Shown: positions 1-64,000 of the stretch, one piece after another
Position numbering within the stretch: position 1 is the stretch's first letter
How the letters are laid out: each line of letters starts with the position of its first letter
Assembly (NCBI RefSeq): GCF_007115095.1
Contig: NZ_SULH01000004.1
Span: 1-64,000 of the forward strand
Direction of reading: 5' to 3'
Source of the DNA: Levilactobacillus enshiensis
GTDB lineage: Bacteria > Bacillota > Bacilli > Lactobacillales > Lactobacillaceae
Length of the DNA: 64,000 nt
Made by a program: the position numbers and the translations under genes
Notes under the pieces: generated by a model
What the model saw: the letters and a program-made list of their open reading frames with translations, nothing else
Database searches by the model: none
What the model was told of the DNA's origin: nothing

Positions 1-152
1 TCCTCAGGTGTGAATCTGGTTCTAGGCATAATAAAATCCCCTTAAGATTAATAGATGAATTATTGTTTTTCATCTGTCAACCTTAAGGGGACTATAGCAG
101 AATATTCTTCTGAAACAGCTGATTTTTAAGTTATGTCCCAGACTTACGCTTT
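1..152. other. Gene-free left edge with nested hairpin
   Basis: No gene is visible here. A nested inverted repeat occupies 38-90: an outer arm CCCCTTAAG (38-46) pairs with CTTAAGGGG (82-90), and an inner arm AGATGAA (53-59) pairs with TTCATCT (69-75). It has no clear T-run on the plus strand and only a short one on the minus strand, so it may be a weak terminator for a gene beyond the left edge or the tip of a mobile element. The function is not determined. Confidence 0.35.
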
Positions 153-154
153 CC

Positions 155-995
155 GGCAATATTGACTAAACTCCCGCCTTACCGTTCGCCAAACTTGAAC
201 CGGAACGCGGTGGGGAGGACGGTCAAAGCCTGAGAAGCGGTCTTTGACCTCGCTTTGAGCCAGAAAGTCACTGTCTCAAAGACGCCATTTTTCAAGCAGA
301 TCACTTGAAAAATCCCACGGCTGGGTTCAAATTTGGCTCACTCACGGCTACCTAAAGTGATAACTATCACGCCAGTTACGGGCCAATAAAGTACCGACCA
401 TGCCTGTTCTGACAACAATGGGACTAAAACTAGGTAACTTGGTGGTCCCTTCGCCTTAACGGCCGGCAACTATGAGCTGGAGTGGTGCGAACACAACTCG
501 AAGCCTCAAAAACTACGAGTCTACAATCTTGGTTTTCTACTAAGCCAGTAAGAAGTGTACTTACTGACTAAGTAGAAAGACGCACCTGAGCTCATATCTG
601 TCGACCTCTCGGCTTACATTGTTTTCTCAGACAACTCTGAGAATAACCGTAACGGTCGTTATCCATTGAATCTCCAAATACCAGGTAGCTGTGGACTACA
701 GCCATTGTCGTGATAAAACACAATCAGCGCCGGAGGAGGCCAGGGATGGAGCCGGCCGTGAGAGTGGTGTTAGCTGGCGCTTTTTCAGCCAGCTTACAGC
801 ACGGGCGACTTTGGAGACACGTGGTCTTCGTGGCTTCAAATCGAGCGAGAAGACTGGTGTTCTGCCAGTCTGAAGCGTCCCCACAGCAGGTGGAATCCCT
901 GGCAGCCGGAGTGCGCCCAATTTAGGCTAATTTAACGGTACGACTGCCTACCGCGTTCCGGTTCAAGTTTGGTGAACGGTAAGGCGGCAGTTACC
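155..995. repeat. Large structured intergenic repeat with inverted ends
   Basis: This 840-base gene-free block is bounded by an imperfect inverted repeat: 166-207 (CGCCTTACCGTTCGCCAAAC and onward) reads in reverse complement at 943-990. Between the ends are several hairpins, the longest at 534-578, where TTTCTACT pairs with AGTAGAAA and AGTAAG with CTTACT across a seven-base loop. Segments resembling its parts recur near 6110-6210, 39530-39712, 47095-47235 and 51555-51600. Short open frames inside it overlap on both strands and lack ribosome sites. It may be a non-autonomous element or a structured RNA; no protein is encoded. Confidence 0.6.
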
Positions 996-1035
996 TGTGA
1001 CATTAGGAATTACCACTATTTTTAACGTTCAATCT

Positions 1036-2073
1036 TTAATCCGTTATTTCACTAGCGGCACGAACTTTTTCGCGCAACTTATTTTTTGCTGCTTCATCAA
1101 TGAAGGCGCCATCGATGGCGTTTAGGGTGAGTTGTTCCATGAGGGACCAATTCAACCCGAACTTTTCGTGAAGCGTGACGAACTCATCCGTCAGCGTCAC
1201 GTTGGAAACGGTCCGATCGTCCGTGTTGATGGTCACCTTTAGACCGGCACTGAGAAACTCGGAGAGCGGAAAGTTCTCGTAACCTGCTACGGCCTTGGTC
1301 TGCACGTTACTGGTTGGGCACATCTCGATGGTGGCACCGGCGCGCTTGGCCTGTTGAATGGTGGCTGGAAAGCCGCTCATGTGAACTCCGTGGCCGATTC
1401 GTTTGGCTCCCATGGTCAGAGAGACGGCCACGTTGTCGACGGGGCCCGCTTCGCCCGCGTGGAGGGTAAATGGTAAGCCAGTGGCGAGACCGGCCTTGAC
1501 GGCTTCGGATAAGTCGAGCGCTGGGTGGTTGAACTCATCGCCGGCAAAGTCTAAGCCCACCACGCCCTGGTCGGCAAATTCGGCGGCCGTTTGGAAGACC
1601 TCAATACATTCGGCTGTGGGCCGATCGCGCATAGCGCAGACGATGGCGTTGACAGGAATGCCGAAGTGCTGGGTCCCTTCATGTAGTCCCTCTAAGGTAG
1701 CGGCTAAGGCTTCTTTGATCGACAGGCCCTTGGCGGTAAAAATGGCTGGAGCAAAGCGGGTTTCTAAGTAAATGATGCCGTCTTCCGCTGCGGTCTGGAC
1801 CATGTCATAGCCGGCGATTCGTAGTTGTTCCGGCGTTTGCATGAGGTCGGTCACCACTTGGAATCGTTTTAAGTAATCAATCAGACTGACGGTATCGAGT
1901 GGCGCCGTCACCAGCTGGCGCAAGTCGGCATCGTCGGCTGGCAATGTCGCACCAGTGACGGCCGCCATTTTGCGCAGGGCGGCAAGTGAGATGGATCCAT
2001 CCAAATGACAGTGTAATTCAACCTTGGGATATTGACGAACTGCGGTTTCGGTAAAAGGTTTGACTTGGGACAT
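1036..2073 (-). CDS. add: Adenosine deaminase
   Basis: Deaminates adenosine and deoxyadenosine to inosine and deoxyinosine in the cytoplasm for purine salvage. The 345-residue length is typical of the family. The metal-binding HCHLDG motif is at residues 21-26, LHAGEAGP carries the third metal histidine and the catalytic glutamate, and INTDD near residue 280 supplies the aspartates. The ATG at 2073 follows a GGAGGAG ribosome site. It is transcribed alone, toward the structured repeat. A TATACT -10 on the minus strand (2105-2110) with a CcpA-type cre site just upstream suggests carbon catabolite control. Identification is firm. Confidence 0.95.
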   Translation of the reverse strand: MSQVKPFTETAVRQYPKVELHCHLDGSISLAALRKMAAVTGATLPADDADLRQLVTAPLDTVSLIDYLKRFQVVTDLMQTPEQLRIAGYDMVQTAAEDGIIYLETRFAPAIFTAKGLSIKEALAATLEGLHEGTQHFGIPVNAIVCAMRDRPTAECIEVFQTAAEFADQGVVGLDFAGDEFNHPALDLSEAVKAGLATGLPFTLHAGEAGPVDNVAVSLTMGAKRIGHGVHMSGFPATIQQAKRAGATIEMCPTSNVQTKAVAGYENFPLSEFLSAGLKVTINTDDRTVSNVTLTDEFVTLHEKFGLNWSLMEQLTLNAIDGAFIDEAAKNKLREKVRAASEITD

Positions 2074-2104
2074 TGCTGAACTCCTCCTTCACTAACTTCC
2101 TTAC

Positions 2105-2127
2105 AGTATACCATGAAAGCGTTTTCT
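2105..2127 (-). promoter_or_regulatory. add promoter -10 and cre-like site
   Basis: Plus-strand 2114-2127 reads TGAAAGCGTTTTCT, matching the CcpA consensus TGWAANCGNTNWCA at 13 of 14 positions. It lies immediately upstream of a minus-strand TATACT (2105-2110), so bound CcpA would block RNA polymerase. The motif match is seen directly; the regulation is inferred. Confidence 0.55.
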
Positions 2128-2734
2128 ATCTAGCCTTGACATGCTAAATTAACCAACCAGATTGAACGAGAAGCCGAATTTGGGTTGACGTCAGTTATTG
2201 CGATGAGCGGCAAGGTTGACACATGATTTCGTGCTTTCCGTTTATAAATGTTAGTTAAACTAATTAATCCGGTTTAATAAAATAGTTTATTTGCTTGAAA
2301 TCCCTTACAATACCGGTCAAATAGCGACGCGTGAGTTAACAATCTGATTGCAAATTTTACAAATGAGAAATTTGAGTGAAAAACGTTGTTTCGCGGAGCC
2401 AAACATTATATGATTAGTCTAATCATCAGGCCGTTTACACTGCGGTAGGTGAAAATTTCGGGCGGCCAATGGATTAAATTCACAGGGCCTTTCCTAGGCA
2501 GGTGGATTACCATCATGAATATCAAGGCCACCAACTATCAGTTGCCTATGATTTATTAAAATTTAATGTCAAATCGAGTCGGCAAGTGCCGACAACCTAA
2601 AAATAACGCAGCAATACTTAGTACAAAAGAAGTAAATGAATTTATTAGGATGTAAATAACCAGGCGTACAACCGTTGGGGGAGTATCACCAGTTAGCACT
2701 GTTACTGGTTTTTTAAGAGAAGGAGCAATTTCAT
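2128..2734. other. Intergenic region upstream of acyltransferase
   Basis: About 600 bases lie between divergently oriented genes. The stretch is AT-rich around 2240-2300, with a TTAAAC...GTTTAA dyad, and AT-rich again at 2540-2680. A 14-codon frame starting at ATG 2515 follows an AGGTGG sequence but resembles no known leader. No RNA gene or confident promoter was recognised. A short degenerate coding remnant is possible but cannot be shown. Confidence 0.3.
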
Positions 2735-4678
2735 ATGAATCAAACAAACACGCGGCTTACGCGGACACTGTTACGTAACCAGCGCGCGGGGAAACGGCGG
2801 TATATCAGCGGGTTCGATGGCATTCGGACGTTGGCCGTTTTGGGAGTCATTATTTACCATTTAGCACCGTCAACGCTGCAAGGGGGCTATTTAGGGGTTC
2901 CGATTTTCTTCGTGGTTTCGGGGTATCTGATCACGTATCTCTTGATTCAAGAGTGGGATACCAACAATTCAATTGACGTTCTGGGTTTCTATGGACGGCG
3001 GCTGAAACGACTGTACCCGGCACTGGTCACGATGCTGTTGGGAACGACTGCCTATATCACTTTGTTTCAGCGCGACTTGTTGGTCAATATTCGTTCGACG
3101 GTCATGACCAACCTGATTTATGGTTATAACTGGTTTGAGATCAATCATGGCCAGTCGTACTTTAACCGCTTTAGTGGGGAGTCGCCATTTACGCACCTCT
3201 GGTCACTGTCGATCGAAGGTCAGTTCTACTTGGTCTGGCCAGTTGTCGTTATTTTACTGCTCTTATTTGTTCGTAAACGGTCACGCATCCTCGCAATTCT
3301 GTTGACGGTCGCGGTTCTGTCGGCGTTGGGGATGGCCATGATGTACGATCCCGCCAATACCAACCGGGTCTACTATGGGACCGATACGCGGATGTTTGCC
3401 ATCTTACTGGGGGCTAGCATGGCGTTCGTTTGGCCGGCACATAAGTTGAATGCCAATGTGTCGCGTAACCACCGCTTGTTATTGGATGCGGTGGGCATAG
3501 TCGCCTTACTCCTGCTGATTCACATGTTCTTCACGATGAACGGTCAGGCTGCAAGTACGTACCGTGGGGGGATGTTCTGGTTCACAGCACTATCCGCTGT
3601 GTTAGTCGGCACGGTCGCCCATCCAGGGAGTGATATGAACCGGATCTTAACCAACCGGGCATTTACTTACATTGGCAAACGAAGCTATGGGATTTACCTG
3701 TACCAATTTCCCGTCATGATCTTCTATGAATCACGGGTCAACATTGGCAATCACCCGTTGTTGAACTCTTTGGTGGAAGTAGCGCTGATCATGGTGGTCA
3801 CGGAAGCCAGTTATCGCTGGATTGAAAATCCAATGCGGCATTACCACTACGGTCAGTTGACCAACGATGTCATGCGTTACTTGCATCAACCGCGGGCGCA
3901 TCGACTAGCCAATACGTTAGGCGTGGTTGCGGCACTACTGTTTGGCTTAACGGCTGTGGGCTTTGTCCAACAACCGGCTGCGGCGAAGCCAACCGCCCTA
4001 CAGAAGACGATTACGGCTCGTTCAGCTGCGACGAAGAAGAAAAACGAAGCAGCCATTAAGAAACAAAAGGCATTAGCCAAGGCGGCATCAGAGAAAAAGC
4101 AGAAACACGACAAAGCCGTAGCCTTCTCTAAGATGTCGAAGGCGGACCAGAAGACTGCGAAGTTCTACTTCTTGACTGCTGATGAACTGCAGTCTAGCAA
4201 ACAAACCGCGCTGACCGCCATTGGGGATTCCGTGTTGCTGGATGATTCCGGTGACTTACAGGATGTCTTCCCCGGCGCCATCGTTAATGGGGCAGTTGGT
4301 CGGCAAGCGGCAGATGTTCCGGGTGTCATTTCGAGCATGGCCCAACGTGGTCAGTTAGCCAAGAACGTCCTGATCAACATCGGGACTAACGGGTACATCA
4401 CGCCAGCGCAGTCTGATCAGATTATTCACGCTATCGGTGCGGATCACCAGATCTTCTGGGTCACGGCCCACGTCCCAACGCGTGAATGGCAGAATTCCGT
4501 CAACAACCGGATTCAAAAGACGGCGGATAAGTACAAGAACGTTCACGTCATTGATTGGTACACGACAGCGAAGAATCACCCGAGTTGGTTTGTTGATGAT
4601 CACGTTCACCCGAACAATACCGGGAACCAGTACTTCACGTCGCTGATTGCCAAAACCATCGCGAAGGTCAATGGCTAG
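2735..4678 (+). CDS. OatA-type membrane O-acyltransferase (acyltransferase-3 plus SGNH)
   Basis: This membrane protein of 647 residues probably transfers acetyl groups from the cytoplasm to a cell-surface polymer, as OatA does to peptidoglycan MurNAc. Residues 24-375 form an acyltransferase-3 domain of about ten membrane segments with the key histidine in IIYHLAP (H42). A Lys/Ala-rich linker at about 415-465 leads to an external SGNH domain at about 495-640, with GDSV, INIGTNG and the C-terminal DDHVHP catalytic Asp/His block. The AGAAGGAG site fits the ATG at 2735. Acetylation protects against lysozyme in relatives. The exact acceptor (peptidoglycan or teichoic acid) cannot be decided here. 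Confidence 0.88.
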   Translation: MNQTNTRLTRTLLRNQRAGKRRYISGFDGIRTLAVLGVIIYHLAPSTLQGGYLGVPIFFVVSGYLITYLLIQEWDTNNSIDVLGFYGRRLKRLYPALVTMLLGTTAYITLFQRDLLVNIRSTVMTNLIYGYNWFEINHGQSYFNRFSGESPFTHLWSLSIEGQFYLVWPVVVILLLLFVRKRSRILAILLTVAVLSALGMAMMYDPANTNRVYYGTDTRMFAILLGASMAFVWPAHKLNANVSRNHRLLLDAVGIVALLLLIHMFFTMNGQAASTYRGGMFWFTALSAVLVGTVAHPGSDMNRILTNRAFTYIGKRSYGIYLYQFPVMIFYESRVNIGNHPLLNSLVEVALIMVVTEASYRWIENPMRHYHYGQLTNDVMRYLHQPRAHRLANTLGVVAALLFGLTAVGFVQQPAAAKPTALQKTITARSAATKKKNEAAIKKQKALAKAASEKKQKHDKAVAFSKMSKADQKTAKFYFLTADELQSSKQTALTAIGDSVLLDDSGDLQDVFPGAIVNGAVGRQAADVPGVISSMAQRGQLAKNVLINIGTNGYITPAQSDQIIHAIGADHQIFWVTAHVPTREWQNSVNNRIQKTADKYKNVHVIDWYTTAKNHPSWFVDDHVHPNNTGNQYFTSLIAKTIAKVNG

Positions 4679-4771
4679 TTTCTAAGCGTCAGCTTTACCG
4701 ACGTTAGTGAACTGACGACCCTTAGATAGGGGCAACGGCGCTGCTAGCTAATATAACAAAATCGTTTCAAT

Positions 4772-4815
4772 AGTCGTGTAACCCTTGATATATCAGGGTT
4801 CACGGCTTTTTTGTT
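4772..4815 (+). terminator. Terminator after O-acyltransferase
   Basis: The arms GTCGTGTAACCCT and AGGGTTCACGGC fold over a GATATATC loop, followed by a run of six T. It sits about 95 bases after the stop codon of the acyltransferase. Confidence 0.75.
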
Positions 4816-4990
4816 TCTTCACTAATAAGGCCCCACAATGTAAGTTGGCTGAATTTACACATCAACCACATTTTTTTCGGTGAAACTGCTAAATTCAAGG
4901 GGTATTGACTAGCTAAAAAAGGGCGACGTGGTATTATGACAATGAATTCAAGATGAATTCAGGAATACAATCTACTGGGGGGTAATTGTT

Positions 4991-5869
4991 ATGATGAAAA
5001 AGGTTGCAATGATCGCGGCGGCAGCAGCTATGGTATTACCATTGGGTTTAGGGGCTATTGCTCCCGCTAATGCCGAAGTTACTGCTTTCGCGGCCACCAA
5101 GGCGGCTGCCAAGAAGACCACCTACACGTTGGCCAGCAGCAAAGCCGTCAAAAAGGCAGCTTACCACGTTAAAAGTGGGAAACCAGAATTATTTAGCGCC
5201 TTGTTTGCAGCAGACAAGTCTACTGTCAGCTTAACTAAGAAGGGGACGTTAGCTGGCGAAAAGACCTACTATGCAACGAAGAAAATGGTAGTCACGAACA
5301 AGGCAAAGAAGGAAACTTTAGTCTTTGTCACGAGTGGCAAGACGTCCGGTTGGGTTAAATTGTCCAAATTGACCGCCGGCATGTTCAAAGCGGCTGATGG
5401 CAACAAGGCCGGTGTTAAGATGGCAGATGCCACTACAGCTGGGGCTAAGGTAACGGCAACCGCTAAGAAGACGACTGCGAAGAAAGCAACTGCCAAGAAG
5501 ACGGTTGCTAAGAAAGCAACGCCGAAGAAGGCTGTCGCCAAAAAAGCAACTGCCAAAAAAGCAACTGCCAAGAAAGCAACCCCTAAGAAGGCTGCTGCTA
5601 AAGGCACGACCTTTACTTTAGCTAAGTCTGTTCAACTCAAGAAGACCGCTTTCCATTTCAAGGGCACGAAGCCAGCTTACTTCTCCGGCAAGTTTGCCGC
5701 TGACCAACCTAAAGTAACGTTGACTAAGAAGGGCACTTTAGCCGCTGGTAAGACTTACTACGCAACTAAGAAGATTACGGTTAAGCAAGGCAAGAAGAAC
5801 GTTCAGTACCTCTTGATCACGAACAAGGGCTGGGTTCTGGCATCACAATTAGTTGCCGGCAAGTTCTAG
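4991..5869 (+). CDS. Secreted surface protein, two repeat domains on a Lys/Ala linker
   Basis: The 292-residue precursor begins with a lysine-led signal peptide (residues 1-29, cleavage near ANA). It has two homologous domains of about 80 residues (about 45-132 and 205-292), each running from TYTLA/TFTLA through AAYHVK/TAFHFK, LTKKGTLA and TYYATKK to a G/VW...L ending. These resemble SLAP/GW-like wall-binding modules of lactobacilli. They are joined by a linker (about 154-204) built from repeats of KKATAKK, like histone H1 tails or mycobacterial Lsr2/HupB tails, and very basic. It is probably held on anionic wall polymers by charge. The start could be either of two adjacent ATGs after GGGGGG. 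The family name is uncertain. Confidence 0.7.
   Translation: MMKKVAMIAAAAAMVLPLGLGAIAPANAEVTAFAATKAAAKKTTYTLASSKAVKKAAYHVKSGKPELFSALFAADKSTVSLTKKGTLAGEKTYYATKKMVVTNKAKKETLVFVTSGKTSGWVKLSKLTAGMFKAADGNKAGVKMADATTAGAKVTATAKKTTAKKATAKKTVAKKATPKKAVAKKATAKKATAKKATPKKAAAKGTTFTLAKSVQLKKTAFHFKGTKPAYFSGKFAADQPKVTLTKKGTLAAGKTYYATKKITVKQGKKNVQYLLITNKGWVLASQLVAGKF
5440..5602 (+). repeat. Tandem codon repeats for the Lys/Ala linker
   Basis: Short tandem units around AAGAAAGCAACTGCC recur about ten times in register with codons, giving the KKATAKK linker of the surface protein. Such repeats expand and contract by slippage, so linker length may vary between strains. Confidence 0.7.
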
Positions 5870-5902
5870 GCAATTAGTTCAAGACAAATACGTTTCCAGA
5901 GT

Positions 5903-5934
5903 GAGTCCGGGACAAAATTCCCGGACTCTTTTTG
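5903..5934 (+). terminator. Terminator after Lys/Ala surface protein
   Basis: The perfect arms GAGTCCGGGA and TCCCGGACTC, a six-base loop and TTTTT lie 34 bases past the stop codon. Confidence 0.85.
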
Positions 5935-6411
5935 CGTTCCGAACGTCTATGGCTGAAACGTGGAACCAAAGGCAGTCAACTCCGCTTAACCCCGATAGAC
6001 AAACAATCCAAGCCCGGAATTATTCGGCTATCGAAGCATCGTTCATGCTCATTGACTAACCGCATCTTGTCCCACTCTCTTGATTTGGTCTAAAACTAGG
6101 TGGTGGTCTGTTTTTTCGGTCGGCTTACAGGGTGTTCCCAGACAACGCCGAGACTGACAATAATTATCGTTATCAATTGGCTTCCAAACGATAGCTAATG
6201 CCCAAAAGTTACCCCGATTTTCGGGTCACAATTTACAATATTTACGACCACGTGTAAACGGAACACGACCTGTCGTAATGGCTGTCAGATTAAGGTTTCT
6301 TAACGTTTCTTAGAACTTGATAAGGTCTAAAAGTAAACGCTTTACAATGCATGACAAAGCAAGCATAATGGAGTCGTAAAGGCACGAAGAATCTACGGAG
6401 GTGTTTTTGAT
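5935..6411. repeat. Gene-free region with repeat modules before oleate hydratase
   Basis: TTGTCCCACTCT at 6066-6077 mirrors the AGAGTG...GGGACAA start of the preceding terminator, so 5898-6078 looks like one hairpin-ended element. The stretch 6110-6210 (CGGCTTACA, CCAGACAAC, ATCGTTATCAATTGGCTTCC) resembles 610-690 of the large left-hand repeat. A GTAAA-CGC-TTTAC dyad at 6333-6345 overlaps a TACAAT (6343-6348) and may be an operator for the next gene. No coding frame here has a ribosome site. Confidence 0.45.
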
Positions 6412-8106
6412 ATGGTTAAAACAAAAGCAGTAATGATCGGTGCTGGTTTAGCAAACATGGCCGCAGCGGTTTACCTGATTCAAGAAGCCCATTGGCGCGG
6501 TGAACAAATTACGTTCTACGGCGTTGATATGCACGGTGCTAACGATGGTGGCGATACCAATGAATTCGGTGACGAATATTGGAACAAGAACCATCCGCTG
6601 GATAACCAAACAGGGTACGTTGCTCGTGGTGGCCGGATGCTGAACTACCGGACATACGTTGATTTAATGGACTTACTCGACCGAATTCCGTCTGCAACCG
6701 AAGAGGGGATGACGGCCGCCGAAGATACCCACGATTTCGACTCGCATCACCGGACCTACGACAAGGCACGGCTGTTGCAAGGCGGCAAGGGAATCATTGA
6801 TGGTGGGAAGTTAGGCCTTAACAATAAGGACCGGGTCTTACTCTCCAAGTTAGTTCTGATGCCTGATGAGGAAGAAACTAAGCTCGACAACATTACAATT
6901 GCCGAATACTTCAAGGACGATCCACACATGTTCCAAACTAATTTCTGGTACATGTGGGAAACGACCTTTGCCTTCCGCATCCAAAGCTCCGTTCAAGAAT
7001 TACGGCGCTACATGCACCAAATGATTTATGAATTTACGCAAATTGAACACTTAGTCGGGGTTAACCGGACCCGTTACAACCAGTTTGAAAGTATCATGCT
7101 CCCACTGATCAACTACTTAAAGGATCAAGGGGTCACCTTCCTCGACAACCGGATCGTCACGGATTGGGAATTTGCCGACAGCCCACTGCAAGACGAGATT
7201 ACCGTTACGGGCTTACACGTCAAGAACTTGGAGACTGAGAGCGAAGAGTTAGTGGACATTGATGACGACACCGCAGTCATCTTTACCAACGGCTCCATCA
7301 CCGACTCGGCGACGATGGGTGACTACAACACGCCAGCTAGAGAAAATATGGAATACGGCATCAGTGCGGCCTTGTGGAAGAAAGCCACGGAACGGTTCTA
7401 CAACTTAGGGACGCCAGATAAGTTCTTTAACGACCGGAAGAATTCCGAATGGGTCAGCTTCACCTTGACCACGAAGAACCACCTGTTGCTAAACGAAATT
7501 ACGCGGATTACCACGCAGGTTCCTGGGAACGCGTTGAACTCCTTCTTGTCCACGACGCCAATCACGCCATTGGGTCAAAAGGACATTAACATGTCGATCG
7601 TGGTGCACCACCAACCACACTTTACGACCCAAAAACCTAACGAATCCGTTATCTGGGGCTACTTCCTGTACCCACGTCGGACCGGTGAGTTCGTCCACAA
7701 ACAGTACATCAAGATGACTGGTAAGGAAATGGCTCAGGAATTGATTGGGCAACTGTCCAAGGTCGATCCAGGTCCAAACAATATTAAGGACAAAGAACCA
7801 GAAATTCTGGACAGCATCATCAACAATATCCCGGTTTACATGCCATATGCTTCAGCATTGTTCAACAACCGGGCCAAGTCAGACCGGCCAGAAGTTATTC
7901 CAGCACATTCCACCAACTTAGCCTTCACCGGTGAATTTGCGGAACAACCTTACCAGATGATCTTCACGGAACAAAGTGCGGTTCGTTCTGGGGAAATTGC
8001 GGCTTACCACTTTACCGGTATTTCCATGGACAACTTAGTTGATACACCACGTTACGATAAGGATCCGAAGACCTTGTTGAAGGCCACGAAACGGATGTTT
8101 AGCTAA
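6412..8106 (+). CDS. ohyA: Oleate hydratase (FAD-dependent, MCRA family)
   Basis: Adds water across the cis-9 double bond of oleic and linoleic acids to give 10-hydroxy fatty acids, a membrane-associated detoxification step in lactic acid bacteria. The 564-residue length matches the family. The FAD-binding GAGLAN motif is at residues 10-15, followed by GDTNEFGDEYW and the conserved RGGRMLNYRTY segment near residue 68. Late blocks include FTGEFAEQP. The ATG at 6412 follows GGAGGTG. It is a single-gene unit closed by a terminator. The gene name is applied by family resemblance. Confidence 0.93.
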   Translation: MVKTKAVMIGAGLANMAAAVYLIQEAHWRGEQITFYGVDMHGANDGGDTNEFGDEYWNKNHPLDNQTGYVARGGRMLNYRTYVDLMDLLDRIPSATEEGMTAAEDTHDFDSHHRTYDKARLLQGGKGIIDGGKLGLNNKDRVLLSKLVLMPDEEETKLDNITIAEYFKDDPHMFQTNFWYMWETTFAFRIQSSVQELRRYMHQMIYEFTQIEHLVGVNRTRYNQFESIMLPLINYLKDQGVTFLDNRIVTDWEFADSPLQDEITVTGLHVKNLETESEELVDIDDDTAVIFTNGSITDSATMGDYNTPARENMEYGISAALWKKATERFYNLGTPDKFFNDRKNSEWVSFTLTTKNHLLLNEITRITTQVPGNALNSFLSTTPITPLGQKDINMSIVVHHQPHFTTQKPNESVIWGYFLYPRRTGEFVHKQYIKMTGKEMAQELIGQLSKVDPGPNNIKDKEPEILDSIINNIPVYMPYASALFNNRAKSDRPEVIPAHSTNLAFTGEFAEQPYQMIFTEQSAVRSGEIAAYHFTGISMDNLVDTPRYDKDPKTLLKATKRMFS

Positions 8107-8193
8107 CTTTTAAATTTCGGGGTAGAGCCAGTGTGCGACTCGTCTTCCTTGCGACATGACGCATTCACTGTGGGCACCTTTACCCCCGACCAA

Positions 8194-8234
8194 AAAGACA
8201 ACCAACTCGATGACGAGTGGGCTGTCTTTTTTTT
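8194..8234 (+). terminator. Terminator after oleate hydratase
   Basis: An imperfect stem of AGACAACC and ACTCG pairs with CGAGT and GGCTGTCT over a short loop, followed by eight T. Confidence 0.7.
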
Positions 8235-8408
8235 GCGAGGTTGAAACTGGCGAACCACTATAGTGTGAGTGTACCGTTTAGCAGCTTGGTGGGGGTCAGA
8301 AAAGGACTGTAGACTGTCAGTTTGAAAAGAAGGGGGAGTTAGTCGAGCAAGCGATGGGGTGTGGAGAATTCGCCATGCTAAACTAACGACTGAATCGAGG
8401 CGGATGGG
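8235..8408. other. Intergenic region before the ABC exporter
   Basis: Together with the preceding terminator this makes about 300 gene-free bases. No clear -35/-10 pair or repeat was found. The next gene starts after GAGGCGGATGGG. Confidence 0.3.
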
Positions 8409-9992
8409 ATGACTGAGAAACAGGCGTTATGTTCTGAGTTGACTGGGCAGCGAGGCGCAATGTGGTTGTTGGGTGGCTATTCGGTAGCCAATACGTTCAG
8501 TAAGATTGGACTATCTTACGCAATGGGGTGGTTTATCAACTTGGCCATTGCCGGTCAGATGACACGGGTACTAGGGGTTGGTGCGCTTGCACTAGCGGCC
8601 TTAGGGTTGATCTATGTATTTTCCGTCAGTGTGACCGCCACGCGGCTGGCAATCATGCAGCGCGTACAACAACGGTTAAAGGCTAAAATTTACCGCAACG
8701 TCTTCCAGCACGATTGCCGACAAGCCGGTGTGTCGACTTCAGACGCCTTTAACGTGGTAGAAACGGTGGTGCCCACGCTAGCGACGGATTATTTTGGCAG
8801 TCGGCTGAGTCGAATCGGCAACATTCTACAAGTGACGCTGTGTTCGTTAGCCCTGTTGTGGGTCAGTGTGCCGCTGTTTGGTCTCTTTGGTCTCATTTCA
8901 GCAATCCCGTTCTTGGTCAATCCCTTGATTCGGCGGCGATTTGGGCGCTACAAGGGCGTTCTTAATCGAGAGATTGCGGCGCACATGACACTCTGGACGG
9001 GGATTTTAAACGGACTGACGACCATCAAGGCGTTTTCTGCCACGCCGATTTTTACGCGGCAACTCACGCAGGCTGATGGTCAGTTGGAAGAGCAGCGACG
9101 CAACGCAACGTTGTGGGATGTACGAATCAGCCAGTTGTCGACGTTGCTGACAATGGGGGCACAGATTGGGTGTATGTTAGTGGCTGCCTTATTTATTCTG
9201 AACAGGCAGATTACAGTTGGTGATTTAACCATCACGATGCAATTACTGAACTATATCGTGCCAGCCAGCAATGGTCTAAATGTGGCTAACCTGAAGATGT
9301 CAGCAACGCAGCCGTTGCAACAGCGGATGCAGCCATATCTAGCGGTTACGTCCCCAGCGGCATCGCGCCATTTTAGGGTGGGAAAAATTGTGGTTAAAAA
9401 TCTCAGTTATCGTTATGGGTCAGAGTCGCCCGTCTTTACCAAACGCAATATGACGTTTGACTATCAACAAAAGACGGCCATTATCGGTCCCAGTGGTTGT
9501 GGGAAAAGCACGTTGATGAAGATCATCGCGGGACAGCTGACGGGATATCAGGGAACGGTTACGATTGGCGGCGTTGCTGTGAAAGACATTGAGCAGACTG
9601 AGTTGTATCGACACGTGGTGTACATTGATCAGGCACCGATGATCTTTAGGGGCACCGTCCTTGACAACGTCACTCTCTTTGGCGCCATTCAGAGTCCTGT
9701 GGTCGACGAGATCCTACGTCGCTTAGGCTTGTTTGCCATTCGTCAGCGCGTGATCACGGCTGGAAATGCCCAGCTATCCGGTGGGGAACGACAACGAATA
9801 TCCCTTGCTAGAGCATTGTTAGTCGCGGCACCGGTGCTGATTATCGATGAGCCGGATAGTGGGCAAGACCCCGTCACGTCAGCCATCATTCAGCGACTGA
9901 TTTTTGGCCTGAGGGGCCGAACGGTACTAGTTGTGACTCATAACTGGGATGAAGCTTATTTGGCACGGTTTGAGCAGGTCGTTAGACTGTGA
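8409..9992 (+). CDS. ABC exporter half-transporter (permease-ATPase fusion)
   Basis: A 527-residue type I exporter half with membrane domain first (about 20-300) and ATPase domain after (about 325-527). Walker A GPSGCGKST, signature LSGGERQR, Walker B VLIIDEP and switch histidine VVTHNWDE are all present, so it should hydrolyse ATP. No second half-transporter is adjacent, so it probably works as a homodimer or pairs with a subunit encoded elsewhere. The substrate is unknown; lipid, peptide or drug export are all possible. GAGGCGG precedes the ATG at 8409. Members of this kind in lactobacilli are often annotated as multidrug or bacteriocin exporters without proof. Confidence 0.85.
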   Translation: MTEKQALCSELTGQRGAMWLLGGYSVANTFSKIGLSYAMGWFINLAIAGQMTRVLGVGALALAALGLIYVFSVSVTATRLAIMQRVQQRLKAKIYRNVFQHDCRQAGVSTSDAFNVVETVVPTLATDYFGSRLSRIGNILQVTLCSLALLWVSVPLFGLFGLISAIPFLVNPLIRRRFGRYKGVLNREIAAHMTLWTGILNGLTTIKAFSATPIFTRQLTQADGQLEEQRRNATLWDVRISQLSTLLTMGAQIGCMLVAALFILNRQITVGDLTITMQLLNYIVPASNGLNVANLKMSATQPLQQRMQPYLAVTSPAASRHFRVGKIVVKNLSYRYGSESPVFTKRNMTFDYQQKTAIIGPSGCGKSTLMKIIAGQLTGYQGTVTIGGVAVKDIEQTELYRHVVYIDQAPMIFRGTVLDNVTLFGAIQSPVVDEILRRLGLFAIRQRVITAGNAQLSGGERQRISLARALLVAAPVLIIDEPDSGQDPVTSAIIQRLIFGLRGRTVLVVTHNWDEAYLARFEQVVRL

Positions 9993-10251
9993 CCGCCCGC
10001 TAATAGCATGCAAAAGGTCAGAATGAGGATAGCGCCAACTTTGTACCTAGATTAATAGAAACAAGGTACGAAGTATTAACCAATCATGGCTCAATTGGCA
10101 CCGAATATTTAGCAATTGAATTTAACTTTTAAGATAGATTAATGCTGTATATAACACATTTAAAAGGGGTTTACTAAGATATGAAATTATGAAAAGAGCA
10201 GAGTGAAATTCTATAATTGAGTGCCAACTGGTGATATAGTGGTAAAAATAG
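9993..10251. other. AT-rich intergenic region before relB
   Basis: AT-rich non-coding DNA without a recognised gene. A GATATAGTGG sequence about 20 bases before the relB frame could be part of its promoter, but no good -35 was identified. Confidence 0.3.
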
Positions 10252-10539
10252 ATGGGCGGTGTAATCGTGCAAAATGTAGAAAAAGATAGGATTAGCATTC
10301 GGATTGATCGCGATAGAAAAGAAGCGGCACAGAAGGTTTTTAATGAGATGGGATTGGACTTGGGCACAGCTATTAATATGTTTTTGGCTCAGTCAATTCG
10401 TGATCAAGCACTTCCGTTCCAACCTTCAGTTTATGGCCAACGCCTCTCACAAGCTCTGAAGGAAGCAGCAAAGGGTGATGTTACAACTTTTGATACTGAA
10501 CAGGACTTTTACCATTATTTAGATAATTTGGGGGACTAA
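10252..10539 (+). CDS. RelB/DinJ-family antitoxin, orphan
   Basis: A 95-residue ribbon-helix-helix protein. The ISIRIDRD strand (about 13-20) is followed by two helices through GLDLGTAINMFLAQSI, the hallmark of RelB/DinJ antitoxins, and an acidic C-terminal toxin-wrapping tail. The start is either ATG 10252 or GTG 10267; the GGGCGGTG before the GTG is a reasonable ribosome site. The next codon after its TAA is an ATG that opens a broken toxin frame (see pseudogene), so it no longer has a local partner. It could still repress its own promoter or neutralise a related toxin elsewhere. The family call is solid. Confidence 0.85.
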   Translation: MGGVIVQNVEKDRISIRIDRDRKEAAQKVFNEMGLDLGTAINMFLAQSIRDQALPFQPSVYGQRLSQALKEAAKGDVTTFDTEQDFYHYLDNLGD

Positions 10540-10611
10540 ATGAAGGTTAAGATGATCTAATTTTGCTACTACTGGATACCGGAACACATGATATTCTCAA
10601 GCTTCATTAGA
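10540..10611 (+). pseudogene. Collapsed YafQ/RelE-type toxin gene
   Basis: ATG 10540 abuts the relB stop and begins MKVK, like many YafQ toxins, then stops after six codons. In another frame, from 10551, the DNA reads DDLILLLLDTGTHDILKLH and stop, matching the usual YafQ ending (a DD-L-LL-TGTHSDLF pattern) with one residue lost. The start and the extreme C-terminus survive and roughly 70 codons between them are gone. The resemblance was judged by eye. Confidence 0.6.
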
Positions 10612-10615
10612 AACC

Positions 10616-10669
10616 AAAAAAAGGTTAAGTATCAGCTAGTGTGGGGTTAGCTAATGCTTAATCCTTTTT
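10616..10669. terminator. Bidirectional terminator between relB and signal peptidase
   Basis: The arms AAAAGGTTAAGTAT and ATGCTTAATCCTTTT, with an inner GCTA/TAGC pairing, give A- and T-flanked stems that serve both converging genes. Confidence 0.7.
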
Positions 10670-10686
10670 AGCTAAGTAAATCTTTG

Positions 10687-11271
10687 TTAACTCGCCATGT
10701 CATTGACATTGACGCGGTGGGTCTTAGTCCCTTGCCAAAATGGGATTTTAACCACGCCCATGACCTTGTCAGCGGCAACGTAGCCCCAAGCGCGACCGTC
10801 CTCGGAAATGCTCCGGTGATCGCCCAGCACAAAGTAGTGGTTGGCGGGAACGGTATTGCCCTGGTATTTCCAATTACCAGCTTTGGCAAGGCTCCCTAAC
10901 GTCCAGTTGCCAGTTCCCGTTGTGCGTTCCGCCTGACTGATGAAGGATTGCTTGATGGGGCGATTGTTGACGTAAATGTAACCGTTCTTGCTAACGACCT
11001 TGTCGCCAGGCAGACCAATCACCCGTTTAACGTAGTTGGTATTCGGTGCGGCGGTCGGATCTTCCCCGTAAGCATCAAAAACGATGACGCTGAGACGCTT
11101 TAATTTAAGCGGTTTGATCACACCCATGCGTTCCTTGTCGGCCAGGTTAGGTTCCATGGACCCACCGGAGACCTTAACGACTTCGAACAAATAGGTGCGC
11201 ACGACCAGGACGACTACCAGGGCCACCAGAATAGGCACGACCCAACTTAAGATGCTACGTAAAATTTTCAT
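10687..11271 (-). CDS. lepB: Signal peptidase I
   Basis: A membrane-anchored serine-lysine protease that removes signal peptides from exported proteins. The single N-terminal membrane segment is at about 8-28. Catalytic serine S38 sits in SGGSMEPNL and catalytic lysine K82 in YVKRVIGLPGD; the later block LGDHRSISEDGRAWG is the family GDN/RxxSxDSR motif. 194 residues is typical of Gram-positive SipS-like enzymes. The ATG at 11271 is followed directly by a lysine-led anchor. It faces the divergent cdd gene. Several Sec substrates lie in this window (WxL proteins, lysozyme). Confidence 0.93.
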   Translation of the reverse strand: MKILRSILSWVVPILVALVVVLVVRTYLFEVVKVSGGSMEPNLADKERMGVIKPLKLKRLSVIVFDAYGEDPTAAPNTNYVKRVIGLPGDKVVSKNGYIYVNNRPIKQSFISQAERTTGTGNWTLGSLAKAGNWKYQGNTVPANHYFVLGDHRSISEDGRAWGYVAADKVMGVVKIPFWQGTKTHRVNVNDMAS

Positions 11272-11409
11272 GACGAATTGAATTCCCCCAAATTAAAGTT
11301 GACCTCGCCGTTTAACGGCAAGCATATAGCCTGTATTTTAGCATAGCCCATCTCATTCTTAGCTCGTTTAGCGAAATCTTAAGCAAAATGACGAGAAAGT
11401 TTGTGCAAA

Positions 11410-11423
11410 AGGTAGCGCTTTCA
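11410..11423 (+). promoter_or_regulatory. Possible cre site upstream of cdd
   Basis: AGGTAGCGCTTTCA matches the right half of the CcpA cre consensus perfectly and the left half poorly. It is placed about 65 bases before the cdd start. This is a weak candidate. Confidence 0.3.
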
Positions 11424-11487
11424 ATGAAAATATGTAACAATAAAGAAGCAGAACAGTTCACAACAGGTAATACGAGGAGGAAACAAC

Positions 11488-11880
11488 ATGGCAGATCAAA
11501 AAGAATTACTGGCAGTTGCAACGGCAATGCTCGACAAAGCTTACACGCCTTACTCTCATTTCCACGTTGGCGCGGCAGCAGTCGGTGCTAGCGGCAAAAT
11601 CTATGGTGGCTGTAACATCGAAAATGCGTCGTACGGGGCAACAAATTGTGCGGAAAGAACGGCGATATTCTCAGGCATTGCTGCGGGTGAGAAACACTTC
11701 ACAGCCCTGTTAGTGACTGGGAACACGGACGGTCCCATCGCCCCTTGTGGTATTTGTCGCCAAGTCATCGCCGAATTTTTCGACGCCGACGCACCAATTT
11801 ATCTGACCAACCAAAAGGGTGCCTTTACCGAAACCACGGTGGAAGGAATTCTTCCGGGTGCCTTTACTGAATTGAAGTAA
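11488..11880 (+). CDS. cdd: Cytidine deaminase
   Basis: Converts cytidine and deoxycytidine to uridine and deoxyuridine for pyrimidine salvage. The 130-residue protein has the tetrameric-class zinc site: C54-A-E56 in NCAERTAI, with E56 as proton shuttle, and C87/C90 in PCGICRQ. The FHVGAA and GCNIENASYG substrate motifs are intact. GAGGAGG precedes the ATG at 11488. A degenerate transposase frame runs antisense into its 3' end but the gene itself is complete. With adenosine deaminase it gives the window two nucleoside deaminases. Confidence 0.95.
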   Translation: MADQKELLAVATAMLDKAYTPYSHFHVGAAAVGASGKIYGGCNIENASYGATNCAERTAIFSGIAAGEKHFTALLVTGNTDGPIAPCGICRQVIAEFFDADAPIYLTNQKGAFTETTVEGILPGAFTELK

Positions 11881-11989
11881 AACGTTACAGCGTTTGAATT
11901 TTTTATGTGGAAAGTGGGACATCAGGCGGTTAAGCGCAACAAACTGCTTGGTGGCGCACGTTTCGACACGATAATGGCAAAAAATAAAA

Positions 11990-12816
11990 GAGGCTGTGAC
12001 ATAACTAGCCTCTATACAGACAAATGAGACAAGAAACCGAACTTTGATTTCTTGTCTCATTTGTCTTTGTCTTCTGTTCTTAGAACTGGTCCCTAACGTA
12101 ACCAGTTTCATGATGTTTAGGGCCATTATGACGAGTCCAGCCTCTTTTTTGACCTTCTCAAGTCCTCGTACCGAGAACCGATTGAAACGCAAAGAAGCCT
12201 TCATCTTCCCAAAAATTGGCTCAACATCAATCTTCCGTTGTCCATAGATATTGCCAGTTTTGGGAGCTGAAAGTAGCTCTCGTTGTTTAGCCTTAAAGTA
12301 TTCCCAAGCCTCATTTACTGAAATTCTTCGTAGACTACCTTTTGGAGTCAATGCTGCGGCAATTAGGTTATGGTTCTCGTCGTATCTTTCAGCGACATAT
12401 TTTTTAAAGTCACGTGTGAACCCATACTTATCGGTTCGTTGCCGATAGGTCTTGAAGTTAAATCGAATTCCCTTGGGGTCAATAAAATAGTCGTCTTGCT
12501 CACAGTAATCCCAGTTCATGACCTTTCGATCATCACTTTTCCATTTACGACTGTTTTCTTTAAGCATCGTTCCGTATGGAATTAGCGCTACATGACTGCT
12601 TAGATCGTCCTCTAAGTATCGATAGTTACTTTCTGAACCGTAACCGGCATCGGCTACGATGGTTGATCCTAAGGTATCGTGGTGTTTCAAATGTTGTGTA
12701 AATTGTTTGAGTGTCCGCGTGTCAGTTGGATTTTGAAATAATTGATGATTTTCTTCTGGAATGTAGTCTAATGCAATACTCAAAGTGGTTTGATTCATGT
12801 TATAATAATCTTGCAT
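11990..12816 (-). pseudogene. Truncated IS1182-like transposase
   Basis: The frame starts MQDYYNMNQTTLSIALDY at 12816 behind GAAAGGA, then jumps at about 12744 from the extreme N-terminus (YIPEENH) to the second half (QLFQNPTDTRT..., ADAGYGSE, then IDVEPIFGKMKASLRFNRFSVRG). The N-terminal DNA-binding and first catalytic regions are therefore lost in frame. At the other end it has no stop inside the element and reads out through the left repeat, so the long open frame continuing to 11710 across cdd is an artefact. It is not expected to be active. Confidence 0.75.
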
Positions 12817-12846
12817 ATTGAATGTCCTTTCGGGGATAATTTCGCG

Positions 12847-12936
12847 GAGTATCGGCGGCCACCGATACTCTTTTTTATTTTCTATTATATCAAAAGTGGT
12901 GCTAGGAAAATCCGAAGATTTTCCTAGCACCACTTT
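12847..12936. repeat. Leader hairpins at the transposase 5' end
   Basis: Two hairpins lie in tandem. GAGTATCGG pairs with CCGATACTC and is followed by TTTTTT on the plus strand (12847-12876). The other is a perfect 20-base stem starting AAAGTGGTGCTAGG (12893-12912), with complement at 12917-12936 and a CGAA loop. In many IS elements such structures shield transposase from outside transcripts. Confidence 0.65.
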
Positions 12937-13034
12937 ATTTTAGAGACTTATGTCACAGCCTCAACTTTTATTTACACCACTATATCAAAGCGCGCACCGT
13001 CAAACAGCTTACGCGCATGACGCTTCCCTTTTCG

Positions 13035-13646
13035 TTATGCCAAATTAATCAGCCACGTTTGGTAAACTGCCGGCTGTAAAACTGCCCCCATAATCATTTT
13101 GGTTAAATCCGCCAAAGCGTCTGGCGTATCGGGATAGAGCTGCTGTTGAACACCCGCCGCATAGTGAAAGACTGGTCGAGAGAGAAAATAACGCAGGAAA
13201 TTCACATCTGTCGTTCGTAAGACCTGCTGCTCTCTACCAGCACGCAACATAGCTTGAATCCGCTGATTGGCCTCATCATCCACCTTTACATGCAGCTGAT
13301 GCTTTAACTGAACATCATCTAAGAGTACTTGTAGGGCCGCTACTGTCGCTGGTTGCGCACGAGCAAACCGGTACAGCGTCTGAATACTGGCCACTAATTG
13401 GCGAGTCATCGGTGCCTCGTCATCGATACCTTTCACTACGGCTAGACTTTGTTCGTGCACCGTCACTTGAAAAACAGCCGCTAGTAACGCTTGTTTATTC
13501 TCAAAATAAATATAGACGTTTGATTGCGGAATCCCGGCTCTTTTAGCTACCTTGGTGGTTGAAAAATTGGCGAGTCCAGCCTCCGCCAAGAGGTCAATTG
13601 CCGCTTTTATCAACCGATTATACTTATCTTCATCCTTTAATTTCAT
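13035..13646 (-). CDS. TetR-family transcriptional regulator
   Basis: A 203-residue repressor. The N-terminal helix-turn-helix spans about 10-55 with the typical FSTTKVAKRAGIPQSNVYIYF core, followed by a helical ligand-binding domain with no recognised signature. The ATG at 13646 follows GGGGAG. It is divergent from an NmrA-like NAD(P)-binding protein gene with a perfect 20-base inverted repeat between them. This arrangement strongly suggests that it represses the neighbour and perhaps itself, with an unknown ligand. Confidence 0.88.
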   Translation of the reverse strand: MKLKDEDKYNRLIKAAIDLLAEAGLANFSTTKVAKRAGIPQSNVYIYFENKQALLAAVFQVTVHEQSLAVVKGIDDEAPMTRQLVASIQTLYRFARAQPATVAALQVLLDDVQLKHQLHVKVDDEANQRIQAMLRAGREQQVLRTTDVNFLRYFLSRPVFHYAAGVQQQLYPDTPDALADLTKMIMGAVLQPAVYQTWLINLA

Positions 13647-13687
13647 GGCGTTTTGCTCCCCTCAATATCTTTTCTTTAGTTTATCAG

Positions 13688-13749
13688 TTGACAAAGTATA
13701 AGTCTATCTTTTATAATGGATTCCAGTTTAAAAGATAGACTTATACTTT
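13688..13749 (+). promoter_or_regulatory. Promoter with perfect 20-bp operator arms
   Basis: A -35 TTGACA (13688-13693) and -10 TATAAT (13712-13717) with an 18-base spacer drive the plus-strand gene. The arm AAAGTATAAGTCTATCTTTT fills the spacer (13693-13712), and its exact reverse complement lies at 13730-13749 over the transcription start. This is the probable binding site of the divergent TetR protein. Confidence 0.8.
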
Positions 13750-13767
13750 AAAAGGAAGTCCTTATTG

Positions 13768-14655
13768 ATGAAAATTATTTTAACCGGATCATTAGGTCAC
13801 ATTAGTCGTCCCGTCGCTGAACAATTAGTTGCTGCTGGTCACGACGTCACCGTGATCAGTCATAACCCCCAGCGCGCCGCAGAAATTACTACTTTAGGTG
13901 CAACACCTGCTATTGGCAGTATTGCCGATGAAGTCTTCTTGACACAAACTTTCAAGGGCGCCGACGCCGTGTACCTCATGATTACCGCGGCAACAGATGG
14001 CGCCAATATTTTTGCAGCAGGCAGAAAACAGGCGACCATTTATGCCAACGCAGTCACGGCGGCCGGAGTTCAGCACGTGGTCAACCTCAGTAGTGTTGGT
14101 GCTAACTTAGGACCAGAAGTCGGCTCCCTTCATATTTATCAAATTATCGAAGGTGTCCTCACCGCGGCACTTCCTAACGTTAATCTGTCCTTCATTCGCC
14201 CAACCGGGATGTACTATAACTTGTACGGGGCATTGACCAGTATCAAACGCGACCACGCCATCTATACCAACGCCGACCTGGCGAAAACCCAATCTTGGGT
14301 CGCACCAGCAGATATTGTGCCAGTCGTCTTGGCGGCGCTACTCACGCCACAACCCGGCGTGACGAGTCAATACGTTGCTAGCGATGAACAGACTTACAAC
14401 CAAGTGGCCGCCATTCTTGGGGCAGCACTCACCATGCCTGATCTCAAAGCCGTTCACGTTGACGATACCACCTTGCTCGCCAACATGACGGCGGCAGGTC
14501 TACCCGTCAATTTTTCACAAGAATATGTAAAGACGGGCGCCTATCAGCGCGACCATGACTTCTATGCGGATTATCGCGCGCATCAGCCAGTACTCGGACC
14601 AACAAAATTGACCACGTTTGCCCAAGAACTAGCGCAGGCTTATCAGCAAGTTTAA
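13768..14655 (+). CDS. NmrA-like NAD(P)-binding protein
   Basis: A 295-residue atypical short-chain dehydrogenase of the NmrA/QOR2 type. The Rossmann start ILTGSLGHISRPVAEQL gives GxxGxxxxP instead of the catalytic SDR motif, and no YxxxK is evident. Relatives are NAD(P)H sensors or quinone reductases. ATG 13768 is preferred over TTG 13765 because AAGGAAG sits nine bases upstream. It is expressed from a consensus promoter under a TetR-type operator, so it is likely switched on by a compound sensed by the neighbour. The substrate cannot be deduced. Confidence 0.85.
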   Translation: MKIILTGSLGHISRPVAEQLVAAGHDVTVISHNPQRAAEITTLGATPAIGSIADEVFLTQTFKGADAVYLMITAATDGANIFAAGRKQATIYANAVTAAGVQHVVNLSSVGANLGPEVGSLHIYQIIEGVLTAALPNVNLSFIRPTGMYYNLYGALTSIKRDHAIYTNADLAKTQSWVAPADIVPVVLAALLTPQPGVTSQYVASDEQTYNQVAAILGAALTMPDLKAVHVDDTTLLANMTAAGLPVNFSQEYVKTGAYQRDHDFYADYRAHQPVLGPTKLTTFAQELAQAYQQV

Positions 14656-14877
14656 GAAGGCGTAAGACCCAGATGACACTATTACGATCAATGTAAAGTT
14701 AGCTAATCATCAGGTGGGCTGTTCTGTGTTTATCTGACAAACTTTTAAAATTTGTGGTATTTATAACGTAGTGAACACCTATTGATTAGTCGACCACGTG
14801 CTTCATAAAATGCAGCGGCAGAAGAAAACTAATAACGTCAGCACGTTTCAGTATTTGACTTGAAGTGAGATCGTAAT
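14656..14877. other. Intergenic region
   Basis: About 220 bases with no clear terminator or promoter. A GTCGACCACGTG palindromic-looking patch is near 14788. Nothing else is recognised. Confidence 0.3.
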
Positions 14878-15060
14878 ATGTTTAAGTCAGTTAAGTTTTG
14901 GGCTCTGATTTTATTCGCCTTCAAACTTAAAGATGCTTTTATAGAATCGCCATTTCAATATGCTTGGTTTATAAATCTCTTGATTGGAAGCTTGGCGCTC
15001 TTGGCATTAATCCGTACAGCTATTAACGACAAGTACCCACCTGTTAATTTTTTAAAATGA
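14878..15060 (+). CDS. Small hydrophobic protein
   Basis: A 60-residue frame with two hydrophobic stretches (residues 7-18 and 29-47) and basic ends, compatible with a small membrane protein. A modest ribosome site, AAGTGAG, lies about ten bases upstream of ATG 14878. It sits just before an IS remnant, so it may be a fragment of a longer gene. No family is recognised. Confidence 0.4.
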   Translation: MFKSVKFWALILFAFKLKDAFIESPFQYAWFINLLIGSLALLALIRTAINDKYPPVNFLK

Positions 15061-15079
15061 GGCATCTACTATTTTATGC

Positions 15080-15223
15080 ATCGAACGCCCTCTCAGGATA
15101 ATTTTGGCGGGTGTCGGGTGCGACCGATGCTCTTTTTATTTTAGTTATACCAAAAGCTGGTTACGGAAAATCCTCAGATTTTCCGTAACCAGCTTTTGTT
15201 TTGGAGGCTTATGTCACAACCTC
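15080..15223 (-). mobile_element. Orphan end of an IS1182-like element
   Basis: The 140 bases align with 12830-12962: the same TCGGGGATAAT-like leader start, the CGATGCTC-TTTTT hairpin region, a long perfect hairpin (15152-15197) and the terminal TTATGTCACAACCTC. Only the transposase-leader end remains, with no coding sequence. Compared with the first copy the hairpin stem differs in sequence but is still perfectly paired over 21 bases. Confidence 0.75.
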
Positions 15224-15328
15224 TTTTGAGTTATGCCGCAGGTCCTTTTTGTCGTGGTGGGAAATGTGGCCTGGTGGCAGTGATGTTGTCAGTTAGCTTA
15301 AGTGAGTTAACGTACCTAACACGTTAGA

Positions 15329-15379
15329 ATACTACTTTGAACAAATTACTTTGACACACACAGTAGTATGTGATACATT
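15329..15379 (+). promoter_or_regulatory. padR promoter and dyads
   Basis: TTGACA (15351-15356), a 17-base spacer and TACATT with an upstream TGA (15374-15379) form a good promoter. An ATACTACT/AGTAGTAT dyad (15329-15336 and 15362-15369) and a tight GTAT-GTG-ATAC dyad in the spacer are candidate PadR autoregulatory sites. Confidence 0.55.
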
Positions 15380-15410
15380 AAGACCATCGAAAAAGAAAGG
15401 AAGTGGCAGC

Positions 15411-15764
15411 ATGGCTGAGATTATTTCCAAAGATCTAATCCGGGGCCATACGGATACCATCATCTTGAATATCCTGCAACAGGGGGATAGCTATGGGTAC
15501 CAAGTGGCCAAGCGGGTGAAGGAACTCAGCGCAGGACACTATGAGTTGAACGAAGCCACGCTGTACACCGTCTTTCGCCGACTGGAAAAGAACGGGGCGT
15601 TGACCGACTACTGGGGCGATGAAACGCAGGGGTCACGCCGCAAGTACTATCACGTGACGGCAGCCGGCCGCGAGTTACTCGCAGAGAATACGGCGGCCTG
15701 GCAATTTGCTAAGCCAATTATTGATGATTTGATCACCGGAAAGATTACTACCGAGGAGGACTAG
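15411..15764 (+). CDS. PadR-family transcriptional regulator
   Basis: A 117-residue winged-helix repressor of the PadR-s1 type. ILNILQQGDSYGYQVAKRV is the classic first helix pair, ELNEATLYTVFRRLEKNGAL the recognition helix, and GSRRKYYHVTAAG the wing. ATG 15411 is chosen over an upstream frame because AAAGGAAG precedes it and the promoter -10 lies further upstream. It is followed two bases later by a DUF4097 gene. This PadR/DUF4097 pairing is common in Firmicutes and usually tied to envelope stress. The ligand is unknown. Confidence 0.92.
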   Translation: MAEIISKDLIRGHTDTIILNILQQGDSYGYQVAKRVKELSAGHYELNEATLYTVFRRLEKNGALTDYWGDETQGSRRKYYHVTAAGRELLAENTAAWQFAKPIIDDLITGKITTEED

Positions 15765-15766
15765 GC

Positions 15767-17269
15767 ATGGATAATATTACGATGGACGTGCGCACCCGTC
15801 TGGATCAACTTTTCAGTCAATATCAGCCATCACGGGCATTGACAGAGCTTAAAGAAGAATTGGTGGGCGACCTGACCGAGGCCGTTACGGAAAAAATGAA
15901 TCAGGGAATGGCCGCGGATGCCGCGTTGGACGAGGCCATGGACCAATTGGGTGACATCGATACGTTGCTCAAGGACGTTGCGGCAGAAAATAGTGATCAA
16001 CAGGCGGCTGATGCCGATGCTGAGACTGAAGCTGATGAGAAGCAGGAGCGGGCCAACGGTCAGACGGATGATAGCACTGACGCTGACCACGATACCACGA
16101 TTCACATCGACGAAGAGAACGGAGAAGACCGGGTCCGAATCGGTAAGTTGAAAATCGTCGGCGACAAAATCAGCTGGGGCGACCACGTCATCGTTGATGG
16201 TGACAACGACAAGGTTGACCTTGGCGGCTTGGTCAAGGTCGATGGGGACCACGTCACCGTTGCGAATGGTATTGTTGATGTAAAGGGCGATGATGTCCGG
16301 ATCAATGGTGAACGGCCCCGCCGGACTTATGTGGAGTCTTTACGGTTGGTCAACACCCAGTCCTTTGCACCAACCGACCTGAATCTCTTGAACATTGACT
16401 ACCGCGACGCTGCGGTTAAAATTGGCCCGGCTGCTGGTGATAACATCGTGGTCAACGAGTATATGAGTCGTGACAACAGTCGCTTTTACCTGCGTTCGAC
16501 GCATCGCGGTAGTGAGCTTAATATCAGACAGGGCGATCGGCCACATCTCTGGCCAGTCCACATGCGCGCCGAGATTTTCCTACCAGCACAACTAAAGGGC
16601 AAAGTCAGCGTCCATGTTGGCAACGGTAGTCTAGAAGTCAGTGACCTTAACACACCGCTGATTGTGGATGCTAAGGCAACGAATGGGAGCATGCGGGCAT
16701 TCGACGACCACGTTCAGCTCTTGAACATGAATTCAGCGAATGGCTCCGTCAGAGTCGACCAGAGCAGTGCGGACAAATTTAACTTGTACAGTCGAAACGG
16801 TAGCGTCAAGCTAAAACAAACGACTGGGGCCAGTGCGATTGAATCCATGAATGGGAGCGTTAAATTAAGCGACTACGTGGGCAATACCATCGTCAATAGC
16901 CGCAACGGGTCCGTCAAGTTTGAGAACGTCACGGGCCGGGTCGAAGGCTATACCGCAGATGGCTCGGTGCGGGCCCAAAACTTGAACGGTAGTGGTGTCT
17001 TCCAGTCCAAAAACGGGAGTATCAACGTGCAGGTCAATCAACTGACTGGCGATATTACCGCGAAGAGCAGTAACAGTAGCGTGACGGTTCAGATGCCGAT
17101 CATGACGGATTACACGTTCGATGCTAAGAACGATGACAGTCGCGTTGAGGTGCCCGAAGAAGCCACGTTAACGTTGAGTGACAAACACCACAAAATCGGC
17201 CAAGTTGGTGACCAGCCGGAAGCCAACGTGATTGCCCAGACCAAGAACGGGAGTGTCCATATCAGCTAA
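15767..17269 (+). CDS. DUF4097 beta-ladder protein with N-terminal DUF1700-like region
   Basis: A 500-residue protein, co-transcribed with padR. Residues 1-75 form a helical segment like the DUF1700/permease-prefix domain, with an AALDEAMDQLGD core. An acidic linker (about 80-125) follows, then a short beta region with alternating GDxV units (about 126-180). From about 195 the DUF4097 fold is dominated by a ladder of NGS motifs (ATNGSMRA, SANGSVRV, RNGSVKL, MNGSVKL, RNGSVKF, KNGSINV, KNGSVHI) spaced 17-20 residues apart, predicting a right-handed beta-solenoid. No signal peptide or membrane segment is seen, so it is probably cytoplasmic. The function is unknown. Confidence 0.85.
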   Translation: MDNITMDVRTRLDQLFSQYQPSRALTELKEELVGDLTEAVTEKMNQGMAADAALDEAMDQLGDIDTLLKDVAAENSDQQAADADAETEADEKQERANGQTDDSTDADHDTTIHIDEENGEDRVRIGKLKIVGDKISWGDHVIVDGDNDKVDLGGLVKVDGDHVTVANGIVDVKGDDVRINGERPRRTYVESLRLVNTQSFAPTDLNLLNIDYRDAAVKIGPAAGDNIVVNEYMSRDNSRFYLRSTHRGSELNIRQGDRPHLWPVHMRAEIFLPAQLKGKVSVHVGNGSLEVSDLNTPLIVDAKATNGSMRAFDDHVQLLNMNSANGSVRVDQSSADKFNLYSRNGSVKLKQTTGASAIESMNGSVKLSDYVGNTIVNSRNGSVKFENVTGRVEGYTADGSVRAQNLNGSGVFQSKNGSINVQVNQLTGDITAKSSNSSVTVQMPIMTDYTFDAKNDDSRVEVPEEATLTLSDKHHKIGQVGDQPEANVIAQTKNGSVHIS

Positions 17270-17354
17270 CTCCTCCAGCTGAAATGGTGGCAATTCCGGT
17301 ACGCTGACGTGACCCCTTCACGTCAGTCAACTCGTAAAATCCTTAAATAGTCGT

Positions 17355-17394
17355 AAAACCGTCGATCACCTGGTTGGGTGGTCGGCGGTTTTTG
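17355..17394 (+). terminator. Terminator after padR operon
   Basis: AAAACCGTCGATCACC pairs with GGTGGTCGGCGGTTTT over TGGTTG and is followed by T residues, 85 bases past the stop. Confidence 0.8.
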
Positions 17395-17999
17395 CTGGTT
17401 GCCGATGATTAAAACCGAAAAACGTTATGCGGTTAGTAAGGTGAACTAACTATCTGGTTGCAAATAAAATCGAGTCAATAAAGGCCTCGATTTACCAGTA
17501 GTTACAACGCTCACGTGAAAAATGAAAGCTTGTTTTGACAAGGTACCTAGTTATTTTGACGTTGGTAAGGTAACTTTGAATGGAAAGCGTGAGGGTGGTT
17601 GTTATTTGGTGAAAATGGGGGCTGACATGCTATGCTATGACTATAAGTTTAGGCTGACCATGACCGATGACAGTAACGTTTGCGGATAATTACATGTTTA
17701 GATGATTATTAATGAAAATGACACGCATATTTACACTCTTATCCCCTCAATCAATCAATCTGTATAATTTTCTGATTGTTACCAGTTCACCCAAAATGGG
17801 GTACAGCGGGTGTCTGGGAGTGCGGTATAATCAGGGTAGACTAGGACTAACTAAAAAGGGCTTTTCTCCGGGTAACATGCACGGAAAAAAGCCGAATGGG
17901 TTCAATAAACGTAACGTTTGTTGCTAATTGTAAAGAAAAAAGCAACAATTTCGCGAAAAGGGTTTCTTTTTATTGCAGGAGAGGTGATACTAGGGGAAG
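17395..17999. other. Gene-free region with several hairpins
   Basis: About 600 bases. GGCTTTTCTCCG pairs with CGGAAAAAAGCC near 17859-17893, AAACGTAACGTTT is palindromic near 17908, and TTGTTGCT/AGCAACAA forms another hairpin at about 17918-17950. The last could end transcripts of the minus-strand gene at 18000. A 71-codon frame at 17712-17927 has no ribosome site or family features and is not called. Confidence 0.4.
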
Positions 18000-18251
18000 C
18001 TACTTGGCATTTTGTTCGTAGAGGTGCCACCAAGGTTGCGATTGGTGTAAGTCGATCTGTGTGATTTGTGTCAGTGGTATTTGACGTGATCTCCCTGCTG
18101 TGAGGCCTAAGTAAACGGTCGAGTCGGTGAGGTAGTCAACGGTTCCCGTGTACGTCACGTCATGAAATATTAGTGAAGTTACTTGATTATTTTGGTAAGC
18201 GGCTCGCAGAAGGGGCCGAATTTGTTGGCTAGAAAGTTGCATAAGACTCAT
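18000..18251 (-). CDS. Small protein with YolD-like features, SOS-type promoter
   Basis: An 83-residue protein. An upstream in-frame ATG at 18278 is excluded because it overlaps the -10 box. ATG 18251 has GAGG five bases before it. The sequence has two helices (to about residue 22), then a strand-rich core, TSLIFHDVTYTGTVDYLTDS and IPLTQITQIDL, reminiscent of the small barrel of YolD-like proteins that accompany error-prone polymerases. The family call is tentative. A LexA-type box in its promoter supports a DNA-damage role. No polymerase gene is adjacent. Confidence 0.6.
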   Translation of the reverse strand: MSLMQLSSQQIRPLLRAAYQNNQVTSLIFHDVTYTGTVDYLTDSTVYLGLTAGRSRQIPLTQITQIDLHQSQPWWHLYEQNAK

Positions 18252-18276
18252 CACGTCCTCGGAAAAGATTAATTCC

Positions 18277-18305
18277 ATTATAGAACGGATGTTCGTTTTT
18301 GCAAA
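18277..18305 (-). promoter_or_regulatory. LexA/DinR-type box in promoter
   Basis: On the minus strand CGAACATCCGTTCT (complement of 18282-18295) fits the Gram-positive SOS box GAAC-N4-GTTC. It lies in the 17-base spacer between TTTGCA (18300-18305) and TATAAT (18277-18282), an ideal place for repression. Confidence 0.7.
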
Positions 18306-18490
18306 CCTGAAATTTCATTTTACCCAGTTATTTAATTGAATAGTGAAATAGTCGTAGGGTTAGCCACTTTAGAAATATTGGTTGGTGACGTGGCAATAAT
18401 TATCGGCTACAATTAAGTCCCGTAGCTGTGCAATTCTTAAGAGAAAAAGGTAGTGTCTACCGCTATCTTAGAAGGAGTAATGGACTGATA

Positions 18491-19015
18491 ATGACTGAAA
18501 CGACTAATGAGGCTGTAACGGAAGCCCAACTGAAAAAAGAATTTGACGATTTGTACATGCATATTTTCAAGTACATCGGCGACTTCGTTTCCATTCCCAC
18601 TCAGAAGTACAATCTGACTTTTGAAGCCTACATGGTGATGGACAACGTGGCTCGGAGCAAAAACGGCCAGACCTTAGTTGAGTTAGCTAAGTTAGAGGGC
18701 GTCTCCAAGAGTGCGATTGCGCGGCAGGTTAATGTTTTGCTGAAAGAAAACTATGTGATGCAAAAAGTTGATCCTAATGACCGGCGGGTGAAATACATTA
18801 CCTTGACCGCTGCGGGCAGTCGGGTACAACGGAACTTGGCTCAGGCTACAGACGAACGGTTCCATCGGTGGTTAGGCTTCTTCGGCAAGGACGAAGCTGA
18901 ACACTTTATTGAAGTGCTGCATCGCGCAAACGAACGCGCCATTGCAGCTGGCTTTGTTGGTTTTGACAGCTTGCACGACAAGCGTCGGAACTCCAACCGG
19001 AGTCACCGGGGCTAA
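18491..19015 (+). CDS. MarR-family transcriptional regulator
   Basis: A 174-residue winged-helix regulator. LVELAKLEGVSKSAIARQVNVLLKENYVMQKVDPNDRRVKYITLT contains the MarR recognition helix and the DxRR wing. ATG 18491 is taken as start. AAGGAG lies 13 bases upstream, slightly long, and a two-codon frame ATGGACTGA sits between them. It is monocistronic with a terminator behind. Its target is not evident from neighbours and could be its own promoter only. Confidence 0.88.
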   Translation: MTETTNEAVTEAQLKKEFDDLYMHIFKYIGDFVSIPTQKYNLTFEAYMVMDNVARSKNGQTLVELAKLEGVSKSAIARQVNVLLKENYVMQKVDPNDRRVKYITLTAAGSRVQRNLAQATDERFHRWLGFFGKDEAEHFIEVLHRANERAIAAGFVGFDSLHDKRRNSNRSHRG

Positions 19016-19031
19016 TTAAATGACATTTCTG

Positions 19032-19069
19032 AGACGACGATGCGGTGAACTGACCGGTCGTCTTTTTTT
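19032..19069 (+). terminator. Terminator after MarR gene
   Basis: AGACGAC pairs with GTCGTCT over a long loop and is followed by seven T, 16 bases past the stop. Confidence 0.75.
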
Positions 19070-19581
19070 CTGCACTTTTTTGGGAGGCAACTAGCGGAAT
19101 CGCTTCATGATAGTTCGTTAGGATTAATCGTCGCCAGTAATTTCGACGTCTGCGGGGAGTATCTATAATCTGGGAAACGGTCCTCTGACTTTTAACAATT
19201 ATGAGTCGTCAAAGCATTGCTGAGATAACGATATCTGACTGTCATAATTGCTCACAGCCTAGGCAACTGTGAGTGAGTCGAATTGGGACCGGAATGCGGT
19301 GACGAAAAGGGCGCTAGAATTGGCCACAACATTCGGACAATTCTAGCGCCTAATTGATTAATGGTTAGAATCAAATGGTTCACGTAATGCCAATATCAGC
19401 CGGGAGGGCAGTCAAAATAGGCTCAGCCGTGGCATTGTCTTAGCTGAGTGGTCTGCTCAGGTTAGACAAAACCGAGTTTTGAGACCTGAACTTTGGGCTC
19501 AAAATCGTGTTCACAGCGTTCCAGCCTATTTTGACTGCCCGGTAAGGCGGTTGACAAGGACCAGATGAGATTTAACACGAG
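19070..19581. repeat. Gene-free region with two long inverted repeats
   Basis: GGCGCTAGAATTG (19310-19322) has its exact complement at 19338-19350. An 18-base arm, GGGCAGTCAAAATAGGCT (19406-19423), has its exact complement at 19523-19540 and encloses a 100-base segment with a smaller CTGAG/CTCAG pairing. No coding frame is seen. These look like palindromic intergenic elements; the first may serve as a weak terminator for the acetyltransferase on the minus strand. Confidence 0.55.
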
Positions 19582-20193
19582 CTACTTCAACAGCTCAGGG
19601 TTGATCCGGTGGTCCTTGAAATAGAACTCGCGGTCGTGGTCGTTGACAGCACGCATGACGTGACAAGGCGTGCCCACGGCAACAACGTTATCTGGTAAGT
19701 CCTTGGTGACCGTACTCCCGGCGCCGATAACGACATTGTTGCCAATCGTCACACCAGGCAGGACAATGACGCCAGCACCGAACCAACAGTTTTTACCGAT
19801 ATGAACCGGCGCATTGTACTGATATTCCTGTTCCCGGAGTTCCGGCAGGATGGGGTGACCAGCCGTGGCGATGGTCACGTTGGGGCCGAACATGGTGTGA
19901 TCACCCACGTAGATGTAGGTGTCATCGACCATGGTGAGGTTAAAGTTGGCGTAGATGTGGGCGCCGAAGTGGACGTGGTGGCCACCGAAGTTACTGTGAA
20001 ATGGGGGTTCGATGTAGCAGTCGGGGCCGATGCTAGCGAACATCTCCTTGAGCATGGCTTGACGTTTGGCCCCTTCCGTGGGACGCGTTTGGTTAAAGTC
20101 GTAGAGCTTGTCTAAGCATTTCTCCTGTTCGCGGGCAATGCTGTCATCGCCAGGAAGGTAGAGATCAACCGTGTGCAGTTTGTCTTTTTCCAT
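19582..20193 (-). CDS. Sugar O-acetyltransferase (maltose/galactoside type)
   Basis: A 203-residue left-handed beta-helix acetyltransferase of the LacA/Maa/NodL group, using acetyl-CoA on sugars. An N-terminal helical cap (about 8-55) precedes hexapeptide turns such as IGKNCWFGAGVIVLPGVTIGNNVVIGAGSTVTKD, and the TIATAGHP loop carries the catalytic histidine. ATG 20193 follows GAAAGGA. The 3' end of the symporter gene is 32 bases upstream in the same direction, so the pair probably forms an operon in which acetylation detoxifies surplus imported glycoside. Exact substrate unknown. Confidence 0.88.
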   Translation of the reverse strand: MEKDKLHTVDLYLPGDDSIAREQEKCLDKLYDFNQTRPTEGAKRQAMLKEMFASIGPDCYIEPPFHSNFGGHHVHFGAHIYANFNLTMVDDTYIYVGDHTMFGPNVTIATAGHPILPELREQEYQYNAPVHIGKNCWFGAGVIVLPGVTIGNNVVIGAGSTVTKDLPDNVVAVGTPCHVMRAVNDHDREFYFKDHRINPELLK

Positions 20194-20224
20194 AGTTAGC
20201 AATCCTTTCGAGTTGCGGCTGGCA

Positions 20225-21541
20225 TCAGGCGTCAATCGCAACCATTAGTCTACGCTCATTATACAACAGTAAAATGGCAAACATGACGACGTAGAGGATT
20301 AAGGGGAGCCAGGCGTAGTTGAGGACGATCATGTGCTGGGTTGCCGTGTTTTGGGCGTGGTTGGCAACGTAGCCTGAGAAGTGGAAGAGACCCGCAGTCA
20401 CCAGACCACCGAGGCCCAGACCAACGTTGACGCCGAAGTCATCGGTCGAGGCCAGAATCCCCTCGGCCTGAATGCCCATGGCCATCCCGTAGCGAATCGT
20501 ATCGGCGATCATGATGGACACGAGGCCAATGATGAGACCATTGCCGATTGAGTTGATCAGGATACCGGCAAACAAAACAACGAGGTGGTTCAGTAAGACC
20601 CCAATGGTTAGAATCAGCTGTCCTAAAGCGGCGAGCGCGATTCCGCCCAGCATGGTACGCTTCTTGCCCCAATGGTCGGCAGCGTGCACGATAAGTAAGA
20701 CGCCAATCAGTGCGGCAAAGGTGAAGCTGTTGGCCCATGGCACCAGCGCTTCGCTGTGCTGTAGGTATTTAAAATAGTAAATCGTGGTCTGATTTTTAAT
20801 CGCGGTGGTCAGCCAGTACAGTAAGATGACGACGGAAATGACCAGCCACGGCTGATTCTTGCGGAGCATGGTGCCGACCGCGTGCCAGGATTGGTGGGAC
20901 TGGTCGGGATTAGTAAAGCGTTCACGGACGTGGAAAAAGGTATTCCAGATGAGCGCGAGGGAAATCAAACCGAACAAGACGATGGTCAACAGAAACCCGC
21001 GTTGCTGACTGCCGTGACCGAAAAAGGCGACCAGTGGCAGGGTGAAGATGGCCACGATGATCTGTACGGAGCTGCCACCGAATTGACGAATCACACCGAG
21101 CAGGGTCAATTCCTGCGTATTTTGGGTCATGGTCGGTAGAATCGACGTGATGGGCAGGTTGACGGCGGTGTAGAAGAATCCTAGCCCCAGGTAGGTCACA
21201 TAGGCCCAGATGAGTTTGCCAGTCCCGCTAAATGGTGGGGTGACAAAGGTCAGGACGGCGAAGAGCACGTAGGGGAGCGCGTACCAGAGAAAGAATGGTC
21301 GACTCTTGCCCCATTTAGAATGCGTGCGGTCGATCATGAGCCCGATGATGAGACTTTCGACCACGTCAGCAAGGCGCGCCACGATGAAGAGAATGGCGGC
21401 GGCACTGGCGGACAGACCGTAAACGTCGGTGTAAAAGAAGAGCAGGTAGGTGGTCATCATCTGAAAGACCAGGTTGTCGGCTGCATCGCTGAGACCGTAG
21501 CTGAGGCGTTCTGGCCATTTTGTTTGCCAAGGTTGATTCAA
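20225..21541 (-). CDS. GPH-family glycoside/pentoside:cation symporter
   Basis: A 438-residue twelve-segment carrier of the MelB/XylP group that imports a glycoside or pentoside with H+ or Na+. The start, KWPERLSYGLSDAADNLVFQ, and the cytoplasmic loop IDRTHSKWGKSRPFFLW are signatures of the family. It lacks the C-terminal EIIA domain found in LacS. ATG 21541 follows AGGAGG. The sugar acetyltransferase is directly downstream. No glycosidase lies next to it, so the sugar cannot be named. Confidence 0.88.
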   Translation of the reverse strand: MNQPWQTKWPERLSYGLSDAADNLVFQMMTTYLLFFYTDVYGLSASAAAILFIVARLADVVESLIIGLMIDRTHSKWGKSRPFFLWYALPYVLFAVLTFVTPPFSGTGKLIWAYVTYLGLGFFYTAVNLPITSILPTMTQNTQELTLLGVIRQFGGSSVQIIVAIFTLPLVAFFGHGSQQRGFLLTIVLFGLISLALIWNTFFHVRERFTNPDQSHQSWHAVGTMLRKNQPWLVISVVILLYWLTTAIKNQTTIYYFKYLQHSEALVPWANSFTFAALIGVLLIVHAADHWGKKRTMLGGIALAALGQLILTIGVLLNHLVVLFAGILINSIGNGLIIGLVSIMIADTIRYGMAMGIQAEGILASTDDFGVNVGLGLGGLVTAGLFHFSGYVANHAQNTATQHMIVLNYAWLPLILYVVMFAILLLYNERRLMVAIDA

Positions 21542-21617
21542 AGGGCAAGCCTCCTAAGAAAGAAAATGTGAGGACATAAAGGGCCAACCGACGAGCTGGA
21601 AGGGTTGGCCTGTAACG

Positions 21618-22148
21618 TTACTGTTTATTTTTCTCCGCGACTAAGCGACGGTAGACTTCGGCGCCAACTAAATCGTTGGTGACCATCCACACGATGTGGC
21701 CGAGAGATTCAGAGAGGTGTTCTTCCTTTGGCTGATTTTCGGGAGCGGGCACGGTGCCCATCAGTGGCATGATGCCGAGGTGAAAGGCGACCCAGATGGC
21801 GAGGCCGAACCAGGTGCCGGCATCCTTCTTAACGAAGGGCAGCTTTTCGCCAATAATTTGGTAGAGAACGGCGAAGGTGGTTGAGAAGCCAAAGTGAATC
21901 ACGTAGCTGACCCATGGCAACTCGTGGCCGGAGTAATGGTAACTGGCATGCGTCACCTTGGCGGGCACACCGAACTGTTCCAGCAGAGTCTGCGGGGGAT
22001 TGGTCGCATCGCGGGCTGCTGTCCGTGGTGGCAGCACATTTTCCCACCCTAACTTAACTAAGCCAGAAACGATGCCAGCGGCCCCGCCAGCAATGACGGC
22101 TGCCTTTAAGTCGAGGGGATGACGTTTTTTAGATTTAAATAAGGACAT
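21618..22148 (-). CDS. YagU-family (DUF1440) inner membrane protein
   Basis: A 176-residue membrane protein like E. coli YagU, which has been linked to acid resistance. Segments include AAVIAGGAAGIVSGLVKLGWENVLPPR at the start, and the conserved WVSYVIHFGFSTTFAVLYQ and TWFGLAIWVAFHLGIMPLMG. ATG 22148 with AAGGAGG is preferred over an upstream ATG. It shares direction with the symporter, with 77 bases between, so it may be co-transcribed. Its biochemical role is not known. Confidence 0.82.
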   Translation of the reverse strand: MSLFKSKKRHPLDLKAAVIAGGAAGIVSGLVKLGWENVLPPRTAARDATNPPQTLLEQFGVPAKVTHASYHYSGHELPWVSYVIHFGFSTTFAVLYQIIGEKLPFVKKDAGTWFGLAIWVAFHLGIMPLMGTVPAPENQPKEEHLSESLGHIVWMVTNDLVGAEVYRRLVAEKNKQ

Positions 22149-22358
22149 TAGGAATTCCTCCTTCAATAGTAATCACGACTTAAAGTATAGGCGTCTCTTA
22201 TCTTTTTGGGTGAAAATTAGCTTGTAATCTCGTGCACAGAAGGCTGGTCCACTCACAGTCTGGCAGAAAAACGTCACTGCGGGCTGAGCGGAAAATTTTA
22301 GAATATGGTAAGGTGGGGAACGTAGCAGTAGCGATAAAATAAGGAGAGGAGCAACGGG

Positions 22359-24629
22359 ATGCAACCAACTTTTAAAGCGGGTTATATTGACATCAAGGAT
22401 GCCACGCAAAACAATCTAAAACACGTGAACTTACGGGTGCCCAAGTACCAGACGACGGTGTTTGTCGGCCTGTCGGGGTCGGGAAAGTCATCGTTAGTAT
22501 TCGATACGATTGCGGCGGCGTCGCGGCGAGAATTGAACGAGACGTTCCCCAGTTTTACCCAACAATATTTACCAAAATTCGGGCAACCCCACGTCCAGGA
22601 CATCGAACACTTGCCGGTCGCTATCGTGATTGAACAGCAGCGATTGGGTAAGAACGCGCGGTCGACGCTGGCAACGTACACTGGGATCTATTCGTTGTTG
22701 CGCCTGTTGTTTTCACGAATTGGCAAGCCATTTATTGGGTACTCCGACAGCTTTTCGTTTAACTTGCCACAGGGGATGTGTCCGGCCTGTCAGGGATTAG
22801 GGTACGTGGATGATATCGACGAGAGTAAATTGATCGACCCTGAGAAGTCGCTGAATCAAGGTGCGATTACCTTTGTTAGCTTCGGGCCGAATACCTGGCG
22901 TTGGCGGCGGTACGCGACGAGTGGGCTGTTCGATAACGACAAACCCATTAAGGCTTACACGGCGGAGGAGTACGACCTCTTGATGCACGCACCACAACAG
23001 AACTTGAAGCATCCGGGCAAAGGGTTCCCCCGCACGGCACTGTATGAGGGGGTTGTTCCGCGGATTCGGCGGTCGGTGATCGGGAAAAAGGAAGCGGAAC
23101 ACCACCGCGAGGCCATCGCTGAGATTGTGACCCGCAAACCGTGCCCCGTTTGTCATGGCACGCGGCTGAAGCCAGAAGTGCTGACCAATCACATCAATGG
23201 GCACAACATTGCCGAAGTCAGCGCGATGGACCTACGCCACGTCTTGGCGTTTTTACAGGCTATCACTGAACCGCTCGCGACCGATGTGGTTCGCGAGCTC
23301 AGCACCAAGATTCAGTCGCTGGTCGACATCGGCCTGGGATATCTGACGCTTGACCGGGGAACCAGTTCACTGTCTGGTGGGGAGGCCCAGCGAATCAAGA
23401 TTGCCAAATACCTGACGAGTGCGTTGGTCGACATGGTCTACATTTTAGATGAACCCAGTGTGGGCTTGCATCCGCACGACATTCAGTTGATCAAGCAGGC
23501 ATTGACCAAGCTAAAAGAGAAGGGCAATACCATTTTAGTGGTGGAGCATAACCCCGCGATGATCACCTTTGCCGACTACGTGGTCGAAATGGGCCCGCAG
23601 GCTGGACAGGGTGGCGGTACCGTCACGTTTACGGGAACGGTGCCGGAGCTATTGGCGTCAGAGACACTGACGGGGACCTGGCTACGCAAGGCACATCATT
23701 GGGGCGCCGAGCGTCAGCCGACTGGTAAATTGGCGCTACGCCACGTGAACCAGAACAATTTACAAGATGTTAGCGTCGATGTGCCCTTGGGTGTGATGAC
23801 CGTAATCTCAGGGGTCGCCGGGTCGGGGAAGTCCTCGCTGGTGACGGCGTTGAAGGCACAGCTCCACGAAGACTATATCGACTTGGCCCAGACGCCAGTG
23901 GGCATCAATATTCGCTCGACGCCGGCCACCTACTTGGGGATCTTGGACGATATTCGAAAATTATTTAGCCAGGCGAACGGCCGCGTGGGGACCAGTTGGT
24001 TCAGTTACAACGGCAAAGGTGCCTGTCCGCGGTGCAAGGGGAAGGGCGTCACGATTACCAACATGGCGTTCATGGACCCCGTTGTTCAGACCTGTGAGCT
24101 GTGTCAGGGCAAACGGTACAGTGAGGAGGCCCTCCAGTACAGTTATCAGGGCAAGAACATTGCGGCGGTCCTCCAACTGTCGGTCAAGGCCGCTGCAGAC
24201 TTTTTCCAAGCCACGCCCAAGCTAGCCGCCAAGTTGGCCAATCTGGACCGCGTGGGGCTGGGCTATTTGACGTTGGCACAACCGTTGACGACGCTGTCGG
24301 GTGGCGAACTCCAGCGACTGAAACTGGCGGTGGAATTGGGCAAGCAGGGAACGATCTACCTGCTAGACGAACCAACGGCAGGGCTGCATTTAAAGGATAC
24401 GGCACGCTTAATGACCCTCTTCAATTCGTTGGTCGCGGCGGGAAATTCGCTGATCATCATTGAGCACAACTTGGCCGTCATCAGTCAGGCGGACTGGTTG
24501 ATCGACGTGGGCCCAGACGCGGGTCGTTACGGCGGCCGGATTCAGTACAGCGGCACGCCACGCGAAGCCATTACCGCTGCCGATTCACGAACCGGGGTGG
24601 CGTTGAAGCAGTGGATCAATGAAAATTAA
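22359..24629 (+). CDS. Short UvrA-like ABC ATPase (UvrA paralogue)
   Basis: A 756-residue twin-ATPase protein related to UvrA but about 190 residues shorter. Both halves keep Walker A (GLSGSGKSSL, GVAGSGKSSLV), signature (SSLSGGEAQR, TTLSGGELQR) and Walker B (YILDEPSVGLH, YLLDEPTAGLH). Zinc-binding CPACQG/CPVCHG and CPRCKG/CELCQG pairs are present. The missing length fits loss of the UvrB-binding and insertion domains, as in class II UvrA proteins tied to drug or antibiotic tolerance. GGAGAGG precedes ATG 22359. It is probably not the main excision-repair enzyme, because no uvrB is adjacent. Confidence 0.88.
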   Translation: MQPTFKAGYIDIKDATQNNLKHVNLRVPKYQTTVFVGLSGSGKSSLVFDTIAAASRRELNETFPSFTQQYLPKFGQPHVQDIEHLPVAIVIEQQRLGKNARSTLATYTGIYSLLRLLFSRIGKPFIGYSDSFSFNLPQGMCPACQGLGYVDDIDESKLIDPEKSLNQGAITFVSFGPNTWRWRRYATSGLFDNDKPIKAYTAEEYDLLMHAPQQNLKHPGKGFPRTALYEGVVPRIRRSVIGKKEAEHHREAIAEIVTRKPCPVCHGTRLKPEVLTNHINGHNIAEVSAMDLRHVLAFLQAITEPLATDVVRELSTKIQSLVDIGLGYLTLDRGTSSLSGGEAQRIKIAKYLTSALVDMVYILDEPSVGLHPHDIQLIKQALTKLKEKGNTILVVEHNPAMITFADYVVEMGPQAGQGGGTVTFTGTVPELLASETLTGTWLRKAHHWGAERQPTGKLALRHVNQNNLQDVSVDVPLGVMTVISGVAGSGKSSLVTALKAQLHEDYIDLAQTPVGINIRSTPATYLGILDDIRKLFSQANGRVGTSWFSYNGKGACPRCKGKGVTITNMAFMDPVVQTCELCQGKRYSEEALQYSYQGKNIAAVLQLSVKAAADFFQATPKLAAKLANLDRVGLGYLTLAQPLTTLSGGELQRLKLAVELGKQGTIYLLDEPTAGLHLKDTARLMTLFNSLVAAGNSLIIIEHNLAVISQADWLIDVGPDAGRYGGRIQYSGTPREAITAADSRTGVALKQWINEN

Positions 24630-24637
24630 GTGGTCGT

Positions 24638-24685
24638 GAAAAATCACCAGTGAAGTCGGTAGGTCGACGGGGCTGGTGATTTTTC
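24638..24685 (+). terminator. Terminator after UvrA-like gene
   Basis: GAAAAATCACCAG pairs with CTGGTGATTTTTC over a 22-base loop. Confidence 0.8.
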
Positions 24686-24850
24686 TCTAAATGGCTAAAA
24701 ATTGAAAACAGCTATTAGCGCTTGAAAGATTGCGCCTTCGCAGATATAACCGTTGTTAAGAAATAAATGCAGTTGCAAAACACACGTTCGCTTTGAGGCC
24801 GAATTATGGTACACTAAAACCACTGAATTTTTCCAGAAAGGAAGTTACCC

Positions 24851-26377
24851 ATGCCGATCACAATTCTGACCCCCGCCGAGAATCGGTTTCTCCAGCTCAG
24901 TCAACGGGCGCTCAAACTACCTGATTTGACGCGGTTGATGCCGCTATTACGCGATCACCCGACCATCAAGGATACCAGTGACTTTTTGCCGCGCTCAGCG
25001 AGACAGGCGCTGTTGGACCAGCGGGTGGACTGGCTGGTCCAGGGAAGTGAGGCGTGGAAACTGTTGGCGGATTCGCCATACGTGATCAATCCCAGCAATC
25101 AGCGGACAGATTGGCGGCACTGCGCGTTGTGCCACAAACCGGTACGCTATGAGTACCACGTGGTGTTGCGCCAGGATGGCCACAAAATCGTGGTCGGCTC
25201 GGAGTGCGTCAAGAAGTTCATGAGCGATGAAATGCAGTACCTGATGACGATTACCACGGAGGATAATATCCACGCGGTAGCCCAGTACGATGACCTGACG
25301 GCGCAGTACCCCCAGGTTCCAGAAATCATGTGGGACCCAGAGGCGTTGCCCAACCTGCCTAAGCAACAGCAACCGCGCCACCGGTGGGTCCAAAAGGGAA
25401 CCCGTAGCACCGTGACTGGCTATTTGAAGCACAGCGCAGCAGTAGTTCCCGATAAACAACTCTCGCCCTATTTGAACGAGTACACGGATTTACAGACGGC
25501 TGACCGTCAAGCAACGGCGGCATTAGCGGAACAGCAACAACAGCGTCAACGACAGGCCCAACAGGTAGCTGAACACGATGAACAAGCGGCTTGGGCGGCA
25601 GCGGATGCGGCCCAAACGGCGGCTGAAAAGCAGTTGCGGGCATCCGCCGACTACCAAACCTATTTGACGGCGGTAGCAACACTGATCGTCCAGCATCTGC
25701 CGTTGGCGGCGTTTAAGTCTGAATTGGCAAAGCTGACCATGCCACGGCGCCTGCAAAAACTAGTCAATTCGTATCAGCTCGGCGTGATGGCCACGGAATT
25801 TGCGCAACGTGGTGAGATCAAGGCCGCTCGGTTACAAATCGTGCCCCGTTATCTGGTGGCGGATTTGAACCGGCTGAGCCGCCATCTTGCGGCCCAGCGA
25901 CAACGTGACTGGTATGACGATGTGTTTAACGTGGCGATTGGGTTTGACCTGACACCGGCACAACGTAAGCAGGGGCTAGTTCCCCTCCAGAAGAGCTGGG
26001 AAGGCCGCCAGATTTCGGTGAGCGTGTATGCAGACTTATTGACGGTCAAGGAACGTTTGACTCAGGGACAGACGTTACCACAGTGGCCAGCTGCATTGAC
26101 ACAGGCCTTCCAACGCCGCCTCAATCAGCAACCGGCGTCTGGTTTGGTGCCGGCACGGAAGAACCACGTGACGCCGCAGCAGTTGCGTCAATTGGTCACG
26201 CCGAAAATGGACTTCGAACAGGTCACGGCGCAGTTCCACCGGTTATACGCGCTACCGCCGACTGATGCGGACGTGACGCTGTCAGCGTTGGCCCACTATT
26301 ATTTGACCGTGCGCGACCAACAGGAACAGCGCACGGCGGCGACCCAGCGACTCGTGGCGCAGTTATTGAAAAAATAA
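24851..26377 (+). CDS. Unknown 508-residue protein with Cys motif
   Basis: No function is recognised. Residues 88-125 hold a compact Cys motif: C91-ALC94-H, then a strand pair ending IVVGSEC119VKKF. The pattern CxxC...vGseC is seen in uncharacterised bacterial and phage proteins and suggests a small metal-binding or DNA-binding knuckle. A Gln/Ala-rich stretch (about 215-265) predicts a coiled coil. The C-terminal half is rich in Gln, Leu and Arg with no motif. GAAAGGAAG precedes ATG 24851. It is monocistronic with a strong terminator. No signal peptide is seen, so it is likely cytoplasmic. Confidence 0.75.
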   Translation: MPITILTPAENRFLQLSQRALKLPDLTRLMPLLRDHPTIKDTSDFLPRSARQALLDQRVDWLVQGSEAWKLLADSPYVINPSNQRTDWRHCALCHKPVRYEYHVVLRQDGHKIVVGSECVKKFMSDEMQYLMTITTEDNIHAVAQYDDLTAQYPQVPEIMWDPEALPNLPKQQQPRHRWVQKGTRSTVTGYLKHSAAVVPDKQLSPYLNEYTDLQTADRQATAALAEQQQQRQRQAQQVAEHDEQAAWAAADAAQTAAEKQLRASADYQTYLTAVATLIVQHLPLAAFKSELAKLTMPRRLQKLVNSYQLGVMATEFAQRGEIKAARLQIVPRYLVADLNRLSRHLAAQRQRDWYDDVFNVAIGFDLTPAQRKQGLVPLQKSWEGRQISVSVYADLLTVKERLTQGQTLPQWPAALTQAFQRRLNQQPASGLVPARKNHVTPQQLRQLVTPKMDFEQVTAQFHRLYALPPTDADVTLSALAHYYLTVRDQQEQRTAATQRLVAQLLKK

Positions 26378-26382
26378 GAAAG

Positions 26383-26433
26383 TAAAAGAGCGGTTCACAA
26401 CGACAAGTCTAGGTCGAAGTGAACCGCTCTTTT
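26383..26433 (+). terminator. Terminator after the unknown 508-residue gene
   Basis: AAAAGAGCGGTTCAC has an exact complement GTGAACCGCTCTTTT. The A- and T-flanked stem can act in both directions. Confidence 0.85.
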
Positions 26434-26445
26434 GTGACAGGTTAC

Positions 26446-26590
26446 TTTAATTTTCCATTCATAAACTGAGCTTCACTGTTGCCAAAACTCCAGTCGGCTT
26501 TGGTGTTAGTCGTGATGTTGACCATGATGTCTGTGGCGATTGGGCCAAAGACATCGTCGTAAACGCTAAGGTAAATCAAACAGCCTGTGA
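26446..26590 (-). pseudogene. Duplicated C-terminus of the tautomerase gene
   Basis: On the minus strand 26446-26540 reads [15 protein letters not shown] and [13 protein letters not shown] and stops, nearly identical in DNA to 27346-27440, the end of the intact tautomerase gene. Upstream residues ([14 protein letters not shown]) differ from the intact copy and there is no start codon. The fragment and the full gene bracket the MazEF-like module. Confidence 0.75.
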
Positions 26591-26618
26591 TTAGAGTCTT
26601 ACGCCAAGTAGGTTATCT

Positions 26619-26969
26619 TTAGTCGATAACAAAGAATACTCTTTTGCGAACATTGAGATACGTAGGTGTATCAAGTTTCGCAATATATTTGATATTCCGA
26701 CTTCTAAAGTCTAGTGCTTGAAATTGCAGTGGATTAATGTAACCGTCAACGTTTGAAATTTCATCAGGAATGCGAATCATAAAACCAGCTGATTGAAGTG
26801 CATTATTCGCGGCATGCGTGATTGGACAAACGACGACCAGGTTTGTTAATTGACTGTAGCCTTGATGACTCAAGACCAGTGCTGGACGTCTCTTTTTAAT
26901 TTCGTGGCCAAGCGATGGATTAAAATCAAGCCAAACGATATCTTGGACATCTGGTAGGTAGTCACTCAT
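26619..26969 (-). CDS. MazF/PemK-family endoribonuclease toxin
   Basis: A 116-residue toxin that would cleave mRNA at short motifs when its antitoxin is degraded. DIVWLDFNPSLGHEIKKRRPALVLSH is the conserved beta-hairpin with the catalytic arginine, and VVVCPITHAANN the second core. ATG 26969 overlaps the antitoxin stop by eight bases, a typical translational coupling. The frame extends 24 codons upstream inside the antitoxin gene but without a ribosome site. It is located between two copies of a tautomerase 3' end. Confidence 0.88.
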   Translation of the reverse strand: MSDYLPDVQDIVWLDFNPSLGHEIKKRRPALVLSHQGYSQLTNLVVVCPITHAANNALQSAGFMIRIPDEISNVDGYINPLQFQALDFRSRNIKYIAKLDTPTYLNVRKRVFFVID

Positions 26970-27192
26970 CGTCAATGACCTCAGAGCCAACGGCATGATC
27001 ACCGAATGCTTCCTTTTGTGAGAAATCATGAGTGGACACATATTGGGGATCTAAAAATGGATTGGGTGTTTTGGGGGTGTAGATGATTTGACCATCAGCT
27101 CCCTGATAAACATCGTACTCAGGTGCTGTTTTTATGTTGCTTGGGACAGTCAAGACCTTTGAACCGCCGACTTTACGTGTTTTTACTGACAT
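26962..27192 (-). CDS. MazE-like AbrB-fold antitoxin
   Basis: A 76-residue protein. The N-terminal swapped-hairpin segment TRKVGGSKVLTVPSNIK is a SpoVT/AbrB DNA-binding motif. The C-terminal part, ending EVIDDE, is acidic and would bind the toxin. The ATG at 27192 follows GAGGAGG. It is the first gene of the toxin-antitoxin operon and probably represses it. Confidence 0.82.
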   Translation of the reverse strand: MSVKTRKVGGSKVLTVPSNIKTAPEYDVYQGADGQIIYTPKTPNPFLDPQYVSTHDFSQKEAFGDHAVGSEVIDDE

Positions 27193-27300
27193 ATTAAAGT
27201 CCTCCTCTTAATATATATGAGTATATATTATGGCACGCTTTTTTTGAAATGTTTTGCTTCTAAAAGTAAAACTAGTTACAGGTGTTTTTTAATTGCAAAT

Positions 27301-27340
27301 AAAAATGGCTAGTTCGATTTTTTGTCGGACTAGTCATTTT
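27301..27340 (-). terminator. Terminator after tautomerase gene
   Basis: AAAATGGCTAGT pairs with ACTAGTCATTTT, with T-rich flanks on both strands. It ends the minus-strand tautomerase transcript six bases past the stop. Confidence 0.65.
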
Positions 27341-27345
27341 CGGGT

Positions 27346-27738
27346 TTATTGTAATTTGCCATTCATAAACTGGGCTTCACCGTTGCCAAAACTCCAGTCG
27401 GCTTTGGTGTTAGTCGTGATGTTGACCATGACATCTGCCGGCGAAATGTTCGCATGAGCTTGTAACTCCTTGACCAGTCGGGCGTAGAAACGTTCCTTAT
27501 CGGCTTCCTCGCGGGGACTGGAGGTCAGGCTGAAGACCATGACATCCTTGGTTCGGTCGAGACCTAGTCCGACGTCGAGAATGATCATTTCTTCAGGATC
27601 GTGTTGTGTCACGATTTGGTAACGGTCGCGGGGAAGTAAATGGAGTTCCTCGGTCGCCACTTGGTAAGCAATGTCCAAGATATTCTTGATTTCGGCTTTG
27701 CTGCGGCCTTTGTACATATCTACGCGCATTAATGGCAT
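27346..27738 (-). CDS. Tautomerase-superfamily protein
   Basis: A 130-residue member of the 4-oxalocrotonate tautomerase/MSAD superfamily. After start-methionine removal the N-terminus is proline (MPLMRVDMYKGRS), the catalytic base of the family. ATG 27738 is chosen because GGGAGG precedes it and the proline follows directly. Of double-length type, it should act as a trimer. The physiological substrate is unknown. Its 3' end is duplicated 900 bases downstream. Confidence 0.82.
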   Translation of the reverse strand: MPLMRVDMYKGRSKAEIKNILDIAYQVATEELHLLPRDRYQIVTQHDPEEMIILDVGLGLDRTKDVMVFSLTSSPREEADKERFYARLVKELQAHANISPADVMVNITTNTKADWSFGNGEAQFMNGKLQ

Positions 27739-27794
27739 ATTTTTTCCTCCCATGGTAAAGGGCAAACTGTTGTGATTCGCAACTGAGACGACAA

Positions 27795-28352
27795 TTAGTT
27801 GATCGCTTTGATTTTACCAACCGCGATAGGTAAAGTCACGTGAGTCGAATAGTGACCCACTGCTCCGGCAACGGTATCCGGTAATGTGATGTCGTCCGTG
27901 ACGCCGTGGATGTAGATGACCCGCTTGTCTAAAGCTAGGTCGCTATCGTTAAAGGTTTGTTTGAATTGGGCATCGAGTGCGGCTAGGGGAACAACCTTAG
28001 TGTAGGCGAAGTAGCCGTTTGCGTCGGCCACGGGATAGCTGTCGTTAGGGATGTTCATCTCGTGGGGCGCAGCGTCGAAGGGCACCATGGTCGTTCCGGA
28101 AACGGCGCCAGTCTCAGGGAGGTCAACGAAGCCGTCGCCATTGACATCTTGAGCGCTAGTGGCGATGGCGGCATCTTGGCCGTCAGGGAAACCGTGGAAG
28201 TGTTCCCAGTGTTGGGCGTTGGCTGGTGTGTCAAACATCTCGATGTTAATGGTGAGTTGATCACCGTTGATGACAAAGAACGCGGTGCCATGGGCAGCAG
28301 TGCCAATTTTTTCAGCGTTGAGTGGCACGATGGTTGCTTGATAAATTTTCAT
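27795..28352 (-). CDS. Unknown protein with EF-hand-like loop
   Basis: A 185-residue protein without signal peptide or membrane segment. TINIEMFDTPANAQHWEHFHGFPDG and VIYIHGVTDDITLPDTVAGAVGHYSTHVTLPIAVG suggest a beta-sandwich like CHRD or copper/zinc superoxide dismutase-like folds, with several histidines (HWEHFHG) that could bind metal. DVNGDGFVDLPE is a textbook calcium-loop pattern. ATG 28352 follows GGAGG. An FNR-type palindrome stands about 60 bases upstream, hinting at redox or oxygen control. Function not assigned. Confidence 0.7.
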   Translation of the reverse strand: MKIYQATIVPLNAEKIGTAAHGTAFFVINGDQLTINIEMFDTPANAQHWEHFHGFPDGQDAAIATSAQDVNGDGFVDLPETGAVSGTTMVPFDAAPHEMNIPNDSYPVADANGYFAYTKVVPLAALDAQFKQTFNDSDLALDKRVIYIHGVTDDITLPDTVAGAVGHYSTHVTLPIAVGKIKAIN

Positions 28353-28409
28353 ATGGATTTCCTCCTTAAATAGATGAACATAGTTTAAACCGTATTTACA
28401 AATAAAAAA

Positions 28410-28423
28410 TTGATAATTATCAA
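28410..28423. promoter_or_regulatory. FNR-type palindrome upstream of the EF-hand-like gene
   Basis: TTGAT-AATT-ATCAA is a perfect match to the FNR half-site pair and matches the element at 33626-33639 before the local Crp/Fnr gene. Confidence 0.6.
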
Positions 28424-29142
28424 GAAAAAGATAAAAAGCAGAAATAAGTGGTTAAAAACTAGGAGTAAAAAAGCAATTAAAATCGGACTACTCAATCGTT
28501 ATTTTGACGAGTGTGAGATTCTCTAAAATAAGGATGTGTGGCGAACGAGTGTTAGGAAAGCTGATTGGTAAGGGAATGCGACAAACCCAATAACCGTATG
28601 GTGTTTGAACGATTTTTATCATCCAGATCAGTTATCAATTGATAGCAAAATTTCCACATAATTTCGTTATATTCTGTTATTTTAGTTCATAGGGGATTCT
28701 ATAGAAGCAACATAGAGTGAATGATAAAACGACCCATTAGGGACCATAAATACTGTCATGACGGCACTTACGGTAAGAATGGTCCGACCAATCGTTTTTA
28801 TGACGAACTTTAACGTGCTAATCGTTGAATTATCAGTTATTATACAAAAACAATCCGCCAAGAATGCTGTCATGACGGCGTTTGTACGGCCTTAAGATTC
28901 CTTTAAAAAAACTTTTATTTTTTCGTTGAAAAGGCTTTACAGATTAACTATTTGGCCATATAATGATGTTGTTACATAGTTAAGTAAGTGTAACGGACAT
29001 TGAGGGTCTAAACACTTACCACTGAGATTTGAAATTAATTCCACCACTACTATGGGAGTGACAATTAGTTAAGAACCACAGTAAAGACTATCGTTGAAAA
29101 GCTTAGCTGTTACAGAAATCATACAAGAGGGGTGCATGAATC
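28424..29142. promoter_or_regulatory. Upstream region and promoter of the WxL operon
   Basis: TTTACA (28936-28941), a 17-base spacer and TATAAT (28959-28964) form a near-consensus promoter giving a leader of about 170 bases. CTGTCATGACGGC occurs twice (28753-28765 and 28867-28879), each carrying the palindrome GTCATGAC. A GTTAC...GTAAC dyad lies at the start of the leader. A 63-codon minus frame at 28682-28873 includes these repeats but has no other support. Confidence 0.6.
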
Positions 29143-29916
29143 ATGAATAAAACAGTAAGTAGTTTATTATTAGCCGGGGCATTGTTATTAGGTTCCGTTG
29201 CGCCAGTAGTTGCCAATGCGGATGGGCAACACGGAACAACTTCTAACTCCATTACATTTAACAAGCCAGATGCAACCACTGATCCAGCCGACCCAGACAA
29301 TCCAGGGACTAAGGTTCCAGGTGGTGACCATGGTGGTGTTACTGATCCAAGTGGTGACTTAACCTTCCTATACGTTTCACCTAAGATGCAATTCGGTAAC
29401 GTTAAGGGTGAAGCTATTCCGACAACGGCCAATGCCAAGACTTACAACCCAACGGTTACCAACGCCGCTTCCGTACAAGTAGAAAAAGATGGCGCTAAGA
29501 CTGACAACACGAACCTGGTTACCGAAGTTCAAGATACGCGTGGTTCTAACGCTGGTTGGACTGTCAGTGTCAGTGCCGACCAGATGGTTAATAAAGATGG
29601 TGTTGTTCTGAAAGGGGCAACGTTAGGCTTGAAAGCCAGCAATGCTAAGATTACCAACTCTTCTGAGGCTGGTAGCGGTGTTACGGGATCCGATGTCAGC
29701 ACTAAAACGGATGGTATTGCCGCAACCGACACAACCGCTGCAACCGATGGGACAACCAATGTGATTTACTCCGCTGCCAAGGATAGTGGGATGTTAACCA
29801 CTGCTTTCCAACTTGACCCATCAAACATTACATTAGGGTCAATTCCAGCCAACGTTAAGGCCGGAACCTACACGGGCAACCTGAACTGGACTTTAACCGA
29901 CACACCAGGTGCTTAA
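29143..29916 (+). CDS. WxL-domain surface protein
   Basis: A 257-residue exported protein. The signal peptide spans residues 1-27 (cleavage after VVANA). An acidic, Pro/Asp-rich stretch (about 40-65) leads into the WxL domain, which holds two tryptophan motifs: AGWTVSVS near 145 and NWTLTDTPGA at the C-terminus. WxL domains bind peptidoglycan non-covalently. It is the first gene of a four-gene cluster of the Csc type. A terminator follows, so it may also be made in excess alone. Confidence 0.9.
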   Translation: MNKTVSSLLLAGALLLGSVAPVVANADGQHGTTSNSITFNKPDATTDPADPDNPGTKVPGGDHGGVTDPSGDLTFLYVSPKMQFGNVKGEAIPTTANAKTYNPTVTNAASVQVEKDGAKTDNTNLVTEVQDTRGSNAGWTVSVSADQMVNKDGVVLKGATLGLKASNAKITNSSEAGSGVTGSDVSTKTDGIAATDTTAATDGTTNVIYSAAKDSGMLTTAFQLDPSNITLGSIPANVKAGTYTGNLNWTLTDTPGA

Positions 29917-29930
29917 TATTTAAAGACGGC

Positions 29931-29965
29931 AAAGGTGTTCATATCTAAAAAATGAGCACCTTTTT
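29931..29965 (+). terminator. Partial terminator after first WxL gene
   Basis: AAAGGTG...TCAT pairs with ATGAGCACCTTT and is followed by T5. It probably attenuates rather than ends the operon. Confidence 0.65.
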
Positions 29966-30038
29966 CGATTACATAGTAGTACCATTAAGGTATTACAAGT
30001 TTTATAAATAACTTAACTAGGGTAAGTAGGGGTGTAGG

Positions 30039-31109
30039 ATGCGCGGATTTAAGAAGATTCAGCTCATATTTTTGTTAGTTGTTGGTGCCATTATCGGGGG
30101 TGGCGTGCCATTAGTCGCGAATGCTGCTTCAGCCGGTGACATTGGGTTCAACGTTTCAGCACAGATTCCTAAGAACCAGATTAATAAGAAGAATTCGTTC
30201 TTTGATTTGCGGATGAAGTCGGGACAGACGGAAACGTTGCGCGTCAAAGTGTTTAATATTTCTAATCAGGATGTCACAGTCAAGTCAGCCATTCATACCG
30301 CTTGGACCAGTACGAATGGTGCCATTGAGTACGTGAAGCCGGAAAAAGAGTTTGACTCGACCCTGCGTTACAAGATGAGTGACATTAGTAAGATTCAAGG
30401 GAAACAGACGATTACGATTCCTGCTAATGGGTCCAAAATCGTGACGGCAACGGTTAAGATTCCGAAGACCAACTTTAATGGGGTCATCTTAGGCGGCTGG
30501 TATTTCGAACGGAAGGATTCTAAGGTCACCGGGACGGTCAAAGGTTCCAGCAACATGACCAATAAGTATTCTTACGTTATCGGGATGAAGTACACCATGG
30601 GACAAGTTCCCAACCCATCAATGAGTTTAGGTAAGGTCGCCGCAGGATTGGGCAACTATCACCGAGGGGTTATTGCCGACTTACGGAATACGACGGCGGT
30701 CATCATTCCCAAGCTCAAGATGGATACCACGGTGACTAATCGTGACGGCGGTAGCGTTGTGAAGCACGTTAAGAAAGAAAACGTGCAGATGGCGCCTAAC
30801 ACGACGTTTAAGTACGCCATGTTGTATGGAGACACGCCAATGAAAGCGGGGCATTACCACTTACACATGGTCGTTCAAAATACGGATCATAAGTGGGTGT
30901 TTGACCGTAACTTTACGGTTACCGCAGCGCAAGCCAACCGCGTCAACAAGGATGCCGTTGAAAATTCCGGTATTAGCATTTGGTTATTAGTCGCTTTAGG
31001 TGCGTTAGGTATGTTGTTATTGGTTCTTTTGATTTTACTGATTATCTACTTAATCCGGCGTCGACGTCGTGATGAAGATGATGACGAGGATGAAGACGAA
31101 GAAAAATAA
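30039..31109 (+). CDS. DUF916/DUF3324 membrane-anchored cell-surface protein
   Basis: A 356-residue protein with a signal peptide (1-30), a DUF916 beta domain (about 35-155; FNVSAQIPKNQINKKNSFFDL start) and a DUF3324 domain (about 165-295). A C-terminal membrane segment (about 310-340) is followed by basic RRRRR and a long acidic tail EDDDEDEDEEK. In WxL loci this partner (now named WxL-interacting protein) binds both the WxL protein and peptidoglycan. No operon break besides the weak terminator. The start follows GTAGG. Confidence 0.88.
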   Translation: MRGFKKIQLIFLLVVGAIIGGGVPLVANAASAGDIGFNVSAQIPKNQINKKNSFFDLRMKSGQTETLRVKVFNISNQDVTVKSAIHTAWTSTNGAIEYVKPEKEFDSTLRYKMSDISKIQGKQTITIPANGSKIVTATVKIPKTNFNGVILGGWYFERKDSKVTGTVKGSSNMTNKYSYVIGMKYTMGQVPNPSMSLGKVAAGLGNYHRGVIADLRNTTAVIIPKLKMDTTVTNRDGGSVVKHVKKENVQMAPNTTFKYAMLYGDTPMKAGHYHLHMVVQNTDHKWVFDRNFTVTAAQANRVNKDAVENSGISIWLLVALGALGMLLLVLLILLIIYLIRRRRRDEDDDEDEDEEK

Positions 31110-31144
31110 CGAATTAAGTCGTTATGGAGAGGGGGGCGTTGCTC

Positions 31145-31657
31145 ATGAAAGGAAAACTCAAGCAATTGGTATTAGTGTTCGCACTGATCTTGGGAGTCGT
31201 CATGGGAACGTCAACACTCGCTAATGCTCAGACGGCTGGCAATAAGTCGACCAGTGTGGGCATTACGTTCATTGGAAATGGGTCTCAGGTTAGCACGGGC
31301 AGTAACCCTGACACAGTCGATCCAGCAACACCGACCGTTAAGGATGGCAGTGACGGAGACGCCATTAACGATGCCATTCCGGATGGGACAAAGGTCACGA
31401 AGACGGCAACGCCTAAAAATGGCGGGTCCGCTGATACAGCAGCTCCCGTTAGCACGGTGGCAACAGCTCCCCAAAAGGGTGGTTCTGGTGCTTCGGCAGT
31501 GAAGTCAGCCGTAGCTGCATTGGCCGCTGGCCGGTTACCCCAAACGGGTGAAGTGCAAAGTATTTTAGCAGATTTAGTAGGGATTCTACTGTTGATGGTT
31601 TTGATTCTAGGATTGATTGTTTATCACCAAGCACGCCTGCTAAGGGAGAGGGAGTGA
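31145..31657 (+). CDS. Small LPXTG-anchored protein of the WxL locus
   Basis: A 170-residue protein. A signal peptide (cleavage near NAQT) precedes a Thr/Asp/Gly-rich spacer. The sortase motif LPQTGE is followed by a hydrophobic segment and a basic tail (LLRERE). It would be joined to the wall by sortase A and fits the CscD-like member of the cluster. ATG 31145 after GGAGAGGGG is preferred to ATG 31124. It starts 35 bases after the DUF916 gene and ends 6 bases before the next gene. Confidence 0.85.
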   Translation: MKGKLKQLVLVFALILGVVMGTSTLANAQTAGNKSTSVGITFIGNGSQVSTGSNPDTVDPATPTVKDGSDGDAINDAIPDGTKVTKTATPKNGGSADTAAPVSTVATAPQKGGSGASAVKSAVAALAAGRLPQTGEVQSILADLVGILLLMVLILGLIVYHQARLLRERE

Positions 31658-31663
31658 GTCAAG

Positions 31664-33502
31664 ATGAAGTTCCGTAAATTCATAATGCAACTTGGCTTAC
31701 TCCTCGCCGTGATGTTGGGCGTTGGGTTGGTTGGTGAAGGTACGGCGAATGCGGCGACACTTCCGGCCGGCGCTAAGGCAGTTAATACAGCTAGTGCTTA
31801 TTACACCGCTGGAGCGAATGGTAGCGCTATGTACATGGGGAGTGTTCAGCCTAATTGGTCGGTTACAACGCGGCCAACGCTACAAGCACCAATTGCGGCT
31901 AACAATCTTTCTAGTACAGGTCGAATTACTAATAAAACGACTAAAATTTATGTCTTATTGAATGGACGTTTTAGTATGCCTGCCGGTGCAACTAGCAAGA
32001 TTGCAAGTGTTAAGCCGGTGGCGATGCTGTCAGATACTGACGCGACATCAGTTGCAGGTAATGCTAAACCAATTGCTGAAGGAACTAATTTAGTGGGTTC
32101 AACGCCAACTTTTAGTTTTACGGTTCCATCTAGCTACTGTGAGATTGATGTCAATTTATCTCAGCTCTATCACTTGTTGCCACTTTCGATTGGAGTTTCA
32201 GTGACCTATACGAATTCAACGAAGACGGATTATTTGGCCTATGCTAGGATTAATGAGGATGCCGCTCTTGAAAAATTATGGGGTGGCAATGATACTTTGC
32301 TTGACTCTAAAATGTACATTAATGCCACTATGGCGCAACAGACCGCTGGTAATATTAAGTTTGTTCGGGGAACAGATAAAAAAGTCACGGGGGTTGGTTA
32401 TCCAGGACTGCAGATTGTTGCAGTGATAACTAAAAATGGTCAATTGAAATACGTTCCTGGTGGTGTAGTTGCTTCAAATGGTACCTTTGAAGTTGATTTT
32501 GATGACTATCTTGATAATATAATGGACCGAGATACAAAATATGGATCGTTCGGGGTTGTTGAATATAATGACATGGGTGATCATGTCGGGGCCGCAGGTA
32601 ACGTTGTTCACGCTTTGGATATTACTCCTGCGGCCAAGAGTTTAAATATTGATCCTGATACTTTAGAGGATCTGGAGAAGGAAAATGATAGTGATATTTT
32701 AAAGTGGATTGCAAACAAAGCTGGTGTGGCTGTCTCGTACTTGGGAAATCAATATGATTTGAACGATGTTACATTGAAGTCTGATCAAACGAGTCTGGCA
32801 ACTAAGCTGTCGAATTTAGCAATGAATGGTAGCCTGACGATTAAGATTGGTGCGACTAATTCTGATGGCTATACAACGGATCACACAGCGGATATTACGC
32901 TTACTCGAACGGTTGGCGCCTTAAGCTTCCACTCTATTAGCCCCATCATGGACTTCGGTTCCGTTGCCGTTCCTTCTAAAGAAACGCTATTTGCACCAAC
33001 GACCAAGCCGGATGTTTCGATTGATGATACCCAAGCCTCTGGAACTTCCTGGTACGTCATGGCGCAGGCCACCGATTTGACATCGGAATCTGGCCGAAAG
33101 TTAAACGGCCACATGGTTTATGTCGATGCTAATGGTAACAAGGAACCCATGTCGAGTGCCGTCTTGGTGGCGGCCGGTCAACGTGATCGGAGTATTTCCT
33201 ACCCCATGAACACAGCGGCTGGGTGGTCAACCACGACGCAAACGCTTGATAATCCAACCAACGGTATGTATCTTGATGCCTTACCAAGTATCTATTCGGG
33301 GAGTACGTCGACGCAGTATCAGGGCACCATTTACTGGCTATTGGCAAACGCGCCAGGTTCTGTAGGAACAGATATTAGTTCAGATGTTGATTCAGGCTCT
33401 GGTTCTGAAAGTGGCGGTGCTAGCGGTGATGAATCTGAAAGCGGTGGTACTGGAACAGAGACTAGCTCCAGTAGCGTTCCCGTTTACAATGGATTCGGTT
33501 AA
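31664..33502 (+). CDS. Large WxL-domain surface protein
   Basis: A 612-residue exported protein, the largest of the locus. The signal peptide ends near NAAT (residue 30). A long variable N-terminal region (about 35-400) is poorly conserved and AT-richer than its neighbours. The C-terminal WxL domain (about 415-565) has WYVMAQATDL and YWLLANAPGS. A Ser/Gly/Glu tail (about 570-612) follows the WxL domain, which is unusual because WxL normally ends the protein. It is probably the ligand- or host-binding member of the complex. Confidence 0.88.
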   Translation: MKFRKFIMQLGLLLAVMLGVGLVGEGTANAATLPAGAKAVNTASAYYTAGANGSAMYMGSVQPNWSVTTRPTLQAPIAANNLSSTGRITNKTTKIYVLLNGRFSMPAGATSKIASVKPVAMLSDTDATSVAGNAKPIAEGTNLVGSTPTFSFTVPSSYCEIDVNLSQLYHLLPLSIGVSVTYTNSTKTDYLAYARINEDAALEKLWGGNDTLLDSKMYINATMAQQTAGNIKFVRGTDKKVTGVGYPGLQIVAVITKNGQLKYVPGGVVASNGTFEVDFDDYLDNIMDRDTKYGSFGVVEYNDMGDHVGAAGNVVHALDITPAAKSLNIDPDTLEDLEKENDSDILKWIANKAGVAVSYLGNQYDLNDVTLKSDQTSLATKLSNLAMNGSLTIKIGATNSDGYTTDHTADITLTRTVGALSFHSISPIMDFGSVAVPSKETLFAPTTKPDVSIDDTQASGTSWYVMAQATDLTSESGRKLNGHMVYVDANGNKEPMSSAVLVAAGQRDRSISYPMNTAAGWSTTTQTLDNPTNGMYLDALPSIYSGSTSTQYQGTIYWLLANAPGSVGTDISSDVDSGSGSESGGASGDESESGGTGTETSSSSVPVYNGFG

Positions 33503-33522
33503 TCGAAAAGTGTAGTTAATAT

Positions 33523-33580
33523 TAAATAGGTTGTCACATTCCCGCTGTAAATTACAGTGAGAATGTGGCAGCCTATTTTT
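33523..33580 (+). terminator. Terminator of the WxL operon
   Basis: AAATAGG..TG.CACATTC pairs with GAATGTG.CA.CCTATTT over a 19-base loop and ends in T5. Confidence 0.85.
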
Positions 33581-33615
33581 AGGCCATATTGGGCAGCAAA
33601 CCCCGGCAATTGCGG

Positions 33616-33640
33616 TATACTAAACTTGATATTTATCAAG
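33616..33640 (+). promoter_or_regulatory. Promoter -10 and FNR-type box of the Crp/Fnr gene
   Basis: TATACT (33616-33621) is followed five bases later by TTGAT-ATTT-ATCAA (33626-33639), placing a perfect FNR-type site at the transcription start, as expected for autorepression. Confidence 0.65.
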
Positions 33641-33656
33641 AAAGGGGGGCCGCATC

Positions 33657-34307
33657 ATGACCCATTCGCCAATTAAATGTGTGCAGTCTGCCGCGATTTT
33701 CCGGGAACTGGACGCCACCGCCATTCAGGAGTTAGCTCGTATTTCCGTGCATCAGCAGCCGGTGAAAAAGGGAACGTTACTCTACGACCCGATGCAGCCA
33801 TTGGACCGCATGCTGATCATTGATCAGGGATGCGTGAAGGTCTACCAGCTCAACGAAAATGGTAAGGAGAAGGTCTTGTACATGTTGCGAAGTGGAGCAA
33901 TCGACAGCGAGGCGGCGTTGTTCACTCACCGCAACCACGCCAACTACGCGGAGGCCGTCACGGATGCCCGAGTCTGTTCAATCGGTCGGGATGACTTCCA
34001 ACGGTTGTTGCATACGTACCCCAAGATTGCCTTTAACCTACTGAACCTGCTGGGGGACCGGTTAACGGCCTTGGAATCTGTGAGTGCCCTGACTGGTAAT
34101 TTGAAATCAAAGAACCGGGTCCTGGCGTATCTGCAACAGATTGGTCGCGAACGCCATGCTAGTGAGTTTGAATTGCCCGTGAAGAAGAAGGAACTCGCCA
34201 GCTTCTTGGGAATTACACCGGAGACATTGAGCCGCCAGTTGGCTCAGCTGGCAGCGGACGGGTTGTTGGCAATCGATGGAAAGATGATTACGCTACTAGA
34301 AGTCTAA
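33657..34307 (+). CDS. flp: Crp/Fnr-family regulator, FLP type
   Basis: A 216-residue regulator. The cyclic-nucleotide-like beta-roll (about 14-115) lacks a clear nucleotide site. A dimer helix (about 120-145) precedes the winged helix-turn-helix (170-216). The recognition helix ITPETLSRQL has E189, S192 and R193, the same E-x-x-S-R used by FNR to read TTGAT. Cysteines C8 and C107 fall where the Lactobacillus casei FLP protein has the redox pair Cys5/Cys102, and no iron-sulfur cluster motif is seen. It is thus a likely thiol-based redox sensor. The symbol is by family resemblance. Confidence 0.85.
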   Translation: MTHSPIKCVQSAAIFRELDATAIQELARISVHQQPVKKGTLLYDPMQPLDRMLIIDQGCVKVYQLNENGKEKVLYMLRSGAIDSEAALFTHRNHANYAEAVTDARVCSIGRDDFQRLLHTYPKIAFNLLNLLGDRLTALESVSALTGNLKSKNRVLAYLQQIGRERHASEFELPVKKKELASFLGITPETLSRQLAQLAADGLLAIDGKMITLLEV

Positions 34308-34312
34308 ATGAG

Positions 34313-34343
34313 TGCACTGCTGGATGGCCGGCAGTGCTTTTTT
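34313..34343 (+). terminator. Terminator after FLP-type gene
   Basis: GCACTGC pairs with GCAGTGC (extended by GG/CC near the loop) and is followed by T6. Confidence 0.8.
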
Positions 34344-34414
34344 CGTGGTCAGTTCGTTAGTTTAAGTAGAAAGACCAGCGAAAGAATCTTGTAAATTAAA
34401 AAACGATGAGAAAA

Positions 34415-34426
34415 TTATGATATAAT
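34415..34426 (+). promoter_or_regulatory. Extended -10 promoter for MFS operon
   Basis: TGATATAAT (34418-34426) is an extended -10. No matching -35 is seen at the usual distance. Confidence 0.5.
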
Positions 34427-34464
34427 ACGCTTAATTCAGCCGTTTCAGATAGCGAGGGTTCCCC

Positions 34465-35670
34465 ATGACAGCGACCAATACACCAACGATTCGCCAGCTT
34501 CTAGCTGGCCGGATACTCACCAACATTGGCGACAGCCTGATTTACATGTCTGTGCTGTGGTACTTTAATACGCGCTATCAGTCGGCGTTGTTCGTCACGG
34601 CGGTCTTTGTTATCACGTCTGGGGTGGACGCCCTCTCATTTTTGCTGGGACCCATTTTAGACCGGGTGCGCGTGAAACGTGTGTTAGTGGGCGCAACCGC
34701 CAGTCAGATCATTTTAGCGCTAGTGCTGGTTAGTGGCATGGCGCTAAGACTAAATGGTGGCTTTCTAGGAGTCTTTCTGCTGGTTTTTCTCCTGCTGTCG
34801 ACCGTTAGCTCCGCGCTGATCTACCCGACAGAGGACAAGCTCCTGCCACTACTTGCCAATGGCGCCGACCTCCTCCACGTCAACGGCCTGTTTCAAATGA
34901 GCTATCAGGTGTTGGACCTAATGCTTAACGGTGCCGTGCTGGGTCTCCTATCGTTTCTGTCCGTACAACAGACGCTCCTATTGGCAGTGCCAGTCTTTGG
35001 TGTCGCGCTATTAGTCTTTAAGCTGTTACGGCTCAGACCGGCCGGTTCGCCAACAACGGTCGAAGAACCCTATGGCCGGTCGCTAAGAGTTGGCTGGCAA
35101 ACGCTCGCGCGGCACCCCTTCATGTTAAAGGTCTTGATTCCATTTGCGACACTCAACCTGTTCTATGGGGCCGCTGATGCCGCTTTGCCGCGGTTCGCGC
35201 GTGTTTACTTGAGCGGTCAGGCGTGGGGCTACGGGGCGCTACTGACCGGCATCTCTGTGGGGGGATTAGTGGGCGCGTTATTGGTGCAAAAATTGACGCT
35301 TACTGGTAACCAGTTGATGACCTTTGCGGGTGGTTGCCTGATTCTAGGCGGTGGTTGTCGGTTACTATTAACCGTCAGTCGGCAGGGCGTTGTGGCGGTC
35401 TTCCTGATTTCGATGAGTGCGCTGTTCGTCAGCATGATGAATATCAATTTCATTGCCTACGTTCAGTCGGCCTTTCCCGCCGCGGTCTTGGGGCGCATCT
35501 CGACCATCAATGAGAGTTTGATTTCCGCCATGATTCCGATCGGTTCAGTGCTCGGTGGGGTGATGGTCACCCACTGGGCGGTCATTTGGCCGCAACTGAT
35601 TTATGGGGGTGCCACGGTTCTGAACGGGCTGTACTTTTTAGCCGTTATCCGTCGCACCACCTTCGTGTAA
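34465..35670 (+). CDS. MFS transporter
   Basis: A 401-residue major facilitator with about 12 membrane segments. The first-loop motif is degenerate (LGPILDRVRVKRVLVGA, a D-R-x-R-x-K-R variant). It resembles the MdrT/enterobactin-exporter-like group of small drug exporters. ATG 34465 is preceded by GAGGG. The gene ends 16 bases before a second MFS gene in the same direction, suggesting a two-carrier operon possibly acting as a heterodimer. Substrate unknown. Confidence 0.82.
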   Translation: MTATNTPTIRQLLAGRILTNIGDSLIYMSVLWYFNTRYQSALFVTAVFVITSGVDALSFLLGPILDRVRVKRVLVGATASQIILALVLVSGMALRLNGGFLGVFLLVFLLLSTVSSALIYPTEDKLLPLLANGADLLHVNGLFQMSYQVLDLMLNGAVLGLLSFLSVQQTLLLAVPVFGVALLVFKLLRLRPAGSPTTVEEPYGRSLRVGWQTLARHPFMLKVLIPFATLNLFYGAADAALPRFARVYLSGQAWGYGALLTGISVGGLVGALLVQKLTLTGNQLMTFAGGCLILGGGCRLLLTVSRQGVVAVFLISMSALFVSMMNINFIAYVQSAFPAAVLGRISTINESLISAMIPIGSVLGGVMVTHWAVIWPQLIYGGATVLNGLYFLAVIRRTTFV

Positions 35671-35686
35671 AGAGGAGCTGACCGGG

Positions 35687-36943
35687 ATGACGGTCTTTCT
35701 ACACAACAGACGCTATCGCATACTGACGCTGGCCTCGTTTATCAGTATGCTGGGGTCGACGCTATTCAATATTGTTTTCGTGATTTATGCCCGGGGGATG
35801 TCTAACGCCAAGTTGGCCGTTAGTATTGCTTCCATCGTGGCAACACTGCCCTTCTTGTTAGATATCATTGCGGGGTACTTGGCGGACGAGACGAACCATC
35901 ATTTTCACAGTATGATGGTCGTTAAATGCGGTCAAGCGGCGTTATTTTTAGGCCTCAGTGGGTTGATTGCCTTTCATCCCAGCTGGTGGGTGTTTACCTT
36001 CCTGCTACTCATCAACATCGTTAGCGACTTTGCTGGGAGTTACAGTTCGTTTGTGTCTCTTGCCGTGATCAAAGACGTGGTGACGGCGGACGATTTGGCC
36101 GAAGCGCGGGGCTTTGAAAGTGGGGTGGGGTCCACGATTAGTCTAGTCGGTGGGCTAGCCGGGGCTGGGTTGATTGCGGCCTTGCACTACAACTACGTGC
36201 TGTTTGGCCTGCTCAACGCGGCCTCATTTATCGTAGCCTTCCTGATTTTGTGGGGTGCGCGGCAGCATTTTCGCCAGATAAAGAGTAGCCAATTTCAGCA
36301 GCACGTGGCCTTTTTGGGGGTTCGCGGTGAGATTCGTCACTTCTTTACGACCAGTATGAAAAATTTAAAACTGCTAAAGACGTTTTCGACCGTTACCGGG
36401 TTCATGGTGGCCTTCTCCATTGTCAACTTCATTGGTTCCGGCCAGAGTACGCTGCTGAACCTGTCCTATATTCAAGAAAAAAAGCTGCTGTTTGGCAACT
36501 TCGGGTACACCGTGGCGCTGATCGATTTGGTGGAATCGGTAGGGATGATCCTGGGGTCATTCACGCCGATGAAACGCGTGGCCTGGCTGTCGATTCCGGC
36601 AAACCTATCGCTGGTGATCGGCGTGAGTGGCGTCATCAGCGCCAATCTGTTGTGGTTACAGAGCCGCGAAATCTTAGTGGCTTGCATTTTGGTAAATGGG
36701 GTGTTGATCGGTCTGCTCAATCCACGGATTCAGGCCGAAATGATAACGGAACTACCGGAGGAGTCAATTGGGTCGATTCTAAGCGTGTTCTACACGGTGA
36801 TTCAATTGACTGTTCCGGGCGGCGCGATTGTTTTTGCTTTTCTCGCGAACGGCTGGACGATAGCAATTGCGTGGCTTGGTCTGGTGGTTGCTATCGGGGG
36901 TGGTTTGCTGTACGCCGAAATTTTGCGACGCCGACTGGGTTAG
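35687..36943 (+). CDS. MFS transporter
   Basis: A 418-residue facilitator with about 12 membrane segments, starting YRILTLASFISMLGSTLFNIVFVIYAR, typical of the MFS_3-like exporters. The loop after segment 2 (LADETNHHFHSMMVVKCGQ) is a weak motif A. ATG 35687 follows AGAGGAG. It is translationally close to the preceding MFS gene. Substrate unknown. Confidence 0.82.
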   Translation: MTVFLHNRRYRILTLASFISMLGSTLFNIVFVIYARGMSNAKLAVSIASIVATLPFLLDIIAGYLADETNHHFHSMMVVKCGQAALFLGLSGLIAFHPSWWVFTFLLLINIVSDFAGSYSSFVSLAVIKDVVTADDLAEARGFESGVGSTISLVGGLAGAGLIAALHYNYVLFGLLNAASFIVAFLILWGARQHFRQIKSSQFQQHVAFLGVRGEIRHFFTTSMKNLKLLKTFSTVTGFMVAFSIVNFIGSGQSTLLNLSYIQEKKLLFGNFGYTVALIDLVESVGMILGSFTPMKRVAWLSIPANLSLVIGVSGVISANLLWLQSREILVACILVNGVLIGLLNPRIQAEMITELPEESIGSILSVFYTVIQLTVPGGAIVFAFLANGWTIAIAWLGLVVAIGGGLLYAEILRRRLG

Positions 36944-37036
36944 TTAGCCCACAATCAAAACAAAGTGGTGAGGCAGCCCTTTCGCTGCGGGGTAGGTATA
37001 CTGAGACTACTTTTAGGCGAGAAGGGGGCTAACGCG

Positions 37037-37474
37037 ATGGGGCGTAAGCAATCTTTGCTACAAACGTTAGTGACGATCACACCGAGCTTCACGCGGTGGA
37101 CGAACTACGAAATCACTTACATTGTGGGGTTACCGGCGTACCTTAGTTTGATCATTCTGAACTGCCGGTTCATTGTTGGCCGGTTTCTGTTCAATTGGGA
37201 CGCCACATCGTGGTATTTTACGGTGAGTTTCTTCCTGTTTTTACCGTTAGTCCGCATCCTGTTGGCCAAGTGGAATCAAACGCTGGCGTTTCAGTTCGAC
37301 AAGCCGGCTCAACGGCGGCGGGCGTCTTACTTTAACTTGGTTCCGAGTGCCACATGGGACCCCGGTAGCCGGTTGAGCGTAGGCATCCTCTTAATGGCGG
37401 TTGGTATCGTGTTGGCACCGATTCTGCTGGTCGGGTTGGGCGGCGTGTATGGTCTCCTGAAGGTGTTCGCGTGA
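37037..37474 (+). CDS. Unknown membrane protein
   Basis: A 145-residue protein with about three hydrophobic segments (about 27-45, 60-78, 115-140) separated by a basic loop, QRRRASYFNLVPSA. ATG 37037 after AGAAGGGGG is chosen over the upstream in-frame ATG at 36965, which lies in a region overlapping putative regulatory DNA. It may belong to the MFS operon (94-base gap). No family recognised. Confidence 0.65.
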   Translation: MGRKQSLLQTLVTITPSFTRWTNYEITYIVGLPAYLSLIILNCRFIVGRFLFNWDATSWYFTVSFFLFLPLVRILLAKWNQTLAFQFDKPAQRRRASYFNLVPSATWDPGSRLSVGILLMAVGIVLAPILLVGLGGVYGLLKVFA

Positions 37475-37582
37475 ATTAACGAGGTGGACATTGGGGACTG
37501 TGGTCGTAAGCAGGGACTGTTTGGCGGAAATTAACGACTGTCAAGCAATCTTGCTTCGTGGTAATCGGGCATTATGGGCATT

Positions 37583-37630
37583 AAAAAACCACCGGCCACA
37601 TCTTCGTTGGTAAGATGTGGCCGGTGGTTT
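37583..37630 (-). terminator. Strong hairpin between convergent genes
   Basis: AAACCACCGGCCACATCTT (37586-37604) has an exact 19-base complement ending at 37630. The minus strand then runs into TTTTTT, so it mainly ends the minus-strand carrier gene; the plus side has only TTT. Confidence 0.85.
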
Positions 37631-37772
37631 GTGATTCGTGAGTGCAGTATAGCATCAATTAAAGATTGTGGGTAGAAAAAGGGTGACATCACGGGTGAAA
37701 TAACGGCAATTTTTAAGTGGCCGACTAAAAGTGAGCGTCATTTTTGACATTGTGACCGTTATACGGACGGAA

Positions 37773-39125
37773 TTAATTGGTGTCGTTAGCCACATCGCTA
37801 GTCTTGGGTTCGTGCCAAATATTACCCAGCGAAATACCCAGTGAAATCAGCACTAACGGCCAACTCATGGTGAACGTATACAGCCAGAAGTTTCCGGCAT
37901 CGCTAGGTTTAAAGAAGTCCAGAATGTGCGTCTGGGTCACGGCACTGACAGCGACTAGCAAGCCGAACATCGCCAGTTGGCAGAGCAGCCCACCATACGT
38001 GGAGAACCGGTACTTATTGATGATGGCGGTGTCGCTGTCAATTTCTGCGGCGCCATAGAGTGTTTGATTAATGGTCGGGTTGTCGTAGCCCACATACAGC
38101 GTGATCAACAGGAGGCCAACCAGGTAGCTGCCGACCCACGGAATCAATAGGAGCACGTGACCGGCCACCAGACTAATTTGACTGAGGCGTAGAGCGCGAC
38201 CTTCATCGTGTTTGCCCAATGCTTGGAAGACCGGGTAGCCCGTTTCAAAGCCAATCAGGTAAGCGGCAAAGACGGCGTACATGCCACCACTGCCCAGATA
38301 GAAATAGGCGAAAAAACTGTTGAACAGGAGGACCAGACTGACCAGAAAGCCCCGGTTCAGGAGGCGGACCTTATAGTTGGGCAGGACGTGGCGGTCGCTA
38401 TAGAGCTCGATGGCCAGGATGACCAGGGCCACGCCAATAATGGTCAGAACGATGCCGCTGGGGATGTTGACGTTTGCTTTGCGTAACGTGGTCAGCACCG
38501 CGATGACCGCAAACCCGATCAGGGATAAGATCCAACGCCAAGTCTGCGTGATGCCGTGCAAGTGGTGCGGTCGATTCTGATAGAAATCATTGGTAAAGTT
38601 GTCCAGTAACAGGCCGCCGGGCACCGCAGCGAGGTAGAGCAGGGCTAACAGAACAAAGGTCAGCGTGTAGCTTAGCTTTGCCAGCAGGTCGACACCGATC
38701 ACCAGCGCCAAGCCGACAAAGATCACCCAATACAAGCGCTTCATCCGAAATTCAGTGGTCGCGCTCAGATGAAGCTTGACCGTCAAAAAGTATGGCCAGA
38801 TAGTAGCGGCACTGTACCCCCAGAGAAAACTCCCGAGGATGAGCCAGCCGACATCGGTGGTCAACGCAAAGGTCAGACTCCCCAGAGCTCCGAACACCAG
38901 ACTCAAAAGCAGGTACGTTGTCGATTTCAGATTAAGTCGTTTGGTGTAAAAAATACTGGCGGCACGCGAAATGTAGAAAGCCACCAGGGCAATCAAAAAC
39001 GTTTCACTGTGGGTGGTCTGATACTTCGTTAGAATCAGCACGTAGGGCAACATGATGCCGATGTTGGCTAAAAAATTCAGGGTACCCACGGAAAAGTCGA
39101 TGCCGCTTTGTTTCAATCGGTCCAC
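37773..39125 (-). CDS. MFS-like multi-pass membrane protein
   Basis: A 450-residue protein with about 12 hydrophobic segments, beginning MDRLKQSGIDFSVGTLNFLANIGIMLPY. The general MFS architecture is apparent, but motif A is not clear and the transport group could not be identified. ATG 39125 lacks a strong ribosome site (GAGGAGATGATTAGG lies upstream). It is monocistronic and convergent with the preceding cluster. Confidence 0.65.
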   Translation of the reverse strand: MDRLKQSGIDFSVGTLNFLANIGIMLPYVLILTKYQTTHSETFLIALVAFYISRAASIFYTKRLNLKSTTYLLLSLVFGALGSLTFALTTDVGWLILGSFLWGYSAATIWPYFLTVKLHLSATTEFRMKRLYWVIFVGLALVIGVDLLAKLSYTLTFVLLALLYLAAVPGGLLLDNFTNDFYQNRPHHLHGITQTWRWILSLIGFAVIAVLTTLRKANVNIPSGIVLTIIGVALVILAIELYSDRHVLPNYKVRLLNRGFLVSLVLLFNSFFAYFYLGSGGMYAVFAAYLIGFETGYPVFQALGKHDEGRALRLSQISLVAGHVLLLIPWVGSYLVGLLLITLYVGYDNPTINQTLYGAAEIDSDTAIINKYRFSTYGGLLCQLAMFGLLVAVSAVTQTHILDFFKPSDAGNFWLYTFTMSWPLVLISLGISLGNIWHEPKTSDVANDTN

Positions 39126-39384
39126 CTAATCATCTCCTCTGTGAATCATTTGTACTAGTATAGCAAAGATTGAGCGGGATGACTGAAAGTTGACTAAGAT
39201 ACGGCCTGAGAAGTGGTCGATGCTCGTTAAGCAGGCCACTTGGAAAATCCGATGGTGGAATTGGAATCAGTAACGGTTGTGTAACGGCTTAACCATGTTT
39301 ACGCTGGCTGGCCGCTAAAGTAAGGGGGGAAAACTAATCCAATCGGGGAGTGCCATACAGTGGCGTTACTAGAGAAAAAGTCAA
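39126..39384. other. Intergenic region
   Basis: About 260 bases. The patch AAGCAGGCCACTTGGAAAATCC (39217-39240 region) resembles 292-315 of the left-hand repeat (AAGCAGATCACTTGAAAAATCC, split here only for comparison of halves). No promoter or gene is called. Confidence 0.3.
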
Positions 39385-39438
39385 AAAAACAGCCGGTGAA
39401 TGTCCAATCAGGACGCCACCGGCTGTTTTAAGCTTTTT
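39385..39438 (-). terminator. Terminator, probably of the opuC operon
   Basis: AAAACAGCCGGTG pairs with CACCGGCTGTTTT. The minus-strand side continues into TTTTTTT. It lies about 280 bases beyond the last opuC gene with a structured repeat between. Confidence 0.75.
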
Positions 39439-39529
39439 TGGTAATAAAGAAAACATAATTAAATGACGACAGATATAACATGAGTCACAAGTTGTCGTGG
39501 AACGCTGGGTTAAGCCGCTAGTCGTAGGT

Positions 39530-39712
39530 AGTTAGGAACGGAACCCGGTGTCGGTGGTGTTGGCTGACGTTTTGAGTCAGCTTACAGCACGGGACGTTTT
39601 GGAAACTCGTGATTTCCGAGGTTCCAAAACGAGCTTCAAGACCGCTCCACAGGCTTGAAGCGGTCCCCACGGGGTGGAGTTTCTAACTACCGAAGACGGT
39701 GTTCAGGATAAC
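39530..39712. repeat. Structured intergenic repeat module
   Basis: This aligns with 735-920 of the left-hand repeat: shared blocks GGTGTT, CAGCTTACAGCACGGG, TTTGGA, and GTCCCCAC near the end. Its stems differ from the other copy but still pair: GCTGAC/GTCAGC here versus GCTGGC/GCCAGC there, and CTCG/CGAG versus CACG/CGTG. It lies directly behind opuCD. Confidence 0.65.
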
Positions 39713-39716
39713 CACA

Positions 39717-40379
39717 TCAGTTCTCCGAAGACGTCTTGGGGGTCAGGCGCTTTTCGATGAAGGAGAGGACCAAGTCAGTAATAATCGCCATCAGCGCCGT
39801 TGGCAAGGCACCAGCTAGGATGATTGCACCACCATTCGTGGCGTTGGTGCCCCGAATGATAATGTCTCCTAGACCACCGGACCCGATGAACGAGCCAATC
39901 ACGGTAATCCCAATACCAATGACCAGTGCGTTCCGAATCCCGGCGATGATCACAGAGAGTGACAGGGGAATCCGAATCGTCATCATGACCTGCCAACGGG
40001 TCATCCCCATTCCTTTACCAGCGTCCAGAACGTCCGGATCGACGCTGAGCATGCCAGTGTAGGTGTTCTTAATGATCGGTAACAGCGAGTACAGGAAGAC
40101 GGTGACCACCACGGTCGTTTGCCCGAGTCCCAGTCCCAGCATCAGAATGGACAGCATCGCCAGAGATGGCACTGTCTGAATCACGTTGGCCGCGCCAATA
40201 ATGACGGGTGACAGGCGCCGGTACTGGGAAATCCAGATGCCCAGCGGAATGCCGACGATGGCTCCTAGGAGCACCCCGTAGATGGAGACGAGGAACGTTT
40301 GGTTAAATTGACTCAGCACGTACATCCCGTTGTGGGAGAAGTAGTAGATTAGTTGACTCCATAAGCCTAAGTCTTTCAC
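39717..40379 (-). CDS. opuCD: Osmolyte ABC transporter permease
   Basis: A 220-residue membrane permease of the OpuC/ProW type for glycine betaine, carnitine or choline uptake. About six segments. The ATPase-contact motif DAGKGMGMTRWQVMMTIRIPLS is intact. It is the last gene of the operon, starting two bases after the binding-protein gene stop. Symbols follow operon order and family. Confidence 0.88.
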   Translation of the reverse strand: MKDLGLWSQLIYYFSHNGMYVLSQFNQTFLVSIYGVLLGAIVGIPLGIWISQYRRLSPVIIGAANVIQTVPSLAMLSILMLGLGLGQTTVVVTVFLYSLLPIIKNTYTGMLSVDPDVLDAGKGMGMTRWQVMMTIRIPLSLSVIIAGIRNALVIGIGITVIGSFIGSGGLGDIIIRGTNATNGGAIILAGALPTALMAIITDLVLSFIEKRLTPKTSSEN

Positions 40380-40380
40380 G

Positions 40381-41310
40381 TTACTTTCCCCCTTCGAAAT
40401 AGTGGTGTTGCTTCAAGAAATTCGTCGCGACCGTCTGTGGTTCTTCAAGTTGGTCGTCGACTTGGTAGTTTAAGTGTTGCATGGTCTTCAGTGAAATCTT
40501 ACCGACCAGCCGATTCAAGACGCCTTTTAACTCAGGATGCTGTTTCAAAATGGCATCCGTCGCGACCGGGCTGGCATCGTATGGTGGGAAGAAGTTCTTG
40601 TCGTCTTGGAGCAACTGCAGATGGTAGCTCCCGACCCGACCGTCCGTGGAATAGCCTAAAATGGCATCCATCTTATCGGCGGCTAAGGCATCGTAGAGCA
40701 ACCCCGTTTGCATCGGCAAGACCTTGCCAAAGCTATAGCCGTACATCTTCTGGAAGGCGGGATAGCCGTCTCCTTGCCGGTTTTGCCAAATTTGGTCGAT
40801 ACCAACGGTCATGTTGGGTGCCAACTTTTGTAAGTCGCTGACGGTCTTTAAATGGTGCTTCTTCGCGTAGCTTTGCTTGACCATCCACGCGTAGGTGTCA
40901 GCGAACCCGTAGGACTTGAAGTAAGTCATCTGGTAGCGTTTCTCAAACTCGCGGGTGACGGTCGTGTTGACCTTGGCCGGGTCCCGTTCAAATTTTTCGT
41001 TTAAGATGGTGGTCAGGTCGGTCCCGTTGAATCGAATGGAACTGATATCCGCGTTGTTGTTCTTGAGGGCGTTGAAGCTGACATTTCCAGACCCTAAGTT
41101 GTTAATGATCGACGTGTGTAAGTTTGTATAGTGACCGATCATACCAGCGATCATGTAAGCCATGATCTGTTGCTCGGTCGTGTTCTGTGAGGCAATCCGG
41201 ACGTTGTTATTGCCGGCGCCAGCTAAGCCTGGCAGGGCGCACCCACCTAAAGGCAGGAGGACGACGGCGACTAGAAATGCGGCGAGCCAGTTGCGTAATT
41301 TTTTTCGCAT
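40381..41310 (-). CDS. opuCC: Osmolyte-binding lipoprotein
   Basis: A 309-residue solute-binding protein. The signal peptide ends in a lipobox, LLPLGGCALPG, making it a lipoprotein on the outer face of the membrane. The body has the OpuAC/ProX type II fold, with sites such as VRIASQNTTEQQIMAYM and GYSTDGRVGSYHLQLL. It delivers betaine-type osmoprotectants to the OpuC permeases. ATG 41310 follows GGAGG. Confidence 0.9.
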   Translation of the reverse strand: MRKKLRNWLAAFLVAVVLLPLGGCALPGLAGAGNNNVRIASQNTTEQQIMAYMIAGMIGHYTNLHTSIINNLGSGNVSFNALKNNNADISSIRFNGTDLTTILNEKFERDPAKVNTTVTREFEKRYQMTYFKSYGFADTYAWMVKQSYAKKHHLKTVSDLQKLAPNMTVGIDQIWQNRQGDGYPAFQKMYGYSFGKVLPMQTGLLYDALAADKMDAILGYSTDGRVGSYHLQLLQDDKNFFPPYDASPVATDAILKQHPELKGVLNRLVGKISLKTMQHLNYQVDDQLEEPQTVATNFLKQHHYFEGGK

Positions 41311-41322
41311 AAATCGAACCTC

Positions 41323-41949
41323 CTATCGTAAAGGTCGTGGCGTGACGGCCCGTTCCACTTTACCCAGCAAATAGTCGATCAGCAGGGCTAAGAGAATCAC
41401 GGGAATCGAGCCGCCGAGAATCAGGTCGGACCGGTAGAGGTTTAAACCGTTAAAGATAAAGTCCCCTAGGCCACCAGCACCGATGTAAGACGCCAGCGTG
41501 GCCCAAGCAATCACGTAGGTTGCGGACAGCCGGATACCGGCCATGATGACGGGCGCGGCCAGTGGAATCTCGGCGCGGACCATCATTTGCCACCAGGTCA
41601 TCCCCATCCCCTTGGCTGCGTCACGCACAGTTGGTGAGACGCCCTGCATCCCAAGATACGTGTTGCGCAGGATGGGCAGGAGGGAGTAGATGAAGAGGGC
41701 GACGATGGCGGGGGTGGAGCCGATCCCGAAAATCGGAATCATCATCGCCAGTAATGCCATCGCGGGGATCGTTTGTAGGACCCCGGCGAGCGTGATCACG
41801 AAGTTGGCGCCGTGTTTCATGCGGGTCAACAGAATTCCTAACGGCACGGCCACGATGACCCCAAGGGCCAGTGCGGCGGCCGAGATGTATAAATGTTGGC
41901 CGGTCTTGGCAACGAGTTGCCAGCCGTATGTGGCTAAGAAATGGGTCAT
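41323..41949 (-). CDS. opuCB: Osmolyte ABC transporter permease
   Basis: A 208-residue permease paralogous to the one at 39717. [23 protein letters not shown] is the EAA-type loop that contacts OpuCA. It overlaps the opuCA stop by four bases (ATGA), so the two are translationally coupled. With opuCD it forms a heterodimeric channel. Confidence 0.9.
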
Positions 41950-43151
41950 TGGGCGGTGTCGCCTCCTTCATGGTTGGCGGCGGCGTGAATGTCGGCGTTG
42001 ATCGGTGAGGCGGGCTCTTCATTGGCTTCTGGTGCACCACGAAGCGCGTCGTACACGATGTCGACTAAGGCCGTTCTGGTAACGATACCGACCAAGTGTT
42101 TCTTGGCGTCGACCACGGGAACGTTTTTAACCCCCTGTTTCAGAATCCGGTCGACCGTGTCCCCAATCAGGGAGTTGGCCTGCACGTAGAAGACTTTCCG
42201 GTTGGTGAAGCGACTGATGAGCGTCGTGCCATCCGTAATCCGGTTGATGTCGTCCAAGTCAACGAAGCCTTCGAGGACGCCATTGTCATCGGTGACCAGC
42301 AGTGTATCAACTCGCCGGTCATGCATCAGGTCGATGGCATCGTCTAACGTCTTGTCTGGCGTGATGGACACGGGCGTCTTCAACATGATCTGGCTAACCG
42401 TTAAGATGTTGGGTTGGGCCCGAATCAGCCGTTCCTCACCAATGAGGTTGGTGACGAATTCGTTGGCTGGGTGACGCAGAATATTTTCGGGGGTGTCGAC
42501 TTGAACCTGCTTGCCGTGGCTCATGATGACGACCCGCGTGGCGAGGTGCAGGGCTTCATCCATGTCATGGGTGACAAAGATAAAGGTCTTGCCGAGGTCT
42601 TCTTGTAAATGTTTGACCAGATCCTGCAAGGATTCCCGGGTGATGGGGTCCAAGGCACCGAAGGGTTCGTCCATCAAAATGATACGTTGGTCGGCGGCTA
42701 AGGCCCGCACGACCCCGATACGTTGCTGTTGGCCACCGGAGAGTTCGCCGGGATAGCGTTGCAGCATATCGTCTGGCAATTGGGCCAGTTCGATCATTTT
42801 GTGGGCTTGTTCGGCCCGTTTTTCCTTGGACCAGCCGAGGAGCTTAGGGACGATTTCGATGTTTTCTTGAATCGTCATGTGGGGCATCAAGCCGGTGTTT
42901 TGAATCACGTAACCGATGGAGCGCCGCAGTTTCACGGGATCCATTTTGGAAATGTCCTTGCCATCGATCTTGATGGTGCCGGAGGTCTGATTCAGCATGC
43001 GGTTGATCATCCGCATGGTCGTGGTCTTACCGGAACCAGACGTCCCGATGAAGGCGATGAATTCGCCCTTGTCGACCTCTAAGTTAAAGTCGTCGACGGC
43101 AATTTTACCATTGGGATATTCTTTGCGTAGATGTTCCATTGAAAGTAGCAT
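41946..43151 (-). CDS. opuCA: Osmolyte ABC transporter ATPase with CBS pair
   Basis: A 401-residue ATPase that powers OpuC. Walker [11 protein letters not shown], signature LSGGQQQR, Walker B ILMDEP and switch VTHDMDEA are intact. Two CBS domains follow (about 255-375), which in OpuC-type systems sense ionic strength or cyclic di-AMP. A short acidic tail follows. ATG 43151 follows AGGAGG. It is the first gene of the operon opuCA-CB-CC-CD. Induction by osmotic stress is known for the family but no operator was identified here. Confidence 0.93.
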
Positions 43152-43707
43152 TGATTAACCTCCTGTGTGTTTACGGTTTTTGAAGCAGCTGCGAGAAAGC
43201 CAGTCGCCCTGAGAAGTTTCAAGACTGGCTTACCGGCGTAGCACAACGCTACGACTGATTAACAACCAACCTCGGAATGCGGATTGGTTGAGGGGCACAA
43301 CGGCCAGACAGAAATCGCACAGCGTGAACGAATCACGACCTGCGCGCTATAAAAATAACGATCGGTGTGCCGAGAAGCACCTGAAAGAAAAGGGCATCCT
43401 GGAGACCGGTCGTATTTGAATGTCAGCCTGTAATTATGCCCATTGTACACGAATTGGGTGGATTTTCCAAAGAAAAACTATTGCCAATGTTGATAATATT
43501 CGGGTGTAAACGAATTCGTGAGGGGTACTTAAGCCCAGCGGCATGCGGGTTAGCCACCTTTTTCAAAATAACACAAAAAAATGTGTTTCAGATAAGAAAA
43601 ACCTTATTTATTTTAATCGAAATTATTTAAAAAAAGGGGTTGCCTTCGACCAACTAGAACCCGCTATAATCTAAAACATCAGCTAAAAAAGAAAGGGAGT
43701 TACGACC
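43152..43707. other. Divergent intergenic region, opuCA to NAD(P)-binding gene
   Basis: About 550 bases. TTGCCT (43640-43645) and TATAAT (43665-43670) with a 19-base spacer form a plausible promoter for the plus-strand gene. The 43170-43260 part contains AGCCAGTC/GACTGGCT pairing (about 43198-43232), possibly an opuCA leader structure or a repeat relic. No gene is seen; a 64-codon frame at 43436-43630 is unsupported. Confidence 0.4.
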
Positions 43708-44184
43708 TTGAAACGAATCTTACTCGCTGGGGCGCTGGACGCCGCTAGCCAAACCTTTGTCCGCCAATTAAGCCAAAATAGTCAGCTAGACCTGACGGTG
43801 TACACGCCGAGTGCAGTCACGTTGCCAACGACGGTGACCGCACTGACCGGTGAAGCCATTGACGAAGGTGGTCTGACCGCAGCGATGTTGGATCAGGATG
43901 TGGTCGTGGCGCTAGTGCCGACGATTCACTTGGCTGCAATGACCCGGACACTGGCCACAGCGGCTAGTGCCGCCGGGGCCCGGCAATTAATTGTGAGTCG
44001 AACCGATGACATCGTTGAACTGCCGGGTGAGATTCGGGATGCCCGCCGGAACTTGATGGCATCTGGCGTAACCTTTGACCTGGTCGAGGGCTTTGCCGGC
44101 ATCAGCACGTTGATGGCGCTGGAAACGCCGCGTGTTTTTACCACAGTTACTGCCGACGATCCGTTAGCTGACTTGGCGGGTTAG
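43708..44184 (+). CDS. Short NmrA-like NAD(P)-binding protein, TTG start
   Basis: A 158-residue protein starting at TTG 43708 behind GAAAGGGAG. The start ILLAGALDAASQTFVRQL is a degenerate Rossmann glycine motif, and QLIVSRTDDIVELPGE follows the usual SDR-like fold. It is shorter than most relatives (about 200-215 residues); the C-terminal substrate part seems reduced. Function unknown. Confidence 0.7.
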   Translation: MKRILLAGALDAASQTFVRQLSQNSQLDLTVYTPSAVTLPTTVTALTGEAIDEGGLTAAMLDQDVVVALVPTIHLAAMTRTLATAASAAGARQLIVSRTDDIVELPGEIRDARRNLMASGVTFDLVEGFAGISTLMALETPRVFTTVTADDPLADLAG

Positions 44185-44206
44185 CGTTTAAAATTAGCAG
44201 AATAGA

Positions 44207-44266
44207 AAAAATAGGCGTTGTCGGTGGGTCCAAAGTAAGTTGGACTTCACTGACAACGCCTATTTC
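44207..44266 (+). terminator. Terminator, first of a matched pair
   Basis: AAATAGGCGTTGTC pairs with GACAACGCCTATTT, with an inner GTCCAA/TTGGAC. A similar stem stands at 46222-46283. Confidence 0.8.
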
Positions 44267-44312
44267 GTGTTCTTTGATGTTTAGTATTTAAAATAAGTTC
44301 AAAATCACGACT

Positions 44313-44345
44313 ATCAAGTTCTAACGGAGCGCTCCTTGACTTGAT
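44313..44345 (+). promoter_or_regulatory. Candidate operator dyad before RHH/MFS genes
   Basis: ATCAAGT (44313-44319) mirrors ACTTGAT (44339-44345), and GGAGCGCTCC (44326-44335) is itself palindromic. A TATAAT follows at 44354-44359. Likely the control site of the cassette. Confidence 0.5.
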
Positions 44346-44483
44346 GGATTTATTATAATTTGGTTTGAAATTATATTCAATAAAGAAAGACTGAATTTAT
44401 CAGTATTATTTTTGTAATATGATATGTTTGCGTGTACTTTTAGTTTGGGAGAGATTATAATCCGATTAAAAGAAGATGAGCAA

Positions 44484-44912
44484 ATGAAAGAGCCAAATAC
44501 GATTAAAATCTCAGCGAATCTCAGCTCAGTGGATGTTGGCTACATTGATATTCTTATTCAAAAGGGAATTTCTTCCTCGAGAACAGACTTTCTTCATTAT
44601 GCGGCAAAAAAAGAAATCGATAATCATCATTCAGATCTCCAAAAGATTATAGCAGAAGATTCACAGGAAATAATGATTGATGGTCACTCAGCTGATGGGT
44701 TTGAAGTTCTTATTGGTCGTTATGATATTGATGATGCGTTTCTCGCCAGTTTAAGTCAAAAAAGATCCGTTACGAATTATTACGTCATTGGGCAGCTTCA
44801 CTTCAATAATATTCATGATGAGGATAGACTCTTTAAAGTCATTAAATCCATTAAAATATTTGGCAAGCTATATGCTAACGATAGTATTTACAACCATTAT
44901 GTGGGAAAGTGA
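44484..44912 (+). CDS. Ribbon-helix-helix-like protein, unknown
   Basis: A 142-residue protein. The N-terminal TIKISANLSSVDVGYIDILIQKGISSSRTDFLHYAAKKEI fits a CopG/Arc-type ribbon-helix-helix DNA-binding fold. The rest (about 55-142) is unrecognised, with a hydrophobic strand pattern that could sense a ligand. ATG 44484 is taken, with a poor ribosome site (GATGAG); an upstream in-frame ATG at 44424 lacks one. Lower GC than its surroundings. It is ten bases upstream of an MFS gene and probably regulates it. Confidence 0.65.
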   Translation: MKEPNTIKISANLSSVDVGYIDILIQKGISSSRTDFLHYAAKKEIDNHHSDLQKIIAEDSQEIMIDGHSADGFEVLIGRYDIDDAFLASLSQKRSVTNYYVIGQLHFNNIHDEDRLFKVIKSIKIFGKLYANDSIYNHYVGK

Positions 44913-44922
44913 GGTCTTGTGA

Positions 44923-46173
44923 ATGTCTAATCGTGCTATATCTAGGCTCCAAATGACGATGGCGACAGTTAGCCTCTTCATTGGAAGCGCCACAAGCGAA
45001 TTCTTTTCTTTTGCGCTCGGACTTTACGTGCTAAAGATGACAGCGTCACCCCTATTATTTTCTGTCGTCGCGTTTGTGGGCCCGGCAGCGCAGACTTTAC
45101 TTACGCCATTGATCGGGTACCTAGTTGATAAATTTCCACGTAAGCTGGTCGCACTAACCGCACAGGCAACCAGTGTGGTTATTATGGCTATTTTTGTTTT
45201 TAACATCAAGGTGGCGCTGAGAACGCCAGCACTTTCTATTATTTTGTTGGTGACCTTATTAAATGTATGTGATGGCTTTCAAAGTACGTCATATAAGGCG
45301 TCATCAAACCAAATGGTGATGCCCGAAGATTTACAAAAGCTTGTTTCTTTAGAACAGTTAGGAAGTACCATTACAACCCTGGCCGCACCAATTTTAGGCG
45401 GAATTCTCTACAGTTACTTGCCGTTAAGGACATTTTCACTGATTGAACTGGGTGGGGAGACCGTGGTGTTGCTGTTCATCATGGCTTTGCGGTTTCATTA
45501 CTTTGCAACCACAACCCAGCCCGAGGAAAAGGACGATACCCATGTTTGGGAGTCATTTAAACAGGGACTTACTTACATTAAGACATCTACAGTGCTACGA
45601 GCGCTTCTTTTTTTTATAGTTATCATGGATCTTGCATTCTCAGCAATCTCAATTGGGCTACCGTTTATTACGGTCAAGATCTTAAACATCCCCAATACAC
45701 TGTACGGAATCATCCAAGCCGCTACGAGTTTTGGCATGATTCTTGGCAGTCTGGTCTTGTCGTTTTCTAACAAGGTCATCCAAAAATTGCCTAAAATATT
45801 CAATATTGGTTTGTTATTTTGTGGCTTATTAGCCGTTCTTTCCTTTGTCTCTCTTAATATCTTTTCGAAGAACATTAGTGTTGTTTTTTACATCATTATC
45901 TTGATGCTGGTAGGTCTGGTAATCATCGGCATCAATATTCCCTTTGCGACGTTTATTCGTAAAAATACGCCAGACAAGTTACAAGGTCGCGTCAATATTA
46001 CGGTTAATACAACAGCGAGCCTTTCCACTTCATTAGGGGTTCTCTTATTTGGGGTGTTGTTTGGTAAATTTTCACCAACGATTGTTTTTGCGGTGGTGAC
46101 GTTATTCCTGCTGGCCATCAGTATTCGGTTCCGGCATGACTTGAATTTTAGTATTCCCAAAAATAAAGCCTAG
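44923..46173 (+). CDS. MFS exporter
   Basis: A 416-residue facilitator with about 12 segments and motif A variant GYLVDKFPRKLVALTAQ. It resembles macrolide/enterobactin-type exporters (MFS_3). Start ATG 44923 with GTGAGG before it. It is co-transcribed with the RHH-like gene. Base composition is lower in GC than nearby genes, suggesting recent acquisition. Confidence 0.82.
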   Translation: MSNRAISRLQMTMATVSLFIGSATSEFFSFALGLYVLKMTASPLLFSVVAFVGPAAQTLLTPLIGYLVDKFPRKLVALTAQATSVVIMAIFVFNIKVALRTPALSIILLVTLLNVCDGFQSTSYKASSNQMVMPEDLQKLVSLEQLGSTITTLAAPILGGILYSYLPLRTFSLIELGGETVVLLFIMALRFHYFATTTQPEEKDDTHVWESFKQGLTYIKTSTVLRALLFFIVIMDLAFSAISIGLPFITVKILNIPNTLYGIIQAATSFGMILGSLVLSFSNKVIQKLPKIFNIGLLFCGLLAVLSFVSLNIFSKNISVVFYIIILMLVGLVIIGINIPFATFIRKNTPDKLQGRVNITVNTTASLSTSLGVLLFGVLFGKFSPTIVFAVVTLFLLAISIRFRHDLNFSIPKNKA

Positions 46174-46221
46174 GATCTTTCCACTTAGGGGGAAATCATG
46201 ACTGTGCAAAATGGCTGGTCG

Positions 46222-46283
46222 AAAAAAAGGCGTTGTCAGTGAGTTCCCGAAAATTCTGGGGGACAGCGGACAACGCCTATTAG
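46222..46283 (+). terminator. Terminator, second of a matched pair
   Basis: AAGGCGTTGTC pairs with GACAACGCCT, nearly the same stem as at 44207-44266. It follows the MFS gene by about 50 bases. Confidence 0.75.
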
Positions 46284-46291
46284 TAGTTGGT

Positions 46292-46633
46292 TCACTTTGT
46301 TGACCTGTTTTGTGCTGGGAATAGTCTTTCATGAGAGCCAATCCGTATACCTATGAGAACTAAGGCACGCTGATCAATTGTATAAACGACTAAGATATCA
46401 TTGTTATCGGTTGGTTGCTTCCCCAAAGGTGTGTCACGTAGATGAAATTCACGGTATCCGGATAACCGTCTTTGTAACGGATGATCGTTAAATTCATCAG
46501 GGAGCGACTCGCCTGCCAATAATATCTCAATAGCCGTACGAACTTCGTCGACAATGTTGGCATCTAAAGCAGCCAGGCGCTTTAAATCGGCATTGAACGT
46601 CTTTCTTGGTCTAAATCTCAGCCTATTTTCCAT
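46292..46633 (-). CDS. YafQ/RelE-superfamily mRNA interferase toxin
   Basis: A 113-residue toxin. LRFRPRKTFNADLKRLAAL begins the fold, DEFNDHPLQRRLSGYREFHL carries the conserved H and Y-R-E-x-H patch, and VLIGIRIGSHERLF is the YafQ-type ending with the catalytic histidine. It would cleave mRNA in the ribosome. ATG 46633 lies inside the antitoxin gene (11-base overlap). An upstream ATG extension has no ribosome site. Confidence 0.88.
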   Translation of the reverse strand: MENRLRFRPRKTFNADLKRLAALDANIVDEVRTAIEILLAGESLPDEFNDHPLQRRLSGYREFHLRDTPLGKQPTDNNDILVVYTIDQRALVLIGIRIGSHERLFPAQNRSTK

Positions 46634-46910
46634 TTTTAAATTGACCCCAATAGTTATCGTTAGCGTCAACAAGTTCATCGTCAGGAAGGACATTTCGACG
46701 AATCAATTGATCTCTAGCAACTGCGTACTCTAAGGAACCTTCCTTAGCTTTTAAAGCACGCTCCATCCAGGCCATTTTTTCCTGAGAAATAATCGCCACG
46801 GCACGATTGTTCGATCTAGCAACATAGACGGTTTCATCATCATCATTAATCTGATCTAAATAATCCTTCATGTGTGTTCTAAAGGCACTTTGTGTGGCCG
46901 CTAAAGCCAT
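46623..46910 (-). CDS. Phd/YefM-like antitoxin
   Basis: A 95-residue protein with an AATQSAFRTHMKDYLDQIN start and VYVARSNNRAVAIISQEKMAWMERA core, the Phd/YefM N-terminal DNA-binding fold. The C-terminal acidic segment would bind the toxin. ATG 46910 after GGGGTG is preferred over GTG 46919. A palindrome immediately upstream probably mediates autorepression. Confidence 0.85.
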   Translation of the reverse strand: MALAATQSAFRTHMKDYLDQINDDDETVYVARSNNRAVAIISQEKMAWMERALKAKEGSLEYAVARDQLIRRNVLPDDELVDANDNYWGQFKNGK

Positions 46911-46938
46911 GAGCAACACCCCGTTTCGTACACATATA

Positions 46939-46954
46939 GTACGTTATTACGTAC
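46939..46954 (-). promoter_or_regulatory. Palindrome upstream of YafQ module
   Basis: GTACGT-TATT-ACGTAC lies 29 bases before the antitoxin start, the usual place for a toxin-antitoxin operator. Confidence 0.55.
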
Positions 46955-46994
46955 GGAAAATCAATTTTTAAGCTTTTGTTTTCTCACTAATGAA

Positions 46995-47035
46995 TAAAAA
47001 ATCCCCAGACATCAGCAACAAAGAGATGTTTGGAG
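46995..47035 (-). terminator. Minus-strand terminator
   Basis: On the minus strand TCTCCAAACATC pairs with GATGTCTGGGGA and is followed by T6. It lies about 225 bases past the DHA2 carrier gene stop. Confidence 0.7.
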
Positions 47036-47094
47036 ACAATCTAGTTCGTTAACAAAAGGTTGAAAGTTCCAAAATACGGCTCATGCCGGTTCTA

Positions 47095-47235
47095 CCAACA
47101 GCAGTGGCCTTAAAAGTAGACAACTTGGTGGTCTGGTCGCTTTACCGGCCAGATATGAGTTGGATCGGTACGGACACAACTTGAAGCCTCGTAAATCACG
47201 AGTCTACAAGCTTGGTTTTCTACTAAGATAACAAG
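47095..47235. repeat. Structured intergenic repeat module
   Basis: This aligns with 420-545 of the left-hand repeat through shared blocks AACTTGGTGGTC, ATGAG.TGGA, ACACAACT.GAAGCCTC, ACGAGTCTACAA and CTTGGTTTTCTACTAAG. CTGGTCG/CGGCCAG and CTCGT/ACGAG stems are present here. It sits just behind the DHA2 carrier gene. Confidence 0.65.
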
Positions 47236-47259
47236 GTTGGAATTTAAGACGGCCAAACG

Positions 47260-48633
47260 CTAGGCTGCGTCGCGAACGGTCAACAGCTTGGTCGAGACGC
47301 CGAGGGCAACCAACAGGAACAGTAGGCACATGGTAAATCCGGATTGAATGCCGATTTGGGGCGCGTTGGCTTGGGCGCTGAAGAACTTCGTTGCCAGGTT
47401 GATCGTGGCAATAATGATGGCGGTCCCAAACGACCCAGCAATCTGGCGAAGGGTATTAAACGTTGCGACCCCATCAGCAATCAGCCGGTTGGGCAACTTG
47501 GTCAACGCCTGCGTCTGAATCGGAATTAAGATGAGCACCAACCCCAACTGACGCACCGTTTGGCCGACCGTTAGCATGGCGACCGAGGCATTCACGTCGA
47601 TGAAGGCTTGCATCATGGTCCCGAAGCAATCGATCAACAGGCCCGTCGTCACGATGACCCGCACCGGATAGCGGTCAAATAGCCGGCCGCTGATTGGCGA
47701 CATGATCCCGGTCAGACAGGCGCCAGGGAGAATGGCCAATCCCGAAATGATGGGGCTTTGGTGCATGATCGATTGGATGAGGAGTGGGAGGAGGATAGTA
47801 TTACCGTACATCGTGGCAACGATTAAGGCATTTAAACTCGTGGCCGTGGTAAATTGGACGTTCTTAAAGATTTGGAGGTTAATCAGGGGGGTCGCAGTAT
47901 GTAGTTGCTGGCGAATGAAGAGGAAGGTGAACAGGAGACCCACCGCGAAAGGCACGAAGACAAATGGTGACGTCAGGGCGTACTGGCCCACGTTGGAGAA
48001 GCTCCATAGGAGTCCTAGTGAGCCCAAGCTAATCAGGATGAGCCCAAGACCGTCCAGTTTCGGCGTTTCGTTGGTCGGTACGCGGGGCAGAAAGCGGAGT
48101 GCTAGGCCAATGTCAATCACGATAAAGGGGAGCACCAGAATGAAAAGATAACGCCACGACAGGTAGGTCAAAATGACCCCGGACAGCGTCGGCCCGATAA
48201 TTGGGGAGAAGTTAAAGGCCAAGCCGACGATCCCCATGACGGCCCCTTTTTTCGTGGGCTCAGCATAACGAATCGCCATGATGTTGACCAGTGGCATCAT
48301 GACCCCTGAGCCGATGGCTTGAATCATGCGGCCGAGAATCAGAACGAAGAAACTTTGCGCAATGCTGCCGAGAAACGTTCCCGCCAGAAAGATAACGGAA
48401 AAAGTGATGAAGAGGACGCGGAACGTGTATTTCTTGGTGAGGTAGGCACTGACAGGAATCATCATAGCGCTGACCAGCATGTAGCCATTGCTGATCCATT
48501 GAACGGTGGACGAGTTGACGTGAAAGACCGTCATAAAGGTCGGCAATGCCACGTTCATGAGCGTTGAGCAGAGGATTCCGAAGAAGGTACCGAATACCAT
48601 AATAAATAGTGATTGTTTGATTTCCTTAGACAT
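47260..48633 (-). CDS. MFS multidrug exporter, DHA2 type
   Basis: A 457-residue carrier of the EmrB/QacA group with about 14 membrane segments, although shorter than many members. VPTNETPKLDGLGLILISLGSLGL and QAIGSGVMMPLVNIMAI (motif C-like in segment 5 region) are typical. It should expel lipophilic compounds with proton exchange. ATG 48633 follows AGAAGG; a longer frame to 48690 has no ribosome site. Co-directional with another MFS gene upstream but separated by 170 bases. Confidence 0.85.
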   Translation of the reverse strand: MSKEIKQSLFIMVFGTFFGILCSTLMNVALPTFMTVFHVNSSTVQWISNGYMLVSAMMIPVSAYLTKKYTFRVLFITFSVIFLAGTFLGSIAQSFFVLILGRMIQAIGSGVMMPLVNIMAIRYAEPTKKGAVMGIVGLAFNFSPIIGPTLSGVILTYLSWRYLFILVLPFIVIDIGLALRFLPRVPTNETPKLDGLGLILISLGSLGLLWSFSNVGQYALTSPFVFVPFAVGLLFTFLFIRQQLHTATPLINLQIFKNVQFTTATSLNALIVATMYGNTILLPLLIQSIMHQSPIISGLAILPGACLTGIMSPISGRLFDRYPVRVIVTTGLLIDCFGTMMQAFIDVNASVAMLTVGQTVRQLGLVLILIPIQTQALTKLPNRLIADGVATFNTLRQIAGSFGTAIIIATINLATKFFSAQANAPQIGIQSGFTMCLLFLLVALGVSTKLLTVRDAA

Positions 48634-48807
48634 AGTTGGGCCTTCTATTATTTGAGAGTTTAGAGACAATTGATTTTGAAAAATGAACACTGAATTTTGA
48701 AATCACTAACAGTGGGGGGAGAACCCCTTTATATGTAAAGCCTGCGGGCTATTTTAGCAAACAAATAGCGTGCCATCTGGCAGCCGCAGGCGAATTAATA
48801 TCTTCTA

Positions 48808-50037
48808 TTATGCTGGTTGCGTTTTGGTGCGACGAATCTCGGGCACTAGCCACCAGATGAGGGCGAGGTTGATCAACATGAGCAGTGCCGTTGAGAAGAA
48901 GACGGCGTTGTAATTGAAGACCCCGGCAATCCAGCCACCCAGTAGGGACCCCAGCATGTTGCCAATGGCTTGGAAGGACTGGTTCCAACTGAAGACCGTC
49001 GATGTCAATTCGACCGGTGAGTTCTTGGTCAGGAGCGTTTGGATTTCGGGGAACAGGGCACCGTCAGAAATCCCAATCATGAAGCGTAAAGCGCCGAGCA
49101 TCCAGACGCTGGTGACGAACCCTTGGGGCAGGTACATCAGAAAGGCAAAAACGTAGCCGAAGATGAGGACTTTGCCGGACCCATGCTGATCACCGTAGCG
49201 CCCCAGCCGCGGCGAGGCGAAGATGTTGGAGATCCCCGGTAAAGCCGCGATGATGCCGGCAACGACGGTGATGGGACCGACGTTATGCATGAGTTCCTTG
49301 ACGTACAGACTGATAATGGGTGAGATGGAAATGTTCCCGAACTGGACGATCAACGTGGAAGATAGGAGGACGAGAATCAATTTCGGATTGGGGAAGGCGG
49401 CCAATGGATTGTGACTGCGTTCGCCTGCTGGTTTGGGGGCTACCGGCTTGAATTTTTCTTCAACCAGGACCCAACTCAAGATAAATGTAGAGAAGAGGAG
49501 GGCGGCGGTAATGAAGAAGGTCAGCCGAATGGAGAAGACCTGGGCCAATACCCCACCGATGACCGGTCCCAGCAGCATGCCGCTGGTCACTCCAGTCATC
49601 AGCGTACTGAGTGACGCACCACTGTGTTTGCGGGGCGTCTGGGAGGCGACCAAGGCCTGGGCGTTAGAAATGAAACCGGCGAAGACCCCTTGGAGGGCCC
49701 GCAACGCGACCAATTGCCAGACGCTGGTGGCAAAGCCCATTAAGGCCATGGCAAAGGCTGTTCCCAGTGAGGATCGCAAAAGCATTAATTTACGACCCTT
49801 CCGATCGGCGACCATGCCCCAGAGTGGGGACGCGATGGCGCTGACGAAAAAGTCAGCGGCGTAGACCAAGCCACTGTACATGGTGACCTGCGACTTGGTG
49901 AAGTCGCCTAAACTACTAATATAGAGTGATAAAAAGGGCATGATTTCGCTGAAGGCCATGCCGGCCACGAACGTACAGAACCACAGCACGCGTAAATTAC
50001 GACGCCATGGGCCGCTCTCTCTTTCAGCTTCATCCAA
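48808..50037 (-). CDS. MFS exporter, DHA1 type
   Basis: A 409-residue carrier with about 12 segments. Motif A is GMVADRKGRKLMLL, and motif C is LMTGVTSGMLLGPVIGGVLA, diagnostic of drug:H+ antiporters. It resembles the YttB/PbtO-type exporters of Firmicutes. ATG 50037 follows AGGAG. Substrate unknown. Confidence 0.87.
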   Translation of the reverse strand: MDEAERESGPWRRNLRVLWFCTFVAGMAFSEIMPFLSLYISSLGDFTKSQVTMYSGLVYAADFFVSAIASPLWGMVADRKGRKLMLLRSSLGTAFAMALMGFATSVWQLVALRALQGVFAGFISNAQALVASQTPRKHSGASLSTLMTGVTSGMLLGPVIGGVLAQVFSIRLTFFITAALLFSTFILSWVLVEEKFKPVAPKPAGERSHNPLAAFPNPKLILVLLSSTLIVQFGNISISPIISLYVKELMHNVGPITVVAGIIAALPGISNIFASPRLGRYGDQHGSGKVLIFGYVFAFLMYLPQGFVTSVWMLGALRFMIGISDGALFPEIQTLLTKNSPVELTSTVFSWNQSFQAIGNMLGSLLGGWIAGVFNYNAVFFSTALLMLINLALIWWLVPEIRRTKTQPA

Positions 50038-50300
50038 AGTGGTTCAACTCCTTATTTTGTGAATTAATCGGCGGAGTCACCGCTTGTGACGCCCGCCGAA
50101 TTGACCATTATCCGTGATGGTAACGACCACTACATTACCCGCATGACGGCGAAACGTCAATACTTAACACTTGTTGTATGCGCTCGCAATCGTTTAATGA
50201 AAAGGAAAAATGGCAATTGCAAAAATTGTTTTTTATTATAGCTAGATTGATTGGTCTAGCGGTGATTATAGGCTAGTTTCAAGTGAACGGGATGACAATT
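50038..50300. other. Intergenic region
   Basis: About 260 bases. A GTGGTCGTTACC/GGTAATG-like partial dyad is visible around 50115-50140, and AT-rich DNA at 50215-50245 may hold the promoter of the DHA1 exporter. Nothing else is recognised. Confidence 0.3.
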
Positions 50301-50340
50301 AAAAAGCGCGTCCCCTGGTGATGTGCCGGGACGCGCTTTT
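50301..50340 (-). terminator. Terminator of the DyP peroxidase gene
   Basis: AAAAGCGCGTCCC has the exact complement GGGACGCGCTTTT, A/T-flanked on both strands. Confidence 0.85.
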
Positions 50341-50412
50341 AGTGGATAGATTAGGTGTTGCTAGGGGTCAAAATCCGCGGAACGATTTTTGCAGTTCGGT
50401 AGGGTTGCCCAA

Positions 50413-51366
50413 TTACGCCTGTGGGAACAAGTCCCCGTCGGCAATGCGCTCCAGTAGACGGCGTGAAGGAATGAAGAAAGCCGCGCCGGTGATGGGCGTA
50501 CTGAAGTCTAGCAGGCGGTCACTCTGGGTGAACATATTGTCCAGCATGCGTTGGGTGACCGTGAAGTGGCGGGCGTAGCCAATGAAGTAGGTGCCAACGA
50601 TCCCTTGTCCGGGTTTGGCATACGGCACATTCATCCGCACGATTTTATGTTCGATGCCATCGGCGTTATCCTGCGATGCGATGTTGTGTGCATTTGGCAG
50701 CTTTTCGTCGTCGTCGAGTTCGCGGTCACTGAATTTATGGCGGCCAATCGATTTTTCTTGGTCTTCAGTTTTAAGGCGATTCCAGGCGTCCATGTTGTGC
50801 GTGTATTTCTGAGCGAAGGCGTAGGATCCATTCTCAAACTCGGGGTCTTCGTCACCAATCAGGGCGTACTGCGTGGCGTCGGGACCGGCGGGATTCTCCG
50901 TTCCGTCGATAAAACCAATGATGGCGCGGCCTTCAAAGTAGCGGAAGCCCGGCGTTTCATCGACCACGGTCGTCCAGTCGCGCAGAAATTCACGGGCCTG
51001 ATCCATGACCTCATAGACGACGGCCATGTCTTTCGCGCGAACGTGCATGAACAAGTCACCCGGTGTGGCTGGTGCGGTATACTTCGGCCCCTTGACTCCG
51101 GTAAAGTCCACGAGTTCTTGCGGCTTGTTGGCGTCGGGGAAAAGCAAGTCCCAGGCCGTTGAGCCGATACCAAAGGCTACGCGGAGGTTGGCGTCGGGAT
51201 AGCGGATGGCCATACTGCGTTCAATGGCCGCTAACCGGTCAGCAAACTCGGCCAGCGCGTCACGATCGGTATCGATGTGGTCGCGGTCAATTAGGTACGT
51301 GGTGAACATAATGTTGTCGCCGGCGTCGCGGTAGACGTCTTGTGCATCAGCTGGATTAATCGTCAT
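50413..51366 (-). CDS. DyP-type heme peroxidase
   Basis: A 317-residue dye-decolourising peroxidase. The GFIDGTENP block (GXXDG motif, about residue 150) supplies the distal aspartate, and a histidine in the RHKFSD region (about 215) is a candidate axial heme ligand. No Tat signal is present, so it is cytoplasmic and of the YfeX/B type rather than EfeB. ATG 51366 follows AGGAGG. It stands alone without iron-uptake genes. It probably removes peroxides or acts in heme handling. Many lactobacilli need external heme. Confidence 0.88.
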   Translation of the reverse strand: MTINPADAQDVYRDAGDNIMFTTYLIDRDHIDTDRDALAEFADRLAAIERSMAIRYPDANLRVAFGIGSTAWDLLFPDANKPQELVDFTGVKGPKYTAPATPGDLFMHVRAKDMAVVYEVMDQAREFLRDWTTVVDETPGFRYFEGRAIIGFIDGTENPAGPDATQYALIGDEDPEFENGSYAFAQKYTHNMDAWNRLKTEDQEKSIGRHKFSDRELDDDEKLPNAHNIASQDNADGIEHKIVRMNVPYAKPGQGIVGTYFIGYARHFTVTQRMLDNMFTQSDRLLDFSTPITGAAFFIPSRRLLERIADGDLFPQA

Positions 51367-51554
51367 GATAAGAGTCCTCCTCATTGATTATTGTGAGGGC
51401 AACAGCCCCACAAAATACACACTGGATATCTCTATTAGTATAGCATGTTTACCCGGACTGTCAGGGTGGAAAGGCCTTCATCAATAACGTTTGGTTGGGC
51501 AACTAAAGATTGAAACCTGGAACTATAGTATTGGTGATCACAGGTACTGGGTGC

Positions 51555-51600
51555 GCAATACTGACTAAACTGCCGCCTTACCGTTCGCCAAATTTGAAGA
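51555..51600. repeat. Fragment of structured repeat end
   Basis: GCAATACTGACTAAACTGCC and the following CGCCTTACCGTTCGCCAAA match 154-194 of the large left-hand repeat (its inverted terminal arm) with few differences. Confidence 0.65.
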
Positions 51601-51622
51601 TGAGGTAGTTTAAGCCAATTAA

Positions 51623-51656
51623 AAACCCGTGGGCGCGACGGCCAACACGGGTTTTA
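51623..51656 (-). terminator. Terminator of the small membrane protein gene
   Basis: AAAACCCGTG pairs with CACGGGTTTT; T5 follows on the minus strand. Confidence 0.75.
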
Positions 51657-51660
51657 GAGT

Positions 51661-51855
51661 TTACTTAGTCTTATGAAGTTGCTTGATTTTTTGGGAGACG
51701 AAGATCGCGGTAAAACCAATTAGTGAGCCAACAAAAATCCACAGCATCGTGGCCCAGCTAAAAGTAAAACTGTTCGGCCAGAGAAGCGGTAAGGCGATTA
51801 AGCCAATGAACATGATGGTGTAACTGATTAGACAGTTTCTCAGTATCGTTTTCAA
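51661..51855 (-). CDS. Small two-segment membrane protein
   Basis: A 64-residue protein with two hydrophobic segments (about 8-27 and 33-52) and a basic tail ending KIKQLHKTK. A dedicated terminator directly follows the stop, and an ACGGAGGACGG ribosome-like site precedes ATG 51855, so it is likely real. No family is recognised. Confidence 0.65.
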   Translation of the reverse strand: MKTILRNCLISYTIMFIGLIALPLLWPNSFTFSWATMLWIFVGSLIGFTAIFVSQKIKQLHKTK

Positions 51856-51934
51856 CTAGCCGTCCTCCGTATCAAAGTCTTCGCTTATCACCTTTAATTA
51901 TAGCATAACGACGCCACTTTCTAAGAAGGACGGG

Positions 51935-53104
51935 TTACTTGTTTTCTTCAAATTGGTGAATCCCAGTTGCCAACCGGTTTAAGCCGTCCTGCAACCGTTC
52001 TGCCGGGCAGGCCACGTTGATACGGACAAAGTCGTGACCGTCACCACCGTAGACTTCACCGGCCGAGATGAAGAGCCCCGTATTTTGGCGAATCGCAGCG
52101 CATAGGGTCTTGGTATCCGTCGTCAATTTGTGGCAATCGATCCAGACCAGATAAGTGGCGTGGCCCGTGATGACGTGCAAGGCAGGTAAGTTTTTCGCGA
52201 TAAATGCCGTCAACGTCTGCTTATTGGCCGTGATGGTGGCATTGAGTTCGTGAACCCACTCGCTGCCCGTCGTGTAGGCCGCAATGCTACCGTCGATGGC
52301 AAACGCGTTGGGTTCGGCTAGCTCATCGGTATTGATACCGCGATCGACCACGTTTCGCAGATTTTCGTTAGGGATGATGATCGTTGCAGCGTGTAAGGCC
52401 GCAACGTTGAACGTCTTGCTAGGGGAGACGGCGGTGACACTATTCTGGGCGGCCGTCTCACTGACAGAAGCGAACGGTGTGTAACCGTGCCCGGCATCGG
52501 TGATGTCGCCGTGAATCTCATCGCTAAAGACTGTGACGTGGTTGACAGCGGCGAGGTCGGCAATGCGGCGAAGCTCGGCTGGTTGCCAAACGTGGCCGAT
52601 GGGATTGTGGGGGTTACACAAAATCATCATGGTCGTCAGTGGCTCAGCCATTTTAGCAGCGAGGTCGTCCCAATCGACCGTATATTGGCCATCTTGATAG
52701 ACGAGGTCACTTGAGAGCACGTGGCGGCCATTGTTAACGATGGAATTATAGAAGATGTTGTAGACCGGTGCTTGCACTAAGACGTTGTCACCCACATGAC
52801 TCACGCGGCGGACCGCCGAAGAGATGGCGGGAACAACGCCGGTGACAAAACGCATCCAGTCCGTGTTGGGTGCCCAGTCATGTTCGGTCGCATACCAGTG
52901 TTGCACGGCTTCAAAGTAGTCTTGTGGGACCTCTTCGTAACCGAAAATCCCCGTATCGGCCTTGCGTTTGATTGCGTCAACGATGCCCGGTGCCGTCCGA
53001 AAGTCCATGTCCGCGACCCACATGGGGAGTTCGTTGTCCTTGACGTCCCATTTGACGGAATTCGTGTGTCGCCGGTCGATCATTTCAGAAAAATTATAAC
53101 TCAT
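51935..53104 (-). CDS. patB: MalY/PatB-type PLP aminotransferase / cystathionine beta-lyase
   Basis: A 389-residue fold-type I PLP enzyme. MWVADMDFRTAPGIVDAI is the classic MalY/PatB start, NPHNPIGHVWQ and FSDEIHGDI bind PLP, and SPSKTFNVAALHAA holds the PLP lysine. It likely cleaves cystathionine or cysteine to pyruvate, ammonia and thiol. Its start overlaps the DUF3737 gene stop by four bases (ATGA), so the two are coupled, with the lyase second. Confidence 0.9.
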   Translation of the reverse strand: MSYNFSEMIDRRHTNSVKWDVKDNELPMWVADMDFRTAPGIVDAIKRKADTGIFGYEEVPQDYFEAVQHWYATEHDWAPNTDWMRFVTGVVPAISSAVRRVSHVGDNVLVQAPVYNIFYNSIVNNGRHVLSSDLVYQDGQYTVDWDDLAAKMAEPLTTMMILCNPHNPIGHVWQPAELRRIADLAAVNHVTVFSDEIHGDITDAGHGYTPFASVSETAAQNSVTAVSPSKTFNVAALHAATIIIPNENLRNVVDRGINTDELAEPNAFAIDGSIAAYTTGSEWVHELNATITANKQTLTAFIAKNLPALHVITGHATYLVWIDCHKLTTDTKTLCAAIRQNTGLFISAGEVYGGDGHDFVRINVACPAERLQDGLNRLATGIHQFEENK

Positions 53105-53961
53105 CGTCCGAGTGCCTCCTTGGTTAATTTAATGGTGGTGTTGGCGGGATCGATTTGATCATCGTCGAAAATGACCTTGCCGATGGCCGGAGCGGTAATC
53201 TGACCATTGATGGGGTTCTTCACACTGTCAATTTCGGTGTTGATAGTGGCGTCGATGTCACGACAATATTCAAAGGCGAGGTCGGTATTGATCAGCGAAC
53301 AATTCTTCATGGTCAGGTGGTCGACGTAACACAACCCCTGGTCGCTTTCGAGCCAACAGTTAACGAAGGTAATGTTCTTGGCATTCCAGGCAAGGTATTC
53401 ACCGATAATGGTCGAATCGTAGATGGTGACGTTGTCGCAGTTCCAGAAGGCATCGTGCGTAATGAATGTGGAGTCGTGGACTTCGACATTTTTACTGCCA
53501 TCAAAGGCGTAATTTCCGGTCACCTTCAGGTTATGGGCAACAACATTTTCGTTGTTCATGCCAAAGTAATCCCCGGTGGCGGTGACGTTATTTAATTCAA
53601 CGTCGTGACACCACCAGAGGGTCTCACCGGCGTCAGAAAAGGTCACGTTGTCAAGCCGAATGTTGCTGGCGTGCCGGAACGTCTTGGTGGCCCGAACCAG
53701 AGAATTGGCCATGGTCAGATCATCGGTGTACCAGATGCCAGCGTGAGCGTCTGGTTGCCACGTGGTGTGGTCGAGCTGGGCGTGGTGCGTGTACCACAGG
53801 GGGTACTTCCACTTAAAGATGGTGTGATCAATGGCTAGGTTCTTGCCGTGTTTCAGGGGTGACTCCCCGTCGACAAAGGTACTGTTCGTGATGTGGAGGT
53901 CGTGGGCCTGAAAGAGGGCGCGTTCTCCGGTTAAAGTTTGTTGATTGATTTCAATGCTCAA
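53101..53961 (-). CDS. DUF3737 right-handed beta-helix protein
   Basis: A 286-residue protein of the DUF3737 family. Repeating units of about 20 residues, such as NVTIYDSTIIGEYLAWNAKNITFVNC, SKNVEVHDSTFITHDAFWNC and VDHLTMKNCSLINTDLAFEYC, predict a parallel beta-helix. No signal peptide. It frequently neighbours the MalY-type lyase in lactic acid bacteria. Function unknown; possibly a carbohydrate-binding or polygalacturonase-like fold without known activity. ATG 53961 follows AGGAG. Confidence 0.85.
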   Translation of the reverse strand: MSIEINQQTLTGERALFQAHDLHITNSTFVDGESPLKHGKNLAIDHTIFKWKYPLWYTHHAQLDHTTWQPDAHAGIWYTDDLTMANSLVRATKTFRHASNIRLDNVTFSDAGETLWWCHDVELNNVTATGDYFGMNNENVVAHNLKVTGNYAFDGSKNVEVHDSTFITHDAFWNCDNVTIYDSTIIGEYLAWNAKNITFVNCWLESDQGLCYVDHLTMKNCSLINTDLAFEYCRDIDATINTEIDSVKNPINGQITAPAIGKVIFDDDQIDPANTTIKLTKEALGR

Positions 53962-54189
53962 AATTTAATTCGACTCCTTTGTCCGATTAAGTGACTAGAA
54001 TGGAAGCCTTGTTGGTGGACGGTGAAGGCTGGGCGTTCCAAAGAAAGGAAGGCCCCGTGCCGATGTCCAGACAGGCTCTTGAATGAGACGACTAATGTGG
54101 TGGGTCCAGCGGAATAGCTAAACGCGTCATAAATCAGTCTACAATAAACATTCTAGTACCTTCGAGTGGGCTTAAGGCAAGTCATTTGT
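53962..54189. other. Intergenic region
   Basis: About 230 bases, with a mosaic of short GC-rich patches (for example GGCCCCGTGCCG at about 54050). ATCAGTCTACAATAAACATTCTAG (54132 onward; read as a whole only loosely) recalls the ACGAGTCTACAATCTT patch of the repeat family. No promoter is assigned. Confidence 0.3.
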
Positions 54190-56262
54190 TTAAATTTGGC
54201 GGCGATACCAGTAAAAACGGTCGATGATGAGGAGACCGCCCAACCAAATCGTGGCGAAAAGAAGCCAGAACTTGTTCCGGGTGAGAATGGGGCCGACCCG
54301 GTATTGCTGGACGGTGAGCCGGAGGTATTGGTGCGGATGAGTCGTTAGTGCTTGTGGTAAGAGCTTGAAGTTGGCGGGGGCGGTGACCAGTCGTAAACTT
54401 TGGTGGCTCCGATTTTGAATGGTCAGGTGATAGTTACCCGCCGGTTGCAGCGGAATCCGCTGATTGAGGCTGGTGCGGTCGCCGCTGGACTGCCAGATGA
54501 TTTTACCGGCAGCGTTCTTAAGGGTCACGCGTCCGGTGATTTGTTCGCCGCGATCGATGTTAAGTAGATTAAAGGCCAAGGGGGCACTTAAGGGTTGGGT
54601 CAGTTGTTGCTGAAATTTAAGGGTGAGCTTGTGGTTCTGATAATAACGGCCCTCATTTTGACTGATAACGTCGATTGGCTGAACCCAGTTCTGGGTGGTC
54701 AGTGTACTGTTTTGCCAGGCAATCAGGCCCAGCAATAAGGTGAAGACGCCGGCCATGGCCAGTGGCAACCAGGTCAGCGGTTTTCGCGACCAACGTAAGA
54801 GATTGAGGGGTTGGCGATAACCCGCGGCGCAACCAGCAATCAGCAGAAAGAGGAGCGGCAGGGCATAGCGTTCTTCCGCTTCCCAGAAGATAATGTGGAA
54901 GGCCATGAGTCCCAGCATGAATAAACCCCCTAATAGGTAGGCCGATGACAGGTGTCGCCGGCGGAACTGTTGAACGCCCCAGCCTAGGTTGACCAGGATG
55001 AGGGCGAGGTAGGCGACCTGACACCAATTGGCAAACAACCAGTCCGCCGTGCTTCGATGACGATGATACCATCCGGGAGCCCGGTCAAAGGCTGAGTTGA
55101 TTTGAAAGGCGTCGAAGGTTCCCGTAGCCAAGAGCAGTTGCGACTTACGGAAGAGGTGGACCACGATGCCGGCGGGGCCGAGAGCGGCTAGCCGGTCGTC
55201 GAGGAGTTGCTGAGCGGTCTGCTTTTTCGCCGTTGCGGTCGGTTGGTGGATGATCTTAGTGGCATCGAAACGGTCGTATTCCCCGTGTCGCGCCGGATTC
55301 CAGCTCATAGCGATCCAGCTCGTGGCAGGTAGCGCGCTGTCGGGATTGGCTTGATAACCGTTAGCTCGCTGGAGCGCGTGATTACCGCTAATACCGGCGA
55401 AGAGAATACCGGCCATGAGAAGTGTTGTACCGAGACGAACCAACCAGTGCTGGGGATGGGCCAAGGGAATCAGCCATAACAATAGAAGAATTGCAATAAT
55501 AAGGACAAGTTCATTGGCTTTAAGGAGAAAAGCACCGGTCATAGTGATACCTAACAGTAGCGCCCAACCAGTCGTTGCTGGCCAGCGGGTGCTGCGCTTG
55601 AGCTGGACAAAGATGACGACCGCGAATAGAAGTAGGGGAAGCACGAACGTATCACTATAGGTATTTAGCGCGTAAGCATATAGTGGAACGGTCGTCAGTA
55701 ACATGCAGATCCAGAGGCTGGCCCGCGCTGGATTATGGCGCTTTAAGGCTAACCAGACTGCCAGAAAGCCACAGTCTAGCCAAATGAACTGGACCAGATT
55801 GAGCCAGGTGCCGGCGTAACTCCCGGTCATCAGATGGTCTAGTCGCAGGAGGCCACTGAGGAAAATCGTAAACGACACGTTATTCGTGTACGTTTGAAAG
55901 TAGGCTGGCCAGGTCGTACTGCCGTGGACGAGATTGAGTGCTTGTTGGTGCACGAAGTACAAGTCGGCGCGAGGGGCGGCAATCCAGGAAACGGCGACCC
56001 AGTACTGAACGACGAGGAGTACCCCCCATAATCCCGCGGCGACCCACCGACTCTGACGTGGGGAAATGCGGTGAAGAGCTCGGAAGGTTAACCCCAAGAC
56101 ACCAAGATAGATGCCGGTGCCCAGGGCGATGGCTAAAGGACTTAGCCAATTGTGGTCGATACGGAAATCCACCGGCATGAAGAGTGCCAGACCGCCAGCA
56201 AAGAGCAAAGCAAGACAAATTAAGCCACATAGAGTAGCGGTGATGTGCTGACGACTAGACAT
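54190..56262 (-). CDS. GT-C type membrane glycosyltransferase
   Basis: A 690-residue protein with about 12 membrane segments and a C-terminal extracellular beta domain (about 535-665) before a last hydrophobic segment. The first external loop has YWVAVSWIAAPRADLYFVHQQA, with an acidic pattern suggesting a GT39/GT83-like enzyme that uses polyprenyl-phosphate sugars. It follows a GtrB-type GT2 gene by 13 bases. The pair would make polyprenyl-P-sugar inside and transfer the sugar outside, onto teichoic acid or another surface polymer. Confidence 0.8.
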   Translation of the reverse strand: MSSRQHITATLCGLICLALLFAGGLALFMPVDFRIDHNWLSPLAIALGTGIYLGVLGLTFRALHRISPRQSRWVAAGLWGVLLVVQYWVAVSWIAAPRADLYFVHQQALNLVHGSTTWPAYFQTYTNNVSFTIFLSGLLRLDHLMTGSYAGTWLNLVQFIWLDCGFLAVWLALKRHNPARASLWICMLLTTVPLYAYALNTYSDTFVLPLLLFAVVIFVQLKRSTRWPATTGWALLLGITMTGAFLLKANELVLIIAILLLLWLIPLAHPQHWLVRLGTTLLMAGILFAGISGNHALQRANGYQANPDSALPATSWIAMSWNPARHGEYDRFDATKIIHQPTATAKKQTAQQLLDDRLAALGPAGIVVHLFRKSQLLLATGTFDAFQINSAFDRAPGWYHRHRSTADWLFANWCQVAYLALILVNLGWGVQQFRRRHLSSAYLLGGLFMLGLMAFHIIFWEAEERYALPLLFLLIAGCAAGYRQPLNLLRWSRKPLTWLPLAMAGVFTLLLGLIAWQNSTLTTQNWVQPIDVISQNEGRYYQNHKLTLKFQQQLTQPLSAPLAFNLLNIDRGEQITGRVTLKNAAGKIIWQSSGDRTSLNQRIPLQPAGNYHLTIQNRSHQSLRLVTAPANFKLLPQALTTHPHQYLRLTVQQYRVGPILTRNKFWLLFATIWLGGLLIIDRFYWYRRQI

Positions 56263-56275
56263 GATCGAGACCTCC

Positions 56276-57289
56276 TTAGGACATTGTGTGTTGGTGAACG
56301 TTTAAAGCAGTGGTACGGGATTGAAAAGTGGCGGAATAGGTATCCGTTTGAATGATGTAGCGAGGCCGGTGTTTGACTTCGGTGAAGGTTCGACCGACAT
56401 ATTCGCCGATGATACTGATAGCGATGAGTTGGAAGCCGCCTAAGAACCACAGTGAAGCCATAATAGAACTCCAGCCAGTGATCACGGCACCACGAAAATG
56501 CTGAACCATGATCCAAATCAGCATGAGAAAAGCCCCACCACAGATAGTCATGCCAGCGTAGAGAACGGCCCGAATGGGGGCAATGGAGAAGGACAGGATA
56601 CCATCTAAGGCAAAGCGAATCATCTGTCGTAGCGGGTATTTGGAAACGCCGGCCTGTCGGGGTTGACGCTTGTAGTAGAGTTTGGTGGCGGGAAAGCCCA
56701 GCTGGGGGATGATACCGCGCAGAAAGGGTTTATCCTCGTGGCATTGCATCAATGCCGTCACGACGCGTTTAGTTAGCAAGCGGAAGTCGGAATGATTCGG
56801 GACTAAGTTGACGCCTAGGCGGCGCATGGTCCAATAAAACCCATTCGCCGTGGTGCGCTTAAACCAGGAGTCAGTCGAGCGGTCATTGCGAACACCGTAG
56901 ACGATATCATTGCCGCGTTTGGCCTGAGTGACCATGGCGGGAATCAACGCGGGGTCGTCCTGAAGGTCGGCGTCAATGGTAATGATGAGGTCGGCGTGGC
57001 GGTAGGCCGTTTGCATGCCCGCCATTAGCGCAGCTTCTTGACCGTAGTTACGACTAAATTGGAGACCGGTAAAAATTGGATTGTGGTGTTGAAGTTCACA
57101 AATGAGTGTCCAGGTTTGATCTTGGCTGCCGTCGTCGACAAAGAGAATTTTACTGTCGTCAGCGACTTGATGGCTGAGCATCAGGCGTTCCAAAATATTT
57201 TGTAGGACCGGAGCGCTGGTTGGTAACATCGGTTCCTCGTTATAGCACGGGGACACGATAGTTAGACTTGGTAGATTGGTTTGCGGCAT
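56276..57289 (-). CDS. Polyprenyl-phosphate glycosyltransferase, GT2 (GtrB/CsbB type)
   Basis: A 337-residue enzyme. SLTIVSPCYNEEPMLP begins the GT2 fold, LFVDDGSQDQTW and ITIDADLQDDP provide the nucleotide-sugar and metal sites, and two C-terminal membrane segments (about 240-300) are typical of GtrB. It charges undecaprenyl phosphate with a hexose from a nucleotide sugar. ATG 57289 after GGGGAGG is preferred to the longer frame. First gene of the operon with the GT-C enzyme. No GtrA flippase gene is adjacent. Confidence 0.9.
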   Translation of the reverse strand: MPQTNLPSLTIVSPCYNEEPMLPTSAPVLQNILERLMLSHQVADDSKILFVDDGSQDQTWTLICELQHHNPIFTGLQFSRNYGQEAALMAGMQTAYRHADLIITIDADLQDDPALIPAMVTQAKRGNDIVYGVRNDRSTDSWFKRTTANGFYWTMRRLGVNLVPNHSDFRLLTKRVVTALMQCHEDKPFLRGIIPQLGFPATKLYYKRQPRQAGVSKYPLRQMIRFALDGILSFSIAPIRAVLYAGMTICGGAFLMLIWIMVQHFRGAVITGWSSIMASLWFLGGFQLIAISIIGEYVGRTFTEVKHRPRYIIQTDTYSATFQSRTTALNVHQHTMS

Positions 57290-57634
57290 CTTTGTTCCTC
57301 CCCAAAGAAATATAGATGAGTGACGATTGCTGGCGTGACGTGCCAATGATGGTGGCAGTCATTAAAGTAACGGATGTTAGCCGCTAACTAACGATGACGA
57401 TTACTTAGATACATCGCGATTGTCAGGGCTGGCGGCGTCATCTGTGACGAACACCTGTAACGGTTCGTGATGCGCAGTCATCCGTCAATTAGTTGTCCAA
57501 TCCTTTTCCCCATGAAAAGACGGCACCTTAGTTTGAATGATAAGCTACCTGATAATCAAAAAGTAGTCAGAGGTCTCAAAGTTTACGGATTCTTTAGCAG
57601 GATTAACTATGCCAATAGGCAAATTGAGTGCAAA
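57290..57634. other. Divergent intergenic region
   Basis: About 340 bases between the GT2 gene and the SDR gene. TAACGATGACGATTAC and CGTAACGG-like short dyads occur around 57370-57460. The GT2 promoter is presumably here but was not identified. No gene seen. Confidence 0.3.
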
Positions 57635-57656
57635 TGAAAACGTATTCAGATATACT
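57635..57656 (+). promoter_or_regulatory. cre-like site and -10 of SDR gene
   Basis: TGAAAACGTATTCA (57635-57648) fits the CcpA consensus at 13 of 14 positions and lies two bases before TATACT (57651-57656), suggesting catabolite repression. Confidence 0.5.
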
Positions 57657-57727
57657 GCTTAACACAAACTATTTACAGGTGATTGTCCTTTAGTAGAAAA
57701 AATAATCCTAAAACGGAGGTTGTTCTA

Positions 57728-58462
57728 ATGGGAAAATTAGAGGGTAAAGTCGCCATCATCACGGGTGCGGCGCAAGGAATGGGAGCGGCCCATGCCCAGC
57801 TGTTCATTAAGGAAGGTGCCAAGGTCGTTATTACCGATATTAAAGCGGAGGTAGGGCAACAATTAGCGACTAGTTTGGGCGCTAACGCCATATTTGTTAA
57901 ACATGATGTGGCTAGTGAAAGTGATTGGCAAGCGGTCTTAGACCAGACAATTACCGCATTTGGCAAGGTGGATATTCTGGTCAACAATGCGGGGATTACC
58001 TTTGCTAAGGGCCTGCAGGATATCAGTGCGGATGACTACGTGAAAATCTTTAAGATCAACCAATTGGGAACATTCCTCGGTGTTAAAACGGTGGCCAAGC
58101 CCATGACGGCGCAAGGGTTCGGCTCCATCGTGAATATTTCCTCACTCAATGGGTTGGTTGGGGGTGCCGTTGGGTATACCGATACCAAGTTTGCGGTGCG
58201 GGGGATGACCAAGGCGGCATCACTGGAGTTAGCGCCAGCCGGTGTTCGGGTGAACTCTGTCCATCCGGGAGTTATCGAAACGCCCATGATCTCACAGCCA
58301 GGGACGGAAGCGGCCGTTAAACAATTTGCCAAGACCATTCCACTACGGCGAATCGCTAAGCCGGAGGAAGTCTCCAAACTGGTCTTATACTTGGCCTCAG
58401 ATGATTCTAGTTACTCAACGGGTTCCGAGTTTGTCGTGGATGGTGGTATTTCGGCACAGTAA
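57728..58462 (+). CDS. Short-chain dehydrogenase/reductase, NAD-preferring
   Basis: A 244-residue classical SDR. GAAQGMGAAHA is the TGxxxGxG cofactor loop, NNAG is at about 84, the catalytic serine is in ISSLNG (about 137), and YTDTK is the YxxxK pair (about 151). The aspartate in VVITDIKAE after the second strand favours NAD over NADP. It resembles the Lactobacillus R-specific alcohol dehydrogenase/3-ketoacyl reductase group. ATG 57728 follows ACGGAGG. Probably reduces a small ketone or hydroxy acid; substrate unproven. Confidence 0.9.
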   Translation: MGKLEGKVAIITGAAQGMGAAHAQLFIKEGAKVVITDIKAEVGQQLATSLGANAIFVKHDVASESDWQAVLDQTITAFGKVDILVNNAGITFAKGLQDISADDYVKIFKINQLGTFLGVKTVAKPMTAQGFGSIVNISSLNGLVGGAVGYTDTKFAVRGMTKAASLELAPAGVRVNSVHPGVIETPMISQPGTEAAVKQFAKTIPLRRIAKPEEVSKLVLYLASDDSSYSTGSEFVVDGGISAQ

Positions 58463-58484
58463 TCATTGTGAACCTGTTGGTTTA

Positions 58485-58526
58485 GAAAAAGGACCGTCGC
58501 GGAATTTCTTCTGCGACGGCCCTTTT
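58485..58526. terminator. Bidirectional terminator, SDR gene and purH
   Basis: AAAAGGACCGTCGC pairs with GCGACGGCCCTTTT (one mismatch) between convergent genes. Confidence 0.8.
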
Positions 58527-58538
58527 CGTGGTGTCGGT

Positions 58539-60068
58539 TTAGTGGCGGAAATGACGATTGCCAGTGAAGACGAGCGCGATGCCGTGCTTTTCGGCCATAG
58601 CGATAGAATCCTTGTCGCGGATGCTACCACCCGGTTCGGCAATGACTTGGATGCCATGTTCAGCAGCAAATTCAACACAGTCGTCCATAGGGAAGAAGGC
58701 ATCGGAAACCAAGACGGCTTGGTCGTAATGGTCTTTGACCTCGGCCTTACCCACGGCAATCTTGACCGCGTCGATCCGGTTCATTTGACCAGGGCCAACG
58801 CCTAAGGTTTGGTCTGGTGTGTTAATGACGATGGCGTTACTCTTGATGAATTTGATGGCTTTGAGGCCAAAGGTAATGGCGGACAGCTGTTCAGCTGTGG
58901 GCTGGGCGGTCGTCACCACCTGAAAGTCGGCTGGGTCATCGACAATATTATCCCGTTCTTGACGCAGTAAGCCACCACGGACACTGATCAATTCGTCATC
59001 TTCCGGTGCTTTGGCATTGGAGAAGTCGACGGTCAGTAGACGTAAGTTTTTCTTCTTGGCGAGGACCGCGTAGGCATCGTCATCGAAGGAAGGGGCGATG
59101 ATAATCTCTAAGAAGAGTTGGTGCATCTTGGTAGCAGTTGCCAAGTCGACCCGGCGGTTGAGCACAATAATGCCGCCAAAGATGGACATGGAATCGGCCG
59201 CATAGCATTTATCCCAAGCAGCTTCTAGTGTGGTAGCTGAGCCAATCCCACATGGATTCATGTGCTTTAAAGCCACCACGGTGGGGTCGTCAAATTCTCG
59301 AATGAGGCCCAGTGCGGCATCAGCGTCTTTAATGTTATTAAAGGAAAGTGGCTTACCATGGAGCTGCTTAGCCGCCGCAATGGAGAAGGGGGCTGGTTGG
59401 CAGTCTTGGTAGAAGGTCGCCGTTTGTTGGGGGTTCTCACCATAGCGCAGGGCCTGTTTTCGCTGATAGGTCAACGTTAACGTTTCGGGTTTGGCATCAT
59501 CGGTCAGGTAGTTGGCGATGACGGCATCATAGTGGGCAGTGTGATGAAAGACCTTAGCGGCTAAATGCTTGCGCAGACGGGTGTCATCCGTGTGTTCAGC
59601 TAAGGCGTGACTGACCTGATCGTAGTCATCGGGATCACAGACAACTAAAACATCATCGTAGTTTTTGGCAGCTGCCCGAATCAAAGAAGGACCACCGATA
59701 TCAATCTGCTCAACGGCTGCGGCGAGAGTCACGTTGGGTTCTTGAATCGTTTGTGCAAAAGGATAGAGGTTGACGCAGACCAAGTCGATAGGTGTGATGT
59801 TATGTTCAACCAGAGTCTGTCGGTGAACCAGATTCCCCCGCTTGGCGAGGATGCCGCCGAAGACCAACGGGTTCAGCGTCTTGACACGGCCATCCAGCAT
59901 TTCTGGAAAATGCGTGACGTCTTCAATCGGAATAACGGGAACATGAGCTGCAGCTAAGAACGCTTGTGTCCCCCCCGTGGAGACAATTTCGAAATTTTGA
60001 GCAATCAGATTTTGGGCAAATTCGACCAGACCAGTTTTATCAGAAACGCTAAGCAATGCACGGCGCAT
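58539..60068 (-). CDS. purH: Bifunctional AICAR transformylase / IMP cyclohydrolase
   Basis: A 510-residue enzyme doing the last two steps of IMP synthesis. The N-terminal IMP cyclohydrolase domain (1-190) starts [20 protein letters not shown] with STGGT and [11 protein letters not shown] motifs. The C-terminal transformylase domain has [37 protein letters not shown] and the SDAFFPMDD end block. ATG 60068 follows AGGAGG. It stands alone rather than in a pur operon, with its own PurR-like operator. Confidence 0.96.
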
Positions 60069-60107
60069 GAGAGAACCTCCTAATTTAAGTCTTTCTAAGA
60101 TATGTCT

Positions 60108-60163
60108 ATCATACGTGTTCTGTTCCGAACAATCAACGGGAACAAAATATAAATATTCGTATA
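60108..60163 (-). promoter_or_regulatory. purH promoter with PurBox pair
   Basis: On the minus strand TTGATT (complement 60131-60136), 17 bases and TATGAT (complement 60108-60113) form the promoter. TTCCGAACAAT (60123-60133) fits the Lactococcus/Bacillus PurBox core and overlaps it. A second, inverted site ACGAATATTT (complement of 60152-60161) has its core 30 bases away, the spacing typical of PurR targets. Confidence 0.7.
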
Positions 60164-60539
60164 AACGACAGCGGTCGGCCATGGATTGGTCACTTAACTA
60201 TTTAAACGATTATGAGAGCTGAACATTCTGAACGATAATGATGCGGGCGGTTTCTTTTTCTAAACGGAATGGACGAGTTGTCAGGTCGTTGGTCGTTTAG
60301 TCGGTTCAAACTACCAACCATTTTCCAGCCGGATTGTCACGACTGTCGTTGGTTTAACGGCGTTTCTGTAATAAATATAATTGTAAAAGCTGGTAACTGA
60401 ACTGCAATCCCCTTGACACGTAATCTACATTTTAGTGGCTTAAAGTAGATGGTGGTTGAGAGATGAGGTGGTGAAAGGTTCCAAGATGATTTACAGAAAT
60501 TAAACAAACTCGCCAAATCTAATGAGGGAAGTGCCAAGT
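60164..60539. other. Divergent intergenic region
   Basis: About 370 bases between purH and the lysozyme gene. CTTGACACGTAATCTACATTTT (60410-60430, partial) gives a TTGACA-like -35 at 60412-60417; 17 bases on, GTGGCT is a poor -10, so the lysozyme promoter is uncertain. No gene seen. Confidence 0.35.
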
Positions 60540-61889
60540 ATGTCAACACATCTATGGGCCAAGCGGTTGGCGCAGACAGCAGTCGCCGCCAGTGCTCTTA
60601 TCGGTATCGCGTGGGGCGGCCAAACCGTTGCCAACGCGAGCACCTTAGCCATTCCAGATATTTCTGAATGGCAGGGAAAGTTAACGGCGAGTCAGGTGTC
60701 TAATCTGAAGAGCCGGGTTTCATTTGTGATCAATCGGCGACAGTACGGGTCGGCTTATCAAGACCTGTATGCGGCTAACAACACCGCACTTTACGTGAAG
60801 TACGGGATTCCGTTCGGTGAATACGACTACGCCCGATTCACCAGCGTGGCCAGTGCCAAACAGGAAGCCAAGGATTTTTATAATCGGTCGAATAAGAGCG
60901 CGCAGTTTTACGCCCTAGACTTTGAGGAAAATGACGTCACATCGGGAACGACTAATGCCGCCGTTCAAGCTTGGTACGATGAAATGAGTGCATTGACCAA
61001 CAAGAAGTTAGTCTTCTATTCCTACCAGTCGTTTGCGACTAGTTATGCGAATACGGCCCGGCAGAAATTCGACGCCCAATGGATCGCAAACTATTCTTAT
61101 ACGCCAACGATTGCGCATGCCTTGTGGCAGTACACGGATCACAATTACTTAGCAGCGTTGGGTGAATATACCGACAACAGTCAGGCGGTCACGTCGGTTC
61201 ATCCGGTTTCTTGGTGGACGGATGGGGTCACGACGGCCTTGACACACACCACGACCACTTATGCTTATAGCAGTTATAAAAAGGGCCAACACGTCTATCT
61301 ACATACGGGGGCAACGAAGGACGCAGATGGTAATGCCATTGCGGCGGCTGATCGACAGAAGTTTTACAAGGTTTCTCAGGTGAAATCGGTCACACAGTCG
61401 AAGTCCCAGCAGGCGCTCTATCTGGCTGGCTTGAACAAGTGGGTTCTGTCTGAGGACGCTACCGGGTATTGGGTCGGCCAACACGGGTCCTTTAACCTGA
61501 AAAAGAAGTTGTACGTCTATTCGAATTCGAGTTTGAGCAAGAAGACGGGGAGCTACTACGTTGCAGGTGATACGGTCGCTGGACGGGTCGTCAAAGCCCC
61601 GAGTGGCAAGTCATATCGGATTAAAACGAAACTGGGCTACCTGTCAGCCAATACGAAATTTTCCGACCACGCCTACTATGAGTCGTTGGGGGCTAACCGG
61701 ACCATTACGACCAAAAAACCGGTCTACGAGTATACCAGTAGCTCCTTTAAGAAGGCCAACCGGACAACCAAGGTCGCCAAAGGGAAGACACTTACGGTAA
61801 CTGGCATCAAGAAACGATCGACCGGTTCGCGCTACTTCGTGTTAAGTAACGGTAAATATGTCACCGCTCAAATGGCTTACGTCACTGAA
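60540..61889 (+). CDS. Secreted GH25 lysozyme with C-terminal wall-binding repeats
   Basis: A muramidase precursor of about 450 residues. The signal peptide (1-33) ends at VANAS. The GH25 domain (about 38-225) has PDISEWQG with its catalytic aspartate and FYALDFEEND with the D-x-E pair, and WWTD closes it. The C-terminal half consists of SLAP/SH3-like modules with repeated YVYSNS, GTKKxY and K-rich units that hold wall polymers. ATG 60540 after GAGGGA. It may act in cell separation or competitor lysis. A small secreted gene follows 24 bases later. Confidence 0.9.
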
Positions 61890-61915
61890 TAATAATGGAG
61901 AGAGGTTGGATAAAT

Positions 61916-62557
61916 ATGCAACGAAAAACAAAGATGGTGACGGCGGTCACGGCCGTTCTGACCGTTCTCACGTTAGGCTCTGGCACGGTGGTTCAGATGC
62001 ACGCGGCTAACGATGTGAGCGCAGTCGGTCAAACCGTAGCTCCCAAGTCAGCCAGTACGGATGGCACCAAGCTCACGGCTGCCAGCACAAACGGAACTAA
62101 GCAGAATTATACGGTTAAGTATGATGGCAACCAGAATCAGTCAGCCACCCTCCAGAAGAAGACTTACGGGACCAATGCGACGGCGGAAAAACAAGTTGAT
62201 TACGTTGGCAGCAATACGGATGGGGCAACGGTTAAATTGAATAAAAATACGACGGCGGTCGTGCAAGGGACCATGGGGCATACCTATGTTCATTGGAATA
62301 AAGGCGACTGGTCAGTGACGGCCGTTACCAGCAATGCCGATGCAGCCGGAACGCCGAAACAATTTGCCAAGCAGGTCAACCAGCAACTCACTAAGTCGGG
62401 CTTGCCACAGCATGCGGATACCGGGGCAATTACCGTGTATAGTCAAACTGACGATGATGAAGCCAATTCGGTCACTTGGCAACAGGGCAAGCAAGTCTAT
62501 AAGGTCAGTGGGACCACAGCTGATACGACAGTGAAAGTCGCGCAGAACACAAATTAA
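61916..62557 (+). CDS. Small secreted protein, unknown
   Basis: A 213-residue protein with a signal peptide ending near MHAAND (residue 28). The mature part is Thr/Asn/Lys-rich, with a beta pattern (NYTVKYDGNQNQSATLQKK, TTAVVQGTMGHTYVHWNKGDWSVTAVT). No LPXTG, WxL or catalytic motif. ATG 61916 after GAGAGG. Likely an operon partner of the lysozyme; it could be an inhibitor, stabiliser or wall protein. No family recognised. Confidence 0.7.
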   Translation: MQRKTKMVTAVTAVLTVLTLGSGTVVQMHAANDVSAVGQTVAPKSASTDGTKLTAASTNGTKQNYTVKYDGNQNQSATLQKKTYGTNATAEKQVDYVGSNTDGATVKLNKNTTAVVQGTMGHTYVHWNKGDWSVTAVTSNADAAGTPKQFAKQVNQQLTKSGLPQHADTGAITVYSQTDDDEANSVTWQQGKQVYKVSGTTADTTVKVAQNTN

Positions 62558-62564
62558 GTGTGGC

Positions 62565-62603
62565 GAAAAAGCGGGTTGAGAATTTATTCTCAATGCGTTT
62601 TTT
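62565..62603 (+). terminator. Terminator after lysozyme operon
   Basis: AAAAAGCG..TTGAGAAT pairs with ATTCTCAA.GCGTTTTTT over TT. Strong stem with T6. Confidence 0.85.
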
Positions 62604-62888
62604 GTTGATGCTACAGGTAACAGGCAGCCTGTCTGTCCGGCGTAAATGCTGGGGGGCTAGTGGCGATGTTGGCCTTGTGACTTCGGTGAAGAGGATACTC
62701 AAAACTGGAGAAGCAAATCGCAGCTGGTTTTGAACCGAGAATTGCCGATTCAAAGGCGGATTTTTTGCGGCAATCATCATTTTTCATAGTTTTTTTGCTC
62801 GATTTTAAATCGGCAGTGAGCCCCGTCGCCGCGCGGACTTCACGAGTTGAAATGGTTGAGAAATGATTACTAGAATGATAAAAAGTTA
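62604..62888. other. Intergenic region before T-box
   Basis: About 285 bases with no supported gene. AACAGGCAGCCTGTCTG (62618-62636) contains a CAGGCAGCCTG near-palindrome. The region is otherwise featureless to inspection. Confidence 0.3.
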
Positions 62889-63175
62889 TTGACAAGTTTG
62901 CCGAAAAGAAGTACCTTAAGACTGTAATATGAAAGCGCAGTCATAGTGAATAGTAACTGGTTGCTTCATCCTAGAGAGCTAACGGTCGGTGGAAGTTAGT
63001 GGGAGTTGCCAGTGAATCCGCCACTTAGCGTTTGTTTCCGTTCGAAGGAGACACGGTGAGACGTTATACTCGCAGAGGACACAATCATTTTTGTGTCAAG
63101 TTGGGTGGTACCACGTTAATAAACTAACGTCCCATAACCTGGATTAACCGGGTTATGAGGCGTTTTTATTTTTTT
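62889..63175 (+). ncRNA. T-box riboswitch leader for serS
   Basis: A TTGACA -35 (62889-62894) with a poor TACCTT -10 (62912-62917) starts the leader. AGAGAGCTAAC near 62973 opens Stem I, and GAATCC at 63014-63019 is a candidate specifier bearing the Ser codon UCC (63017-63019). The T-box GGGTGGTACCACG (about 63103-63116) lies in an antiterminator: ACGTTA pairs with TAACGT. A competing terminator (CATAACC...GGTTATG, about 63131-63157, then T-rich) follows. Uncharged tRNA-Ser would stabilise readthrough into serS. The specifier position is tentative. Confidence 0.88.
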
Positions 63176-63210
63176 CTCAGTCTATTCTATTTAGCAAAGG
63201 GGATTTTCAT

Positions 63211-64000
63211 ATGTTAGATCCAAAATTTGTTCGGAATAATCAAGAATTAGTCAAAGAAAAGCTGAAGACACGGAAAGTAGATCCAGCAGAAGTGGATGAA
63301 TACCTCCAACTCGATCAACAAAATCGGGATGCCTTAACTAAAGTTGAAAAAATCAAAGCACGTAAAAACCAATTGACGCAAGAAATCAGCCAGAGTGATC
63401 CTAAGTCTGAGGCCGGCCAAAAGCTGATCAACGACGTTAAGAAAATCAACGGCGACATTAAGAGTACGGAAACGGCCCAAGAAGAAGTCGCAGAACGGCT
63501 ACACTACTTGGCAGTTCGTTTCCCGAACTTGCCTGCCGATGATGTTCCAGTTGGTCCAGATGAAAACAGCAACGTTGAAATGCGCAAGTGGGGCAAAATC
63601 CCAACGTTTGATTTCGAACCTAAAGCACACTGGGAAATTGGTGAAAACCTCGGCATCCTTGATTTTGACCGTGCCGCTAAGGTTTCTGGTGCCCGGTTCG
63701 TTTACTACAAGGATGCTGGTGCCCAGCTCGAACGTGCCGTTTACTGCTTCATGTTGGACCTACATACCCAAAAGCAAGGTTACCACGAAATCATTCCACC
63801 ATACTTGGTTACTGGTAAGACCATGTTTGGGACTGGTCAATTCCCTAAGTTCAAGGAAGATGTCTACACGGTTGAATCTACCGGGATGACGTTGATTCCA
63901 ACGGCCGAAGTGCCATTGACCAACTACTATGCCAATGAAATTTTAGATGAAGACCAACTGCCAACGTACTTTACGGCGATGACCCCTTGCTTCCGTTCCG
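63211..64000 (+). CDS. serS: Seryl-tRNA synthetase (partial, runs off the window)
   Basis: The first 263 residues are present. [18 protein letters not shown] begins the N-terminal tRNA-binding coiled coil (to about 110). The class II catalytic core follows with motif 1-type and [14 protein letters not shown] segments, ending in the motif 2 approach ([11 protein letters not shown]). ATG 63211 follows AAAGGGGA. The enzyme charges tRNA-Ser; expression is controlled by the T-box directly upstream. Confidence 0.96.

Follow-up and report, generated by a model that had tools for sequence, protein, structure and literature searches.

An IS4-type family of miniature inverted-repeat elements in Lactobacillaceae carries covarying branched modules that perhaps fold as DNA rather than RNA

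The dispersed repeats in a stretch of Levilactobacillus DNA of 64,000 nucleotides (hereafter the window; positions 1-64000 of contig C34, in a host genome of 3.07 Mb and 57 contigs) are a family of miniature inverted-repeat transposable elements (MITEs) with IS4-type ends. With modest confidence, we read it as a Lactobacillaceae MITE that is mobilised in trans and whose branched modules have been kept by compensatory change and selected as folded DNA. Covariation is commonly taken as a sign of functional RNA. In the present family the covariation is very strong, but wobble pairs point to DNA or to both strands, so that the family puts an RNA reading to the test and serves as a warning for RNA discovery screens. 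Covarying modules that perhaps fold as DNA rather than RNA are unusual and testable; if true, they would amount to covariation-backed DNA secondary structure in a class of mobile element not thought to need any.

In the proposed mechanism, the MITE would be moved in trans, through 14-bp ends of the IS4 family, by the transposase of an insertion sequence (IS), as the ends common to both suggest. Insertion would create target duplications of 7-9 bp, visible in the better-preserved copies. The usual element has no gene and contains two homologous modules of approximately 170 nt in convergent orientation, each kept as a branched fold in which stem P1/P2 closes hairpins 1-3 and two mismatches are conserved. 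The folded DNA may take the form of a cruciform or, in single strands that arise during replication, of a hairpin, and it would be read by some protein. Folding might conceivably help the element to spread or to be tolerated rather than serve the host at each site. The more specific proposal, that the spread of an IS4 (DDE-type) MITE depends on a folded-DNA signal composed of two branched modules in convergent orientation, whose mismatches are recognised and which show Watson-Crick compensation across genera, we hold to be possible rather than probable.

Composition of the block at 155-995

The earlier note had described a gene-free block with inverted terminal arms at 155-995. Both traits were found: the arms (169-217 and 944-992) are 92% complementary over 49 nt, and the ORF list of the window, which comprises closed ORFs and excludes those running off the window's end, has none of at least 100 aa that touches positions 1-1035. 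The block was also rightly taken for a repeat with relatives, but it is not one unit. It is a composite of several copies of one folding module of approximately 170 nt, namely one module of type A, the pair C(+)/B(-) and, on the far side, the remnant of an A-type arm (Table 1). The predicted fold of the plus strand of the block reached -367 kcal/mol compared to -263 ± 9 kcal/mol for 20 shuffled sequences (z -12), and the minus strand gave a z of -17.7 against its shuffles. Around the C/B pair, no 14-bp element end was found near 351-450 or 908-995 when up to two mismatches were allowed. Just left of the block, at 32-96, lies a hairpin with 28-nt arms that are 82% complementary and a CCCCTTAAG / CTTAAGGGG core, which could be a terminator.

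Four partial relatives had been listed for the block (39530-39712, 47095-47235, 51555-51600 and 6110-6210), and all of them were recovered by blastn against the window. Matches of the block included 47071-47227 (E 1e-27) and 39554-39678 (E 2e-12).

Table 1. Modules, remnants and end sequences of the repeat family in the window
Feature	Position	Strand	Basis
Composite block: modules A(+), C(+), B(-) and A arm remnant	155..995	.	arm, blastn and profile matches
Left arm of the inverted pair of 49 nt, forming the 5' part of module A	169..217	+	arm complementarity
Module A, folding unit with three hairpins	176..350	+	nhmmer E 4e-41; consensus fold
Module C, folding unit without hairpin 1	451..612	+	nhmmer E 1e-44; consensus fold
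Module B, full unit in which stem P1/P2 bears hairpins 1-3; orientation opposite to A and C	737..907	-	R1 201 bits, E 2e-46; covariation
Second A-type arm remnant, right arm of inverted pair	944..992	-	complementarity; nhmmer E 5e-5 (944-985)
Partial relative of the stretch that follows module C (609-678)	6120..6188	+	blastn E 6e-7
Solitary A/C-type module, absent from the earlier list of relatives	19398..19549	-	nhmmer C E 8e-23
Solitary B-type module	39529..39691	-	R1 114 bits, E 1e-25
Terminal inverted repeat adjoining copy 47071-47238 on its left, differing from CTAAAGGTTGAAAG at one position	47053..47066	+	end-pattern scan
Truncated C-type module	47137..47238	+	nhmmer C E 1e-21
Possible terminal repeat, two mismatches; could be chance	51503..51516	+	pattern scan; mean of 0.37 expected in the window
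5' arm of A-type module, remnant	51555..51598	+	blastn E 6e-13

The modules covary as one branched fold

Modules A, C and B are homologous, each profile recovering the other two in profile searches. In the consensus fold on the module strand, an outer stem leads through an internal loop to a junction that bears hairpins 1 to 3, and type C modules lack hairpin 1. A covariance model was built from 48 B-type copies. In the 48-row B alignment, changes on both sides were found in 29 of 55 pairs, compared to 6.9 after column shuffling and 6-10 in slid structures. A larger alignment held 149 modules (148 distinct) of 155-185 nt, rows outside these lengths being left out; 9 came from the host genome or the window, 23 from genus-mates, 11 from other genera and 106 from named loci. 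Against a tree-based null, our own implementation modelled on R-scape, 17 of the 53 structure pairs were significant in this alignment, and no column pair outside the structure was. Double changes from one Watson-Crick pair to another on single branches numbered 309, in 42 of the 53 pairs, compared to 4-12 in slid structures, and several pairs show all four Watson-Crick types.

Two mismatches are conserved within this fold, a C.T in hairpin 2 (140 of 149 modules) and an A.A in hairpin 3 (133 of 149). The pairs that directly flank them vary little; one, for example, is G-C in 137 and A-T in 10 of the 149. At a third one-by-one site, A.C was found in 76 modules and a paired A-T in 64 of the 149. 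The compensatory stem changes claimed for the block are part of a family-wide pattern, and selection on the structure is supported, all 17 significant pairs lying within the fold. The covariance-model analysis that the earlier note had called for thus found covariation significantly above the tree-based null, rather than a lack of covariation or the remnants of a coding element.

Distribution of the family

The host genome contains at least 122 module matches with an E value of 0.001 or better among the best 150 of 851 candidates scored by the covariance model. In a sample of Lactobacillaceae, considering at most the best 18 candidates per genome, modules were found in at least 31 of 151 genomes and at least 9 of 40 genera, and no module match was found in the other 120 genomes; such searches can overlook weak or diverged copies. 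An order-wide sample gave modules in at least 8 of 246 genomes, all Lactobacillaceae, and a phylum-wide sample in at least 1 of 299, this being the host genome, so that no module was seen outside Lactobacillaceae in these two samples. Among the matches listed in a pattern scan of named genomes, most were from Levilactobacillus (L. andaensis, L. koreensis, L. tongjiangensis and others), and Lactiplantibacillus mudanjiangensis and Companilactobacillus nodensis were also present. Three other sources were considered and rejected: positions 388-952 had no blastn match in 72,556 plasmid records and positions 160-1000 none in 50,697 phage records (both at E 1e-5), and a B-type pattern had no exact match in viral contigs.

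Architecture and mobility of the element

Modules lying less than 1 kb apart were arranged convergently in 63 cases, divergently in one and on the same strand in 10. This count covered 226 modules at 128 loci, with a few places taken twice, and was drawn from the best 150 of 230 named-locus matches and 111 matches from 50 other sources. In a second count, with modules less than 700 nt apart and some places counted twice, there were 151 convergent, one divergent, and 14 and seven same-strand arrangements. Many copies are bounded by the 14-bp end CTAAAGGTTGAAAG and its complement. With at most one mismatch, this end occurs 66 times in the host genome compared to three times for the pattern read backwards, and related ends were found on elements of Lactiplantibacillus (L178) and of the genus g55 (L099, L101). 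Both ends, with up to four mismatches each, were located for 31 elements of 478-672 bp. No transposase was found next to the end sequences among 16 ORFs in 20 stretches of the host genome.

Perfect target duplications of 7, 8 and 9 bp flank five, two and one of these 31 elements, respectively, and in the remainder the duplications are imperfect or lost. Identity between the two flanks was highest at duplication lengths of 7 and 8 (0.47 and 0.43) compared to 0.25-0.36 at the other lengths from 4 to 14. The duplications became visible once the flanks were anchored on the 14-bp ends; a search for the longest shared word gave 9 bases or more in 8 of 63 pairs, with no clear overall excess compared to mismatched flanks. 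One clean empty site was identified, as the earlier note had proposed to look for: at the site occupied in locus L025, L. andaensis (L306) is uninterrupted and has a single copy of the target, with seven of eight letters alike. In L. koreensis (L307), that site is longer by about 100 bases. By eye, the genus-mates L308 and L310 carry family insertions elsewhere in the same intergenic gap. One gap struck at different positions in three species suggests that certain gaps are preferred targets. A second candidate empty site, that of L020 in L166, was rejected since the alignment, by eye, shows the remnant of a deleted element there, and the comparisons of L202 with L197 and of L047 with L242 gave no alignment across the junction.

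Some insertions are common to different species (for example L036/L038), and partial module remnants are common. The 60-base flanks of 12 chosen elements have 40% G+C compared to 49% for the loci. At L237 and L239, the distance between element end and the 3' end of a host gene is approximately 90-100 bases; these genes encode an FtsX-like permease and the alpha subunit of DNA polymerase III. A cargo gene beside the modules was considered and rejected: by eye, the 25 largest ORF clusters of 231 loci look ordinary, the largest being ABC-type ATPases (40 loci). The family thus shows terminal inverted repeats, target duplication, a short and noncoding body, ends in common with an autonomous element and an empty site. 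Of the identities that the earlier note had offered, a non-autonomous mobile element is the one supported by the common ends, the target duplications, the empty site and the existence of a partner IS bounded in the same way.

A partner insertion sequence of the IS4 family

The exact 14-mer was found in 16 of 152 Lactobacillaceae genomes. On contig C1 of genome G176, from genus g50, there are 11 facing 14-mer pairs, nine of them 1.55-1.57 kb apart, and genome G098 has three facing pairs. The typical partner is a 1.56-kb IS that occurs in relatives including L. koreensis and is bounded by the 14-bp ends of the MITE. Eight IS copies with both ends were inspected, six of 1.55-1.57 kb and two of 2.8-3.1 kb, and seven of the eight are flanked by duplications of 7-8 bp. 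The transposase, of 449-451 aa, matches the IS4-family model NF049925 with 483 and 501 bits (cut-off 250) and Pfam DDE_Tnp_1. It had a match in 9 of the 22 genomes searched and none in the other 13; the host genome gave no match, and its MITE copies are therefore probably stranded. In G176 there are 23 transposase matches, six of which form a full-length subgroup with about 49% identity.

The link between MITE and IS consists of the 14-bp ends. No module match was found inside nine IS loci even at E 10. Full-length IS copies are present in the genomes richest in the IS, G176, G098, G199 and G076, which had no module match in the family-wide search. Including these four, seven of the 16 genomes that carry the exact 14-mer had none among at most the best 18 candidates per genome. 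L. koreensis, which has an open full-length IS copy with perfect ends, is the only genome in which IS and modules were both seen intact. That the IS transposase mobilises the MITE in trans would be the natural reading of the identical ends. In genome G024, that of a close relative, five contigs (C8, C30, C39, C58 and C63) end 40-55 bases past a 14-bp end, a pattern that assembly breaks at a multi-copy IS with such ends would leave. Food bacteria that hold the IS and the elements together (L. koreensis) or apart provide a countable system for testing if folded DNA can be a requirement of a DDE-type transposon.

Relation to known repeats

Folded single-stranded DNA is the recognised form of integron attC sites and IS608-type hairpins, and this folded-DNA recognition resembles the role proposed here for the modules. 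RUP is a dispersed structured MITE-like repeat, and REPINs are dispersed pairs of inverted palindromic units. REPINs are linked with RAYT (PMC3116915), and REPs are given as 20-40 bp (PMC3733652). The present family differs from REPIN/RAYT in its branched modules of approximately 170 nt, its IS4-type ends and its target duplications, and its modules are not palindromes of 20-40 bp. Pneumococcal BOX and Coxiella QMITE2 are likewise dispersed structured MITE-like repeats in the available text of PMC10969869, where QMITE2 is given duplications of 7-9 bp and a core of 113-145 bp; on that text, both are set apart from the present MITE by size.

Bacterial MITEs, as described in the same part of PMC10969869, are likewise short, noncoding and intergenic, with terminal inverted repeats, target duplications, stable folds and IS-type ends. 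In contrast, the interior of the present element consists of two convergent homologous modules that covary strongly across genera without preferring wobble pairs. The available text discusses stem-loops as features of transcripts, and words beginning with covaria or cruciform do not occur in it. IS4-family insertion sequences (NF049925) have the identical 14-bp ends and duplications of 7-8 bp like the MITE; the MITE lacks their transposase gene, and the IS copies lack the module. Literature searches found no publication for Levilactobacillus with miniature inverted-repeat, and none on such a family, judging by title or start of abstract, for Lactobacillus miniature inverted-repeat transposable elements. 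MITEs are known; as far as these searches go, a MITE with a densely covarying interior without wobble preference is apparently undescribed.

Selection as folded DNA or as RNA

RNase P from 30 Lactobacillaceae loci (the best 30 of 101), processed like the modules, was used as an RNA control. In columns with a Watson-Crick consensus, the ratio of G.U to A.C was 122:256 in the modules compared to 150:12 in RNase P. Change events from Watson-Crick to G.T and to A.C numbered 84 and 156 in the modules compared to 69 and 11 in RNase P, which disfavours RNA of one strand. The wobble contrast with RNase P was found on the modelled strand (Fisher 5e-16) and on the other strand (2e-4). On the strand opposite to the modelled one, G.U was favoured 2:1, so the ratio is not 1, and on internal branches it was 57:25 compared to 41:6 in RNase P (p 0.03). 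Neither module strand behaves like the control. Because wobble is favoured on neither strand as it is in RNA, the selected form would be folded DNA, or both strands alike. As a test, the G.U:A.C ratio with an RNA of the same bacteria as control is cheap and reusable.

The main rival to folded DNA is RNA, above all on both strands. It would leave the mobile element as it is and have the fold selected as RNA, of one strand or both, such as a structure at the RNA end by which neighbouring transcripts are terminated, protected or processed; we judge it unlikely, although several observations suit it. A need for RNA on both strands would likewise abolish the wobble bias, the predicted folds are very stable on both strands, and convergent genes flank 26 of 57 elements compared to 78 of 342 other gaps (by mechanical ORFs), an enrichment that would suit a role at gene ends. 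The decay of dead copies also shifts the wobble ratio towards 1, and group consensus sequences, which remove private decay, gave 21 G.T, 14 A.C and 13 other mismatches in 672 pairs, a slight lean the opposite way, towards RNA, in a count that has no RNase P control. Against RNA, no Rfam 15 family matched the block, either at gathering scores over the window or at E 10 over 1-1100, where hits were only far below the cut-offs. A structured RNA family, one of the identities offered earlier, thus has the covariation on its side and is disfavoured by the lack of G.U preference and of an Rfam match. Both-strand predictions carry a pitfall that the present module family illustrates: according to PMC8040213, structured-RNA candidates appear palindromic when they are predicted on both strands, and REP sequences and terminators are known palindromic classes.

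The variants of single copies also bear on the RNA reading. Among 44 B copies of the host genome, the 110 paired columns have 50 private variants and the 60 unpaired columns 31, so that private changes are not kept out of stems, which speaks against RNA; shared variants numbered 27 in paired and 40 in unpaired columns (Fisher p 0.013 compared to private, a modest value from one genome). Thirteen of the 50 private stem variants are still Watson-Crick, more than pure decay would give. The pattern is consistent with selection acting while the element spreads and with decay once a copy has inserted. Because private changes hit stems and loops alike and shared ones avoid stems, folding may aid the spread or tolerance of the element rather than the host at each site.

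A mutational origin of the compensatory changes appears improbable. Template switching during replication would repair imperfect palindromes and alter their two arms jointly, giving Watson-Crick pairs without wobble bias, as observed, and the double changes on single branches are in keeping with this. However, it should erase the two conserved mismatches, which persist in hairpins that otherwise use all four Watson-Crick types. This argument is to be taken with caution, as the adjoining pairs vary little and the third one-by-one site is often paired. Double changes in neighbouring pairs numbered 25 in the modules compared to 14.3 expected, and 15 compared to 8.8 in RNase P, and thus cluster no more strongly than in that control. 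Least probable is that the modules are functional sites of the host, for a nucleoid, replication or recombination protein, that ride on the transposon: their number in the host genome and their spread over genera would suit this, but partial remnants are common, site occupancy differs among species and most of the sampled family genomes had no match. In the window itself, a T-box leader, an ordinary regulatory RNA, lies on the plus strand at 62931-63137 (109 bits compared to a gathering score of 93).
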